Origin: a virus
Virus record (IMG/VR): IMGVR_UViG_3300044946_000061
Span: 1-45,807 of that record
Strand: one strand, 5' to 3'
Length of the DNA stretch: 45,807 nucleotides
Part shown: piece after piece, positions 1 through 45,807 of the stretch
Layout of the letters: each line of letters begins with the position of its first letter
Numbering within the stretch: position 1 is the first letter of the stretch
Position numbers and translations under genes: made by a program
Notes under the pieces: generated by a model
The model's database searches: none
What the model saw: only the letters and a program-made list of their open reading frames with translations
Told to the model about the DNA's origin: nothing

Positions 1-74
1 TTGTGCGTGTGACAGAACCGAACAAGCCGGAAACTAAGGTGCGCGCCAAAGACAAAATAATCGGAAATTCTTGA
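1..74 (+). CDS. 3' end of the 69-residue zinc-like protein (second copy of 45153-45362)
   Basis: This is a partial reading frame cut by the window edge. The codons from base 3 onward give the last 23 residues (VRVTEPNKPETKV...GNS) of the protein encoded whole at 45153-45362, ending with TGA at 72-74. It is the same gene seen again because the map is circular, and not a separate paralogue. Confidence 0.85.
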   Translation, partial: VRVTEPNKPETKVRAKDKIIGNS

Positions 75-111
75 ATGATTTCAACGATGGCTGGTCCTCG
101 GCTGGGATCAG
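1..111. repeat. Left-end copy of sequence also at 45289-45399
   Basis: These 111 bases are identical to 45289-45399. Identity stops where the two copies enter different versions of the next gene (GTAAGATAG here, GGCAAGCAG there). Together with the second repeat (922-1048 = 45681-45807) this shows that the window ends overlap around a variable locus, so the map closes into a circle. It is not an ordinary direct terminal repeat, because the two shared blocks are interrupted by unlike sequence. Confidence 0.93.
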
Positions 112-119
112 TAAGATAG
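75..119 (+). pseudogene. Amber-interrupted head of the cassette gene
   Basis: ATG at 75 starts the same residues (MISTMAGPRLGS) as the intact 105-residue gene at 45363. Here the frame meets TAG at 117-119 after 14 codons, where the other copy has CAG. Codons after the TAG stay in frame with the PP-loop gene that starts at 126, and the DNA remains recognisably similar for about 45 bases. It looks like the leftover 5' end of a gene whose body was replaced. Confidence 0.7.
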
Positions 120-125
120 AAAAAT

Positions 126-929
126 ATGAATGGAATCAATGTCTTGAGCGAATATCAGAAATTGAAAGGTACCCAAAATGGCCCAGACAGAACCCTGATT
201 TGGTTCTCCGGAGGGGCGGCCAGCGCCGTCGCGGCATGGCTCCGACTCCGCCGCGCGCCGGATGGCTGTATCATCGTGCGCTGTGAGACCAATAACGAAG
301 ACCCAGACAACCACCGCTTTGAGCGGGCCGTCATGGAGTTCCTCGGCCGCAAGATTACGATCCTGCAGTCTGACAAGTATGAAAGCGTGCCGGACGTCTG
401 GGATCGTCGCCAATATATGGCTGGTCCAGATGGCGCTACATGCACGCTCGAGATGAAAGTTAAGCCGCGCCTGGCATTCCAGCGGCCGACCGATGCGCAC
501 GTATTCGGTTACACGGCTGACGCGGCAGACGTACAGCGGTTTAAGCGTCTACAGAACAATTACCCGGAATTGAAAGTGATTGCACCGCTGATTGACGCCG
601 GTGTAACGAAAGTCGGTGCGTTGGCTATCGTACAACGCTGGGCCATCGATCTGCCGCGTAGCTACGCGATGGGTTTTCCGAACGCCAATTGCCTGCAGAC
701 CGGATGCTGTAAGGCTGCCAGCCCGGATTATTGGGCGCTATACCGACAGCGTTTCCCAGAAAACTTCGGCGCCACTGCTGCGCGTTCACGTGCGCTTGGC
801 GTTAGGCTTGCCCGAATCAATGGGGAAAGGGTGTTCATAGACGAAATTCCGGCAGATTGGCCTACGACAGAACCGGTCGTACCAAACTGTGATTTCCTTT
901 GCCACATTGCCGCAGGAGAGCCCACATGA
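126..929 (+). CDS. PP-loop (PAPS reductase/ATP-pyrophosphatase-like) protein
   Basis: This 267-residue protein has an N-terminal PP-loop SGGAASA at residues 28-34. That motif binds the ATP pyrophosphate in the adenine-nucleotide alpha-hydrolase superfamily. A CTLEMKVKP segment follows in the middle, and near residues 186-196 there is a cysteine cluster (NANCLQTGCCKAA) then DYW and RFP, as in phage proteins annotated as phosphoadenosine phosphosulfate reductase. Such proteins may act in sulfur transfer or in nucleic acid modification, and the substrate cannot be read from the sequence. It overlaps the next gene by ATGA. The other form of the phage genome (45363-45680) has an unrelated 105-residue gene in the same slot. 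An upstream in-frame ATG at 75 is blocked by TAG, so 126 is the likely start, although its ribosome site is weak. Confidence 0.8.
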   Translation: MNGINVLSEYQKLKGTQNGPDRTLIWFSGGAASAVAAWLRLRRAPDGCIIVRCETNNEDPDNHRFERAVMEFLGRKITILQSDKYESVPDVWDRRQYMAGPDGATCTLEMKVKPRLAFQRPTDAHVFGYTADAADVQRFKRLQNNYPELKVIAPLIDAGVTKVGALAIVQRWAIDLPRSYAMGFPNANCLQTGCCKAASPDYWALYRQRFPENFGATAARSRALGVRLARINGERVFIDEIPADWPTTEPVVPNCDFLCHIAAGEPT

Positions 930-1048
930 CCCAACCCAGCCCCCAGGATGACCTGCCGTCAAGACCGTGGACTGTGCGACAGTTTGAGCACGCTTGGGAG
1001 ATACGCGCAGCCGATGGCGGCTTAATCTGCTTTGTGCAGAGCGAGACC
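922..1048. repeat. Copy of the right-end sequence 45681-45807
   Basis: Exactly 127 bases are identical to the last 127 bases of the window; the bases just before differ (C here, A there). A 127-base end overlap equals a commonly used assembler k-mer, which suggests that a contig was ended at a branch in the assembly graph. It marks the right border of the variable cassette. Confidence 0.9.
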
Positions 1049-1363
1049 CTTGCCCGCGCCATTGCCGCGATACCGGAAATGCTGGCGCAGATCGGTAGCC
1101 TGAAAGCTGAAATAGATTGGCATTGTGAAGAAATCAACCGCCTCCGCGCGGAGATGGACTACAACGTAAGCATCCGTGAGAGGCTTAAGTTATTGGAAGA
1201 TAGCAACCGTGACCTACGCGCCGAGAAGGCCGCCATTGAAGCGGCCACGATAGAACGGTGCGCTAAATTGGCGGATGCTCATGACCCATTCGAAGGGGGC
1301 ACAGAGATGCCTGTTGGCGACGCCATCCGCGCTCTCGCCAAGGCGAACGAGACGGAGGCGTGA
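926..1363 (+). CDS. Coiled-coil cassette protein with NETE tail
   Basis: This 145-residue protein starts at the ATG that overlaps the stop of the PP-loop gene (ATGA). The longer upstream start is antisense-like and has no support. The first 45 residues (TQPSPQDDLPSRPWTVRQFEHAWEI) form a compact domain with a GGLICFVQSETLARAI segment. A charged coiled coil follows (about residues 60-110, including INRLRAEM), and the end is ALAKANETEA. The coiled coil and ending resemble those of 44750-44932 and 44929-45156, so the three appear to be related or to share exchanged parts. Function unknown. Its first 41 codons are repeated at the right edge of the window. Confidence 0.8.
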   Translation: MTQPSPQDDLPSRPWTVRQFEHAWEIRAADGGLICFVQSETLARAIAAIPEMLAQIGSLKAEIDWHCEEINRLRAEMDYNVSIRERLKLLEDSNRDLRAEKAAIEAATIERCAKLADAHDPFEGGTEMPVGDAIRALAKANETEA

Positions 1364-1518
1364 TGTTCACTCAAAAGCAGATTGAAGCGGCGGCGGAATT
1401 CCTAAAAAAGAATCAGCATCTACTCTCATGGTCAGAACTAGCCAAAGGCGCCCTAGAAGCCGCGGAGGCGGCACCTACCGCTGCTGCATCCGATCCAAAA
1501 TCGAAAATACACGAGTGA
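1363..1518 (+). CDS. Small acidic/alanine-rich protein, 51 residues
   Basis: ATG at 1363 overlaps the preceding stop (TGATG), and the GGAGG inside the end of the upstream gene serves as ribosome site. The product (MFTQKQIEAAAEFLKKNQ, then an Ala-rich stretch) is likely helical. It is the last rightward gene before the leftward late genes, and its end overlaps the end of the 1475-1786 gene by 44 bases tail to tail. No terminator is visible between them. Function unknown. Confidence 0.6.
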   Translation: MFTQKQIEAAAEFLKKNQHLLSWSELAKGALEAAEAAPTAAASDPKSKIHE

Positions 1519-1786
1519 ATGTCTCATCCGTACGCTTGGTGTTAGCAGTCTGCGCTTCACGGATAGACTGAATCTGATCCTTCTGGACCGCCACAATCGC
1601 CAAGGCGTCCTTGATTTTGTTGATATCCTCTTTTGTATCTTTCAAGTCGTCCCTCGCATCCTTGAGATCGGCCGAATGGTGATCAAACCTCTCTCCAAGA
1701 CGGCCAAGCCTTATCAGGATCATCGCCGCTGACCCCAAGATACCGGTACCCTCAATCAACAACCGTACCTCATCAGGGATTGCCAT
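1475..1786 (-). CDS. N-anchored coiled-coil protein (spanin-like or holin-like candidate)
   Basis: This 103-residue protein has one hydrophobic segment near residues 10-28 (LIEGTGILGSAAMILIRLG) and then a long charged coiled coil (residues about 30-95, repeated DLKDxxDDLKD-type heptads). The topology suits an inner-membrane anchor with a long helix, as in some i-spanins or coiled-coil membrane proteins, but no family signature is recognised. It is the last gene of the late block, about 2.5 kb after the lysozyme gene, and follows three other small proteins. Start ATG at 1786 has AAGG about 8 bases upstream. Assignment to lysis is inference from position. Confidence 0.7.
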   Translation of the reverse strand: MAIPDEVRLLIEGTGILGSAAMILIRLGRLGERFDHHSADLKDARDDLKDTKEDINKIKDALAIVAVQKDQIQSIREAQTANTKRTDETFTRVFSILDRMQQR

Positions 1787-1794
1787 ACTGTACC

Positions 1795-1965
1795 TTATTG
1801 CTCACTTATGTCGCGGCGGTGCTTGAATGCCACCAGATTGGCCCATATCTTACAAATCCATATAGGTTTGCCGCTTTCCCTATGCAGGAAGATCGTCATC
1901 TCCTCAATCGTAGACAGACGAGCGGCTTGCTTCTCCAATCTTTCCCGCTCCCTGAGGGTGATCAT
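1795..1965 (-). CDS. Small basic protein, 56 residues
   Basis: An open frame of 56 codons fills the gap between the genes at 1475-1786 and 1972-2139. The product begins MITLRERERLEKQAARLST, contains WICKIWANLVAFKHRRD, and has a helical charged head and an aromatic tail. No clear ribosome site precedes ATG 1965, so translation may depend on the upstream gene ending 7 bases earlier. Function unknown; reality rests on tight packing and protein-like composition. Confidence 0.5.
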   Translation of the reverse strand: MITLRERERLEKQAARLSTIEEMTIFLHRESGKPIWICKIWANLVAFKHRRDISEQ

Positions 1966-1971
1966 GATAAT

Positions 1972-2139
1972 TCATTGATGGATGATGAATCCGAAGTCAT
2001 GCCAGCCAAGCAATCCAGTCAAGATATGCAGTAACAAGCCGCCTCCCCAACCAAAGTTGGCTTGAGACCAAGGGCGCCCATAACCCCAGAATAGGAGAGA
2101 AAAAAGCCATACAATCCAAAAGATCATACCAATTGACAT
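1972..2139 (-). CDS. Small membrane protein with GGGLLLxILxGLLGW core
   Basis: Starting at ATG 2139 (chosen because the gene upstream ends at 2144) the product has 55 residues. It has a first hydrophobic segment (SIGMIFWIVWLFSLLFWGYG), a short polar turn, and a second one (FGWGGGLLLHILTGLLGWHDFG). I recall proteins of this shape from many phages of alpha- and betaproteobacteria, near lysis genes. It may be a holin component or an accessory membrane protein; function is not established. Confidence 0.72.
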   Translation of the reverse strand: MSIGMIFWIVWLFSLLFWGYGRPWSQANFGWGGGLLLHILTGLLGWHDFGFIIHQ

Positions 2140-2143
2140 GGCG

Positions 2144-2356
2144 CTACTCCTTCGTCGTATCCCGTGCTTTCTGATCCACCTGACCCTCTCCAAAAGATAT
2201 TTTCTTCTCAGCGGCGACTAGAGCATCCTTCATGCTGTTCGTTGCAACCTCCACCTGCTTAGTCAACTGATGGGTTTTCCAGGCCATATAAGCGGTGCCG
2301 GCATTGAAGACAGCTATCGCCACCAGAATAAGATCGTGAATAAGATCGGTGTCCAT
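2144..2356 (-). CDS. Single-span membrane protein with helical tail, 70 residues
   Basis: N-terminal residues 5-26 (LIHDLILVAIAVFNAGTAYMAW) form one membrane segment. A charged amphipathic helix follows (LTKQVEVATNSMKDALVAAEKK), then a polar end. This is the arrangement of small holin or spanin-like lysis proteins. The gene lies 4 bases before the next small membrane gene and 4 bases after the 2361-3107 gene, so all are probably co-transcribed with the lysozyme. Confidence 0.65.
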   Translation of the reverse strand: MDTDLIHDLILVAIAVFNAGTAYMAWKTHQLTKQVEVATNSMKDALVAAEKKISFGEGQVDQKARDTTKE

Positions 2357-2360
2357 GACT

Positions 2361-3107
2361 TCAACTATTGGCCATCGATTTCATATCGTTGATCAAGTCC
2401 GTGAGATTCAGACCTCTGGGCGTTATCGTCTGCTGCACGTTGAGCCAGTCCTTGGACACCTGACATACCACCTCATCGCAAGCCGCTTCGATGAATGTCG
2501 GCGTAATGGCCTGAATCTTTCCCCACGTCACAGCAAGATAGTTACCGACAGAGTTGCGGCCAATGACCGGCACATAGTGGCCGCCGTCTACCGCGGCATC
2601 CGGTACTACATCCCAGGGCTCGTTGTGGTCGTACTGGTCCTGTTGGGCGTCAGTCATCCGCAGGCCAACACCGCACGAGCCGAACAAGTACGCCGCCTCC
2701 GCTATGTACGGAACTCCAACGCTAACGAAGCCGAGTATCTGGTGACCAATGAAGCCATTGTCCTTCCAGTACTGGCAGGCTTCAACCATGTCCGTGCCCT
2801 GGTCGGTTGATGGGTCAGTCGGATCATATCCCGTTATTTCGCTGTAAATTCCAAGGACTTGGCTATCCGTGAAATTCACCGGGGTGCCACCTGTCGCAGC
2901 CCACATCTTCACTTGATGTGCGAATCCTGCAATGACGCAATCACCTACGTTGTCATTGCCCAGCATGCCCCATTGCATCGTATTCCATGCCTTGAGGTTG
3001 CCGAACTTATTCGGAACCGAAGGTAGATTTACCTTATCGAGGTAATCCCGCAGCTTGAGCTTCATCGCCCCAGGTCTGGGAGGCTTCTTGCCATATTTGA
3101 ATTTCAT
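2361..3107 (-). CDS. Papain-like cysteine peptidase-like protein
   Basis: Start ATG 3107 is chosen over GTG 3116 because TAGGTGA stands about 6 bases upstream of it. The 248-residue product has LGNDNVGDCVIAGFAHQ with candidate catalytic Cys57, then DGGHYVPVIG with His177, then VTWGK. This is the C...H...WG order of papain-fold enzymes, but the usual Asn before WG is replaced by Thr. No signal peptide is seen. The gene lies directly behind the outer-membrane protein gene and in the lysis region. It could cut a host or virion protein, or be an inactive relative of such enzymes; the substrate is unknown. Confidence 0.65.
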   Translation of the reverse strand: MKFKYGKKPPRPGAMKLKLRDYLDKVNLPSVPNKFGNLKAWNTMQWGMLGNDNVGDCVIAGFAHQVKMWAATGGTPVNFTDSQVLGIYSEITGYDPTDPSTDQGTDMVEACQYWKDNGFIGHQILGFVSVGVPYIAEAAYLFGSCGVGLRMTDAQQDQYDHNEPWDVVPDAAVDGGHYVPVIGRNSVGNYLAVTWGKIQAITPTFIEAACDEVVCQVSKDWLNVQQTITPRGLNLTDLINDMKSMANS

Positions 3108-3116
3108 GGCGATCAC

Positions 3117-3839
3117 CTAAAAGTTAAATTTCACCACACCACGGTACATGTTGCCTAGGCCAGGGCACACGCCACTTAAGCCACCGCCAAAGCACGCCCC
3201 TGTGGTCCTGACCTGATACTCGCCATACACGTCAGCCACAACGCCGTTGCTCAGACGACTCCATGCCCCGATTTGAAACGCCGGAGACACTTCCCAAACT
3301 CTATTGGTTGTGAAGGGATTACCGGTATTTGGATCGATGAACTGCGAACTGACATCCTGGAAATGCCCAGCAAGGGCTGCGTAAGGAACTGGCGTGCCGG
3401 TAGTCACACCAACAGGTAGGATGGGAAGGCTCGGCACGGCGATATTGCTGAATCCAAACTGACCTAAGAACGATGCGATTGCGGCATTACCGTATCCGGC
3501 CCTGATCATCCCATCGAGCGGCCCCGACAGGGAGAACCCGTTGGTTGCGCCATTGAGATTGGCGAACCATATCGTTCCTTCCACGAACCACAGTGAGGTG
3601 GGACCAGTGGCACAAGTGTAGCCAAACCCCGCACCAATCTCGCCCTGCACCACAGATGCGCCCGGAACAGGTGAATTACTGACCGGTCCAGCCCCACCAG
3701 CGGCCCCAACCGTCATATAAGTTCCGCATCCAGTTGCGGGAATGTCACGAGGCAAGAATGGCGCCTTCGTAGGTAGATCAGCCGCGCCCGCCGACCAGGA
3801 AGCCAGAGCAAACGCCGTAGCGAGAAGAAACTTTTTCAT
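3117..3839 (-). CDS. Phage-encoded outer-membrane beta-barrel protein
   Basis: This 240-residue protein starts at ATG 3839, which overlaps the stop of the previous gene (ATGA) and has AAGGAAAA upstream. Residues 1-19 are a clear Sec signal (MKKFLLATAFALASWSAGA) cut before ADLPTKAP. That mature end is typical of Omp25/31-type and porin-like proteins in Hyphomicrobiales. The rest alternates glycine and aromatic residues in strand-like runs and ends in VVKFNF with a terminal Phe, the barrel-insertion signal. It lies among the lysis genes, so it may be made late. It may also change the cell surface, for example by blocking further phage adsorption (inference). Confidence 0.78.
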   Translation of the reverse strand: MKKFLLATAFALASWSAGAADLPTKAPFLPRDIPATGCGTYMTVGAAGGAGPVSNSPVPGASVVQGEIGAGFGYTCATGPTSLWFVEGTIWFANLNGATNGFSLSGPLDGMIRAGYGNAAIASFLGQFGFSNIAVPSLPILPVGVTTGTPVPYAALAGHFQDVSSQFIDPNTGNPFTTNRVWEVSPAFQIGAWSRLSNGVVADVYGEYQVRTTGACFGGGLSGVCPGLGNMYRGVVKFNF

Positions 3840-4027
3840 ATCCGTTTTCCTTTCAGCCGATCGAGCCAATCTTCCTTGCGGGGATACAGAACCCGCTCCA
3901 CATCAGCCCTTATGATCGCAACGCACACTGGGCACCCCCACGAATGTCCGGTTCGGCTTTCAAACCGGACATACCGCTTTTGATGCTTCTCGCAGAATAA
4001 AGGGGTTCGCAGTGGCATAAATGGCAC
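3836..4027 (-). CDS. Small zinc-ribbon-like protein, 63 residues
   Basis: The product has CEKHQKRY then, after a gap, CPVC, a pattern able to hold a metal ion, followed by a basic tail (RADVERVLYPRKEDWLDRLKGKRI). Its stop overlaps the start of the outer-membrane protein gene (ATGA), so the two are probably translated together. It sits just after the holin candidate. Function unknown. Confidence 0.65.
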   Translation of the reverse strand: MPFMPLRTPLFCEKHQKRYVRFESRTGHSWGCPVCVAIIRADVERVLYPRKEDWLDRLKGKRI

Positions 4028-4041
4028 AGAGGCTTATTTCT

Positions 4042-4335
4042 CTATTGAGCCGGTGAAACTTTGACTTGGGACGCATCTTCAGATGCCGCTTTGACAGCAG
4101 AATCCACAGGATGGGTTATCGTGATGACCTTCTTGATATCCGGCATGGCTGTCACGGCAGCAATTTTGGCGCTGGTTGAATGTGCAAAGAACGACCACAA
4201 CGCAGCCGCAACCGTCAGAATAGCCGTTCCAACATCGGCAGCTGATTCACCAGGAATGTATCCCTTGCCTACAGCCCATGCGACCGCAGATGGAACAGCT
4301 ATTTTGAGCATGCCTAAAAATTGGTCTTGGTTCAT
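4042..4335 (-). CDS. Holin candidate (Pam3 gp28-like)
   Basis: The product of 97 residues starts at ATG 4335, which overlaps the lysozyme stop (ATGA). It has hydrophobic segments at about residues 8-25 (MLKIAVPSAVAWAVGKGYI) and 32-52 (VGTAILTVAAALWSFFAHS). A polar tail follows with AAVTAMPDIKKVI, a phrase seen in the Pam3-gp28 family of phage holins. A holin would release the signal-less lysozyme through the inner membrane. Position directly behind the endolysin supports this. Confidence 0.75.
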   Translation of the reverse strand: MNQDQFLGMLKIAVPSAVAWAVGKGYIPGESAADVGTAILTVAAALWSFFAHSTSAKIAAVTAMPDIKKVITITHPVDSAVKAASEDASQVKVSPAQ

Positions 4336-4784
4336 GCGATTAAATCCCCGTTTTTTGGGAACCACGAAGCCTCCGCATCCCTGCGCTCCTGCAAAGCCTT
4401 GAGCACTTTGCCACCGGCTTTGTCGTACTGCAGAAGATGAACCTTTGCTTCGTCCCAGTTCTGTAGCTTCACTTCCTCACCAAGCCCGGAATGCATCCAG
4501 GCAGTACCAGTATTAAATGTCAGATCGATGAGAGCGTTCTTGACACCCTGCGGCATGGTCGGCTGAAAGTGCATTATGGAACCCTGCGCAGCATCAAGTT
4601 CAATACTCAGTCGCCGCTCGGCTTCAGCTTCGGTAATGACTTCGTGCGGATAGTGCGCCTTCGTACCATAGCCGTTGGTCCATTGCTGATAGTCCCACGT
4701 AGCTACCTGCGTGAAACCTTCGAAACCTTTGACAGCTGCAACCATCGCAGCATCCAGAAGGTTTGTCGCATCAACCCTGGGCAT
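4332..4784 (-). CDS. Lysozyme/endolysin, glycoside hydrolase family 24
   Basis: This 150-residue enzyme should cut peptidoglycan between MurNAc and GlcNAc at the end of infection. The T4-lysozyme-like triad can be placed: Glu22 in KGFEGF, Asp31 in ATWDYQ, and Thr36 in TNGYGT. The later FNTGTAWMHSGL and RRDAEASWF segments are typical of the fold. No signal peptide is present, so it needs a holin; a holin candidate overlaps its stop codon. Its start overlaps the stop of the beta-helix protein gene by one base. Confidence 0.93.
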   Translation of the reverse strand: MPRVDATNLLDAAMVAAVKGFEGFTQVATWDYQQWTNGYGTKAHYPHEVITEAEAERRLSIELDAAQGSIMHFQPTMPQGVKNALIDLTFNTGTAWMHSGLGEEVKLQNWDEAKVHLLQYDKAGGKVLKALQERRDAEASWFPKNGDLIA

Positions 4785-6049
4785 CAGTCATATTGCCAGT
4801 TGGTGCCATTGCAGGAAACGGGACCATTGACGGTATTGGCACCGCCACCAGTTACGGTACCGTGAAAGGTTGCCGCAGCATTGGCAACCGTATCACTTAC
4901 AAATGCCATCGATCCTTTTAAAGCCGCGCTGCAAGCAGGCAACCCAGAGATTGTGGATGGTATCGGAAAATATTGCACATTGACCGTGTTGCCACCTGGC
5001 GAGAACACCATCTGATGCGACGAGAACACCGACAGATTGGCGATGTTCGGCACCGTGGCGGTATTGGTCTCCACTAGCCCGTAGATATAATTAGGCGTGA
5101 CACTGCCTGGCGTGCCATTGTTAACGTACTTAGTCGCACATCCTGACCCAGCATCGATGTTGTAGAATGTATTGCTGGCCGGGAACCCATTGTGCTGTGA
5201 GTAGTTAAATTGCACAGTCTGACAACCAGCGCCACCTCCAAAAATCATTGTTCGAATGAACGTGTTAGAATCAGCGGTTTGTAGAATGATCGGATTGAAC
5301 GTCGTAGCTGTGCCGGGAACGTAGATGGTCGTATTAGTCCAGAGTTCGTTATGGGTGTTTGAAGTGGTATCCGATGCTTGCCCGGTAAGGAAAATTGCCT
5401 GCGCATTCGACGTGTTCGGCATTACAATGATCGTATTGTCGTAGCGGTTGCGCTCATTGTTCGTGTTGTTGCCGCCGAACTGCGGAACGGTCTGCTCAAG
5501 AACGCCTTGTCCAGTGCAATTATTGAATACGTTGTTCTGGCTTACACCGCCTTGTCCGGAGATTACTGATAAGCCGATACCTGCGCTAGATGCGCAGTCA
5601 ACGTATAGATTGCGAACCCCCCAACCCTGAATAGGTCCATTCACCGCAATCATTGGCTGACCAGCTGACCCACCCCATAAAAGACGGCATCCGGTGGCAG
5701 CAGACTGCGTGCCAAAAAATGGAGTAGCTAGAGGATCACCATCGCAATCCAAAACAATGCCATTGACGGACGAAAGAACACTAGACGTTCCGTTGCCGAT
5801 TATAATGCTGCCATTGATCTTACAAGTACGACCTGCCGGGAATATGACCCGGCCCGGTCCGGCGCCCAATGACGAAATTGCCGCCTGGATCGCTACCAGA
5901 TCGTTGGTAACCCCATCACATACTGCCTGATACGGGAACCCCATGACCTGTACAAGCGTCTGCTCACGATAAGTCTGAGCATAGAGCTGCACAGGCATAA
6001 AAAAAGCCGCCACGAGGGCGGCCAAAACCAGACGAAATAGATATATCAT
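4784..6049 (-). CDS. Secreted pectate-lyase-fold (beta-helix) tail protein
   Basis: The product has 421 residues. Residues 1-24 form a signal peptide (MIYLFRLVLAALVAAFF, then ...VQLYA, cleaved before QTYREQ). The segment with DGVTNDLVAIQAAI and GRVIFPAG is the classic start of pectate_lyase_3 right-handed helices in phage tail spikes. Long N- and S-rich repeats follow. The end (LPACSAALKGSMAFVSD, later CNGTNWQYD) resembles tail-fibre tips. It probably binds or cuts surface polysaccharide. The signal peptide is unexpected for a tail spike, which is normally assembled in the cytoplasm. Confidence 0.8.
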   Translation of the reverse strand: MIYLFRLVLAALVAAFFMPVQLYAQTYREQTLVQVMGFPYQAVCDGVTNDLVAIQAAISSLGAGPGRVIFPAGRTCKINGSIIIGNGTSSVLSSVNGIVLDCDGDPLATPFFGTQSAATGCRLLWGGSAGQPMIAVNGPIQGWGVRNLYVDCASSAGIGLSVISGQGGVSQNNVFNNCTGQGVLEQTVPQFGGNNTNNERNRYDNTIIVMPNTSNAQAIFLTGQASDTTSNTHNELWTNTTIYVPGTATTFNPIILQTADSNTFIRTMIFGGGAGCQTVQFNYSQHNGFPASNTFYNIDAGSGCATKYVNNGTPGSVTPNYIYGLVETNTATVPNIANLSVFSSHQMVFSPGGNTVNVQYFPIPSTISGLPACSAALKGSMAFVSDTVANAAATFHGTVTGGGANTVNGPVSCNGTNWQYD

Positions 6050-6594
6050 GAGATGAACCAGCCTGTGTTTACACTATCATTGAAGGGCATCAATGTCAGT
6101 TCCTGCCTGGCATTGTTCATGGAATAGAAGGCCGCGCCATCGATCGTATCTCCGCTGAACGGAGCTATGGTCAATACATGGGCAGGAAAATTGCCGCCAA
6201 CATCCTTGAACGTTATTGGCGCTCCAGCGCGTGTAGAGGCTTGAGGAAGAGTACAGCTAGGACTGCCGGTAGAGATATTTACGTTCAAAATGCTATCGGT
6301 TGGAGCAACTACGATAGGGCTAGATGTGACACTGCGCTGAGTTCGTACGCCTTGCGTAGCTGTCGTTAACAGGTTGGATAGCGATATCTTAATCCATGAC
6401 TGCGCGACATCATCCCACACTAGAACGTAATCTGTTGGTGTTGCTCCTGGATTGGCCGTATTTATGATGCGGCCGTTGGCGCCGATTGTCCAGACGCCGC
6501 CGACGGTCTTGGCAACCGTGATCGGGCCAGACCCGGTAACCATGGCCGGGAACGGAACCTGCGTATTGATGCGTATGTTGGCGGGGACGACCAT
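6046..6594 (-). CDS. Tail-associated fibre-like protein, 182 residues
   Basis: The first part resembles short tail-fibre modules (GVWTIGANGRIINTA, later DYVLVWDDVAQSWIKISLSNL). The second half carries TLPQASTRAGAPITFKDVGG and APFSGDTIDGA, phrases I recall from proteins next to tail spikes in other phages. The gene overlaps both neighbours by one to four bases, between the beta-helix protein and another tail protein. It is likely a virion tail component; the exact role is unknown. Confidence 0.7.
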   Translation of the reverse strand: MVVPANIRINTQVPFPAMVTGSGPITVAKTVGGVWTIGANGRIINTANPGATPTDYVLVWDDVAQSWIKISLSNLLTTATQGVRTQRSVTSSPIVVAPTDSILNVNISTGSPSCTLPQASTRAGAPITFKDVGGNFPAHVLTIAPFSGDTIDGAAFYSMNNARQELTLMPFNDSVNTGWFIS

Positions 6595-7355
6595 TAGAAT
6601 ATTGCCTGCCAGTTAGCTTGTGATTGCTGAGTGCCGGGGATCATGGTCAGCACGCCGCCAAAGTAGAATGGCTGCGATCCGATCAGAAACTGCCGGGTGT
6701 TTACCCCATCGCTGCCAATCATGGCGGCCTTGAACGTTCCAGGCTGACTATCGGTGCCGAACATGCTGGTACTGCCAATGGTCGCAACAATCGATGCCGA
6801 TATAAGGATTTGCACTACGTTGTTGCTGATCAGCGATAGATAGCCATTGGCGAAGTTGGCCTGCAGCAGCGGCCCAAGATCGTCCGGGACGCCCCAATCC
6901 CACCAGGTCTGATAGCCATCTCCAACATTCCGCGCGCCACCGCGCCTAATTTCGAACTGAAATAACCAGCCAATTTGGACCGTCAGAACGCCAGTGCCTG
7001 ACGCATAGGACACCACATAGCCGTTCAGGCTGTTCAAACCCGTGGCCGTGTCCTTGATTTGAACGGAAACGCCCGGGCTGATGGCAAGACTGGCGCCGAC
7101 TGTTAAAGACAAGGCGGTCAGATTATTGCTAATTGTAATAGGAAACGTGGGAATTGTAATAGACGTAGTGGAGCTGGTCACGATCCCGCCGGCCACGACA
7201 GTCCATGCAGATGCCGTAAACGGCGCGCCTGTATTGGCCAGCGTAATGCCGGACAGGTCCACCGGGTTGAGCGTGTCGTCGTCGAAAGCCGATAGCGTAA
7301 GCAGGTAGTCTTCCCGGTTGCTAAACGGAGGAAGACGCGTATCGATCTGCCACAT
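6594..7355 (-). CDS. Tail protein, 253 residues
   Basis: The sequence opens MWQIDTRLPPFSNREDYLLTLSAFDDDT. It continues with a TASAWTVVAGGIVTSSTTSITIPTF type strand-rich body that resembles a small tail or baseplate-type domain with an Ig-like fold. It ends with a GVNTRQFLIGSQPFYFGGVL segment. The gene is packed between the collar fibre and the 182-residue fibre-like gene, so it is called a tail component from context only. Confidence 0.65.
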   Translation of the reverse strand: MWQIDTRLPPFSNREDYLLTLSAFDDDTLNPVDLSGITLANTGAPFTASAWTVVAGGIVTSSTTSITIPTFPITISNNLTALSLTVGASLAISPGVSVQIKDTATGLNSLNGYVVSYASGTGVLTVQIGWLFQFEIRRGGARNVGDGYQTWWDWGVPDDLGPLLQANFANGYLSLISNNVVQILISASIVATIGSTSMFGTDSQPGTFKAAMIGSDGVNTRQFLIGSQPFYFGGVLTMIPGTQQSQANWQAIF

Positions 7356-7357
7356 GA

Positions 7358-8521
7358 TCAGAGCTTCGCGTACCAGCTGCCCATAATGAAGGGCTGCATC
7401 TGATTGAAGGGCGTTGATGAACCGTTATTGTTGACCGTGGTCGATGTCGTGATGTTGGCAAAGCCCGTCTGGATATTGGCAAATCCCGTATTGATAGAGA
7501 ACGTATCACTTAGGGACATGGTTGATCCGCCAACCGTATCTGCGTTAGGCCCCGTGCCTCGCGTGGCGAAGTGGGTGTTACCACTTCCTGTGCTAAAGCC
7601 GTGCCCATGACCGCTGTCACTATGGCTATGACCGCTATCTGACGATGAAGAGCTTGCGGTATGATTATGCGCAACCAGGTCGCCAACGGTCATCGTGTGC
7701 AGCGCTTCGCCGCCGCTCGCTCCTGGCGTCGTTACTCCATCCCCTCCGCCGCTGGTGATGTTCTGGGAAAAGAGCCGGCCAGCTGCCGTATTACCCATGT
7801 CGTCAACGCCCATGGGGCCACGACCGCGCCAATCAGGCAACTGCAGTTGCTTTCCGGAGTTGAAATCAGCCAGCGCATTGGCGCCTAGGCCGCCTGTGAC
7901 CGGACAATGATTGGATGAATTAGCCGTCGGCTGCGAGCAATTCGTCCAGAAATAGACGTACAAAGCCTGCGTATCAGCATTGGCGCGCTGGGTTGCTCCG
8001 GAAATCGCGTTGCCGATCGTCTGAGCATTCATCTTGACCCAGCCCGTAACGAACTCCTGCGTCATCCTAAATTTAATGTCGCCCGTCGACAGTACCGTTG
8101 TTGGATCGACCGACCCGCCACCGCCGCCCCCCGAGCTGGGACCAATGACCAGAGCGTTCGGAATGTCGAACTGAACAACCCCGTTTGCGTCCGTCAGTCT
8201 GACATGAACGGCACCATTAGCGAGGTAAAATAGTGGGATACGGCCGTTGGCGTCCAGGGTTAAAGGCCATGGATTCGTCAGCGTAAGCCCTGTATCCTGG
8301 AAGGACTGTTGCACTGTGGCAACAGTGCCGACTTGGTAGAAGTACAGCAGGCCGCCCTGTAATGGAGTGCCGCATGCGTTCGTGAACGTCTGGCAATTCG
8401 TAAAGCTGAACTGCTGCTGCAGGGCGATCGGCAACGTGCCTTGCGCTTGGGCGAGGGATGGGAAAAGCAGAGCGAGTAATGGGAGGAAGCGCCGCATGAT
8501 CATGCGAGCATGGGAAGGCAT
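7358..8521 (-). CDS. Collar-domain tail fibre with Sec-like signal peptide
   Basis: Start ATG 8521 is chosen because GAGG stands 6 bases before it; the product has 387 residues. Residues 9-27 (MRRFLPLLALLFPSLAQA) look like a cleaved signal. An N-terminal fibre module follows (LQQQFSFTNCQTF, LTLDANGRIPLFYLANG). A phage tail-collar domain begins at about residue 150, with QLPDWRGRGPMGVDDMG, then GGEALHTMTVGDLVAHNHT, a His/Ser-rich loop, and FNQMQPFIMGSWYAKL. Collar domains form receptor-binding tips. The signal peptide is odd for an intracellularly assembled fibre. Confidence 0.85.
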   Translation of the reverse strand: MPSHARMIMRRFLPLLALLFPSLAQAQGTLPIALQQQFSFTNCQTFTNACGTPLQGGLLYFYQVGTVATVQQSFQDTGLTLTNPWPLTLDANGRIPLFYLANGAVHVRLTDANGVVQFDIPNALVIGPSSGGGGGGSVDPTTVLSTGDIKFRMTQEFVTGWVKMNAQTIGNAISGATQRANADTQALYVYFWTNCSQPTANSSNHCPVTGGLGANALADFNSGKQLQLPDWRGRGPMGVDDMGNTAAGRLFSQNITSGGGDGVTTPGASGGEALHTMTVGDLVAHNHTASSSSSDSGHSHSDSGHGHGFSTGSGNTHFATRGTGPNADTVGGSTMSLSDTFSINTGFANIQTGFANITTSTTVNNNGSSTPFNQMQPFIMGSWYAKL

Positions 8522-8762
8522 AAAAGACCTCATCTACATCACCAACAATGCAAGAGCTGATTTTGGTTTCGTAGGATGGCTGATCGTTTGCGGAGCACTC
8601 GTATTTCTAATCAGGTGGATCAACGAGGCTGCGCAGAGGAAGAGGGGCGATCCTGAGACTTCGGATGAACAGTCACCCGCAAAGGCTCGCGCTTTGGTGG
8701 CTCAGACTGATCAGCATTTGCCGATGCTGGAAGATTATTCAAAAGATTCCGAGTGGCGATAG
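8496..8762 (+). CDS. Antisense membrane protein candidate, 88 residues
   Basis: A rightward frame starts at ATG 8496 with GGGAGG ending 9 bases upstream. It encodes one strong membrane segment (FGFVGWLIVCGALVFLIRW) followed by a charged tail ending KDSEWR. It spans the only gap (8522-8619) between two leftward late genes and overlaps the 3' end of the ejection protein gene. The ribosome-like site is on the complement of codons for RRFLPLL in the fibre signal peptide, so it could be chance. No promoter is seen. Kept as a weak candidate. Confidence 0.25.
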   Translation: MIMRAWEGIKDLIYITNNARADFGFVGWLIVCGALVFLIRWINEAAQRKRGDPETSDEQSPAKARALVAQTDQHLPMLEDYSKDSEWR

Positions 8763-10398
8763 ACAGCGCTGTATTGGTTGACCCAACCCTAGCAGGCCCT
8801 ACCCGAGCGCTATTCCTGGCGGTTTCAAGCCATCTCCGCAGAGAAGAAGCGCTGACAGGGCGTCCTAGAACTCTTGAGATGGCATACCCGCCAGCCAGCG
8901 CGCCGCCGAGATGCGACAAACTTTCTGGATTAACGCCGGCCTCCGCCAAATGCGCCAGAATGCCACCAATACCGACAGCATGGGCCGTGTTGGATGTATT
9001 GCGATATTTATCGGCACCCTTCAGGAAGCTCCCAAGCCTAGAGATGTCATCCAACGCCGCACGGTGCGCAGGATCAGCAACCAGTACTGACTTGGCTGAA
9101 CTGCTCATTTTTCCCCAGCCCGTAGCAAACCGCGACAGGCTGAACCCATCAGGGGTGTTTCCCAGTTCATGAATAGCAATGCCGGATATCTTTTCAAATT
9201 CATCCCGCGGCATTTGACTGCGAAGCTCAGCCAGAAGTTGAGCGTGGCCGCCCTTATCTCTAGAGGCGTTGATCAACTTTCCGGTTAATCCCTCATCACT
9301 AGTATTGCCTATCAACTTGGCAATAGCGTTGTTGCGCTCAATCAACATCGCTGCGGTGTCATTAGCGTTACGGAATGACTCAACAGCCTGATCCGGAGTG
9401 CTCTTGGCATGGTACCGGGCTATGCCTTCCAGGTCAGCCGTCATGGCTGCTTTGATGCGCTTCAAATCGCCGCCCTGAAAACCCGGGTGGGGATTTATGT
9501 CATCCGCTTCAATCTGATTAATAATGTCTGACCGAGCGCGCTGAAGCCCGTTAAACGTTGTGCCCTGATCAGACAGGTTGATAACGTCTTTAAGATCGCT
9601 ATTGGAGTTGTTACCAGCAACCCTACGTTCTCGCAGAATGCCACGCAATGCCGCTTCCGTTCGTGGCACCGATGCCATCGCATCGGGATTAATATGATTA
9701 TTCCGCAAGTCATCATAGGCAAAATCAATCTTGCTCTTATTGTCGGCGATCACGTTCTGCAGCGATTGTTTGGTCTGCGCCCCCACTGTGCCTCTATCTG
9801 GCACTGCGCCCCCAGACAGGTCTTCCGCAATCTCCCCAACGCGTCGGCCTGTGGCATTAATTGTGTTCTGCACACTATGTGTTATCGATGGCCCGACAAA
9901 CGGAACCTGCCGAAATCCCTGAGTCAGCGCCTGCACCCCAGGAGTGGGTGATACGATGCCGGCAGGTAATGGAGAGCCAACATCGGCGGCAGTCTGCGCA
10001 GCCTGTATATTGGGGGTAATCTTCGGGGTTGTGGTGTATCCAGGGTCGGCCATACGGGCAATCTGACGCCCAGTGCCCGCTGCCACCGATCCTGGTCCGA
10101 AAGTTGACCCTATGGTTGCCGATGCTCCAATAGCCTCCGGACTGGCTGCATCTATTTCGCCATGTGCAACCTTCCCCAAAGTTTTCCCGGCATCAACAAT
10201 GCCCCCGGCAACAATGCCAGGATACTGCAAAAGACGCCGCCCAACCCCGCGCCAACCACTGCCAGGAGCGGGCTTTACCGGGTGCAGGAAATCTCCCTCC
10301 CCTCCACCATTGCCATGGTAAGCTTGCGTGAAAGCGTCAATGCTTGGCGCATCCACTTCATAGGACTTGCCATTCATCTCAACTTCGTAGGTCGGCAC
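8620..10398 (-). CDS. DNA ejection/internal virion protein, 592 residues
   Basis: A large, mainly helical protein starting MPTYEVEMNGKSYEVDAPS. That opening is common in phage internal proteins, and it is followed by a Gly/Ala-rich hydrophobic stretch (GVGRRLLQYPGIVAGGIVDAG). The middle is helix-rich, and the part with FSLSRFATGWGKMSSSAKSV and ALDDISRLGSF recalls injected proteins of P22-like phages. The C-terminus is polar and Pro-rich. It is the last of three large proteins after the head-completion genes, the place where P22 keeps gp7, gp20 and gp16. It probably enters the host with the DNA. Confidence 0.7.
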   Translation of the reverse strand: MPTYEVEMNGKSYEVDAPSIDAFTQAYHGNGGGEGDFLHPVKPAPGSGWRGVGRRLLQYPGIVAGGIVDAGKTLGKVAHGEIDAASPEAIGASATIGSTFGPGSVAAGTGRQIARMADPGYTTTPKITPNIQAAQTAADVGSPLPAGIVSPTPGVQALTQGFRQVPFVGPSITHSVQNTINATGRRVGEIAEDLSGGAVPDRGTVGAQTKQSLQNVIADNKSKIDFAYDDLRNNHINPDAMASVPRTEAALRGILRERRVAGNNSNSDLKDVINLSDQGTTFNGLQRARSDIINQIEADDINPHPGFQGGDLKRIKAAMTADLEGIARYHAKSTPDQAVESFRNANDTAAMLIERNNAIAKLIGNTSDEGLTGKLINASRDKGGHAQLLAELRSQMPRDEFEKISGIAIHELGNTPDGFSLSRFATGWGKMSSSAKSVLVADPAHRAALDDISRLGSFLKGADKYRNTSNTAHAVGIGGILAHLAEAGVNPESLSHLGGALAGGYAISRVLGRPVSASSLRRWLETARNSARVGPARVGSTNTALSIATRNLLNNLPASANADQSEPPKREPLRVTVHPKSQDRPSSSAQPR

Positions 10399-12043
10399 TG
10401 GGCTTCTCGCGAATACGAACCCCGGGGGCTATCTCTTGCCAGCCACCAGGGCCAGAAGGTTTTGACGCAGACGCCTTACTTGATTCCTTCGGCAACACGT
10501 TATCAAGCCTGGACTTAGCGATATCGGATCGCATCTGCTTTTCGAAATTGGCATCAAGGCTGCCATGCAGCAGTTTATATTCGTCGGCGCGGTCAGCCCA
10601 TTTCTTAAACAGGTCACCTGTCTTATCGAGAAAGTTGAGTTTTGACTTAATGCCTTCCAAGCTATCGTCAGCAGACGGAATAGCCTTTTCTTCAATGTCC
10701 AACATGGACTTGAACACGCGTGCGCCGGCCTCTCCGGTTTCGGCAGCCATCGTCTTCATGCCAGAGAACTGATCGGCAAGAATGCGCGACGCAACCTGAT
10801 CGAACAATTCTCGCGGCGCTGCGCCAGTCGGGTTAATACCTAGCTGAGCCGCAGCGCGCTGATAAAGCAAAGCCAGATGACTCCCTGCACCAGGTGTGAA
10901 GTTCTGGTTTTCCGCCACCTGACGCAGCATGTCTATGTTTTGTTTTTGCTGTGCAGCAATAAAGCCCGTACCAGTATGTCCATGGTGCAGAGAGTCATAA
11001 TACTTCACGTCTGTGGCCGTCTGTTCCGCTGCCTTAGTAGTCCCTCGCGCTAGGTCCTTTTCTTTTTCTGTAGGACCAAGAACCTCCCTGCGCTGATCGC
11101 GCAATTGTTTGGCTTTGGCTGCAGCCTCTTCAGCAGTTTTTTCAAGCAATTCTCTGCGACCCGCGTCAACTCGTGGGTCTGCAGCAGCATTCCTTGCCCT
11201 AATTGCCCTTGCTTCTTCGGACGCGATTTCTTGCTCTGTAGGCGCTTGATAGCCACCAGTTGGTTGCGGCGCCTGTGGTGCCCGAGCGTTCTGGGCAATG
11301 CGCCGCTCACCGGTCTGCCTTGGCGACTGAGCGGAGCTACCACCAGTTCCAGATGGCGTTATTTCGTTGCCGGTCCCAGCCTGCGCAACAGCATTGTCGC
11401 CGCCCCGGTCAGGTGACGAACCGCCCTGCACGCCGCCGTTGAATTTGGTCATCGCCGCCCTGGCCAACTTATCCTGACCGGGCGATAGCGACTCCTGATC
11501 CATATATGTCTTGAACTTGGGATAGGCAGTCAAAAACGCATCAAGATCAGTTCCGGTGTCGGCAGCAATCCTATTCAAGCCACCGTAATCATTTCCGGCC
11601 GTCTGCCGCGGTTGATTGCCGAAATCTCCATGAATGTTCGCCGGACTGGCGGCAGCATTTGATGTTCCCGGACCGGTGTTGGTCTGCGGCTGCTGGCCGC
11701 CATTAGGGCTGAGTGCATCTTGAGTAATTTTAGCGCCTTGGCCGGCAAGCAGCTGCTGCATAAACGGCGCCAATCCAGGTATACCTTCCTGCTGCACCAT
11801 TGATGTAAACAGCTGTGGGTAACCTTTCATCAACTCCTGTAGCTGCTGCGCATATTGCGGATTCTGGAAAAAATTCCGCTGCGCCTGCTGGTACTGAAAA
11901 TCCTGGCCCTTCTGGTAAGCACCAAAGGCATTGTTAACCGTGTTGCCAACGCCCTGCATGGCCTGCATGGCAGCTTGAATATACGCTGGACCATTCGGCG
12001 GACCAGGAAGCTGTACGTTATCCCAGGGACCGGCCATGACCAT
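10379..12043 (-). CDS. Putative internal virion/ejection protein, 554 residues
   Basis: The opening (MAGPWDNVQLPGPPNGPAYI) runs into a Gln-rich helix (YQKGQDFQYQQAQRNFFQN). A long disordered Gly/Ser/Pro/Gln middle follows, then a helical second half with charged coiled-coil stretches (SEEARAIRARNAA, KTAEEAAAKAKQL). Gln-rich helical composition and position between two other ejection-type genes suggest a P22 gp20/gp16-like role. It overlaps both neighbours by about 20-26 bases. The start could be ATG 12043 or ATG 12037. Confidence 0.68.
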   Translation of the reverse strand: MVMAGPWDNVQLPGPPNGPAYIQAAMQAMQGVGNTVNNAFGAYQKGQDFQYQQAQRNFFQNPQYAQQLQELMKGYPQLFTSMVQQEGIPGLAPFMQQLLAGQGAKITQDALSPNGGQQPQTNTGPGTSNAAASPANIHGDFGNQPRQTAGNDYGGLNRIAADTGTDLDAFLTAYPKFKTYMDQESLSPGQDKLARAAMTKFNGGVQGGSSPDRGGDNAVAQAGTGNEITPSGTGGSSAQSPRQTGERRIAQNARAPQAPQPTGGYQAPTEQEIASEEARAIRARNAAADPRVDAGRRELLEKTAEEAAAKAKQLRDQRREVLGPTEKEKDLARGTTKAAEQTATDVKYYDSLHHGHTGTGFIAAQQKQNIDMLRQVAENQNFTPGAGSHLALLYQRAAAQLGINPTGAAPRELFDQVASRILADQFSGMKTMAAETGEAGARVFKSMLDIEEKAIPSADDSLEGIKSKLNFLDKTGDLFKKWADRADEYKLLHGSLDANFEKQMRSDIAKSRLDNVLPKESSKASASKPSGPGGWQEIAPGVRIREKPSADLRS

Positions 12044-13058
12044 ATTCTCTTAGAATTTGATTCACAACAGCGCGGTTTACGTTCCTGAATCCAGGCTTTC
12101 CGCGCACAGCATCTGGTCTAAATTTCTCTAAGTCCGGTGCCATCACGCCATAGTAAGGCTTTTTGCCTCCTTTATAGCGATATTTGTATATTGGAAGTCC
12201 GCTTGGATGATAGCCATGCAGCTGGATGTCTTCTTTGAATCGCGGTTCCGATCCAGTGTTGCCGGATGATGGCTTGAAGTAATTTCCAAGGAAATTACCG
12301 GCCGCACTCGTCAACCCGCCGAAGATCGCACCGGACTGCGCAAGTTGCGCGTAATCTGATTGAGCCTGCGCGTTGCCGATGCCGGCTTGCGTGCCATAGG
12401 CGGCTTGCGCCTGCGTGCCAAGGTTCTGATTAATTGCATTCCCGGCGCCCATCAGGTTCTGGTTCATATTGCTGCCAAGCGTGTTGTAGTTGGCAGCCAG
12501 GTTCTGACCAAGCCCCGTCTGCGTGCCGGCAATGTTCGCAGCGCCGGTATTAGACGCTCCCAGGAACGGCTGCAACTGACTGACATAGTTGTTGTAATTC
12601 TGGCTAGCCAAGCCTTGTCCCTGAGCCTGCAAGTCAGCCTGCGTAGCGCCGGAATTGAGCGCTCCGGTAGCGGCTTGATTGCGCATTACGTTCTGGGAAC
12701 CCTGGTTCAAAGCAAACTGATATCCGGGCAGGTTCTGCAGCGTGTTCTGTGCCGTAGCGCTGCCGTTTGCGCCATTCAGACCAAGCAAGTTTGCGAGCTG
12801 GTTCTGCCCAGCAGCGTTAGTTCCCTGCTGGTTCTGAAGCGTTTGCAACGCCCCGCCATAGTTCGTACCTAGAGCGCCACCGGCTGCATTGGCATTGTTC
12901 TGCAGCTGCCCTTGACCGGATTGGTAGTATTGATTGATCGCGCCCGTACCCTGCTGCAGCAATGGCGCGGCCTGAGCATAGGCATTATTCAGACCAGCAA
13001 TTTGCGCTTGAGCAGCGTTCTGGGCATCTGAGTTGCTGAAGATATCAAAAATGCCCAT
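12018..13058 (-). CDS. Asn/Gln-rich virion protein with S74-type chaperone end
   Basis: The 346 residues fall in two parts. Residues 1 to about 265 are Gly/Ala/Asn/Gln-rich, with repeating NQNL, NAQAQ and GQGL phrases, as in P22 gp7-like ejection proteins. The end has EPRFKEDIQLHGYHPSGLPI, then YRYKGGKKPYYGVMAPDLEK and RPDAV, which matches the intramolecular chaperone (peptidase S74) domain of fibre and endosialidase ends. That domain usually trimerises and cleaves itself off. Its presence on an ejection-like protein has precedent in prophages of soil alphaproteobacteria (from memory). Confidence 0.75.
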   Translation of the reverse strand: MGIFDIFSNSDAQNAAQAQIAGLNNAYAQAAPLLQQGTGAINQYYQSGQGQLQNNANAAGGALGTNYGGALQTLQNQQGTNAAGQNQLANLLGLNGANGSATAQNTLQNLPGYQFALNQGSQNVMRNQAATGALNSGATQADLQAQGQGLASQNYNNYVSQLQPFLGASNTGAANIAGTQTGLGQNLAANYNTLGSNMNQNLMGAGNAINQNLGTQAQAAYGTQAGIGNAQAQSDYAQLAQSGAIFGGLTSAAGNFLGNYFKPSSGNTGSEPRFKEDIQLHGYHPSGLPIYKYRYKGGKKPYYGVMAPDLEKFRPDAVRGKPGFRNVNRAVVNQILREYGHGRSLG

Positions 13059-13331
13059 TTACGCCGTCCGTATATAGACGTTGGCCGGGTTGGCCGTGTC
13101 CGTGTAGAGCTGCCCGATAGCCACACCAGCCGCAGCGGCATTGGCGTTCGTGGGCGTACCGACAGAGATCAGCGGCACACTTGACGTGAATTGCCCTGAA
13201 ACCATAGCCACCAGACCCCTGACAGCAGCATCCAGCTTCGGAAAATACTGCCGCCACGCCAGGGATAGCCTTAGATCGGGATCAACAATCGGGATGTTTT
13301 GTAGTGGCTGCGGGACCGGTTCGGAGGCCAT
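13059..13331 (-). CDS. Small virion-associated protein, 90 residues
   Basis: The product begins MASEPVPQPLQNIPIVDPDL and has an aromatic-rich LSLAWRQYFPKLD segment. It ends with VAIGQLYTDTANPANVYIRTA, which resembles a short structural module seen near tail genes (GxLYTDTANPANVYIRTA type). The gene touches its neighbours: it ends one base from the Asn/Gln-rich gene and starts at the stop of the gp10-like gene. Likely a minor structural or assembly protein. Confidence 0.68.
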   Translation of the reverse strand: MASEPVPQPLQNIPIVDPDLRLSLAWRQYFPKLDAAVRGLVAMVSGQFTSSVPLISVGTPTNANAAAAGVAIGQLYTDTANPANVYIRTA

Positions 13332-14803
13332 TACTTCACTTTCGGGTCGTCGTCCTGCATCGCACTAAGGAACGGAGCAACACAATCCGTGTCATCCAAC
13401 CGCCAGCGCCTAGCCTGCAGTCCTGAATAGCCGGTGTTCTTCACCGATATGCGCGTGCGCAGCGATTTGCCCTGCAAGCCCAGAGAACGCACAACCGGGT
13501 TCTTCCAAGTCACGCCGTTGTCGTCCGACCATGAAACAGCAACGGACGGATTCACGATTGCCGCCGTTGCACCCGTGGCGATGCCTGCACCGGTCGAGAA
13601 TGAGAAATCCGCCCGCGCTACCCGCAACCGGTCGGGGAAGCTATTGACCGGTGCGGATTCGATCCTGCGCAACTGTGGCGACCCGAACTCCATCAGGACC
13701 GTATCGTCCACAAATCCCAGATTGCCGGACTGGGTATCGCCTACGATCCACTTATTGAACGCAGGATGGCCGCCGCTGGCCCGCCACCGGCCCTGTAGGA
13801 ACGTCGTCAGGTTCAGCGATTGCCGCTCGTTCCATTGCGACGAACCAAGATTGAATTCCCATGTACCGCCGGGAGACGATAGCACCCAGAATTTCTTGCC
13901 CTGGATAATGTAGCAGCTCGCCTCAAGGATATTGCCGGCCGCGTTCTGCTTCTCAACGAGCCTGTCAAGATCGGGGGGACTAACCTTGGACGGTGCCAGA
14001 CTGCCATAAGGCAGATGATAAACGCCGTAATCCTGAGCAACCCACAGAAGATCGTCAAAGCCAGTCTCGAAACCAGCAATGGCATTTTCTTGCAGCAGAC
14101 CCCAATTCAAAACAACCGCACGGGTATAGGGATATGCAGGAAACGGCTGCGCAGTGTCCTGGAACACCTCGCAATGACCCGTCGTAAACGCAAAGATCAG
14201 ACCGGAAAAGGCTATCACCCGCTGCCCGACCACATCCGCTTTGGCCGTGAGAACAACGAACGTCAGCGAATTAAACGGCGTCAAAGCATTGATCGGCGAC
14301 GCAAACAGCGTGCTATTTGCGCTCAGGAAGTGGAAATATCCGTCCTGGAAGCATACCGACTTGGGCGCCGGAAATGTGCTGACAGCAAGCGCCGTTGGCG
14401 GCGTTGATGGTACGCCGGCAGCTTGAAGAACAAAAGGACCGTTGCCAATGTCACAGGCGACAACATCCGGGCCCGCACCGTTCTGATTGCGCGCTATCGA
14501 AACCTTGAGCGTTCCGGGCAGCGCGCCCAGTGACGTAACAACTCCGCCGCTTGTAACCGTAGAAGCATTATTCGCCCAAGTCTCGAAGGACAGGTTGTTA
14601 ACAACCAGCCCACCGCGGTAGCCGGTCTGTGCCGTCGTGGCGAACTGCGACAGTCCAGGCGACCGGTGATAGGCAGCCTGAGAAGGACCCCCCGGCCCCA
14701 ATGGCTCAGCATGGCAGTTGATTAAACGGCCGGCGCTCTCTTGCGGGGTAAATCCAGGGAAGCTAGATAGCGGGAACGGGATAGAAACCGGACCTGTCGG
14801 CAC
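13331..14803 (-). CDS. P22 gp10-like packaged DNA stabilisation/tail hub protein
   Basis: The 490-residue product opens with the family pattern PFPLSSFPGFTPQESAGRLINCHAE and then RSPGLSQFAT. It has strand-rich blades with ISGFETGFDDLLWVAQDYGVYH-like phrases and SARVNSFPDRLRVARADF. In P22 gp10 sits between the gp4 ring and the needle and keeps packaged DNA from leaking. Gene order (gp4-like gene directly upstream, ejection genes downstream) matches the P22 head-completion module. Confidence 0.85.
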   Translation of the reverse strand: MPTGPVSIPFPLSSFPGFTPQESAGRLINCHAEPLGPGGPSQAAYHRSPGLSQFATTAQTGYRGGLVVNNLSFETWANNASTVTSGGVVTSLGALPGTLKVSIARNQNGAGPDVVACDIGNGPFVLQAAGVPSTPPTALAVSTFPAPKSVCFQDGYFHFLSANSTLFASPINALTPFNSLTFVVLTAKADVVGQRVIAFSGLIFAFTTGHCEVFQDTAQPFPAYPYTRAVVLNWGLLQENAIAGFETGFDDLLWVAQDYGVYHLPYGSLAPSKVSPPDLDRLVEKQNAAGNILEASCYIIQGKKFWVLSSPGGTWEFNLGSSQWNERQSLNLTTFLQGRWRASGGHPAFNKWIVGDTQSGNLGFVDDTVLMEFGSPQLRRIESAPVNSFPDRLRVARADFSFSTGAGIATGATAAIVNPSVAVSWSDDNGVTWKNPVVRSLGLQGKSLRTRISVKNTGYSGLQARRWRLDDTDCVAPFLSAMQDDDPKVK

Positions 14804-15192
14804 TAGAAATATTCCACTCTAAGCCGTTCATAAGTCGGTCTGCCACGCGTGATCTGCTTGAGCGCCATAGCCCCCGCACCAGACCCGGGCGGTATACCCA
14901 AGCCCTGCTGCTTTAGCTTTGCGTATTCTTCCTGATTGCCGCCGAACTTCGTGGCGCACTCTCCGGCCATGATATCGGCCAATGAGGAGAACCACTCACC
15001 CGGGATATTGTTCTGGTCTGGCACGTAGCATATGTCAAGAAATGCAAGCGTCCTGAAGAGGCTATCCAGCTTCTCGGCAACGTAGTTGTAATCCTCGACA
15101 TCTATCGACTGCCCAGGGGCAAGCACGCCAAGGTTGGCGAGCGTTTCGGTGATCAAATCTGCTTCTGACCGGAAACGCCCTGAGATGGCCAT
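14803..15192 (-). CDS. P22 gp4-like tail accessory (portal-tail adaptor) protein
   Basis: A 129-residue protein with helices typical of P22 tail accessory factor: RSEADLITETLANLGVLAPG, then YVAEKLDSLFRTLAFLDI, then WFSSLADIMAGECATKFG. In P22 gp4 forms a ring on the portal and closes the filled head. It lies immediately before the gp10-like gene, sharing one base of stop and start. The usual muramidase activity of P22 gp4 cannot be judged here. Confidence 0.85.
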   Translation of the reverse strand: MAISGRFRSEADLITETLANLGVLAPGQSIDVEDYNYVAEKLDSLFRTLAFLDICYVPDQNNIPGEWFSSLADIMAGECATKFGGNQEEYAKLKQQGLGIPPGSGAGAMALKQITRGRPTYERLRVEYF

Positions 15193-15731
15193 TACGCACG
15201 ACCTGCTTGTCTAGGCTGGCCTTGCATCTGATAAGCCGACGCGAAATCATCAATTATGTCTGATTCGCTGATCTGCCCTTCATGCGCTTCCGACCAGTCC
15301 TGGCCCGGAGCAGGCACGACACGGGTATTGATCTTGCGCCGCGCACGCTCGCCATCCACCTCAAAGGACGGATTGGTCCTGGCCATGTCGCCCATGAACA
15401 CCAAAGCCGGTATGTGCTTGGTCAGCGTTTCGCCGTTCGTGCCAGGGAATTGCTTCGGAAGCAGCTGCTCGATGTGATGCTCACGGTTGGCGCGATCCAG
15501 CGTTACAGGAACATTGGCGCGAAACTGGACACCATTCCACTTCACAGTGTGCGGATCGCCATCGTAGGGGCGGTAGATCACGCTGACAGTGGTTCCATGA
15601 AGAACTTTGTGGACTTCCGCTGCGGATTTAATAGCAACTGGATCACCAAAATCATCCATATCCTTAGCTTTCCGCGCCGCGATAGTCGCAGCTTGCTTTG
15701 CTCTTCGTTCGTCAGTCCAGGGACCAGGCAT
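15192..15731 (-). CDS. Head or tail assembly protein, 179 residues
   Basis: A basic helix-rich start (MPGPWTDERRAKQAATIAAR) is followed by a strand-rich part (HKVLHGTTVSVIYRPYDGDP, VKWNGVQFRANVPVTL) and a polar end. It lies between the decoration-like 133-residue protein and the gp4-like gene, so a structural role is likely. I do not recognise the family. Confidence 0.65.
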   Translation of the reverse strand: MPGPWTDERRAKQAATIAARKAKDMDDFGDPVAIKSAAEVHKVLHGTTVSVIYRPYDGDPHTVKWNGVQFRANVPVTLDRANREHHIEQLLPKQFPGTNGETLTKHIPALVFMGDMARTNPSFEVDGERARRKINTRVVPAPGQDWSEAHEGQISESDIIDDFASAYQMQGQPRQAGRA

Positions 15732-15739
15732 ATTCTCTC

Positions 15740-16141
15740 CTATGGAATGTTGGCAGGACGCCAGTCATTGGTTGGCGTTTGATTGCCGCCGCCCTTGCCG
15801 ATCGATGCGCCATACACGCGTAGGAAAAATCCACTCGTGCCGGTAGTTATTTGAAAAGCGGTGTTGGCAGACCCCTGCATTGTCTCGCCAACAAACGGAT
15901 ATACATTAATGGTGTTGGCGCTGTCATTGATGACAAACACCATGCTGGAATCCGCCTCACCGGTCAGCATCTGCGGAAGAACAAACGATCCGGTGCTAAC
16001 CGATTTGGTGACACGATTGACGTTGCCGGTAAGCCTGGTCGCCGCATTTTGCGTAGCAACAGCAACTCCAACCAACCCGTCATAAACAGGGAATTGATTC
16101 TGACCACAAGCGATCAGCAGGGCATCATTTGCGACAGTCAT
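15740..16141 (-). CDS. Small capsid decoration-like protein, 133 residues
   Basis: A compact strand-rich protein (QFPVYDGLVGVAVATQNAAT, then VFVINDSANTINVYPFVGET and FFLRVYGA). Its short strands and mostly small residues suggest a beta-tulip or Ig-like decoration or stabilisation protein. It is two genes after the major capsid gene in the direction of transcription, behind the 210-residue secreted-like protein. Assigned as structural by context. Confidence 0.65.
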   Translation of the reverse strand: MTVANDALLIACGQNQFPVYDGLVGVAVATQNAATRLTGNVNRVTKSVSTGSFVLPQMLTGEADSSMVFVINDSANTINVYPFVGETMQGSANTAFQITTGTSGFFLRVYGASIGKGGGNQTPTNDWRPANIP

Positions 16142-16160
16142 TGATCACTCCATGGGTAGT

Positions 16161-16200
16161 GCCCGGCAGCCTGAACCGCCGGGCTTCGCACCTGCGTGCG
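16161..16200 (-). other. Pair of intercistronic hairpins downstream of the 210-residue gene
   Basis: Read leftward, the gap between the genes at 16207-16839 and 15740-16141 contains CGCAC-GCAG-GTGCG (16187-16200). GCCCGGC-N10-GCCGGGC follows (16161-16184). Both stems are perfect. No T-run follows, so they are not classic terminators; they may stabilise or process the upstream mRNA, or weaken read-through. Confidence 0.6.
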
Positions 16201-16206
16201 GGATTA

Positions 16207-16839
16207 TCAGCATGGACCAACAGTGTTGGCCAACGTCGGGAACGCTACGTTGGTGACGCAGCCGCCATCATTCGGATTGAAGTATTCAACCACGATTACC
16301 ACAGCGCCACCTGTTGGGGCGGTTCCGGAATAGGTAATCGTGACATAGAGATCAAAACCACCGTTGGCACCGGTCGAAGCAATGTTGTTGCCAGTTGCGG
16401 CAATACCAGCATTGGCCGCAACTACAGTAAGCGCCGTTGAACCGCTAGTCGCGTTAATCGTCTGAGCCGCAACAAGGTTGACCGCAGCAGACGATGTACC
16501 CAGCGCTAAAGTGCAGGTTGTGCCGGCACCGCAAGCCGTGACGACCTGCTGATATGCTCGCACAACGTAGGCATTATAAGGCAATGCCCCAATACGCACA
16601 GAGCAAGTCAACGACACAAAGATACAGGTATTCTGCGCTGTATCTGCTGTGAAGTTGGTAGACGTAATATTGATCAGATGCCTCTCGTAAGAGGTCTGCT
16701 GCGTCGGGAAGAACCGCGGCGCATACTGGCCAGGGAACACCAGCGCCATGGCTGCCGGTCCCATGAGAACAGCAGCAACAGCAAGGCCAACAATAAGGCC
16801 GGCAAAACCATCCGCCAGCCGTTTGATGAGATTGTACAT
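16207..16839 (-). CDS. N-anchored virion-region protein, 210 residues
   Basis: Residues 12-33 (GFAGLIVGLAVAAVLMGPAAMA) form a strong hydrophobic segment after basic LIKRL, fitting a signal anchor or signal peptide. The rest is strand-rich with four scattered cysteines (TCIFVSLTCS, CGAGTTCTL, and a final GPC) and a GGAVVIVVEYFNPNDGGCV end. It follows the major capsid gene by 15 bases. The same kind of N-terminal anchor plus strand-rich body occurs at 19104-19565. A signal on a gene so close to the capsid is unusual. Confidence 0.68.
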   Translation of the reverse strand: MYNLIKRLADGFAGLIVGLAVAAVLMGPAAMALVFPGQYAPRFFPTQQTSYERHLINITSTNFTADTAQNTCIFVSLTCSVRIGALPYNAYVVRAYQQVVTACGAGTTCTLALGTSSAAVNLVAAQTINATSGSTALTVVAANAGIAATGNNIASTGANGGFDLYVTITYSGTAPTGGAVVIVVEYFNPNDGGCVTNVAFPTLANTVGPC

Positions 16840-16854
16840 TAGTTGACTCCTATC

Positions 16855-18003
16855 TCAGCTATCGGCCGCCGAAGCGAAGTAACCGGTGAATACGCCCCAT
16901 TCCTTATAGTTGTTCGTGGGGTTGAGCTTGGCGATCTTCTTCATTCCGTAGGCCATCATGACGCCAACGCCCCGGAAGAACTGGTAGTCATCTTCCTTAA
17001 GGAATGTCGGAGTCGGCATACGGCCCCAGCACCAGGCCATTGCGCCCTGACCGCACAAGAACACCGGGGCGATCTGGATCGAGCTCGCGCCAGCAGTCGT
17101 ATAGGTGGTCGGCAACCGAATATCCATCTCGGGGATTTCCCGGATGATCATGCCGTTGTAAAGCAAATCGCCGTCCTGGAAGAGCGGATTGGCGTCCAGG
17201 CCATCGCCTTCACGTGGACGGGATTGCGTGTTTGCCGTGATGATCGTGGTATCATTCTGTAAATCGCGGAAGCAGTTGCTGCCGACAAACGTGATGAAAT
17301 ACTCACGGCCATTCTTGAGCTTGTAAGGCCGAATGCGCGGATTAGCCTTCTTGGCAAGCCGTTTCATCTTGGCAAGCGCCGCCGCCGAAAGCGTCATAGC
17401 CGACGTGACGTTGGCCGCACTGGTCGCCCAGTTGCCGGCCGATAGGTTGCCCTGCGCGCCGCCGAACAGCACCCGATCAGCGTTGTCGGTTATCCATGTA
17501 TTGCGCTGCGCAGAAGTAGCAGCATCAAACAAAGCACCGTTGACGCGCTGGCCGTTATTAGTACCAAGGCCCGCAGGAGCGGTAGATGCGAGCGGTACAG
17601 CGTAGAACGTGTCAATGATCTCATCACGTTGCAGTTCCTTGCCCCAATCGTCCAGCAACGGCCGCGCCTGGCCGAACAAGTCGATAGAGGATTTCTGCTC
17701 TTCCGAGCGTGGAATGCGTACGGCGTTACGAGCCCAATCGATCCAAGCCCGATCACCGTAGTTATCGATCGCCTCTTCGTTACCGACCAGCGTACCGGTA
17801 GCAATCGGCTGGTTCTTCAGCCTAGCAACCAACGGAATGTTGATCTGCTCGCCGCCCTTCTTAAGGTCCGGGACCACCCGGATGATGGCGGTTAGCTCGG
17901 CGCCGATGTACGGCGAGAACAGATTTTGGCGGATGTATTCCCGATAGACTTCCTTCCGGAAGACAATCAGTTTGTTGTTAGCAGAAACGGTAGTGACGGC
18001 CAT
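16855..18003 (-). CDS. Major capsid protein, N4-gp56-like family
   Basis: This 382-residue protein should form the icosahedral shell (HK97-type fold). The first 60 residues (VSANNKLIVFRKEVYREYIR, FSPYIGAELTAIIRVV) and then LKKGGEQINIPLVARLKNQP are typical of the family. So are FITFVGSNCFRDLQNDT in the middle, and the late GQGAMAWCWGRMPTPTFLKE and YGMKKIAKL. The ribosome site AAGGA lies about 12 bases before ATG 18003. Directly upstream is the scaffold gene and a stable hairpin with a GGAA loop, which may protect this abundant message. Confidence 0.85.
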   Translation of the reverse strand: MAVTTVSANNKLIVFRKEVYREYIRQNLFSPYIGAELTAIIRVVPDLKKGGEQINIPLVARLKNQPIATGTLVGNEEAIDNYGDRAWIDWARNAVRIPRSEEQKSSIDLFGQARPLLDDWGKELQRDEIIDTFYAVPLASTAPAGLGTNNGQRVNGALFDAATSAQRNTWITDNADRVLFGGAQGNLSAGNWATSAANVTSAMTLSAAALAKMKRLAKKANPRIRPYKLKNGREYFITFVGSNCFRDLQNDTTIITANTQSRPREGDGLDANPLFQDGDLLYNGMIIREIPEMDIRLPTTYTTAGASSIQIAPVFLCGQGAMAWCWGRMPTPTFLKEDDYQFFRGVGVMMAYGMKKIAKLNPTNNYKEWGVFTGYFASAADS

Positions 18004-18026
18004 TTTAGGTCATCCTTGAGCACGCA

Positions 18027-18044
18027 GACGACCTTCCGGCCGTC
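18027..18044 (-). other. Stable GGAA-loop hairpin between scaffold and capsid genes
   Basis: Leftward RNA reads GACGGCC-GGAA-GGTCGTC: a seven-pair stem (one G.U pair) with a GNRA-type tetraloop. It lies 23 bases before the capsid start codon and just upstream of the AAGGA ribosome site. No T-run is present. A role in raising capsid mRNA stability or in cleavage between scaffold and capsid messages is plausible. Confidence 0.6.
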
Positions 18045-18047
18045 CGA

Positions 18048-19010
18048 TTAGTCATCAAAGGCCGAGTCGAAGATTTCTCGTTCTATCGACCGTGAAGTTG
18101 CAGCAGTGTCACGGCTGGTTCTGCCGTCTCTGCCGCGGTGCGATGTGCCGCCGGTTGCACCATTGAGGGATGGAGGAAGCCGCACGCGTGTATTTCCGCC
18201 GTTCACAGCATCGCTGCGCATGCCTGAAATCAGCTCTTTGCGGAAATCAGGATCGGCCAACAGCTCGTCACGCAGCTTTTGCCGGTATGCAGTCGGATCG
18301 TTGCCGATCTCATGCAACAGACTTTGCTGCTGGTGCCACTTCATCAGTTCACGCCCCGGATTGGGAGCGTTCCAGATGCGTTGCACATGAGCCATATCGG
18401 CAGGGCTTTGCGGATTCAGGCTATTGATCGCCTTGTAAGCCTCTTGGAACTTGTCGCCGTGTTGCTCGGCGGCATCCGCAAGACTCATATTGACGCGATC
18501 AAGCTGAACCGCATTCATGATCCGCGTACGCTCAGCCGCTGCCCAGCCTTCCGGGTCGGCAAACATGTCCGGACCCTGCTGCTGTGGCGGTTGCTGTTGC
18601 GGAGGTGGCTGCTGATAGCGGTTGCGCTCTAGAGATTCGATTCTGGCGCGTAGTTCACGTGCTTCTGCCTCTGCCGCTCTGCGGGCTTCAGCCTCTTCAC
18701 GTAATCGGCCAGGCGGGATACCCCGCTGCTGTCGCTCTTCCTGCTGTGGCTGTGGCTTTTCCGGCGGTGGCTCATCGTCGTATTCGCCTTCGCCTTCCTC
18801 CGGAATGTCGTCCTCTTCATCTTCCTCTGACACGTCGTCATCAACAACGTCATCGGAGTCCATTTCCTCAAGGGAAGTGTCCCCATCGTTGTCATCTGGC
18901 GCATTGTCAAAGGCAGAATCGTGGATTTCCTGCTCAGTTTCAGCAATCGCTTCACCGATCAGCGCGCGTTCTGCTTCCTGGTACAGTTCCTCATTGGTCT
19001 TGGCGGGCAT
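18048..19010 (-). CDS. Scaffolding protein
   Basis: The 320 residues are strongly acidic in the first third (runs of D and E, with DDVVDDDVSEEDEEDDIPEE). They are Gln/Pro-rich in the middle (YQQPPPQQQPPQQQ), then helical with charged coiled coil. The C-terminus is Arg/Ser-rich. This profile and its place directly before the capsid gene are typical of a phage scaffold that guides shell assembly and then leaves. A DSAFD motif occurs both near residue 31 (IHDSAFDN) and at the very C-terminus (FDSAFDD). TGAGGA precedes the start codon. Confidence 0.85.
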   Translation of the reverse strand: MPAKTNEELYQEAERALIGEAIAETEQEIHDSAFDNAPDDNDGDTSLEEMDSDDVVDDDVSEEDEEDDIPEEGEGEYDDEPPPEKPQPQQEERQQRGIPPGRLREEAEARRAAEAEARELRARIESLERNRYQQPPPQQQPPQQQGPDMFADPEGWAAAERTRIMNAVQLDRVNMSLADAAEQHGDKFQEAYKAINSLNPQSPADMAHVQRIWNAPNPGRELMKWHQQQSLLHEIGNDPTAYRQKLRDELLADPDFRKELISGMRSDAVNGGNTRVRLPPSLNGATGGTSHRGRDGRTSRDTAATSRSIEREIFDSAFDD

Positions 19011-19049
19011 GGTTCCTCAAGATTTCGCTTTGGGGATTAGCGGGGCGGA

Positions 19050-19094
19050 CTGATATCGCTCAGACCGGGAAGCGGTGCCTGATATCGCTCAGGC
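19050..19094 (-). repeat. Tandem pair of identical small hairpins before the scaffold gene
   Basis: The 14-base sequence CTGATATCGCTCAG occurs twice, at 19050-19063 and 19079-19092, 29 bases apart. Each copy folds as CTGA-N6-TCAG. The second extends to GCCTGA-TATCGC-TCAGGC (19077-19094), and the first extends past a mismatch. They lie in the 93-base gap between 19104-19565 and the scaffold gene. No other function is visible; binding sites or mRNA processing hairpins are possible. Confidence 0.7.
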
Positions 19095-19103
19095 GGGCGA
19101 AAC

Positions 19104-19565
19104 TCAGTAGTAGAAGCCAGTCGCGACTATCGAGCTAGCAGTAGCTGCCGTCGATGTCGGCGCTGTGATCACCATGTTCGAACCATTGTTCGGAAGGCAC
19201 GGCGTAAACGTCACAACCAGTTGCCCCAGCTGCGAAAATGTAACCGTTCCATTAATTGTATTGGTGATCGAGCCATTGACAGTAATGCCTGTACCGCCCG
19301 CTTCAGTCATAACCAGCGTGCATAGAAAGCTGTTTTGATAGGCTGCAGGCTGAGCAGTAGTGGCTGTCGCTGTGGTGGTTCCTGTCCCTGTAATTACAAA
19401 AGGCTGCGCACCTGGCGGATAGCCCGTATCAGTCGCGGGCGCTGATCGCGTCCAACTCGGCGGATTAGCCTGCCCGAACGCCGTATTAACCAGATAAGCA
19501 ATATACAACCCGCCTATAACAAATAGCGCCACGAACGCTACGAACTCAAATATCTTGCGGATCAT
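19104..19565 (-). CDS. N-anchored strand-rich protein, 153 residues
   Basis: Residues 6-28 (FEFVAFVALFVIGGLYIAYLV) form a membrane or signal segment. After it come a Pro/Thr/Ala-rich linker and short strands with two cysteines (FLCTLV, FTPCLPNNG). It resembles the 210-residue protein at 16207 in layout. The start overlaps the stop of the QEQPD-repeat gene (ATGA). Possibly a membrane-anchored or decoration protein; function unknown. Confidence 0.65.
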   Translation of the reverse strand: MIRKIFEFVAFVALFVIGGLYIAYLVNTAFGQANPPSWTRSAPATDTGYPPGAQPFVITGTGTTTATATTAQPAAYQNSFLCTLVMTEAGGTGITVNGSITNTINGTVTFSQLGQLVVTFTPCLPNNGSNMVITAPTSTAATASSIVATGFYY

Positions 19566-20656
19566 GACGGCGGGTCTCCGGGTATGCTGAACATGCCGCC
19601 CGGTATGGAGAGCAGCACAGTGTTGTAAACCACTTGAAAAACCGGCGGAATAAACGGATTACCGAACACACCAGGAGCGCCAAGCGTGCTAGACGCGGGA
19701 TGGAACGGCACTTCCTGAGAGGCGAATACGTGGCTGATGCTCGGCGGTACAGGCGTAACAGCTGCCTGTACGATGAACTGCTGGAATATCTGCGGTAAAG
19801 GATGGTAGGGCTGCTCTTGCCCGACCATAAATCCCGAGACAACCGCGCCTTGCGGCAAGATTGGCGGGACACCAAACCTCGACCAGCTCGGAACAGCCTC
19901 TGGATATTCCTGTTGAGTGCGAACCTGCCGGTTTACAGCCGGGACCGTAACCGCAACCGCACTGGGCGGAACACCAATCTTTGCCCAGCTTAATGGCTGG
20001 TCCGGCTGTTCCTGTACGGTTCTGGTCGGTAAATTGTATGGCGGGGCCTGATTTGGCCCCGGTATAGACATCTCGATCGAGACGAACGCGAAGTCTATAT
20101 CGTCTTGTCGAGTAGCCAGAACAGTCCGGTTGACCGGAGGAACCTGGATCGTTGCCGCCGAAGGCGGCAGACCAATACTGGCCCAGCTTTTCGGCTCGTC
20201 CGGGCTTTCCCGCCCGACCATAAACCCGGAGACAACCGCACCCTGCCGTAACTGTATCCCAGGCCATGTACTGCTGAGTTGCCCGGCCGAATGATCCGGC
20301 TGCTCCTGAGTTGTGTAGACCGATCGCGTACCCGGTAGGATCGTTACCGGAGCGGGTGGCAGTCCGATCTTTGCCCAACCAGGTGTAAAGTCCGGCTGTT
20401 CCTGAACCGTCCTTACATTCGACGGTCGCGGTAGCAGGTTCGGGCTTTGTATTGCCGCCCGTACGCTTGACCGTGGCTGGTCCGGTTGTTCCTGGACCGT
20501 AACGACGGTCGCAACAACCGCGGCTGTAACTGCGACAACCGATATAATCGCGTTCTGCGTAAATGCCCGCGGCTCGTCCGGCTGCTCCTGCCGCGTCGAT
20601 ACCTGCGACGCTCGCGCACCAGGATGCCATAAGGAGGAAGAACCTAGAAGAGGCAA
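19562..20656 (-). CDS. QEQPD-repeat protein, 364 residues
   Basis: About ten degenerate copies of a short motif, best form VQEQPDQP, recur every 27-45 residues. Most are followed by SWAKIGxPPSA and a VPxVNR phrase. QGAVVSGFMVG occurs twice. One hydrophobic stretch lies near residues 35-54 (IISVVAVTAAVVATVV). Repeats this regular suggest an extended, proline-rich structural or spacer protein, perhaps in the virion. The start is probably TTG 20656, since the gene upstream ends at 20671; no ATG is nearby. The +1 frame is also open for 323 codons, most likely because of the repeat composition. Confidence 0.68.
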   Translation of the reverse strand: MPLLGSSSLWHPGARASQVSTRQEQPDEPRAFTQNAIISVVAVTAAVVATVVTVQEQPDQPRSSVRAAIQSPNLLPRPSNVRTVQEQPDFTPGWAKIGLPPAPVTILPGTRSVYTTQEQPDHSAGQLSSTWPGIQLRQGAVVSGFMVGRESPDEPKSWASIGLPPSAATIQVPPVNRTVLATRQDDIDFAFVSIEMSIPGPNQAPPYNLPTRTVQEQPDQPLSWAKIGVPPSAVAVTVPAVNRQVRTQQEYPEAVPSWSRFGVPPILPQGAVVSGFMVGQEQPYHPLPQIFQQFIVQAAVTPVPPSISHVFASQEVPFHPASSTLGAPGVFGNPFIPPVFQVVYNTVLLSIPGGMFSIPGDPPS

Positions 20657-20670
20657 TCACGTATCTCGCC

Positions 20671-20931
20671 CTAGAGCATCTTAAACAGATACGATTTCTG
20701 TGTCGGCGTGCCGCTGTCGAAGGTAAACAGCAGCTGCGTTATCGCGCTGGAGGCATTCGTCATATCTTGAGATGTGATGTCGGTTCTAGCCGATTCCGCC
20801 GTCAGGGCATTTCCTAGCAATGCCGGTTCCTGCGAAACACGATCATTGAGCGTTCGCAGCGTCTCAAGATCGTTGATGACATTTGCAATGGCGAGAAACC
20901 ATGCGTCGCCGAATGCCTTTGCCTGGGTCAT
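20671..20931 (-). CDS. Small helical virion-region protein, 86 residues
   Basis: The product begins MTQAKAFGDAWFLAIANVIN and continues in helices with polar loops, ending TPTQKSYLFKML. It shares one base boundary with the 259-residue gene upstream and precedes the QEQPD gene. Probably a minor structural or assembly protein; not recognised. Confidence 0.62.
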   Translation of the reverse strand: MTQAKAFGDAWFLAIANVINDLETLRTLNDRVSQEPALLGNALTAESARTDITSQDMTNASSAITQLLFTFDSGTPTQKSYLFKML

Positions 20932-21711
20932 TTAGCGCTCCCACCATGCAATAGTTGGAGCGAGAGTCCCGGCCGCGTTCGTAGTGCCGGCGGCATACCA
21001 TAGGTACAAAAGTGCGCATTGCTGCGGGCCAAGGATTACTGGCGGTAGAGGAACGTTGATATTGTTAGCATTCGCCGCCGTGATCGTGCCTTGAATGCCT
21101 TCCACGTTGCCGAAGTTGAACAGCATATTGTCGCCAGCCACACTAAACGCTGTGCCCGACGCAGCAACGCGGAGATACATCAGCGGATTAATGGCACGCA
21201 CCGCACCCGTGGCAGCTGCGGCCGTTATCGCTCCGCAGTAAACCTGAGCGACAGTAGCTGAGTTAAGGTCGCCATTTGGATTGATGATGTTGCCGGTCAG
21301 CACTGTACCGCCTGACGTGTAACGGTTGCCGCTGTCGATGTAGAGCGCGCCCTGCGTCGATCCGGCTGTAGATGCCGCGGTGTTTGCCGTCACCGTGTTA
21401 AGGTTGATGAAATCTAGATGAATGCGCTTATAACCAGGATTTGCCGGCGAGTCCGAGTTGTAGATAATCACGGTCGGGACCGTGGCGCTGAACGCCGTGC
21501 CGAGATTGTCCGTTATGCCGGTTGTCGAGCTGTTGTTGTTCGTAACGCGATAGCTGCCCTCGTCCGCCAGAGCATGCTGCTTGCGGACAAGCGAAAGCAC
21601 ATAGGATTCCCTGTATCGACCGCCGCGCAGCTCGCCTTCAACGCCGTCCGTAGATGCCTGGGGAAGGCTACGGCTCGTGATTAGCATGCTACCGGTATTC
21701 AGATTTGCCAT
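20932..21711 (-). CDS. Structural protein, 259 residues
   Basis: The start (MANLNTGSMLITSRSLPQAS) and body are strand-rich with many Thr, Asn and Gly residues (DFINLNTVTANTAASTAGST, LFNFGNVEGIQGTITA). It ends APTIAWWER. Its composition and location among head genes suggest a capsid-associated or decoration protein. The family is not recognised. Confidence 0.65.
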   Translation of the reverse strand: MANLNTGSMLITSRSLPQASTDGVEGELRGGRYRESYVLSLVRKQHALADEGSYRVTNNNSSTTGITDNLGTAFSATVPTVIIYNSDSPANPGYKRIHLDFINLNTVTANTAASTAGSTQGALYIDSGNRYTSGGTVLTGNIINPNGDLNSATVAQVYCGAITAAAATGAVRAINPLMYLRVAASGTAFSVAGDNMLFNFGNVEGIQGTITAANANNINVPLPPVILGPQQCALLYLWYAAGTTNAAGTLAPTIAWWER

Positions 21712-21720
21712 AGCCTTCTC

Positions 21721-22539
21721 CTAATAGCCTCGCGGAGTCTGTGCCCAAAGCGCCCAGACCCGGATATCGGTGACCGCGGACGACACCGTTGCCGTCCATG
21801 CCTGATTGATATTGCTCTGATAGTTCGGCGTGCTGAACGAGATGCCACGCATGTCACCAGCAGGCACGTAGAACGGCATCACACCCAGCGTGCTCGGCGG
21901 CGCCACGACCGTCGATGGCTGGTCACGGATATCCACGCGAACCGCGGTTGCCGACGTGTTGGAAATGATGATCGCCATAAGGTCAAGGAAGTTGTTCGGA
22001 TCACCCGCCTGGATGGTCGTTTCGGTCGCGGCGGTGATTGTGGTAGAGTTAGCGTCCGTCTGATTGCGTCCGAATGATGGACCAATAACCAGCCGTCCAA
22101 ATCCATCAGCCAAGACAGGATACGGCGTATTCGGCGATAAAACCGGCGGCCCATGAATCGGCCCACGAACGGCTTGCATGCCGGTATTGGCCCCAGATGC
22201 CCCCAGCACACCCTGCCCAGCCATCTGATTGAGCACGGTGTCAATGTCCAGCAGCAGGGCGATCATCGCCTGCAAGTCGCTCTGGCCGGCCGGGAACCTC
22301 GTTGTTAGGCCAAAATCACCAGGCTGCGGTGCTTGCGTAACGGTCGCTATCCCAGCCGGATTGTTCGGGTCGGCATTGACAATCCGCTCACGGAAATAGA
22401 ACGCCGGGGCCGAGAGCGTCGTCTGATTGCCGCCGCCGTCCGTAACAATAGTTCCGGCGGGAATCTGCACAACATCCGTATCCAGCTGCTTGCCGGTAGC
22501 CGTATTGTCCGGGCTTAGCTGGATAAAACCTTCAGCCAT
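21721..22539 (-). CDS. Structural protein, 272 residues
   Basis: The product (MAEGFIQLSPDNTATGKQLD ...) has an N-terminal part with VQIPAGTIVTDGGGNQTTL and FYFRERIV. A helix follows (LQAMIALLLDIDTVLNQMAG). The C-terminal strand domain has AIIISNTSATAVRVDIRD and FYVPAGDMRGISFSTPN, which resembles domains found in phage head or tail surface proteins. It is adjacent to two proteins of similar composition. Likely virion-associated. Confidence 0.66.
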   Translation of the reverse strand: MAEGFIQLSPDNTATGKQLDTDVVQIPAGTIVTDGGGNQTTLSAPAFYFRERIVNADPNNPAGIATVTQAPQPGDFGLTTRFPAGQSDLQAMIALLLDIDTVLNQMAGQGVLGASGANTGMQAVRGPIHGPPVLSPNTPYPVLADGFGRLVIGPSFGRNQTDANSTTITAATETTIQAGDPNNFLDLMAIIISNTSATAVRVDIRDQPSTVVAPPSTLGVMPFYVPAGDMRGISFSTPNYQSNINQAWTATVSSAVTDIRVWALWAQTPRGY

Positions 22540-23202
22540 TTATCCCACACCCATCAGAGGAAGCGTGCCGCCTTTTGCAGCTGCTCCACCGCTCTGCAAT
22601 GTCACTAAAATCGCATCCCAAGTGGCATTACCCACGGTCTCAGTTGCCGTTATCGGAGCCGTCGAAGAAACGACAATGTGCTGCATGTCATTGCCGTTCG
22701 ATGTGCCCCCGCTAGGACTATCATCAGTCCAACTAGCTCCTTGACCGCTATTTGCGACACCAGCTGTTGCAAGAATGTACGCAAGGCCAATTTCGGTGGC
22801 TGATGCTAATGTTCCCGTTGCGCCAGAAGAAGCAGACGCGCTGCTACCAGAACCATGAATTTTCTGATCGAAACTAGGACCGGTCATTCCGGTCACTTCC
22901 CAAGCAACCACTTCAGTAAACGACGGACCTCCCGTAAAGGTGGCAGTAACTGTGGTAACGCCTGTCGATGGAGCTAAAAAGGCACCGATTCTATATTGAG
23001 ACACGCTTCCTGTAACAAGACCTAAACCACTATCCGTATAGGCGTTACTAGCGCTATCAGACAAAACAAGTGTGCTGAGACCGTTAGCATTAGCAGCGAC
23101 TACAATAACACTACCGGCTAACGTGGCGCTGCCGAACGTAGCAGTAACAGTGAGTCCTGTGGTTCCAGCATTAAAACATACTTGGCGGACTGCAATAGCC
23201 AT
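22540..23202 (-). CDS. Beta-rich decoration-like protein, 220 residues
   Basis: The product has a single strand-rich domain. It opens VRQVCFNAGTTGLTVTATFG, has LSDSASNAYTDSG near residue 50 and FTEVVAWEVTGM near residue 95, and a Ser/Ala/Gly linker. A second half follows (GLAYILATAGVANSG). The SDxxxNxY signature and the YxVxxFxxPS-type strands resemble each half of the 436-residue protein at 25061, so the three units are probably copies of one fold. Likely an exposed virion protein. Confidence 0.66.
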   Translation of the reverse strand: MAIAVRQVCFNAGTTGLTVTATFGSATLAGSVIVVAANANGLSTLVLSDSASNAYTDSGLGLVTGSVSQYRIGAFLAPSTGVTTVTATFTGGPSFTEVVAWEVTGMTGPSFDQKIHGSGSSASASSGATGTLASATEIGLAYILATAGVANSGQGASWTDDSPSGGTSNGNDMQHIVVSSTAPITATETVGNATWDAILVTLQSGGAAAKGGTLPLMGVG

Positions 23203-25061
23203 TACATGTTACATGGACGATTGATATTGCCGTAGACTTCAGTAATCGTCGCACCAAGCGTAAAACCTGATGCCTCCAAGTGATCCAATCCCTTCGCCCA
23301 TGTAGGGAAGTATGTATTCGGACCGCACGGTCCTGGCGGCTTGTAACCAACACCCGTCGAGTTCGCGACATCCGCAATCACGCCGGCCGCATTCATGCAC
23401 GCAAAGACACTCCTGTAGCCCGTGCAATTAGGCGCAGTAATCGGCAGTGCCGAAATGTTAGCCAATCCGGGGTCTACATAAGTGTTCGTTCCAAACACCC
23501 AAGAATGAGTGCCGCCAGCATCGCCAACCCACGTGTTGTTCCCTCCGGTGCTACTGGAAGTCGGCACGTGGCTGTCGAATATGTAGTTTCCACTAATGTC
23601 GATCAGCGACGAGTAGCTGGTAATGGCGACAGAACCATAGCCCGTCACGGCAGCAGCGCAAACACCAGTATTTCCAGGATCGCATTGCCCATCCTGCACC
23701 CCTGTGCATGTGGCAATTCCTCCGGGGCAAATGTACGGGTTTAGGAAAATGTTGTTGTTAATATGATATACACCAGTAGTTGTCGGCGATACGCCATTCA
23801 AATACAGCTCTGCCCCCGCAACATGCTGGGGATCGGCCATGTTCGTCACGCAGGTATTATCATGCGCATAATACTGAGCCTGATCAGCGCCAGCCGTATT
23901 ACCGGCCGGGAAAAACATAATGCATGCACTGCCATTCTGCCACAGCACGCTCTGCTCAACGACAACCTGATGATTGTATGTTGATTCAGCAATAGAATCC
24001 CAAATAATCCCCTCGCCATCTGAATTAAATGTTCCAGTAGGGCATACATTTCCAGATGGCGAATTCCTACCGAAATAACTAAAGAACCCGGCAGTGTAGG
24101 TGTGCGTACCAGGATCGCTTCCGCTCGGAGCCACGATCAAAGACATGTTACTGCCACAGATGCCGCCACCACCACCCGTCGACACCGCCGTGTTCCAGGC
24201 GATTAACCCCATAGCCGCAACGTGATCCCACGATCCGCTCGGATAGCTATCCGATCCAACGCCAAAGCCACCAAGATCGCAGGTCGAGGCGATATCGTTG
24301 GACCAAATAAGATAATTCAACGTCGTATTGGTGCCACCGTTGTCGGTGTCATTCTCAGCGGAGAAACACGTGCCATCTGATGCGTTCGCGTCCTGGGTGC
24401 CCAAAAATCCTTGAACCGACCAATTTCCTCCAGCAGTGCTACGAGTTGGCCAGATTGCGTTTCCACCAAACCCGTTTACCGGACAGCTCATTAAATCAGA
24501 GCCGGCACATAGAAAGACCGCAGCGTAAATTCCGCCCGTTCCGTCTATGCCTGCTGTAGTTGATGGGCAGTTTGACACATTGCCCCAATTGCCAGCAGTA
24601 AACGGCGACCCAGCACCAGAACTTCCCCACGATGTCGGCTGAACAAGAATTACATCACCACAAACAACTGAATGGTTCGGCGTTGCCCATGGCCCATGCC
24701 CACCTCCAGCCGTCGGAGCAAGACCGTCGTTGCTATCACTTCCACTTGTTGCCACGAAATACAAATGCAATGGCACAAAACTATGAGTTCCACTGCCGCC
24801 AGTCAGCGTTTGACCTCTGCCGTGATGGTGAAGAATTACGGCTGCCATGGACACCATTGGTGCGGCCAATGTACCAAGATGCAGCGCAATCGCAACAAAC
24901 GAAGCCAGCGAAAACAAAACATTACTCGTGACGGTCTTTCGAAGCACAGTAATAATCCTTGGTTCTGTTTTCAGCTCGATTCCGACCGATCTCGGCACCG
25001 AAGGCACCGAACCTCTAGAAATGTAATGCTCAACAATTTCAATTTTATCGCGAACTTCCAC
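23202..25061 (-). CDS. Cysteine-rich beta-helix protein with N-terminal membrane segment
   Basis: The 619-residue product starts at GTG 25061, which overlaps the stop of the gene upstream (TAGTG). A basic stretch and a hydrophobic segment (LFSLASFVAIALHLGTLAAP, about residues 49-68) come first. YFVATSGSDSNDGLAPTAGG then opens a DUF1565/pectate-lyase-type right-handed helix rich in Gly, Asn, Ser and Thr. About twenty cysteines are spread along the helix, far above the other structural proteins here, hinting at disulfides in an exported protein. It lies within the head-gene run instead of among the tail fibres. It could be a depolymerase or a surface adhesin; catalytic residues cannot be assigned. 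Confidence 0.68.
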   Translation of the reverse strand: MEVRDKIEIVEHYISRGSVPSVPRSVGIELKTEPRIITVLRKTVTSNVLFSLASFVAIALHLGTLAAPMVSMAAVILHHHGRGQTLTGGSGTHSFVPLHLYFVATSGSDSNDGLAPTAGGGHGPWATPNHSVVCGDVILVQPTSWGSSGAGSPFTAGNWGNVSNCPSTTAGIDGTGGIYAAVFLCAGSDLMSCPVNGFGGNAIWPTRSTAGGNWSVQGFLGTQDANASDGTCFSAENDTDNGGTNTTLNYLIWSNDIASTCDLGGFGVGSDSYPSGSWDHVAAMGLIAWNTAVSTGGGGGICGSNMSLIVAPSGSDPGTHTYTAGFFSYFGRNSPSGNVCPTGTFNSDGEGIIWDSIAESTYNHQVVVEQSVLWQNGSACIMFFPAGNTAGADQAQYYAHDNTCVTNMADPQHVAGAELYLNGVSPTTTGVYHINNNIFLNPYICPGGIATCTGVQDGQCDPGNTGVCAAAVTGYGSVAITSYSSLIDISGNYIFDSHVPTSSSTGGNNTWVGDAGGTHSWVFGTNTYVDPGLANISALPITAPNCTGYRSVFACMNAAGVIADVANSTGVGYKPPGPCGPNTYFPTWAKGLDHLEASGFTLGATITEVYGNINRPCNM

Positions 25062-26371
25062 TACACGCCCCCATACCTGTAAAAGCTTGTCCCATAAGTA
25101 TTTGGGACTTGGGGAAATTGCGGGGCAAGCGCAATCACAAAGAAATTGATGGCTGATGATGTAATGAATGTATACGAGACACTAACAGTACCAGATGGTG
25201 TCGGCTGATTTAGATAGCTCATATTCCATGTCGAAAAATAACCATTGATGGTCGAATAGTTATTGCTTGGAATACCACCTCCGCTACTCGCCTCGAAGGT
25301 ATTGAACACCAGGTCCATCGTACCGGTAGTCGTTAGATTTCCGGAATTGACCGGAGAAGACGCGCCTGATGGCTGCGTATTTAAATACGCGTCTAGCGTT
25401 GCTGACGTTGCATTCGGAGGTGGGCGAAACTCGGCGAACTGAAGATATAGCGCCGTAGAGGTTGGCGAGACCGTAGCAGTAATCGTCTTAGGGCCGCCTG
25501 CAGGTATCGGGCCTAGCCAGAAATCGCATCTACCGTTCGTATTCGGCGTCTGCACATTCGGCAGGTAATTGTTGCCCTTGTCATCCACTAGCGATGTCAG
25601 ATCAGGAGGCGGCCCGGTATTGTTGGCAAACGCTCCAAGGATATAATTTCCAGCACCGATTGGAGCATTCAGGCTGGCGCTAATCGATGTCCCAGCAGAC
25701 CCAGCATGATTCCATACAGCCTGAAGTGGCACCCATTGATTGCGACGAACCGGAGCTAGACCAAATACGCCCATCCACGATGTGCCGGTCTGCGTAGCAA
25801 ATAGCGCATTCGGTGCCCCGGCATTTACGATCTTGTATTCCGAACATTGCCCCGTTCCGCTACCAGCATCCGCCGTCCATCCAGAACCTGTTGTCGACGC
25901 TCCAGTGGAAAACGATGCCGCGAATAGAAGGACATCATTATTCAGCACCTGAAACGTGGGGGTCGAAGCGCCGCTCGTGCTCGGCGCTACCTGCGACCCG
26001 TCCATAGAGACGGCAACCGCACCGGTCGGCGGAGAAAACTCCGCCATGTTCAGCCAGAAAAAACCAGATACCGCAACTAGAGTTGTGAGCGTGATAGTCT
26101 GGGGAGCATTGGATATTAGTCCATGACCAGCAGCGTCTGGATCAGGATAGAAGCCGACAAGAAGATTGGTCCCATCATCACCATAAGGAATCATCAGATA
26201 GTTGTTGCTCTTGTCATCCTTAATTGAGACCGGGCCCGACCCGCTAGGGATCATCATCCATCCGCAAGGTACATTCCCAACGCCAACAGTAGACGTAAAA
26301 GCAAGACTATTCGTAGTCGTTCCGCTAGCTGTCGTAGTCTGCTTGCTCTGAACTTTGAGCCAGTCAGCCAC
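25061..26371 (-). CDS. Two-domain decoration-like protein, 436 residues
   Basis: Two similar halves can be seen. The first has VSIKDDKSNNYLMIPYGDDG followed by FFWLNMAEFSPPTGAVAV. The second has TSLVDDKGNNYLPNV followed by LYLQFAEFRPPPNATSATLD. The repeated DDKxNNYL strand and AEFxPP strand show an internal duplication of a roughly 200-residue beta-rich fold. The gene begins one base from the 159-residue gene. The related single-domain protein is at 22540. Probably a head or tail surface protein. Confidence 0.7.
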   Translation of the reverse strand: MADWLKVQSKQTTTASGTTTNSLAFTSTVGVGNVPCGWMMIPSGSGPVSIKDDKSNNYLMIPYGDDGTNLLVGFYPDPDAAGHGLISNAPQTITLTTLVAVSGFFWLNMAEFSPPTGAVAVSMDGSQVAPSTSGASTPTFQVLNNDVLLFAASFSTGASTTGSGWTADAGSGTGQCSEYKIVNAGAPNALFATQTGTSWMGVFGLAPVRRNQWVPLQAVWNHAGSAGTSISASLNAPIGAGNYILGAFANNTGPPPDLTSLVDDKGNNYLPNVQTPNTNGRCDFWLGPIPAGGPKTITATVSPTSTALYLQFAEFRPPPNATSATLDAYLNTQPSGASSPVNSGNLTTTGTMDLVFNTFEASSGGGIPSNNYSTINGYFSTWNMSYLNQPTPSGTVSVSYTFITSSAINFFVIALAPQFPQVPNTYGTSFYRYGGV

Positions 26372-26851
26372 TCAGTCTTCTTCCCACGCCACATTGTAAG
26401 ACGATAGCGAGGCATCAACGCCCTTAGTATTGCGACAACTCAACTGCGACTTATTCGCGCCACCAGAAGCGATCAGAAACCATGCCTGCGCAAGCGGAAG
26501 CACCAGAATGCCGGAACCGCCCTGGTTGTTCCAATCAGTCGCGTACAGATTGTTGCCGGGATCGGCTGTCAATGTCGGCTGCGTAGTGGCATAGGTAGAA
26601 TTCAATGCTGACACAGCTGTCGTATAGCTTGGGTTGTTATACGCAAGCGCAATGGGCGTACCCGCGCCGGTTCCATTCGTGGAAGGTCTCGTCCAGCGCG
26701 TTCTATAGCCGTTCGAAGACGTATTCGATCCACCCCATGATATCTGCGTCACCCGGATAGGACCGGCGGCCGTTGCACCGGAATCCAGCGTCCAATTATC
26801 GTTGGTCGTGGAAGGCGTGAATTGACCATTACCGCCAGCAAATGAAGGCAT
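26372..26851 (-). CDS. Structural protein, 159 residues
   Basis: The compact protein starts MPSFAGGNGQFTPSTTNDNW, has RVTQISWGGSNTSSNGYRTR in the middle, and ends SLSSYNVAWEED. Ser/Thr/Asn-rich strands and a GSGILVLPLAQAWFLI core suggest a small shell-associated or head-tail protein. I recall similar short proteins beside portal and capsid genes in phages of soil alphaproteobacteria. Function otherwise unknown. Confidence 0.68.
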   Translation of the reverse strand: MPSFAGGNGQFTPSTTNDNWTLDSGATAAGPIRVTQISWGGSNTSSNGYRTRWTRPSTNGTGAGTPIALAYNNPSYTTAVSALNSTYATTQPTLTADPGNNLYATDWNNQGGSGILVLPLAQAWFLIASGGANKSQLSCRNTKGVDASLSSYNVAWEED

Positions 26852-26853
26852 AG

Positions 26854-27174
26854 CTAAACTCCTGAATTTTTACGGTGGACCTCATTTACTGCGCGCTCGA
26901 TCCAGAGATGGTGAGGCCATGTCCGCCACTGCTCCGGATTGTTGTGGCCATGAAGATGCGTAGCAAACCCACACTCTGGGCAAAGATAACCGTCGCACGA
27001 CCAGCACTTGGCCCGTATCGTCAAACCGGTCTTCGGCTTCTCAATATCTGCCCGCTGAATAGCCGCATGACAGTGTACACAGCCAAGAATTCCATCCTCG
27101 ACCAGGCCGCCGCCGCTGACGCGATTATCGTTCTTGAGATACCCTTCGCCATCCGTATAACGAAATCTGCTCAT
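26854..27174 (-). CDS. Double zinc-ribbon-like protein, 106 residues
   Basis: ATG 27174 overlaps the stop of the previous gene (ATGA) and gives MSRFRYTDGEGYLKNDNRVS. CVHC and, after a spacer, CWSCDGYLCPECGF supply three Cys pairs, then HLHGHNNPEQW. This could bind one or two zinc ions. Small zinc proteins occur among phage head genes, but the role is unknown. Confidence 0.7.
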   Translation of the reverse strand: MSRFRYTDGEGYLKNDNRVSGGGLVEDGILGCVHCHAAIQRADIEKPKTGLTIRAKCWSCDGYLCPECGFATHLHGHNNPEQWRTWPHHLWIERAVNEVHRKNSGV

Positions 27175-27476
27175 GTTAGGCTCGCTATCACCGATACCGT
27201 GTCGCCAGGCCTTACCGTGCGCGCCTCGGTCTGATTTGGCGCCCAACGCTCGTCATTTGTGGTCGAAGACGGGTTGAACCCGAACTTGATGCATACCGGG
27301 CCACCTGTATCGACAGAAATCCTCACCATCTCAGTTGCGCCATTGAACGGCTGAAACGACTGCGGCGCTCCACTTGCCGTAATAGGCGTCTGAACAACTA
27401 GCGCAGGAGCACACATGGCCTGCATTCCCCGCACCGACGTGCAGGTATATTCCGAAAGCCAAACTCTGCCAGGCAT
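27171..27476 (-). CDS. Small structural protein, 101 residues
   Basis: Start ATG 27476 overlaps the coiled-coil gene's stop (TGATG). The sequence MPGRVWLSEYTCTSVRGMQA is followed by strand-forming segments (MVRISVDTGGPVCIKFGF) and a final TVRPGDTVSVIASLT. It is likely a compact beta protein of the head. Not recognised as a named family. Confidence 0.65.
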   Translation of the reverse strand: MPGRVWLSEYTCTSVRGMQAMCAPALVVQTPITASGAPQSFQPFNGATEMVRISVDTGGPVCIKFGFNPSSTTNDERWAPNQTEARTVRPGDTVSVIASLT

Positions 27477-27892
27477 CAACCAATCCGCGCCGCAATATCC
27501 TGCACCTGGCCGCGCAGTTTAGAGACTTCAATCAGCAGATCATCCCGCTCTTGCCGAGCCGTACCAACACTTGCATTGATATTGGTCAACGTGGAGCTGG
27601 CATTCTCCAGCTGCTCCTTATTGCGCTGCTCCAATACAAAATGCTGCCGTTTAAGCTCAGCAACAGCCGCATTGTGCTGCTCAGTCTCTTCATTCAAGCG
27701 TGCAAGATTTGCTGCCAAATGATCGTCTGACTGCTTCTTTAGCTTGGCATGGGCATCCGTAAGCGCATTGATCTCAGTCTGCTTCTGGGCAAGCTGGCGC
27801 TCGGCGGCCTTGACGCGATCTTCAGCCCCGGCCGCCCTGTCCATCGCATCCAAAGACTCACCGAGCGCCTTATGAAACTCGTGAATGTCCAT
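27476..27892 (-). CDS. Coiled-coil protein, 138 residues
   Basis: Start ATG 27892 is the natural one, directly after the portal stop. The longer frame reads back into the portal gene. The protein is almost wholly a charged coiled coil (EDRVKAAERQLAQKQTEINA, then repeated Glu/Lys heptads), ending SKLRGQVQDIAARIG. It could help head assembly, like a second scaffold or portal-associated protein, but this is inferred only from the neighbours. Confidence 0.72.
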   Translation of the reverse strand: MDIHEFHKALGESLDAMDRAAGAEDRVKAAERQLAQKQTEINALTDAHAKLKKQSDDHLAANLARLNEETEQHNAAVAELKRQHFVLEQRNKEQLENASSTLTNINASVGTARQERDDLLIEVSKLRGQVQDIAARIG

Positions 27893-27893
27893 C

Positions 27894-29972
27894 TTACGCC
27901 GCCTTTGTCTTGGTTTGCGCCGCTGCTTTACGCTTTGCCGCATGTTGGGCCTGCATGGTCTTGCGCTTTTCAGCGTGTTCAGCCTGCGATGCACTGTGCT
28001 GCGCGGCTAACTCAGCCATCTTGTACTCATGCTCGCGCCGCGACTGCTCCATTTCCATCTGCAGCTTCTGACGCTCTGCGTTCTCACGCTCCTGCTGAAT
28101 ACGAAATTCAAGTTGCGTCTGCGCCTGGTCCTGAGCGGCGTTCTGCGCTTCAGCCTGTGCTCTGATCTGCTCCGCCTGCAGCTTGACCTGACCTTGCTGG
28201 GCAGCAATTTGCATCTTCTGCTGGCCCTGTTGCATTGCAACCTGGCCCTTCATCATCTCAACTTTAGTCTTCGGATCAGGATTCTGCGCGGCTGCCTGCT
28301 GCGCCTGCTGCATTTTCTCGAGGATCGACTTCTTGACGCTGTTCGGCAGCGGCATCAGTTCGATAAGGACATCCGGCGGAACCGTGCCGGGAGGCATCTG
28401 GGACAGAACTTCCCAAGCGTCCTGCATTAGGTTTGCTACGTCCGGACCCTCGTCCAAGATAATATCTACGTCCAGCGAGCCAACGGCGTTGGTTATCTCT
28501 GGCTGTCCCCATTGGTTAAGGCCTAGCTTGTTGACAGCCAGGAACTGCTTGACGCCGTCATTGTCTGTAACTCGTATCCAGCGCTCTGCCTGCCAAGTGG
28601 TCTGTATTGTATTCCATATTGCTCGGTACACCCGGATTTTCCAGGCTCGATAGTTGCGCAGGAATGTTCCGATCTCTGCAATACCGGCTTTCTGCAAGAG
28701 GTTGATAGCCACTCCACTGTGCTCATCCTTACCATCCTGCGTCATCAGCGCCGGGTTGACGTTGGCAAAACCGTCTATCTCTGCCGTAGCATGCTGTAGG
28801 AGTAGCATGTGGGCTTGTAGATCGTTTGTCTTGTCCGCACCGGCCGGGGCTTCAAACCCCGGATTATATTCGATGACACCGTCAGGTCGGGCCGCCTCGC
28901 GTCGTGTCGTCTCGACATCATCAACGCTTCCCTTTTGCAGCGTAAGGCGTGTAACGTTCGATATATGAAGGGCTTTTGACCGTCTCGCATTAATTTCATC
29001 CTGCGGTCCCTTCAAATTACGTGTAAAGCCATAGCGATCACCATCATGATCGACGGCAGCGCTAAACATGATAAATCGAGGGCAAGGCCTGTTACGCTCA
29101 TCCCTGAACGGCGACTCCCCTTGTGCAAGCAGGATGAAGCTGCAATAAAATGCCCAATACCACATTCCCTTGTGCTTGTACCAATGCTCAACGAGGCGAA
29201 CGCGATGCTCATTGACATACACCCACTTGAATTCACGATCCGCATGAGTTGTAAGGTCAAAGCCGGTCTCTACCATAAGAGAACGGATTTCCTCCTCGCG
29301 GTCCGGGAAGAGCTCTACCGCCGCCTCAACATCGAGCCACTTGGCAATGCCAAGAAACCTCGCATCGCTGAAATCCGGTTTGAAACTCCTTGGGTCGTAG
29401 AAAAAGTCATCGCCGAAAATGAAATCCATGCCGAGATCAGGGTCACCGTGATCTCCGGGGATCAATTTCAACTCGACCCCGGCGATACCCTCAATACCTG
29501 CTTGCGTAACGGCGTAGTTGTCCAGGAAATACCACTCGTTGCTCTCTAGCACCGTCCGGACGCATTGCGTTGCAACCTCCGCGCCGTCGCCGTTCTTAGG
29601 ATTACGCGGGTATGCCTTTGGGTCCTGTCGAAGGCGGAGAATAAGACCGGCAATAGAGTCGATTTTTCTACCAAGCCTATTAATAGTAATAATTGGCTGG
29701 CGTCGCTCTCGGAGAATGCGTATCTCTTCCGGCGTGTACTGGGCGCCATGGTAGTAATGCCGCGAGAGCTTCTGCTCTTCATACTCCTGCACCTTAGCGG
29801 TCAGGTAATCCAAGTACTGCTGCCGCAGCCGCGTGACCGGAAAGAACCCATCATCGCTGCCGGACCAGTCATACTCGTCCGGCGCTTCCGTTGACCAATC
29901 GCCAAGCGTGCCCGTCTGGCTTTTGAACTTGGTAGGACCGCCGCCAGTCGGACTATTGACCGCCATTACCAT
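27894..29972 (-). CDS. Portal protein, P22-like family
   Basis: This 692-residue protein should form the twelve-part ring at one head vertex, through which DNA enters and leaves. Typical P22-type phrases are seen: LRERRQPIITINRLGRKIDS near residue 75, then GREDPKAYPRN-like RQDPKAYPRNPKNGDGAEVA, and DFIFGDDFFYDPRSFKPDF near residue 180. A long C-terminal Gln-rich coiled coil follows (QQAAAQNPDPKTKVEMMKG, many QAQ repeats), comparable to the P22 barrel. It follows the 112-residue gene directly and precedes coiled-coil and head genes. Confidence 0.88.
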   Translation of the reverse strand: MVMAVNSPTGGGPTKFKSQTGTLGDWSTEAPDEYDWSGSDDGFFPVTRLRQQYLDYLTAKVQEYEEQKLSRHYYHGAQYTPEEIRILRERRQPIITINRLGRKIDSIAGLILRLRQDPKAYPRNPKNGDGAEVATQCVRTVLESNEWYFLDNYAVTQAGIEGIAGVELKLIPGDHGDPDLGMDFIFGDDFFYDPRSFKPDFSDARFLGIAKWLDVEAAVELFPDREEEIRSLMVETGFDLTTHADREFKWVYVNEHRVRLVEHWYKHKGMWYWAFYCSFILLAQGESPFRDERNRPCPRFIMFSAAVDHDGDRYGFTRNLKGPQDEINARRSKALHISNVTRLTLQKGSVDDVETTRREAARPDGVIEYNPGFEAPAGADKTNDLQAHMLLLQHATAEIDGFANVNPALMTQDGKDEHSGVAINLLQKAGIAEIGTFLRNYRAWKIRVYRAIWNTIQTTWQAERWIRVTDNDGVKQFLAVNKLGLNQWGQPEITNAVGSLDVDIILDEGPDVANLMQDAWEVLSQMPPGTVPPDVLIELMPLPNSVKKSILEKMQQAQQAAAQNPDPKTKVEMMKGQVAMQQGQQKMQIAAQQGQVKLQAEQIRAQAEAQNAAQDQAQTQLEFRIQQERENAERQKLQMEMEQSRREHEYKMAELAAQHSASQAEHAEKRKTMQAQHAAKRKAAAQTKTKAA

Positions 29973-30310
29973 TAGTTTGGCAACCCTAAGATCGCAGACG
30001 CGTACTGATCACGCATTTCGTGCATTTCAAGATCGTAAGCCTGAATTTGCTTGTCGAACTCGTCAAACACGCGCGTGTCCTGATCGTCATTAATCCGGAA
30101 CGCTATCGTGCGCATGGTCTCGGCAACTGCCGTGATGAACGTGAATCGGATCATCCTGCGTGTTTCACGTGAAAACTTTTCAAACCATGGCTTTGAGGCA
30201 ATCTCCTCAAGGAACATCGCCTCAATGGTCGGGTAGATCGTGGTAGTGCTGATCGATGCGTCATCGCTAGGGGCAGGCAGTTGTAGAAGCTGTTTCTTGC
30301 GGCGCGGCAT
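29972..30310 (-). CDS. Small helical protein before the portal, 112 residues
   Basis: Start ATG 30310 overlaps the previous stop (TGATG) and gives MPRRKKQLLQLPAPSDD. A mostly helical body follows (IEAMFLEEIASKPWFEKFSR, TAVAETMRTIAFRIN) with an acidic end. Such helical proteins between terminase and portal may aid packaging, but no family is recognised. Confidence 0.65.
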   Translation of the reverse strand: MPRRKKQLLQLPAPSDDASISTTTIYPTIEAMFLEEIASKPWFEKFSRETRRMIRFTFITAVAETMRTIAFRINDDQDTRVFDEFDKQIQAYDLEMHEMRDQYASAILGLPN

Positions 30311-30627
30311 CAATCCTCCACCAGAACTTCCGTTGACCACCGGTTCGTTAGTCGCACGCCGGCAATCCAATCGTGCACACGCTGCATCACAGCCTGTGGC
30401 GGATCGTAGTGGAACGGCACATCGCTATGGATGGTCTTGCGCTTGCTACCATGCTCGAACGTCAGGTGATACGAGCAATGATCGCCCGGATGATGCACTT
30501 CATACGCCGTCACCCGGGCGCCACACTCACGCAGCAGCTCGTTCACTTGCAGCGTAAACGCCTGCTCTTCTGCAGTTGGAAAATTGAGCTTAAGAGCCAA
30601 TCCAGTCCCGTCCCAATAATCGCACAT
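30310..30627 (-). CDS. Unknown protein, 105 residues
   Basis: Read from ATG 30627 the product is MCDYWDGTGLALKLNFPTAE, then EVHHPGDHCSYHLTFEHGSK and FHYDPPQAVMQRVHDWIAGV. A longer version of the frame would run backward through the secreted Tyr-rich gene and is unlikely. His and Asp spacing could bind metal. No ribosome site is obvious, so the start is uncertain. Function unknown. Confidence 0.6.
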   Translation of the reverse strand: MCDYWDGTGLALKLNFPTAEEQAFTLQVNELLRECGARVTAYEVHHPGDHCSYHLTFEHGSKRKTIHSDVPFHYDPPQAVMQRVHDWIAGVRLTNRWSTEVLVED

Positions 30628-30674
30628 GCGAACCACAACAGCACGATGAAGAACCAGGCAACCTTGGTTACCAC
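30543..30674 (-). CDS. Tiny membrane protein candidate, 43 residues
   Basis: A GTG at 30674 overlaps the stop of the Tyr-rich gene (GTGGTAA). It opens a 43-codon frame with one strong membrane span (VAWFFIVLLWFACAIIGTG) and a basic tail (KSRRLRCK). It overlaps the first 28 codons of the 105-residue gene in another frame. The join to the gene upstream favours it, but no good ribosome site is seen. Confidence 0.35.
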   Translation of the reverse strand: MVTKVAWFFIVLLWFACAIIGTGLDWLLSSIFQLQKSRRLRCK

Positions 30675-30943
30675 TCGCCGCCCCAGCCACCACCGCGACC
30701 GCCCGTATAGGCTCGATTGCCACCACCCCAAGACCAGTCATAACCGCCGCGAGGCGCATATGACGGAGCGGTCCTGGGCGCGTAGTAGCGCGGCGCGTAG
30801 TACTGCCCGTAGCGCTCACTGTAGTGGCTGCCGCCGCTGTAATAGCCCCGGCCGGGATAGGAATAGGACTGCCGATAATACTGCGCATTGGCGGAAACCG
30901 TGCCCGCCAAGAGCACGGCCGCAATTCCGATCATGTTTTTCAA
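30668..30943 (-). CDS. Secreted Tyr/Gly/Arg-rich low-complexity protein, 91 residues
   Basis: The start is probably TTG 30943 (TTG AAA AAC ATG), because GAGG lies 8 bases upstream of it. Residues 1-20 are a signal peptide (KNMIGIAAVLLAGTVSANA), cut before QYYRQSYSYPG. The mature part is nearly all Tyr, Gly, Ser and Arg (RGYYSGG, YYAPRYYAPR, GGRGGGWGGEW). No enzyme motif is present. It lies directly after the large terminase gene, an odd place for an exported protein; it may be a moron that affects the cell surface. Confidence 0.65.
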   Translation of the reverse strand: MKNMIGIAAVLLAGTVSANAQYYRQSYSYPGRGYYSGGSHYSERYGQYYAPRYYAPRTAPSYAPRGGYDWSWGGGNRAYTGGRGGGWGGEW

Positions 30944-30953
30944 GATAGTTACC

Positions 30954-32447
30954 TCAGCAAAGCTTCACGCTTGACTGCACATCGTTGGCAATGTCATCGC
31001 GCGGCGGGCGATACGCATCCGCAGGCTTCTCTGGCTCTTTGACCGTGCGCATCCAAGGACGGCTTGAGCAGGCATAACGCCAGTCGTCAGCCGCGTGATC
31101 CTCTGATTCCGTGTCCAGGTCTTCAGCCTTCACAGGATCATGCTGCAGGACTGGAATGGTTCTAATCGATGCCAGGCAGGTGTTAAAACAATAGATCATC
31201 GGCACGCCGTCTATGCCGACCATCCGAGCTCGCATCTGGTCCCAGCCATTCATGGGACCTCGCTTGTTCTTGCCGTCCTTCTGAGACACGCGCGTGTTGT
31301 CAGCAGCACGGAACGAGGCGAGCTTGGCATCCACTAGCTTGCGATTGATGCGCTCGCCGATCGACGGACCGCCATCGACCTTGAATGTGGATGGGTCGAT
31401 TACTCCGTATGCCACCCGTGAATCTTTGCTCTCTCTAGCAATGATCCCATCTGCGACTTGCTCAGCTGTGAGTTTGAGTCCAATTGAATTACTAGGGTTT
31501 GTTGACCCGTACCATTCCCGATAGCGGACCAAAGCCCCTCTTGGGAGCGTATGGCGCTTTCCTGATACATGCGATGCTGTTTCATAGTCATCCTGGACAA
31601 CTGCCCACCAGCCGAAGCTGAAGGGGCTAAAGCTGCCCCAGTCCCCGCTGCGAAACCGCACCCAATCATCCGGAATAGCGAACGGCGCGACAACCATCTG
31701 TGGAGACCAGCAGTCAAAGAATGCTCCCTCAATTGCATCCCAATCACCCTCTAGCCATGCCCGAACCAGCGTTGCGGACCCCGAAGCACGCAGGCGCTGT
31801 ACGTAGTCTTGGCCGAGGTAGGCATTGTCGGTGACCCGGCTTGGGATGTAGATACGCTCCAATCCTGTGCTTTGATCGTTAATAATTTTCCATCCACCAG
31901 GCGCAGGATCAATGTAACGGGCTTTGACCCAGTTGTGGCCAGGCCCGCCAGGATTGCCTGTAGCCCTGAATCCAACTGGAACACCTGCTCCTGAGCGCAA
32001 AGTCGCCATGAGCTTGAGAATTGTCTTGTCGCTGGGGAAGGTGCCGATTTCCTCGACGTAAACGCGCGTGTAAGAATGGCCTTGATACGCGTCAGCATCC
32101 TGATCCCGCTCTAGGTAGGCAAACCGCAATCGAGCGCCGTTGGGAAAGCGCCACATTTTAGATTGTTCGTTGAAGACCGCTCCGAGAGCTGCATAGATTT
32201 CGCGAGATCGCTCAATAGTCTCTGCAAGTTGCGTAATTGATCTTCGGACCATAAGTCCAATGGCATACGCTCCATATTCATCGGAATGGACAAGCCATTC
32301 TCCCAGGACTCCATCAGTCTTACCGCCACCTCTAGCCCCTCCAAAAAAGACCTCAAAAGTCGGACATCTGATAAGGTCACTTTGAGGCCCGGGCTGAGCT
32401 TCCCAGACGCAGAGTGGGTCATCAATGAGTGCTGCCGTTGCTGCCAT
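30954..32447 (-). CDS. Terminase large subunit
   Basis: The 497-residue packaging motor has an N-terminal ATPase domain with Walker A GGARGGGKT at residues 36-44 and Walker B RVYVEEI near residues 128-134. The C-terminal nuclease domain shows acidic positions in RSGDWGSFSP, YGVIDPSTF and ESEDHAADDW. It should cut and pump DNA into the head through the portal. It overlaps the small terminase gene by 26 bases. A headful type would agree with the circular map of this genome. Confidence 0.9.
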   Translation of the reverse strand: MAATAALIDDPLCVWEAQPGPQSDLIRCPTFEVFFGGARGGGKTDGVLGEWLVHSDEYGAYAIGLMVRRSITQLAETIERSREIYAALGAVFNEQSKMWRFPNGARLRFAYLERDQDADAYQGHSYTRVYVEEIGTFPSDKTILKLMATLRSGAGVPVGFRATGNPGGPGHNWVKARYIDPAPGGWKIINDQSTGLERIYIPSRVTDNAYLGQDYVQRLRASGSATLVRAWLEGDWDAIEGAFFDCWSPQMVVAPFAIPDDWVRFRSGDWGSFSPFSFGWWAVVQDDYETASHVSGKRHTLPRGALVRYREWYGSTNPSNSIGLKLTAEQVADGIIARESKDSRVAYGVIDPSTFKVDGGPSIGERINRKLVDAKLASFRAADNTRVSQKDGKNKRGPMNGWDQMRARMVGIDGVPMIYCFNTCLASIRTIPVLQHDPVKAEDLDTESEDHAADDWRYACSSRPWMRTVKEPEKPADAYRPPRDDIANDVQSSVKLC

Positions 32448-32760
32448 TGGACTTTACTGGCTGTGCAGGCTTAGTCTTGTGCGCCAGATACTGCTTCCAA
32501 TCGTCATCCTTGGCCTTTTCAGGCGCTTTCACATAGCGGTGCTCGACAACCGCAGTGCTATCGATTTGCTGAATTGCCTTGCCTTCCAAGCGATCTGTTA
32601 CAAATTCAACAGCCCAAGGCGTTCCGGCTTGGAATTGAGAGATAATGTTTCTAATGCCATTGTTCAAAGCTTTTTGGTCATTCTGTTTCAACGCAAGACG
32701 CAACGCATCGCTGATTGGCTTTTCCCAATTTTTCCTGCCTGAGTTGCTATTTCCAGCCAT
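32422..32760 (-). CDS. Terminase small subunit candidate
   Basis: A 112-residue protein opens MAGNSNSGRKNWEKPISDAL. That basic helix and the later FQAGTPWAVEFVTDRLEGKAIQ phrase resemble small terminase-like proteins that recognise the packaging start site. It directly precedes and overlaps the large subunit gene, the usual arrangement. The second half is polar (KDDDWKQYLAHKTKP), perhaps a contact to the large subunit. Confidence 0.72.
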   Translation of the reverse strand: MAGNSNSGRKNWEKPISDALRLALKQNDQKALNNGIRNIISQFQAGTPWAVEFVTDRLEGKAIQQIDSTAVVEHRYVKAPEKAKDDDWKQYLAHKTKPAQPVKSNGSNGSTH

Positions 32761-32790
32761 TATAAAAATACCTAAGCTGTTGCCTTACCT

Positions 32791-33000
32791 TTACATTGTA
32801 CTCTGCGCGATCTTTGTCTGAATCGCCTCTATCATCTTGATAATGCTATCAGTTATTGGCGCGTTGTGCTCTCGCTGATGGCATGCCTGAGTGTGCAGTT
32901 CGTCCACCAGTTCGGAGATTTTGTTGATGTGCGGCTCGGCTTGCTTGTCCTCTTCGTAGGCTGGGTCTTCATAGTCCCGCTTTGAGGTATATTCGGTCAT
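32791..33000 (-). CDS. Small acidic protein, 69 residues
   Basis: The product (MTEYTSKRDYEDPAYEEDKQ, later HINKISELVDELHTQACHQ) is helical and acidic. ATG 33000 overlaps the stop of the 48-residue gene upstream (ATGA). It stands just before the terminase genes and may be the second gene of the late operon. Function unknown. Confidence 0.6.
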   Translation of the reverse strand: MTEYTSKRDYEDPAYEEDKQAEPHINKISELVDELHTQACHQREHNAPITDSIIKMIEAIQTKIAQSTM

Positions 33001-33143
33001 GGCAAGTTCCTCGCGGTTTTGAGCGCTGCGACTTGAGCAACCAGATCATCAACGCCCGGCACTTCAATTCCGTAACGTTGCAACAATGCAACAGTTGCTT
33101 CGAGCATTGTAATGATTGCGTTGATTGCATCTGTGTCACTCAC
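32997..33143 (-). CDS. Small protein with GTG start, 48 residues
   Basis: A GTG at 33143 follows AAAGGA at 9-base distance. It opens a 48-codon frame (SDTDAINAIITMLEATVALL, then GVDDLVAQVAALKTARNLP) that ends in ATGA with the next gene. ATG at 33151 is out of frame and stops at once, so GTG is the likely start. It appears to be the first gene of the leftward late operon, facing the promoter region 33144-33329. Function unknown. Confidence 0.55.
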   Translation of the reverse strand: MSDTDAINAIITMLEATVALLQRYGIEVPGVDDLVAQVAALKTARNLP

Positions 33144-33196
33144 GATGCATGTTCCTTTCATATTCTAATTTTTCCATCTTTTCTTGCTATTCCCTA

Positions 33197-33225
33197 TTGA
33201 CACCTAGGCCCAATGGGCCTATATT
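33197..33225 (+). promoter_or_regulatory. Near-consensus sigma70 promoter, rightward
   Basis: TTGACA (33197-33202), a 17-base spacer, and TATATT (33220-33225) make the best promoter seen in the window. It points right toward the zinc-finger gene at 33330, against the direction of the genes on either side. The start of transcription should be near 33231-33233. Confidence 0.85.
33205..33221. promoter_or_regulatory. Operator-like palindrome in the promoter spacer
   Basis: The 17-base sequence TAGGCCCA-A-TGGGCCTA is a perfect palindrome of 8-base arms round one base. It fills the space between the -35 and -10 boxes and touches the -10 box. A dimeric repressor bound here would block RNA polymerase. 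Which protein binds is unknown. Confidence 0.7.
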
Positions 33226-33231
33226 CAGATC

Positions 33232-33308
33232 GTTGGTTCAGGACGTCCACGGTCAAGCTGCTGATCACCTAGGTGACGAACTGAAGACCCCAGGATTCCT
33301 GAACCAAC
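33232..33308 (+). ncRNA. Structured mRNA leader with long closing stem
   Basis: GTTGGTTCAGGA (33232-33243) and TCCTGAACCAAC (33297-33308) are perfectly complementary over 12 bases, with 53 bases between. The 5' arm begins at the predicted transcription start. Inside lies a second pairing GGTC/GACC (33251-33254 with 33287-33290). At the centre is the 12-base palindrome TCACCTAGGTGA. The ribosome site AAGGGAG follows only a few bases after the closing stem. This looks like a stable leader element or riboregulator, unlike any named class I recognise. Confidence 0.55.
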
Positions 33309-33329
33309 AACTCTAAAGGGAGACCAGAG

Positions 33330-33665
33330 ATGACCCAGTTTACTTGCTACAAGTGCGGCGGTTCCGGGCGGATCGAAGCTTTCGCCCACATCGAGCAGGG
33401 TTCCTGTTTCGCTTGCGGTGGTTCTGGCAAGCTTAATTTCCAGCCGAAGGCAAAGAAGACCGCCACCGAACAGCATCCCGAGTGGGTCATCCCGGAAGGC
33501 CAGCGCGCCAGCCTGAAGCAATGGGATTATCTCGATCGCCTCTGCGGAGATACGGACACCAAGGCTCGCAAATTTCTGAAAGAGGCCGGCGCTCCACTAG
33601 CCAGCGAGCCCTACGTTTCTAAAGCCATGATGAGCCGGGCTATCGATCTGGCGAGGGGGGTTTAG
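33330..33665 (+). CDS. DnaJ-type zinc-finger protein, 111 residues
   Basis: Two CxxCxGxG units (CYKCGGSG at residues 6-13, CFACGGSG near 26-33) form one DnaJ-like zinc site. After a linker (PKAKKTATEQHPEW) a helical C-terminal part follows (SLKQWDYLDRLCGDTDTKAR, later MMSRAIDLARGV). AAGGGAG lies about 9 bases before ATG. It is the only gene on this strand in its surroundings, with its own strong promoter, palindromic operator and structured leader, which points to separate expression, perhaps in the prophage state. The zinc domain may bind protein or nucleic acid; the partner is unknown. Confidence 0.78.
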   Translation: MTQFTCYKCGGSGRIEAFAHIEQGSCFACGGSGKLNFQPKAKKTATEQHPEWVIPEGQRASLKQWDYLDRLCGDTDTKARKFLKEAGAPLASEPYVSKAMMSRAIDLARGV

Positions 33666-33812
33666 GCCCCCCATCACTACTTGGGCCACAAGCCTTTTCA
33701 TCTCAAGCCTTAGAGCCTTGACCTCTTTCTTATCGCCTCTAGCCAGCGCTCTCTCCTCGAGCAGCCCGTACGCAGCCATCGCGCATTCTAAATCGTGAGG
33801 ATCAAGTGACAT
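33597..33812 (-). CDS. Small helical protein, 71 residues
   Basis: The product MSLDPHDLECAMAAYGLLEE continues with RGDKKEVKALRLEMKRLVAQ, a helical hairpin-like composition common in small phage proteins. Its 3' end overlaps the end of the zinc-finger gene by 69 bases on the other strand, and its start overlaps the start of the rightward HTH gene by 7 bases. This crowding makes one of the three calls doubtful, but the first 50 residues look protein-like. Confidence 0.55.
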   Translation of the reverse strand: MSLDPHDLECAMAAYGLLEERALARGDKKEVKALRLEMKRLVAQVVMGGLNPPRQIDSPAHHGFRNVGLAG

Positions 33813-34030
33813 CAGATGAATACCGCCGAGTGATTGCGGACCTAGACCTCACCCAGGAAGGGGCAGCCGAGCTTTTAGGCGTAAACCCGCGCACCTCGAG
33901 GAAGTGGGCTAACGGCGAGCGGGCTATTCCGCCTCCTGCACGGAGATTTCTGCTATTCCTATTGGCTGCTGATATTAAGCCAAGCCATGTTTTGCGGACG
34001 CTTTCGGAGAAATCAATCCCCGTTTCTTGA
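33806..34030 (+). CDS. Small HTH (Cro/XRE-like) DNA-binding protein, 74 residues
   Basis: GTG 33806 with GAGGA just upstream opens MTSDEYRRVIADLDLTQEGA. The helix-turn-helix follows (LTQEGAAELLGVNPRTSRKW, then ANGERAIPPPARRFL), a pattern of Mu Ner/XRE-like proteins. The start overlaps the divergent start of the 71-residue gene. Its 3' end overlaps the tail of 33975-34181 by 56 bases. It might control the 33197 promoter palindrome or its own region (inference). Confidence 0.65.
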   Translation: MTSDEYRRVIADLDLTQEGAAELLGVNPRTSRKWANGERAIPPPARRFLLFLLAADIKPSHVLRTLSEKSIPVS

Positions 34031-34181
34031 GCTTTCCAGCCAGCTTATTTGCTGTAGCAATGGCTTCGCCCTCATCGCCTGTCGATTGCAGCACGTGATT
34101 GGCGATCTTCGCAGCCTTGCTGTTCTGCGCTTTGCCGAACTTGCTGTTGTGCTTGGCGAAGCTTGACCCTGTCCACGGCAT
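33975..34181 (-). CDS. Conserved small phage protein, 68 residues (SFAKHN family)
   Basis: The opening MPWTGSSFAKHNSKFGKAQN and the phrase AAKIANHVLQSTGDEGEAIATAN match a small family I recall in many phages and prophages (MPWTxxSFxKHNxxLxxxQ...). It has a basic lysine-rich second half. GAGGG stands 8 bases before ATG 34181. No function is established for the family. Confidence 0.75.
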   Translation of the reverse strand: MPWTGSSFAKHNSKFGKAQNSKAAKIANHVLQSTGDEGEAIATANKLAGKLKKRGLISPKASAKHGLA

Positions 34182-34275
34182 CCTTGAAACCCTCAGGCGC
34201 TTCTAAACCACTATCAGGACAGAACATATCTGTGTGAATTTCCATGCAGTTCTGGCAATACCATCGTTCTCTCAT
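34072..34275 (-). CDS. Zinc-ribbon-like protein overlapping the SFAKHN gene
   Basis: ATG 34275 overlaps the stop of the previous gene (ATGA). Residues 1-31 (RERWYCQNCMEIHTDMFCPD) look like a small zinc-binding head. After residue 31 the frame runs 110 bases through the SFAKHN gene in another frame and becomes Gln/Arg-rich (QAQQQVRQSAEQQGC). The true product may be short, or the two may be joined by a frameshift. The head is credible, the rest is doubtful. Confidence 0.45.
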   Translation of the reverse strand: MRERWYCQNCMEIHTDMFCPDSGLEAPEGFKDAVDRVKLRQAQQQVRQSAEQQGCEDRQSRAAIDRR

Positions 34276-34682
34276 TGCGTTCCCCTGCCGCCACCGCCGT
34301 ACAGGCCACCGCTGCGAGCGATAGGGCCTTTCATTTTGGTATTTCCGGTTTTCGGATTGCCGGCTTTAACATCGCCGCCGTGTGGCCAGACTTTCTTGTT
34401 CACAGGATCGTCGATGGCTTTGCGGCCAACTTGCGATTCAGCTTTGCCGATACCGGCTCCTTTTGAGACATGCCGGCCATGAGCAGCGCTACCGCCCTGG
34501 AACTTTTGGTCATTGATTTCAACATCTGGAGCAATATGGCCGTGGTTGCCCAGCTCGCCTTCATCTTTGGTTTTGTTGTGAAAGCTGGCCATTTTGCTCT
34601 TTTGCGGCCGTGTGCCTTTGAGCACTGCCAGCTTGCTATTGAGCTTACCGCGCGCCTTGTTGCTGATTGAACCTGGCCACAT
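34272..34682 (-). CDS. Gly/Lys-rich polar protein, 136 residues
   Basis: ATG 34682 follows GAGGT and gives MWPGSISNKARGKLNSKLAV. The rest is polar, rich in Gly, Lys, His and Asn (KTKDEGELGNHGHIAPDVEI, later GRHVSKGAGIGKAESQ), ending SGGLYGGGGRGTQ. It looks flexible and may bind nucleic acid or be a small virion protein. The longer frame start lies within the zinc gene upstream and is rejected. Confidence 0.6.
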   Translation of the reverse strand: MWPGSISNKARGKLNSKLAVLKGTRPQKSKMASFHNKTKDEGELGNHGHIAPDVEINDQKFQGGSAAHGRHVSKGAGIGKAESQVGRKAIDDPVNKKVWPHGGDVKAGNPKTGNTKMKGPIARSGGLYGGGGRGTQ

Positions 34683-34687
34683 GGCTA

Positions 34688-34885
34688 TTACCTCACGATC
34701 ACTTTCATTCCGGGATGTTCGTAGAAATCGCAACACCAGTCTGGCTTGACCGGTCGCATATGAAGCTGCTTTTCAGGATGGTGGCATTTGCCACCGGCGA
34801 AGTACTCGCACTCACCACAGCGGAACCGCACGCCTTTGGGCACCTCAGCCAAGCCTACGATCGGGCGCCTGGGCTTACTGTCCAT
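34688..34885 (-). CDS. Cysteine-rich small protein, 65 residues
   Basis: The motif CGECEYFAGGKCHHPEKQ, then PDWCCDFYEHPG, gives five Cys in the pattern CxxC...C...WCxxF seen in a widespread small phage protein type. It should bind a metal ion or an iron-sulfur group. The start overlaps the end of the phosphatase gene by 31 bases. Function unknown. Confidence 0.7.
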   Translation of the reverse strand: MDSKPRRPIVGLAEVPKGVRFRCGECEYFAGGKCHHPEKQLHMRPVKPDWCCDFYEHPGMKVIVR

Positions 34886-35454
34886 TTTTCGATATGCCCT
34901 GGCTGCTCTGGCTTGGCGAGGAACACGTCCGCATTGACCTTGCGGTGCTCAAACTCGTCAGTAGCCGCGAATAGTCGTTCAACTCTGGCGTGAATAATGA
35001 TGGCCATAGGATTTTCAGTATGGCTGCTGAGAATGCCTTTTATAGCCTTGGAGACGCGGCTACAGAACTGTGAAAAGCTTTCGCCGCCGGAGCATGCCTC
35101 GTCAGGCTGATGCCGCACCATGTGGGCGATGTGCGGTTCTACGCTCTTCCTGGTCTTGCCGGCGCATTGACCGGTGTTCCATGTGCGCAGCCCGCGGTCA
35201 AATGTCGGCGTTATGCCGATCCAATCGCCGATGATGTCCGCGGTTTGCTTGGCGCGGGGCAGATCGGACGATACGATCGCCTTTATGCCGAACTTGGCCA
35301 GCTTTTCCGCGATCCGCTTGGCTTCGCTGCGGCCCTCTGCGTCCAGCGGATATGGCTTCCAGCCTCGTTCCAGCTCGGGCCCTGCAGATTCAGCATTGGC
35401 TGCCGTATCGCCATGACGGACCAGATAGATTATTCTACTGGCCATCGCCGCCAA
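34855..35454 (-). CDS. Histidine phosphatase (phosphoglycerate mutase-like)
   Basis: The 199-residue product has IIYLVRHGDTAAN near the start, with the phospho-accepting His in the RHG motif. Further family marks are VSSDLPRAKQTADIIGDWIG, the central RTWNTGQCAG, and HQPDEACSGGESFSQFCSRV. The late segment IIIHARVERLF keeps the second His but has Ala in place of the usual Gly. Such enzymes remove phosphate from small molecules or proteins; the substrate here is unknown. Start may be ATG 35454 or ATG 35445. The gene stands in a string of small genes, possibly an accessory metabolic gene. Confidence 0.82.
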   Translation of the reverse strand: MAAMASRIIYLVRHGDTAANAESAGPELERGWKPYPLDAEGRSEAKRIAEKLAKFGIKAIVSSDLPRAKQTADIIGDWIGITPTFDRGLRTWNTGQCAGKTRKSVEPHIAHMVRHQPDEACSGGESFSQFCSRVSKAIKGILSSHTENPMAIIIHARVERLFAATDEFEHRKVNADVFLAKPEQPGHIEKWTVSPGARS

Positions 35455-35605
35455 CTGACCTATTGTTGAGGAATAGACCCGCCAATTCGCGAGCCTCTCT
35501 TTCGTTCATTTCCGCAATTGTGGCAATCACTTGCAGACAGAACTCATCTTCCGTCAATGCTTTGCGGGAAATGAGCTGATAGGCCGATCGCCAAAGATCG
35601 TCCAT
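35435..35605 (-). CDS. Small helical protein, 56 residues
   Basis: The open frame from ATG 35605 encodes MDDLWRSAYQLISRKALTED, followed by CLQVIATIAEMNEREARELA. Its stop lies within the first codons of the phosphatase gene, so the two overlap. Charged helical composition fits a real small gene, but no family is recognised. Confidence 0.5.
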   Translation of the reverse strand: MDDLWRSAYQLISRKALTEDEFCLQVIATIAEMNEREARELAGLFLNNRSVGGDGQ

Positions 35606-35631
35606 CTCAAGACCTAGTGGGGGATGTTCGA

Positions 35632-36144
35632 TTAATCATTTACCACCTTTGAAATGTCAAGTCTTTTTTTTCGTGCTTTGTACCCAAGCCCAATAGCTAG
35701 CATGTCGAGCGCATTCTTCACTGCCGATAGGTATCCTGGTGGGCAATGGCGCTCTTGTACGATCAGCTCATCCAAGGCGAACTGCAGTCCAAGCGGGAAC
35801 CGGCTAATCATGTCGTGCAGCCGCTCGAAGGCTTTCTTAGCAGACTCCGCCTGTTCCCTGTCCGCCACATCCTCGAAGGTAGGGCTCATGCCGCGACCTA
35901 CCTCAAAGCCCGGACTGGCAGGCCAGCGCTTCAAGCCGTGAGCCTGCGCGTAATCCCGGTAAATCTGCCGAATGCGATCGACCGTCTCGATCTGATAGTC
36001 CGTAAATTCCCGGCAGAACGCCATTTGCCCGAACGGCGTTTCCAGTATCGGAAGCAAGCTAATCGCTCTAGCCCTCTGCAGCATGCTGCCGGTTATGCCT
36101 GCCTGCTCTGCCAGATCGCGCCTTGGTCTGCCACGCTTTGCCAT
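35632..36144 (-). CDS. Putative DNA-binding protein, 170 residues
   Basis: ATG 36144 overlaps the stop of the previous gene (TGATG) and gives MAKRGRPRRDLAEQAGITGS. The KRGRPRR head is an AT-hook-like or nuclear-acid-contact phrase, and MLQRARAISLLPILETPFGQ follows. The helical body (DYQIETVDRIRQIYRDYAQA) continues to a Leu-rich end. Similar proteins occur in prophages of soil alphaproteobacteria in my memory, without known role. Possibly a regulator of late genes (inference). Confidence 0.62.
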   Translation of the reverse strand: MAKRGRPRRDLAEQAGITGSMLQRARAISLLPILETPFGQMAFCREFTDYQIETVDRIRQIYRDYAQAHGLKRWPASPGFEVGRGMSPTFEDVADREQAESAKKAFERLHDMISRFPLGLQFALDELIVQERHCPPGYLSAVKNALDMLAIGLGYKARKKRLDISKVVND

Positions 36145-36365
36145 CACAAGCTGCCAACCACAAGCGCTGTCAGCTTGGCGTTTCGATCGCCATGCTTGTC
36201 CTTCCAATGATCACAACCATCTGAGCAATCTAGTGGCGCCATTCCCTTGTCGCACTCAGATATCCACCCTTGCCGACTATGCCAAAATTTGCAGCTACGG
36301 CAGCTGCGCCCCTTCAGGCGATCGATGTCGTGCAGGCAAGTTAGAAGATCGGCTACCTGTTTCAT
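36144..36365 (-). CDS. Cysteine-rich zinc-like protein, 73 residues
   Basis: The start ATG 36365 has GAGG 9 bases upstream; an upstream GTG at 36395 shares bases with the previous stop but lacks such a site. The centre CRSCKFWHSRQGWISECDKG and LDCSDGCDHWKDKHGD carries five to six Cys and several His residues. It resembles the CxxCxFW type small metal proteins of phages. Function unknown. Confidence 0.66.
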   Translation of the reverse strand: MKQVADLLTCLHDIDRLKGRSCRSCKFWHSRQGWISECDKGMAPLDCSDGCDHWKDKHGDRNAKLTALVVGSL

Positions 36366-36391
36366 TGGTATTTGCCTCATCAGGTACTTAC

Positions 36392-36604
36392 TCACTGCGG
36401 CTGCTTAAGCATATTCAATGCCGCAAGATATTTATTTGCTCGTGTTTTCGCGATGAAAGCGCCCATTGTAGCGTTATCAAGCTGAACTTTAAATTCAGCT
36501 GCCCTCTTTTCGTACTCTTTGGCTTTTCTCTCTTCATCGATGATCCCAGTTTGAAGGAATCGCTCTGCCGTATCATCAGGCCATGGATTTTCACTATGAT
36601 TCAT
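36392..36604 (-). CDS. Small helical protein next to replication gene, 70 residues
   Basis: ATG 36604 overlaps the stop of the replisome-loader-like gene (ATGA). The product (MNHSENPWPDDTAERFLQTG, then a charged helix YEKRAAEFKVQLDNATMGAF) may form a coiled coil. The tight overlap suggests that it works with the protein upstream. No family is recognised. Confidence 0.6.
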   Translation of the reverse strand: MNHSENPWPDDTAERFLQTGIIDEERKAKEYEKRAAEFKVQLDNATMGAFIAKTRANKYLAALNMLKQPQ

Positions 36605-36912
36605 TGATATTTGCTCACATGAGTTCCCCGAAGGGCTTTCCAGGTAAAGTCATTAACGACCGGCGCTGCCTCTAGTTCATCATCCCATCTACCGGCATTC
36701 AACCAAGTTGCCGGATGCGGAATGTATTGCGGGTCTTTTCCCATCACCGATCTCGCGAAATTATCTACAGCTTCAATCAGCTTATCGAACTCCACCTCCC
36801 CGGACTTCATCACCTTGAATAGCGCCAAACGTGCAGTTTTTTTTGCTACCTTCTTTGGATACCTAAACCAGAACAGCTCAAACGCATTGGCCGGCCATTC
36901 CTTACAATTCAT
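36601..36912 (-). CDS. Replisome-loader-like C-terminal domain protein, 103 residues
   Basis: FELFWFRYPKKVAKKTARLA, a helical middle, and IPHPATWLNAGRWDDELEAA are the marks of the C-terminal domain of phage replication initiators and helicase loaders (FxxFWxxYPKK ... YxPHPxTWLNxxRW). Here that domain stands alone, without the usual N-terminal winged helix, so a partner must supply origin binding. AGGAG precedes ATG, and a TATAAT-like box lies about 20 bases upstream. Confidence 0.78.
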   Translation of the reverse strand: MNCKEWPANAFELFWFRYPKKVAKKTARLALFKVMKSGEVEFDKLIEAVDNFARSVMGKDPQYIPHPATWLNAGRWDDELEAAPVVNDFTWKALRGTHVSKYQ

Positions 36913-37013
36913 ATCGCGACTCCTGTTATATTATATCTTTATCCATAGTCCGCTTTCCGCAATCGCAGGCAGGTGACCCGGCCTATGCGGAGATGGCGAG
37001 ATGCATTAGCAGT

Positions 37014-37100
37014 AAGACCACGCTTGCCTTTTATCGGTGGCCAACCGTCGCAGGCTGAGGATTAGGACCTCAGTAGCTTGCCATAATTGAGCGTGGCCTT
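37014..37100 (-). ncRNA. Three-way-junction RNA candidate
   Basis: In leftward RNA, AAGGCCACGCT (37090-37100) pairs with AGCGTGGTCTT (37014-37024) over 11 bases including one G.U. On the other strand the same position would be an A-C mismatch, which favours the leftward strand. Inside are CTGAGG-TCCTAAT-CCTCAG (37055-37073) and CGGT-TGGCC-ACCG (37035-37047). It fills most of the 202-base gap 36913-37114. It is not a tRNA, as no T arm is found. It may be a leader of the replication gene or a small RNA. Confidence 0.45.
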
Positions 37101-37114
37101 GTCACACGACTGCA

Positions 37115-37288
37115 TCATCGAGTGCTGGGCCGGAAACCCACCATACGGTGGTAAAGAACCCCTGCTTCCCCTTCGGCGGATTTCGTCCGGCACGCCGACA
37201 AGCCTTCGTCTTTAGTCACGTGGCCCTGTGGGAACTCAGTCGGCTCGAACACGGCCGGGGACCCGTCCAAGGCAACACCGTTGATCAT
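37115..37288 (-). CDS. Small protein coupled to the upstream gene, 57 residues
   Basis: ATG 37288 overlaps the stop of the 164-residue gene (ATGA) and opens MINGVALDGSPAVFEPTEFP, then KDEGLSACRTKSAEGEAGVL, ending MVGFRPSTR. The region is GC-rich and full of short complementary stretches, so part of it may act as RNA. Coupled start and protein-like sequence make translation possible; no family is recognised. Confidence 0.42.
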   Translation of the reverse strand: MINGVALDGSPAVFEPTEFPQGHVTKDEGLSACRTKSAEGEAGVLYHRMVGFRPSTR

Positions 37289-37779
37289 CTACGCTTATAG
37301 AGGCTGGCCAAATCCTTCTCGGTGAAAACATCACCAACCTTCTGACCGGGGTTCATTCTGGTAGCGAGCGTGTCAAAGAACCCGCCCATATGCTCGCATT
37401 CCTCGCGCGTCATATCGCGGAGCTTCTTTTCGCCTACCATCATGTTGAGGAATTCGTGCTTGCGAACATCTTGGACGATCGAGGCCGCTTGTTGTTCAAC
37501 TTCAGCTTGGCGATTCATTGGAGACGTTTTGGGCATCTCCTTGACAGGCTCCAGCAATCGCCGCCTGTGCAGGCTGTACCAAAATCGGCTTTGCTCCTGC
37601 TGGTATACAGCCGTTTCACTATTTCTGACGAAGCGCTCTTCCGCTTCCATTGGGGTATCGTTAGGCCAATTCTTGTGCAGGAACACCAGCAGATCGCTAG
37701 AATTCATCGGAAGCGCTTGCTTACTCTTTCCCCGACCGCGCTTCTTTTCTTCCGACCTCTCCATATCTATATTTGTCAC
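37285..37779 (-). CDS. Unknown polar protein, 164 residues
   Basis: The product has a basic start (MERSEEKKRGRGKSKQALPM), a middle with LLVFLHKNWPNDTPMEAEER and FWYSLHRRRLLEP, and an end with KLRDMTREECEHMGGFFDTL and DVFTEKDLASLYKRR. The late part recalls short phage proteins linked to replication genes. It overlaps neighbours on both sides by ATGA or similar, within the early-like DNA metabolism block. Function unknown. Confidence 0.6.
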   Translation of the reverse strand: MTNIDMERSEEKKRGRGKSKQALPMNSSDLLVFLHKNWPNDTPMEAEERFVRNSETAVYQQEQSRFWYSLHRRRLLEPVKEMPKTSPMNRQAEVEQQAASIVQDVRKHEFLNMMVGEKKLRDMTREECEHMGGFFDTLATRMNPGQKVGDVFTEKDLASLYKRR

Positions 37780-38147
37780 AACAAATCCTCCAGTTGGATG
37801 GGTGTTGATTTCAATTCCTCGACTGCTTTTCTCAAAGCTAGAAGTTCTGCTCTTCTATTAGCCTGGTAGACGCGGGCTCTTTCTTTCTCTTTTTCTCGAT
37901 TTTTTAGTTTATATAATTTTTCATATAACCGGCGAGCTGGTCTAATGGTTTTTGATCTAATGTTGCGTTTAACTTTAAATAATTCTATGTCAGAGTTTTT
38001 ATGCCGATCAAATGATTCACGTGCACATTGTACGCACGCCTCATTGCAAACATAGCGTTCACAAACATGGCCAAGCTTGCATGGCGTTCCGATAAAATAT
38101 CTCCGTAGACCTTTTTCTTTAGCTAAAAATCTAGTGATAATCTGCAT
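37776..38147 (-). CDS. HNH-type zinc-binding protein (N-terminal module), 123 residues
   Basis: ATG 38147 overlaps the stop of the GcrA-like gene. RYFIGTPCKLGHVCERYVCN then ACVQCARESFDRHKNS matches the head found in many phage HNH endonucleases and related proteins (GxPCxxGHxxxRY...CxxC). The rest is a lysine-rich helix (KLYKLKNREKEKERARVYQA), and the HNH core itself is not seen. It may be a truncated endonuclease or a free DNA-binding module. A and T content is higher than in the neighbours (37.8-38.1 kb). Confidence 0.68.
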   Translation of the reverse strand: MQIITRFLAKEKGLRRYFIGTPCKLGHVCERYVCNEACVQCARESFDRHKNSDIELFKVKRNIRSKTIRPARRLYEKLYKLKNREKEKERARVYQANRRAELLALRKAVEELKSTPIQLEDLL

Positions 38148-38875
38148 CACGCCGCCCTCCACGATCCGCCGGTGACCGTCCACTTATTCGCGCGTCCCCT
38201 ATAATCACCCCGGACACGAGCGCCCGTGGCCATCTGCATATGACCAGCGCAGTACGAGCAGCCATCTTCAGACTTCGCACCGCAATATCTTTTCTCTGAT
38301 TGCGGCGTTGCGTCATCGCACCACAGCGGCCACCGGCATTGATTCCATTGCAGGTCCCAAATATCGGTAGGGTTCATGATCGCATCTCCCGCGGTCATTT
38401 CGATTAGGGCTAGTTTACGCTTGGAGAACTTTATGGCAGTCGGATTGCGCTTCTGCCACGCGTCCCATCTGGCTCTGGAGAGTTCTTCCTTGGTCTGCCC
38501 ATGATGTTTTGTGAACCCTGGTCGAGAGTGTAGCTTGAATCCGTATCGGTGGCAGATGCCGATAACCGATCCTTTGGTTCGGCCAATCTCATCAGCAATT
38601 TTGATTGCTGACATACCCTTATCCACAAGTTCTTTAACTCTTTTCGTGACATCTTGTGCCAGCTTATTACCTGGCAGCCGCAATGTATCATCCCTTGTCG
38701 TCTTGCGAATTCGTTCACGCACATGAAACACAGTTCTGGATGTTATTATCCCGTATTCACCATATGCGTTAAATTCACCATCAAGAATGCGCGCGGCATC
38801 TGCATCTGGAACGCGTTTCCTTGTCAGCTCAATGACACGTTTCCGATACTCATCTGAGTAGCGCTTTCCTCTCAT
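38147..38875 (-). CDS. GcrA-like cell-cycle regulator homologue, 242 residues
   Basis: ATG 38875 overlaps the nuclease stop (ATGA). Residues 1-70 (RYSDEYRKRVIELTRKRVPD) look like one helix-turn-helix. Residues about 85-120 (RVKELVDKGMSAIKIADEIG, then RTKGSVIGICHRYGFKLHS) match the GcrA N-terminal domain. The end with CRWPLWCDDATPQSEKRYCG and CSYCAGHMQMATGARV matches the GcrA C-terminal tail, with its Cys pairs. GcrA binds host sigma70 RNA polymerase and acts at methylated GANTC sites. A phage copy could redirect host transcription or time lysis with the cell cycle (inference). The extra N-terminal HTH is unusual. Confidence 0.8.
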   Translation of the reverse strand: MRGKRYSDEYRKRVIELTRKRVPDADAARILDGEFNAYGEYGIITSRTVFHVRERIRKTTRDDTLRLPGNKLAQDVTKRVKELVDKGMSAIKIADEIGRTKGSVIGICHRYGFKLHSRPGFTKHHGQTKEELSRARWDAWQKRNPTAIKFSKRKLALIEMTAGDAIMNPTDIWDLQWNQCRWPLWCDDATPQSEKRYCGAKSEDGCSYCAGHMQMATGARVRGDYRGRANKWTVTGGSWRAA

Positions 38876-39339
38876 ACCTTCCCCCTCAAAAGCTTGTGCC
38901 TGGTTAGCCAGGACAGCGCCTCGTCTATTCCGAACGCTATGCCGGTGATCCATCCCGCTCTGCGCAGCTGGTCCAATACATCCAGCTGAGTTACGCTGAT
39001 GGGGCCGCCCAGGGCCTTTAGTTCAAGGGCGTATCCCTTGCCGCCGTGGGCGATGATTACGTCCGGGATGCCCGACAGAACGCCCTGCTGCGCATTCTTC
39101 ACGCGCTGGGCTGCGCTGGCCTGATGTGATCCGCCATTCTTGGGATGGAAAGCCGTCAGACCCTGTACGCCGTGCGATGTCAGGTGCTGAAAGACGCACT
39201 TCTGCACCTCTTCCTCTGACATCTTGGCGCGGTAGCCGAGACCGGTGATAGCATCTTGACGTGCTACCTTTCCGCCGCCGGTACGGCGCTTCACAGCCTT
39301 CACTGGCGGGGGGGCTAGACTCGAAGGCTGTAAAGTCAT
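38872..39339 (-). CDS. VRR-NUC domain nuclease
   Basis: The 155-residue product carries the VRR-NUC fold: AFHPKNGGSHQASAAQRVKN, then GIPDVIIAHGGKGYALELKA with Asp93, Glu106 and Lys108 as catalytic residues. This PD-(D/E)xK nuclease family often acts on branched DNA, like a Holliday junction resolvase, and phages keep it next to replication genes. A disordered Pro/Lys-rich head precedes it. Confidence 0.87.
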   Translation of the reverse strand: MTLQPSSLAPPPVKAVKRRTGGGKVARQDAITGLGYRAKMSEEEVQKCVFQHLTSHGVQGLTAFHPKNGGSHQASAAQRVKNAQQGVLSGIPDVIIAHGGKGYALELKALGGPISVTQLDVLDQLRRAGWITGIAFGIDEALSWLTRHKLLRGKV

Positions 39340-39342
39340 GGC

Positions 39343-39678
39343 TTATTTGCTTCTCCGATCAGAAAAGCGCCTAATCGTGTCAGCCAACTGCCGGCGATAA
39401 TCAATTTCCGACCGGTAAAGCTCTGGGTCCACTTGATTAAGTAGCTCAGCATCCCAGAGCAGCCTTTCACAGATATAGTCGTCATTTGATCTCACCGATT
39501 GCTTTAGTGTTTTTAGTGTTTCTTGTGAAAGCGTCTCCCCGTGCCATACGGCGCGGATGACCCTGTAATGAAGCCCTGTGAGCTTTGCGATCCTGTATAG
39601 CCACATTGTTCTGTTTTCTTGTGGCCTTAGATCACCTCCGATCACCTCCAGTAATTTCCGCCTGGACAAATAGTCCAT
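39343..39678 (-). CDS. Small regulator candidate with HTH-like region, 111 residues
   Basis: ATG 39678 (after discarding an extra seven residues) gives MDYLSRRKLLEVIGGDLRPQ. MWLYRIAKLTGLHYRVIRAVWHG follows, which fits a helix-turn-helix at residues about 25-50. A helical end follows (SNDDYICERLLWDAELLNQV). It is the first gene of the leftward DNA-metabolism block and ends 3 bases before the nuclease gene. It may regulate that block. Confidence 0.62.
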   Translation of the reverse strand: MDYLSRRKLLEVIGGDLRPQENRTMWLYRIAKLTGLHYRVIRAVWHGETLSQETLKTLKQSVRSNDDYICERLLWDAELLNQVDPELYRSEIDYRRQLADTIRRFSDRRSK

Positions 39679-39734
39679 GCATATGGACGAAATCCCCATA
39701 TCCGGTCGCTCCCTTCGTAATTATCCAGTCAGGT

Positions 39735-39935
39735 ATGGACCCAGTCTGGAATGCAGTAGATTTACGCCGCCTGATGGCGATCTTGGACGACCAGTCTCCA
39801 CACCGGTCGAACGTGATTGACTTTGCTGAATGGAAAAAGCGGACGGCGGAGATAAGGAGGGGACCCACTCAACGCCGCCCGCTCTCACCCAGCCCCGATC
39901 GGGAGGTCGTGACCAGGCTGGATTGGAAAGAGTGA
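39735..39935 (+). CDS. Small rightward protein upstream of hairpin array, 66 residues
   Basis: ATG 39735 opens MDPVWNAVDLRRLMAILDDQ, then FAEWKKRTAEIRRGPTQRRP, ending VVTRLDWKE. The longer frame to the left is antisense to the regulator gene and rejected. The ribosome site is poor. Its stop lies inside the first repeat of the hairpin array, so array and gene are entangled. Function unknown. Confidence 0.5.
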   Translation: MDPVWNAVDLRRLMAILDDQSPHRSNVIDFAEWKKRTAEIRRGPTQRRPLSPSPDREVVTRLDWKE

Positions 39936-40266
39936 CGGCGGCTGACATCCGGGACCAGTGAAGGCCGGGCCATGTGGGCCGCCGTCTCAGCCTTGAGATA
40001 CCTCTTGGCTGACCTGAAAGAGTGACGGCAGCAGCCTCGCTGAATCGCTGCCGCTGCCGCCGTCTATCAGCCAGGGTGCATCTGGCTGAACTGAAAGAGG
40101 AAGCGGCTCGCCTGCAGCCCAATCTCACGAAGGGGCCACTCTCACCACAGCGGATGAGAGCATTGCGCAGGCGAGCCGCTAACTGAGTTGCGCGCGGGCT
40201 ACCCCTCCACACCCCAGCCCGTGCGCACGGCGGCAGCGTCTGATGCTGAGTACGGACGCTGCCGCT
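39916..40266. repeat. Hairpin array with three direct repeats
   Basis: A direct repeat GGCTGAcCTGAAAGAGtGACGGC occurs at 39916-39939, 40007-40029 and 40084-40107. Stems follow one another: GACGGCGGC/GCCGCCGTC (39934-39942 with 39978-39986), TCAGCC/GGCTGA (39987-39992 with 40007-40012), and a 12-base stem with one mismatch (40024-40035 with 40053-40064). Next are TCAGCCAG/CTGGCTGA (40067-40074 with 40082-40089), a perfect 14-base stem AGCGGCTCGCCTGC (40102-40115 with 40167-40180), a bulged stem (40192-40200 with 40216-40226), and a perfect 11-base stem (40230-40240 with 40255-40265). No T-runs follow. The rest of the gap to 40323 shows only a ribosome site. Confidence 0.72.
40022..40186 (+). 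CDS. Small basic protein candidate inside the hairpin array
   Basis: GTG 40022 overlaps a preceding tiny frame's stop (GTGA) and opens 54 codons (...RLSARVHLAELKEEAARLQP, later SPQRMRALRRRAAN). The Arg-rich end and the ELKEEAARL helix look protein-like. Perfect inverted repeats in the same bases argue for a structural role of the DNA or RNA instead. No convincing ribosome site. Confidence 0.25.
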   Translation: MTAAASLNRCRCRRLSARVHLAELKEEAARLQPNLTKGPLSPQRMRALRRRAAN

Positions 40267-40323
40267 AGTTAGGTTGTATGTGGTTGTAGAAAATTCCCTT
40301 GACCCGCGCAGGAGTGTATCGCT

Positions 40324-40725
40324 ATGACGACGATCGTGGCTAAAAAGCGGACACCACGTGTTCGGTCTGCCACAATTCGGGGCCGCGTTCCACATGGTGT
40401 GGAGGTGAGGCGCGGGCCTGGGGGAAGGGTAGAAATGATCGAACTTACAGCCTACACGCCAAATCCTTTGGCCCCTACGCTGTTCGTCAACAAGATCGGC
40501 GGCGTCTATCGAAGGCCAGGCGGCATTATCCAGGTGACATTCGCGTCCGAATACTCCAGCGTTGGCGGCCTTATGCAGACCGTCCAGGCGGCCAGCCTGC
40601 TGTGGCCGGATCACGACTGGCACGAGGCCGGGCAGCAATTCAAATGGATTTATGAGCAGATCGCGGCCGGCCACTTGAGTGGCGTTCCCGACGATGGCGG
40701 GGGCAGGCGATCTAGGACGCAGTGA
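40324..40725 (+). CDS. Unknown basic protein, 133 residues
   Basis: CAGGAG lies 9 bases before ATG 40324. The product has a basic head (MTTIVAKKRTPRVRSATIRG, then EVRRGPGGRVEMIELTAY) and strands (VYRRPGGIIQVTFASEYSSV). A helical part follows (GGLMQTVQAASLLWPDHDWH) with an Arg-rich tail. It lies between the hairpin array and the repressor gene, tail to tail with the latter. It may bind nucleic acid. Not recognised. Confidence 0.62.
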   Translation: MTTIVAKKRTPRVRSATIRGRVPHGVEVRRGPGGRVEMIELTAYTPNPLAPTLFVNKIGGVYRRPGGIIQVTFASEYSSVGGLMQTVQAASLLWPDHDWHEAGQQFKWIYEQIAAGHLSGVPDDGGGRRSRTQ

Positions 40726-40730
40726 CCGGG

Positions 40731-40952
40731 TCATTCTGCGGATTCCATCGCGCGAGCAAGATCGGGACGAAGCTCCCTGGGAGAAACACCGGTCTTTCTT
40801 GCAATCATCTTGAGATGGCGCGGCAGAGGAGACCTGACACCAGCTTCCCACCGGGAAATAGATGCCCACGAAACCCCAAGAATTTTCGCCAATGACCGCT
40901 GACTAAGCGGAGGCGACTGTTTTTCACGAAATTTCTTCAAAGGATGCGTCAT
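40731..40952 (-). CDS. XRE/C1-type repressor, leaderless
   Basis: The 73-residue product from ATG 40952 has a clear helix-turn-helix (SPPLSQRSLAKILGVSWASI, then SRWEAGVRSPLPRHLKMIAR), as in Cro/C1 proteins, and no C-terminal oligomerisation or cleavage domain. Its promoter (TTGACA at 40983-40988, TAACAA at 40959-40964, on this strand) would start RNA at or next to this ATG, so the message is probably leaderless, as for lambda cI from PRM. It faces the other HTH gene across an operator region. Likely the lysogeny repressor or a Cro. Confidence 0.78.
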   Translation of the reverse strand: MTHPLKKFREKQSPPLSQRSLAKILGVSWASISRWEAGVRSPLPRHLKMIARKTGVSPRELRPDLARAMESAE

Positions 40953-40958
40953 GCCCAT

Positions 40959-40988
40959 TTGTTACCAAATCGGCATCGAGCGTGTCAA
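40959..40988 (-). promoter_or_regulatory. Promoter of the leaderless repressor
   Basis: On the leftward strand TTGACA (complement of 40983-40988) is followed after 18 bases by TAACAA (complement of 40959-40964). Transcription should start about 40952, the first base of the ATG. The -10 box overlaps operator-like site O1 (40961-40977), so binding there would shut the promoter. Confidence 0.65.
40961..40977. promoter_or_regulatory. Operator-like site O1
   Basis: GTTACC-AAATC-GGCATC is the weakest member of a family of four 6-5-6 sites near the two HTH genes; right-half consensus GGCAAC. It overlaps the repressor -10 box. Confidence 0.5.
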
Positions 40989-40996
40989 GTGTTTTT

Positions 40997-41013
40997 GTTA
41001 TCGACACGGCAAC
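40997..41013. promoter_or_regulatory. Operator-like site O2
   Basis: GTTATC-GACAC-GGCAAC lies exactly 36 bases from O1, between the divergent HTH genes. Four of six arm positions pair. With O1 it makes a 24-base imperfect direct repeat starting TTGTTA. It would control one or both divergent genes. Confidence 0.58.
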
Positions 41014-41047
41014 AGACGATTTTTGGCCTATCCGCTAAAGTTCCGTC

Positions 41048-41395
41048 ATGGCAACGAAAAAGCGGAAATCACCCACCACACGTAAAGAACAGGCCGCCAA
41101 AGCGCCGCCGGCAAGCTTTACACTCGGGTTGTGGATGCAAAGGCTGCAAATCAGCGACGAAGATTTGGCAGACAAAATTGGCGTCCGACGCGAAACCGTC
41201 TGGCGCTGGCAGACCGGAGAGCGTCAACCCACAAAGGGAATGATCCCCAAGATCGCTAAGGCACTCGGGATAGAACCGGCCGATCTCTACCGTAATACCA
41301 CACACATCAGCTTAGACGCCGCGGCCGCGCATATTACAGACCCCAAAGATCGAGAGCGTCTGGCGCGATTCCTTAAAGATCACCCCCCCTCATAA
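41048..41395 (+). CDS. XRE-family HTH regulator, 115 residues
   Basis: A lysine-rich head (MATKKRKSPTTRKEQAAKAP) leads to the helix-turn-helix domain (LGLWMQRLQISDEDLADKIG, then VRRETVWRWQTGERQPTKGM). The family's follow-on (IPKIAKALGIEPADLYRN) and a short C-terminal part (ITDPKDRERLARFLKDH) complete it. It is divergent from the repressor gene across O1 and O2, as Cro-like or CII-like genes are. A terminator hairpin follows it. Which of the two HTH proteins is the main repressor cannot be told. Confidence 0.8.
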   Translation: MATKKRKSPTTRKEQAAKAPPASFTLGLWMQRLQISDEDLADKIGVRRETVWRWQTGERQPTKGMIPKIAKALGIEPADLYRNTTHISLDAAAAHITDPKDRERLARFLKDHPPS

Positions 41396-41422
41396 AAATT
41401 GTTGCCGGGGCGGCAAGTTTTT
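41394..41422 (+). terminator. Rho-independent terminator, also operator-like site O4
   Basis: TTGCCG-GGG-CGGCAA (41402-41416) is a six-pair GC-rich stem followed by GTTTTT, with AAAAA on the upstream side. It should end the HTH message and may work in both directions. The same bases also fit the operator pattern as GTTGCC-GGGGC-GGCAAG (41401-41417), so protein binding could occur here. Confidence 0.68.
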
Positions 41423-41435
41423 CGCTTGACTGCCG

Positions 41436-41452
41436 GTTGCCGATCTGGCAAC
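41436..41452. promoter_or_regulatory. Operator-like site O3 (perfect palindrome arms)
   Basis: GTTGCC-GATCT-GGCAAC has perfect 6-base arms and is the best member of the site family. It lies 4 bases after a TTGACT (41426-41431) that could be a -35 box, although no good -10 follows at the right distance. It would control the early operon starting at 41482. Confidence 0.62.
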
Positions 41453-41477
41453 GTCTCCCCAGATGCAACGGGAGACG
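41452..41477 (+). promoter_or_regulatory. Hairpin that hides the ribosome site of the first early gene
   Basis: CGTCTCCC (41452-41459) and GGGAGACG (41470-41477) form a perfect 8-pair stem with a 10-base loop. The right arm contains GGGAG, the ribosome site for ATG 41482. In RNA made from upstream the site would be closed; a transcript that starts inside would leave it open. Confidence 0.55.
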
Positions 41478-41481
41478 CCAG

Positions 41482-41685
41482 ATGACCCCCTTCGAAGAAC
41501 AGGAAGAAATACGCCGGCTCGCATCGAATGCATTCAATTACGGCGAAGGAGAAGCTGACGCCATAATTGAAGGGCGCGACTTCGACCGCCTGCCCTATTC
41601 GCACCGTGCCCGATCATTGCGCTCCGAGACCCTACGCATCGGCCGCCTCTCCTTTAAGTCCGCCGGCGCGACACGGAGGAAATGA
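41482..41685 (+). CDS. Small early protein, 67 residues
   Basis: ATG 41482 follows GGGAG by 7 bases; the upstream part of the longer frame lies in the operator region. The product (MTPFEEQEEIRRLASNAFNY, then GEADAIIEGRDFDRLPYSHR) is helical and charged, ending FKSAGATRRK. First gene of the rightward early string. Function unknown. Confidence 0.6.
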   Translation: MTPFEEQEEIRRLASNAFNYGEGEADAIIEGRDFDRLPYSHRARSLRSETLRIGRLSFKSAGATRRK

Positions 41686-41819
41686 TGGACATCGAGCCAA
41701 CCTGCGTTTGCGGTCATGTCCGCGATGAGCATGATGGAAATGTTTGCACGATCGAAGGATGCGCATGCGTTCATTTCGAAACTGAAGAAATGATCGACGC
41801 CGGCGCACGGAGGGAATGA
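41682..41819 (+). CDS. Cysteine-rich small protein, 45 residues
   Basis: ATG 41682 overlaps the previous stop and has GGAGGA just upstream. CVCGHVRDEHDGNVCTIEGC then CVHF is the CxCGHxxxxH...C...CxCxxF pattern of a small metal-binding protein type I know from many phages. It probably binds zinc; its job is not known. Confidence 0.68.
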   Translation: MMDIEPTCVCGHVRDEHDGNVCTIEGCACVHFETEEMIDAGARRE

Positions 41820-41820
41820 C

Positions 41821-41919
41821 ATGACCGAGCGCGCATTTGAAATCGGCCTGTATGTCACGCTGTTCTATGGCTTTGTGGTCTGTTGGCTCGGCAGCTACCG
41901 ATGGAGCAAACATGATTAG
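41821..41919 (+). CDS. Tiny membrane protein, 32 residues
   Basis: GAGGG precedes ATG 41821 by 6 bases. The product MTERAFEIGLYVTLFYGFVV, then CWLGSYRWSKHD is a single membrane span with a basic end. The good ribosome site and overlap with the next start support it. Function unknown. Confidence 0.5.
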   Translation: MTERAFEIGLYVTLFYGFVVCWLGSYRWSKHD

Positions 41920-42100
41920 CCCATTCAACGATGACGACACAGCCGCAGCATGGCTATTGCGCGGAATATCGCACTCAAGGGAGGACCAGGACCGTGTTGC
42001 TAAGGAAATTGACGATATGCGGCGCGAGTATCACAAGCGTGCTTTGTATGAGCTTCTTGATGACCTCCGACGCTACCGCTCGACACCGGAAGCATTATGA
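41912..42100 (+). CDS. Small acidic early protein, 62 residues
   Basis: The start ATG 41912 overlaps the end of the tiny membrane gene. The product (MISPFNDDDTAAAWLLRGIS, then AKEIDDMRREYHKRALYELL) is helical. The longer frame reads backward through the membrane gene and is rejected. Function unknown. Confidence 0.58.
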   Translation: MISPFNDDDTAAAWLLRGISHSREDQDRVAKEIDDMRREYHKRALYELLDDLRRYRSTPEAL

Positions 42101-42266
42101 ACCGGCAAAGTATACCTATGGCTATTATGTAGCCAAAGGTTTTCTTGTGCCAATGCCTAAGCCACGGGAAAATCGTGTAACACCACAGGAAGGCAAGCTA
42201 CTGGCAGATTACCTGCTGCCGATCACTCGCATCAACGAAGCATTCAACGCATTGGAGAGCAAATGA
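42060..42266 (+). CDS. Small early protein, 68 residues
   Basis: ATG 42060 gives MTSDATARHRKHYEPAKYTY, then KGFLVPMPKPRENRVTPQEG and a helical end. It overlaps the previous gene by 41 bases, and the ribosome site is weak, so the start may lie elsewhere. Function unknown. Confidence 0.5.
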   Translation: MTSDATARHRKHYEPAKYTYGYYVAKGFLVPMPKPRENRVTPQEGKLLADYLLPITRINEAFNALESK

Positions 42267-42430
42267 TGGAAATGGACGATAAGGACCGGCGAGCATGGGC
42301 GCGGCTGCTGCGTACCATGGCCACGACCATTGACGCAATGTCATTGAATTCTGACGACCTTCGAAAGCTGGCTGATTATCTTAATCCGCCGGACGTTCCA
42401 GAACCTTCAAGATCGAGTCACTACTCATGA
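42263..42430 (+). CDS. Small early protein, 55 residues
   Basis: ATG 42263 overlaps the previous stop (ATGA) and follows GGAG by 5 bases. The product MMEMDDKDRRAWARLLRTMA, then SLNSDDLRKLADYLNPPD is helical. It fills space between longer frames and links to the next gene by ATGA. Function unknown. Confidence 0.55.
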   Translation: MMEMDDKDRRAWARLLRTMATTIDAMSLNSDDLRKLADYLNPPDVPEPSRSSHYS

Positions 42431-42585
42431 GCCGATATCGCTGCTGGGCCTATGTCAGGCTTGAACTTGGCGCCATTGAAGCGCTAAACGAGGATGACGC
42501 CATAGAGTTGGCTGATACCAGTCCATGGAATTGGCCCAGCGGCGATTATAAGGTGTTGCAAATCAACGCAGAAGAAGATGACTAA
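42427..42585 (+). CDS. Small early protein, 52 residues
   Basis: ATG 42427 overlaps the previous stop (ATGA). The product MSRYRCWAYVRLELGAIEAL, then ADTSPWNWPSGDYKVLQINA has strand-forming and aromatic residues and an acidic end. It overlaps the next gene by 8 bases. Function unknown. Confidence 0.55.
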   Translation: MSRYRCWAYVRLELGAIEALNEDDAIELADTSPWNWPSGDYKVLQINAEEDD

Positions 42586-42760
42586 AACCGCAGCTGAAGT
42601 AATCGCAGTCTGCAAGCAGATGAAAGGAGAACCTGCGCCGGAACGTATATATGATGAGACGGGAATAGCCCATAGAGCAATCTTAGCCCGCGCCAGACGG
42701 CGCTGGCACGAATGGAATGGCAGTGAGCCTCACCCCATAGATGATGAAATACCCTACTGA
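42578..42760 (+). CDS. Small HTH-like early protein, 60 residues
   Basis: ATG 42578 opens MTKTAAEVIAVCKQMKGEPA, followed by YDETGIAHRAILARARRRWH, which could be a helix-turn-helix (ERIYDETGIAHRAILARAR). It lies directly before the SSB-like gene. A DNA-binding role is possible but not shown. Confidence 0.58.
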   Translation: MTKTAAEVIAVCKQMKGEPAPERIYDETGIAHRAILARARRRWHEWNGSEPHPIDDEIPY

Positions 42761-42769
42761 GGAACCGAA

Positions 42770-43231
42770 ATGAACATCAACGAAGTCTACACATCGAACT
42801 GGCTGCGGGCAGCAGACTTGCAAGGACGGAAAGCCAAGGTCCGGATCGAAGATTGGGACGTGACAGAGTTTAAGCAGAACGATGGCACTACCAAAAAGCA
42901 GATTGTGCTGAAATTCTTCGGCAAGGAAAAGCGACTTGGCCTGAACCGGATCAATTCCAGCATGATCGCCGGCATGTATGGCGAAGATACGGAAGGCTGG
43001 ATCGGCAAGGAAGTGACCATCTATCCCACGAAGGACCGTGGACCTAATGGCCTGGTTGACTGCATCCGGATAGAATTCGTGGACCCGCGAACCGCACTGG
43101 ATGGGATGCCAAAGGAACCGCCAAAGCCGAAGACGCAGAAGATGCCCGTGGACGAGCGGAACCCGCCAGATGATGTGTCAGCGCGGGCAGCGGCACTCAA
43201 TGCCGAGTTCAACGATGAGGTGCCATGGTGA
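42770..43231 (+). CDS. SSB-like phage protein with acidic tail, 153 residues
   Basis: The body (YTSNWLRAADLQGRKAKVRI, then KKQIVLKFFGKEKRLGLNRI) and DTEGWIGKEVTIYPTKDRGP match a widespread phage protein with an OB-fold-like strand pattern. The last residues are EFNDEVPW after a disordered Pro/Lys linker. That acidic-hydrophobic tip resembles the DDDIPF end of single-stranded DNA-binding proteins, which recruits partner enzymes. I infer a role in DNA binding during replication or recombination. GAGGAACCGAA precedes ATG. Confidence 0.72.
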   Translation: MNINEVYTSNWLRAADLQGRKAKVRIEDWDVTEFKQNDGTTKKQIVLKFFGKEKRLGLNRINSSMIAGMYGEDTEGWIGKEVTIYPTKDRGPNGLVDCIRIEFVDPRTALDGMPKEPPKPKTQKMPVDERNPPDDVSARAAALNAEFNDEVPW

Positions 43232-43458
43232 CCAGCGCGCAATTTGAACGGGCTGTGACTGGCTTCACCCGGGCAGCCGATTTCCTGATAGCGCAGATCA
43301 CGGAGGGTAAGTGGCGGAAGTTCTCCGCCAACTACCTGCGAGAGCATTACCGATCCGTGACCGGAGATGAGTTCAGCAACTCAAATTCTCCGCGCGTGCT
43401 ACAGGAAGTCATCAACAGACGGCCTGATCTGGCCAAATGGATCGTAATCAAGTCATGA
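43225..43458 (+). CDS. Small protein after the SSB-like gene, 77 residues
   Basis: The start (ATG 43225) overlaps the previous stop by 7 bases. The product MVTSAQFERAVTGFTRAADF, then WRKFSANYLREHYRSVTGDE contains a basic helix and could bind DNA or a partner protein. It resembles no family I know. Its close coupling suggests that it works with the SSB-like protein. Confidence 0.6.
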   Translation: MVTSAQFERAVTGFTRAADFLIAQITEGKWRKFSANYLREHYRSVTGDEFSNSNSPRVLQEVINRRPDLAKWIVIKS

Positions 43459-43637
43459 GCGATACAAGCAAAACATGTCCCGTCTGCCATGGACTAGGAT
43501 TCGTAAGTTACAACAATAGTGATCTTCGACCTGAGTCGAACGTATTTGGACTTCATCGCGTCACTCACCAGTCTGGTGAAGTGACATGGGAAGGAGAATG
43601 CCGTGTTTGCCATGGAGTCGGAAAAGTCAAGTCATGA
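43455..43637 (+). CDS. DnaJ-type zinc protein, 60 residues
   Basis: Starting at ATG 43455, which overlaps the previous stop (ATGA), the product has CPVCHGLGF near its start and CRVCHGVGK near its end. These are two CxxCxGxG units that together make one zinc site. It is a second, shorter protein of the type seen at 33330. Function unknown. Confidence 0.66.
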   Translation: MSDTSKTCPVCHGLGFVSYNNSDLRPESNVFGLHRVTHQSGEVTWEGECRVCHGVGKVKS

Positions 43638-43990
43638 CCGACGCGCCACGCTACATGAGCTTGGAAACGCTGGCGACCACCTTGGACGTTGGGGAATCCA
43701 CCATTGAGGCATGGGTTGGCCAGGGCAAATTCCCAGCACCGAAGCGGGTGGGGCCTAACGGAATGCGGCGTTGGTCATGGGCTGAGGTGCAGCGCACAAT
43801 AGAAAGACCGCAGGATAGTGCGGCTGATATTCTGGGGAGGATCAGGGATGCGACGCGGGAGGAGGTCTTACGGAGGGATCAACGAAGGGGTGTTCGCGGG
43901 CGTGATCAACGCGTATCTGGACTCGCCCAAGTTTCAAGGACTGGAACCGAACACACAGAGAAGCTACCGGAGAGCCCTGTTGCTAGCTGA
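43634..43990 (+). CDS. AlpA/MerR-type excisionase or regulator
   Basis: From ATG 43634 (overlapping the previous stop) the product has a winged helix-turn-helix: RYMSLETLATTLDVGESTIE, then AWVGQGKFPAPKRVGPNGMR and RWSWAEVQ. This is typical of AlpA/Xis-like proteins that bend att-site DNA and steer excision. The last 47 codons overlap the integrase gene in another frame and are Arg- and Ser-rich, so the folded part is the first 75 residues. Position just before the integrase supports the call. Confidence 0.75.
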   Translation: MTDAPRYMSLETLATTLDVGESTIEAWVGQGKFPAPKRVGPNGMRRWSWAEVQRTIERPQDSAADILGRIRDATREEVLRRDQRRGVRGRDQRVSGLAQVSRTGTEHTEKLPESPVAS

Positions 43991-44753
43991 TCATAGCCTT
44001 GGCTCCATACCGATCGAACAAATGCGGCCGGCATTGGTGCAGGCATTTCTTGACGCATTGGCCGATAGACCGGCAGCTCAACAGAAGACCAAACGCGTTT
44101 TGAAGGCACTGGAAAGCTGGGCAATAGTGCGGGATTTGCTGCCGCGGTCAATCACACAGGGGACTGAGGCCCCCGGATCAGACGGAGGACATGAGCCATG
44201 GTCAGACGAGCAAGTTGCTTTCGCACAGGACAACTGTGCCCCTTTCCTGTCGCGTGCGATATGTATGGCTGCCAATACCGGACAACGAGGCGGCGATCTG
44301 ATCCGTATGCGCTGGACGGACATCGAGACAGTGAGCGGTCATCCGGGGATCAACGTGCGCCAGCAGAAGACGGGGAGGAGGCTGTGGGTGCCGTTCACGC
44401 AGGCGTTGATCGCAAAGATTGAAACATGGGAGCGCCGGCCAGGCTTTATCCTCGTGCGCCCAGATGGGACACCGTATGTGCGCGATATGCTCACCAAGGC
44501 TTGGTACTGGGAAAGGGTCCGCAACCCGGCGCTGGAGCCGCTGCGTCACCTGCACTTGCATGGCCTGCGCGCCACAGCCGTAGTCAGGCTGCGCCGAGCC
44601 GGCGTTAGCATCGCCCAGATTTGTGATGTGGTGGGAATGTCGCAGCAGATGGTCGCGCGCTATTGCCGGCTGTCGGATCAGCGGGAGAACGCATTGGCTG
44701 CTATGGAGCAATTGGAGGGTCGCGTTATCAAGATGGAGTGGGATAGGAAATGA
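43848..44753 (+). CDS. int: Tyrosine recombinase integrase
   Basis: ATG 43848 follows GGAGGATCAGGG and gives 301 residues. The N-terminal SAM-like core-binding domain (residues about 12-100, FAGVINAYLDSPKFQGLEPN) comes first. The catalytic domain shows Arg147 (NTGQRGGD), Lys174 (RQQKTGRR), His238-x-x-Arg241 (LHGLRAT) and the nucleophile Tyr272 (VARYCRLSDQ). The usual second His is Met264 (VVGMSQQ), a variant I recall from integrases of soil alphaproteobacteria. It should insert the circular phage DNA into a host site, so the phage is temperate. No attP core could be picked out. Confidence 0.9.
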   Translation: MRRGRRSYGGINEGVFAGVINAYLDSPKFQGLEPNTQRSYRRALLLADHSLGSIPIEQMRPALVQAFLDALADRPAAQQKTKRVLKALESWAIVRDLLPRSITQGTEAPGSDGGHEPWSDEQVAFAQDNCAPFLSRAICMAANTGQRGGDLIRMRWTDIETVSGHPGINVRQQKTGRRLWVPFTQALIAKIETWERRPGFILVRPDGTPYVRDMLTKAWYWERVRNPALEPLRHLHLHGLRATAVVRLRRAGVSIAQICDVVGMSQQMVARYCRLSDQRENALAAMEQLEGRVIKMEWDRK

Positions 44754-44932
44754 ACAAACGTCACCCTATGCATTGGGCGGTCACTCAAGACGAGCTAGAC
44801 CGCCTCCGCGCCGAGAATGCGGAGCTGCGACACCGGCTTATTCATACCCTAACATGCGAATTAGAAGAGCATGAAATAGCAGAATATCGCAATTATCTAG
44901 ATAAAACCACGAACGAGACGGAGGGGAAATGA
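44750..44932 (+). CDS. Coiled-coil cassette protein, 60 residues
   Basis: ATG 44750 overlaps the integrase stop. The product MNKRHPMHWAVTQDELDRLR, then AENAELRHRLIHTL is a short coiled coil ending KTTNETEGK. The ENAEL heptad and the NETEGK end are shared with 44929-45156 and, in part, 926-1363. Its last bases include GGAGG, the ribosome site of the next gene. Function unknown. Confidence 0.65.
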   Translation: MNKRHPMHWAVTQDELDRLRAENAELRHRLIHTLTCELEEHEIAEYRNYLDKTTNETEGK

Positions 44933-45156
44933 ACGATTTGATCGAACGGCTGCTAAACCCGCGCAGCTTTGACCATGAGGCGTTGCGAAAGGAAGCCGCC
45001 GCCCGCATCCGGGAGCTGGAGGAAGAACTAGACCGACTCCGCGCGGAGAAAGCGGAACTGGTGACGGCGCTGGAAGACTTGCTCAACCTTAAACAGGGTT
45101 GCCATGAGAGGGCCGAAGACCTTCTCGCCAAGGCGAATGAGACGGAGGGGAAATGA
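44929..45156 (+). CDS. Coiled-coil cassette protein, 75 residues
   Basis: ATG 44929 overlaps the previous stop (ATGA). The product starts MNDLIERLLNPRSFDHEALR, a phrase I recall from many small phage proteins, followed by a coiled coil (ARIRELEEELDRLRAEKAEL) and the end LAKANETEGK. It shares coil and end with its upstream neighbour and with the 926-1363 protein. Function unknown. Confidence 0.68.
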   Translation: MNDLIERLLNPRSFDHEALRKEAAARIRELEEELDRLRAEKAELVTALEDLLNLKQGCHERAEDLLAKANETEGK

Positions 45157-45362
45157 GCTGGTTCAAGCATCGCCACTATTGGCGAGAGAAAACCGGATAC
45201 CAGAACGGGATTACCGGTGGGCTTATCGTCGAAGATTGCACTTGCGGCGCTGTGCGTACCATTGAGTTCCAGCTAGGTAGTGCACCGGTTGTGCGTGTGA
45301 CAGAACCGAACAAGCCGGAAACTAAGGTGCGCGCCAAAGACAAAATAATCGGAAATTCTTGA
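45153..45362 (+). CDS. Small protein before the variable slot, 69 residues
   Basis: ATG 45153 overlaps the previous stop (ATGA). The product MSWFKHRHYWREKTGYQNGI, then IVEDCTCGAVRTIEFQLG has CTCG and aromatic residues and ends in a basic RAKDKIIGNS. It is the same gene whose end appears at bases 1-74. It lies just left of the slot that holds either the PP-loop gene or the 105-residue gene. Confidence 0.65.
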   Translation: MSWFKHRHYWREKTGYQNGITGGLIVEDCTCGAVRTIEFQLGSAPVVRVTEPNKPETKVRAKDKIIGNS

Positions 45363-45399
45363 ATGATTTCAACGATGGCTGGTCCTCGGCTGGGATCAG
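45289..45399. repeat. Right-side copy of bases 1-111
   Basis: Identical to the first 111 bases of the window. It covers the end of the 69-residue gene and the first 37 bases of the slot gene. See the entry for bases 1-111. Confidence 0.93.
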
Positions 45400-45680
45400 G
45401 CAAGCAGAAAAACATCAAAGGAGTCAATGACTTGGAGAAAAAGGTAAAAAATGAACCCACCCAGAATAGGCTATTGGGGGGTGCAATTGTCCTTCGGCCG
45501 AATGAAGACGGCAGCTTTGATGAGCTGCTCATGTACGATGGCGAGAAGTGTTTGGTGCATGCCGAGATGATGGACAACAAGTCGCTATGGATCGGGTTCT
45601 ATCCTGGCGGCGATATCCCACGCGTATGCATGTGGATTAGCGCAAAGGGTAAACTGACAGTCCGAGCAGAGGAGGACTGA
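45363..45680 (+). CDS. Alternative slot gene, 105 residues
   Basis: This gene occupies the position of the PP-loop gene in the other version of the junction. It starts MISTMAGPRLGSGKQKNIKG, and its later half is strand-rich (GGAIVLRPNEDGSFDELLMY, then LWIGFYPGGDIPRVCMWI). The first 37 bases are identical to the other version and the next 45 or so remain similar. Function unknown; ATG 45375 is another possible start. Confidence 0.7.
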   Translation: MISTMAGPRLGSGKQKNIKGVNDLEKKVKNEPTQNRLLGGAIVLRPNEDGSFDELLMYDGEKCLVHAEMMDNKSLWIGFYPGGDIPRVCMWISAKGKLTVRAEED

Positions 45681-45807
45681 CCACATGACCCAACCCAGCC
45701 CCCAGGATGACCTGCCGTCAAGACCGTGGACTGTGCGACAGTTTGAGCACGCTTGGGAGATACGCGCAGCCGATGGCGGCTTAATCTGCTTTGTGCAGAG
45801 CGAGACC
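45681..45807. repeat. Right-end copy of 922-1048
   Basis: The last 127 bases are identical to 922-1048 and run off the window edge. They contain the start of the NETE-tail coiled-coil gene. Confidence 0.93.
45685..45807 (+). CDS. 5' end of the coiled-coil NETE-tail gene (second copy of 926-1363)
   Basis: The first 41 codons (MTQPSPQDDLPSRPWTVRQF, then EHAWEIRAADGGLICFV) are the same as those of the gene at 926, cut by the window edge. It is the same locus met again on the circular map. Confidence 0.85.
   Translation, partial: MTQPSPQDDLPSRPWTVRQFEHAWEIRAADGGLICFVQSET

Follow-up and report, generated by a model that had tools for sequence, protein, structure and literature searches.

Here, we provide evidence that the analysed window of 45,807 bases, which is the whole of the virus record IMGVR_UViG_3300044946_000061 in IMG/VR and is classed there as 'linear', is a circular temperate-phage genome that was assembled with k = 127 and traversed for one circuit plus one slot, a reading to which we assign a probability of roughly 0.8. 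The two fillings of this slot, a gene for a PP-loop protein and a gene for a small protein of 105 aa, both occur within this one record and are very probably alternative alleles, carried either within the population sampled or by sister strains that occur together. The same slot seems to be met twice with different genes because it belongs to a set of small genes that are exchanged and recombined among related phages. A contig of class 'linear' can hence be a complete circle that conceals a two-allele locus, which bears on the counting of complete viral genomes and on the spotting of variable loci.

Record ends and the two forms of the slot

By direct comparison, bases 1-111 are identical to 45289-45399, with the match breaking at base 112/45400, and bases 922-1048 are identical to 45681-45807, a stretch of 127 bases that reaches the record end. 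The right match is limited solely by the end of the record and the left match by its start; together, the flanks comprise 238 bases with 0 mismatches between both copies. Chance is ruled out for these matches, as the next-longest exact repeat of the interior (1049-45288) has only 18 bases. The flanks, slot genes, array genes and motifs, excisionase gene, and integrase gene described here lie on the plus strand. The left flank holds the end of a 69-aa gene and the slot boundary TGATTTCAACGATGGCTGGTCCTCGGCTGGGATCAG, a motif that is found in two relatives, and leads into the PP-loop form at 1-111 and into the 105-aa form at 45289-45399. The right flank (922-1048 and 45681-45807) is the start of the next array gene (CCACATGACCCAACCC...). 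The exact equality of both flank pairs had been claimed in a first-pass annotation of this DNA and is borne out. The intervening sequence was there said to differ completely, which is true of the two unrelated genes but not of a short leader that is partly similar, and the differing DNA is 112-921 versus 45400-45680, as the ATG of the 105-aa open reading frame (45363) sits within the shared flank.

Three related records, the only close relatives that the viral collection gave, were found via the integrase and the 105-aa protein. The comparison of arrays thus covers four phages of 44-110 kb, i.e., the window, G001 (44,407 bases), G002 (59,819 bases), and G003 (110,027 bases). G001 and G003 each carry perfect terminal repeats of exactly 127 bases. 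Assemblies of the JGI are made with metaSPAdes and k up to 127. An end repeat of fixed length is therefore common to independent contigs of the same pipeline (the window, G001, and G003), and its identical length of 127 bases points to the k-mer of the assembler. The earlier proposal that the end overlap is an assembly k-mer consequently holds up: 45681-45807, on the right side, has exactly the inferred k. On the left, the overlap is 111 and not 127 bases. The PP-loop form lacks 16 bases of a complete k-mer overlap and is not itself closed on the left side, a shortfall that fits an uncovered or thinly covered tip or a nearby polymorphism at the PP-loop form. The circle is best read as 44,759 bp with the 105-aa gene, or as 45,288 bp with the PP-loop gene. 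That the window walks round the circle once and meets the same locus in a second form, as had been suggested, is corroborated by G001, which is collinear with the window, closes as a circle, and has one slot.

The other two relatives also have ends in the array. The first base of G002 corresponds to window position 956 and its last to 45473, i.e., its assembly broke within the same slot region, as expected if the slot branches in the G002 population, too. G003 also ends within its array. With arrays of 2.6-3.4 kb in genomes of 44-110 kb, at least two of three relatives would end in the array by chance with a probability of about 0.007, according to a rough hand estimate. Exact flanks, 127-base repeats, the single slot of G001, and the ends of G002 all support the view, also put forward in the annotation, that the slot is swapped in a phage population or between sister genomes. 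The junction at which the 69-aa gene meets the slot is common to both window forms and occurs in none of the three relatives, which suggests that both forms are recently related. Exact DNA searches of the viral collection with the right flank gave no match, and those with the left boundary, the MTQPS head, the tail module, and the joint motif gave none beyond the same three relatives.

Other features of the record touch on lifestyle and host. A repressor-like HTH regulator (41048-41395; phrog_2967, E 3e-9) is consistent with a temperate phage. The terminase (30954-32447) is closest (about 51%) to that of Pseudanabaena phage Pam5, and phage matches of the integrase are mostly in phages of Alphaproteobacteria. 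Among bacterial genomes, the integrase had a single match (29%), in a Roseobacter, and genomes sampled from the class of this Roseobacter gave distant integrases only. A secreted protein with an AADLPTKAP N-terminus is encoded at the end of the late operon (3117-3869); we take this N-terminus to resemble outer-membrane proteins of Rhizobiales. There is no tRNA within the 45,807-base window.

A PP-loop gene and a leader-body hybrid

The first filling (126-929, 267 aa) encodes a PP-loop protein that belongs to phrog_424, a PAPS-reductase-like phage family, by both its body profile (E 7e-31, residues 17-234) and its SGGAAS motif, the PP-loop signature. A relative of solved structure is PDB entry 21fy_C, 'PptA' (E 9e-31), and SspD of phosphorothioation systems is a weaker match (E 8e-11). 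This kinship makes a link to sulfur modification of nucleic acid possible as judged from sequence similarity; no Ssp or Dnd partner genes were found among the scanned proteins of the record, and a literature search for PptA and PAPS reductase returned nothing relevant. The protein is like other phage PAPS-reductase-like PP-loop proteins (phrog_424; SspD/DndC-like) in its body match of about 220-240 residues, the SGG signature, and cysteine motifs. It differs by an N-terminal fusion of 21 residues. The body begins near residue 22 (RTLIWFSGG). For most close homologues, the alignment is confined to the part from there on, where they have starts of their own that are M-x-R-T-like, e.g., M-S-R-T, and the first 21 residues are therefore supplied by the leader of the slot.

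The second filling (45363-45680) encodes the 105-aa protein, which has a variable N-terminus and a conserved core from about residue 37 on (LLGGAI...RAEED). It matched no family in Pfam, PHROGs, NCBIfam, or PADLOC, and its predicted model is of low confidence (mean pLDDT 57). The last 69 residues differ from the homologue in G001 (L085) at 4 positions, whereas the N-terminal leaders are unlike. The G001 gene is a hybrid of a PP-loop-type leader (107 bp, 91%) and a 105-aa-type body (231 bp, 94%), and G002 carries a leader of the 105-aa type (98%), which indicates that leader and body recombined separately.

Array of small genes downstream of the integrase

The slot was correctly described as being filled by either a PP-loop enzyme or a small protein, but it is one part of a wider, multi-gene shuffling array. 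This array (44750-45807 and 1-1363) is located downstream of an excisionase-like HTH regulator gene (43586-43990; phrog_66, E 3e-8) and a tyrosine integrase gene (43818-44753; PF00589, E 4e-13; phrog_1, E 3e-38) and consists of small genes, mostly with ATGA overlaps. Many of these genes contain code for a DRLRAEKAEL-like coiled coil, assigned by its heptad-like sequence and not by structure, and a NETEGK end. By sequence, the first gene (44750-44932, 60 aa) has a DRLRAENAEL hinge and a NETEGK end, and the second (44929-45156, 75 aa) has a DRLRAEKAEL hinge and a NETEGK end, with the same head joined to other tails in G002 and G003. The third (45153-45362, 69 aa) is 98.8% identical to G002 up to 45319 and different beyond. 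Behind the slot follows a 145-aa gene starting with MTQPS (926-1363), with a coiled-coil hinge and a NETEA end, the head and tail modules of which are found in other combinations in G001, G002, and G003.

Two DNA motifs recur in the array. A motif search located the hinge motif (CGCCTCCGCGC-type) at 44801-44819, 45034-45052, and 1139-1157. The gene joint GAGACGGAGGGGAAATGA at 44915-44932, with an exact second copy at 45139-45156, is the longest exact repeat of the array and comprises the code for ETEGK and stop, the Shine-Dalgarno sequence GGAGGGG, and the ATGA overlap with the next start. The sequence GAACGAGACGGAGGGGAAATGA is thus NETEGK code, Shine-Dalgarno sequence, and ATGA overlap of the next gene at once.

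In the four phages, heads and tails are combined in several ways, so that one head can be followed by different tails and one tail preceded by different heads. The MNDLIERLLN... head was found with three different tails, and the tail ALEDLLNLKQGCHERA... behind four different heads. Array heads, hinges, and tails are exchanged in combinations between phages of 44, 60, and 110 kb. Many fragments of the array reach 94-99% identity from phage to phage, while the rest of the genes is mostly unrelated or about 85% alike; in G002, array fragments are 96-99% identical despite a mostly unrelated body. The MTQPS module is downstream of the integrase gene in the window, whereas the G003 copy is upstream of it. 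Fragment ends cluster at the coiled-coil hinge (DRLRAEKAEL) and at the stop/Shine-Dalgarno/ATGA joint (NETEGK): 55 of 96 distinct ends lie at most 20 bp from a hinge motif or an array gene start, as compared to 18.9 expected (mean of 2000 shifts in a shift control, 0 of which reached 55). This enrichment supports recombination at the motifs without proving it, because fragment ends are interdependent and alignments can also come to end at a motif that is conserved on other grounds.

A distant relative (L088, integrase identity of 56%) has a post-integrase array at 4925-8821 of the same plan with another joint, GCCCTGGAGCCGAAGCCATGA, which encodes ALEPKP and again holds GGAG and ATGA. The first gene of that array resembles a DNA cytosine methyltransferase by eye and precedes small coiled-coil genes. 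That this plan recurs with another joint may hint at a general design.

Origin of the two forms and comparison with known systems

Two readings of the record ends would place both fillings side by side for other reasons. The record could derive from a true tandem, with both slots in series and duplicated flanks within a single genome, in which case the assembler broke at the repeat. Duplication does occur in such arrays, as paralogous array genes that have diverged are found side by side in genomes of relatives, e.g., two genes of the MTQPS type in G001. Yet a tandem needs exact repeats of 111 and 127 bp, whereas the longest exact direct repeats in the arrays of the relatives are 33, 27, 24, and 16 bases; with nothing above 33 bp in any of them, a tandem copy is improbable. 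It is further disfavoured by the single slot of the circular G001 and by the agreement of the 127-base overlap with the end repeats of independently assembled circular relatives, and we give it little credence. An assembly chimera, with a PP-loop piece from a less related phage that shares just the array stretch attached to the right flank, would be in keeping with the high identity of array fragments between phages with mostly unrelated bodies, as in G002, and with the left end of the PP-loop form, a dead end that falls 16 bases below k. It is at odds with the absence of mismatches in the flanks and with the junction that both forms share with each other and with none of the three relatives, and is likewise unlikely; even a chimera would still mean a slot swap between phages.

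A further proposal, that the nearby integrase exchanges the fillings by programmed site-specific switching, as in phase variation or integron-like cassette exchange, could draw on the position of the tyrosine integrase and the excisionase-like gene directly upstream. We consider it highly improbable. The slot edges have no common direct or inverted repeat, the 45-kb record contains neither a second copy of the PP-loop cassette elsewhere nor a long repeat of the 105-aa cassette, and the hybrid leader/body gene of G001 puts joints inside the slot.

We thus favour alternative alleles of one slot. This slot would be one position in a hypervariable array that forms the distal end of the early xis-int operon and is made up of small genes coupled in translation. 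Recombination between co-infecting phages or with prophages, by the homologous or the short-homology route, is the likely mechanism, and no Red/RecT/Rad52-type recombinase was found among the scanned proteins. A filling may be replaced when two crossovers occur in homologous array DNA, either while phages co-infect a cell or with a prophage that resides there, and such a double crossover fits better than site-specific insertion because the two slot edges lack a common repeat. Flanks of whole genes would serve as joints for gene replacement, and the repeated coiled-coil hinge would allow the head or the tail half of a gene to be exchanged. Each inserted gene would remain translatable owing to the recurrent stop/Shine-Dalgarno/ATGA joint. 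Joints that serve as coiled-coil code, ribosome-binding site, and start/stop overlap would let any piece plug in. The array proteins, with their short head, coiled coil, and tail, are probably early accessory regulators or host-interaction proteins. It is tempting to speculate, albeit with considerable doubt, that the array is an evolved combinatorial shuffling locus, in which hinge and joint repeats are standard recombination joints. By means of these, phages that belong to one host group but are otherwise unrelated would reassort heads, tails, and entire genes, enzymes like the PP-loop protein among them, with reading frame and translation preserved.

An integron-type cassette array, which would need a site recognized by the integrase at each cassette edge, was rejected, as the slot edges share no repeat. 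The closest known organization is the exo-xis region of lambda and Stx phages, which is highly mosaic in Stx phages and includes Ea22, a protein that differs by blocks between phages and is built of a variable N-terminal portion, a coiled coil in the middle, and a C-terminal domain set apart from these (PMC8614690). The array shares with this region mosaic small early genes beside xis-int and has the Ead/Ea22-like layout of variable head, coiled-coil centre, and exchangeable tail, although no Ead/Ea22 family match was found among the scanned slot, MTQPS, and relatives' array proteins. Here, in contrast, several genes have common hinge and gene-joint DNA motifs, and the array follows int. Phage hypervariable regions, or genomic islands, are recovered poorly by short-read virome assemblies (PMC11094077); they are similar in contigs that end at the variable locus and would be so in population variation concentrated there, whereas here both putative alleles sit within a single contig and the locus is a modular array, the joints of which can be identified. 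Mosaicism of lambdoid phages by homeologous recombination, for which lambda Red efficiently recombines diverged DNA (PMC2327257), likewise involves exchange between related temperate phages via short or diverged homology. It differs from the present case, in which no Red-like recombinase was identified among the scanned proteins and the joints are motifs that recur inside small genes as well as at their borders. We regard the finding as a new form of phage mosaicism, not a new category, and offers a sequence-level view of how small accessory genes are exchanged among temperate phages.
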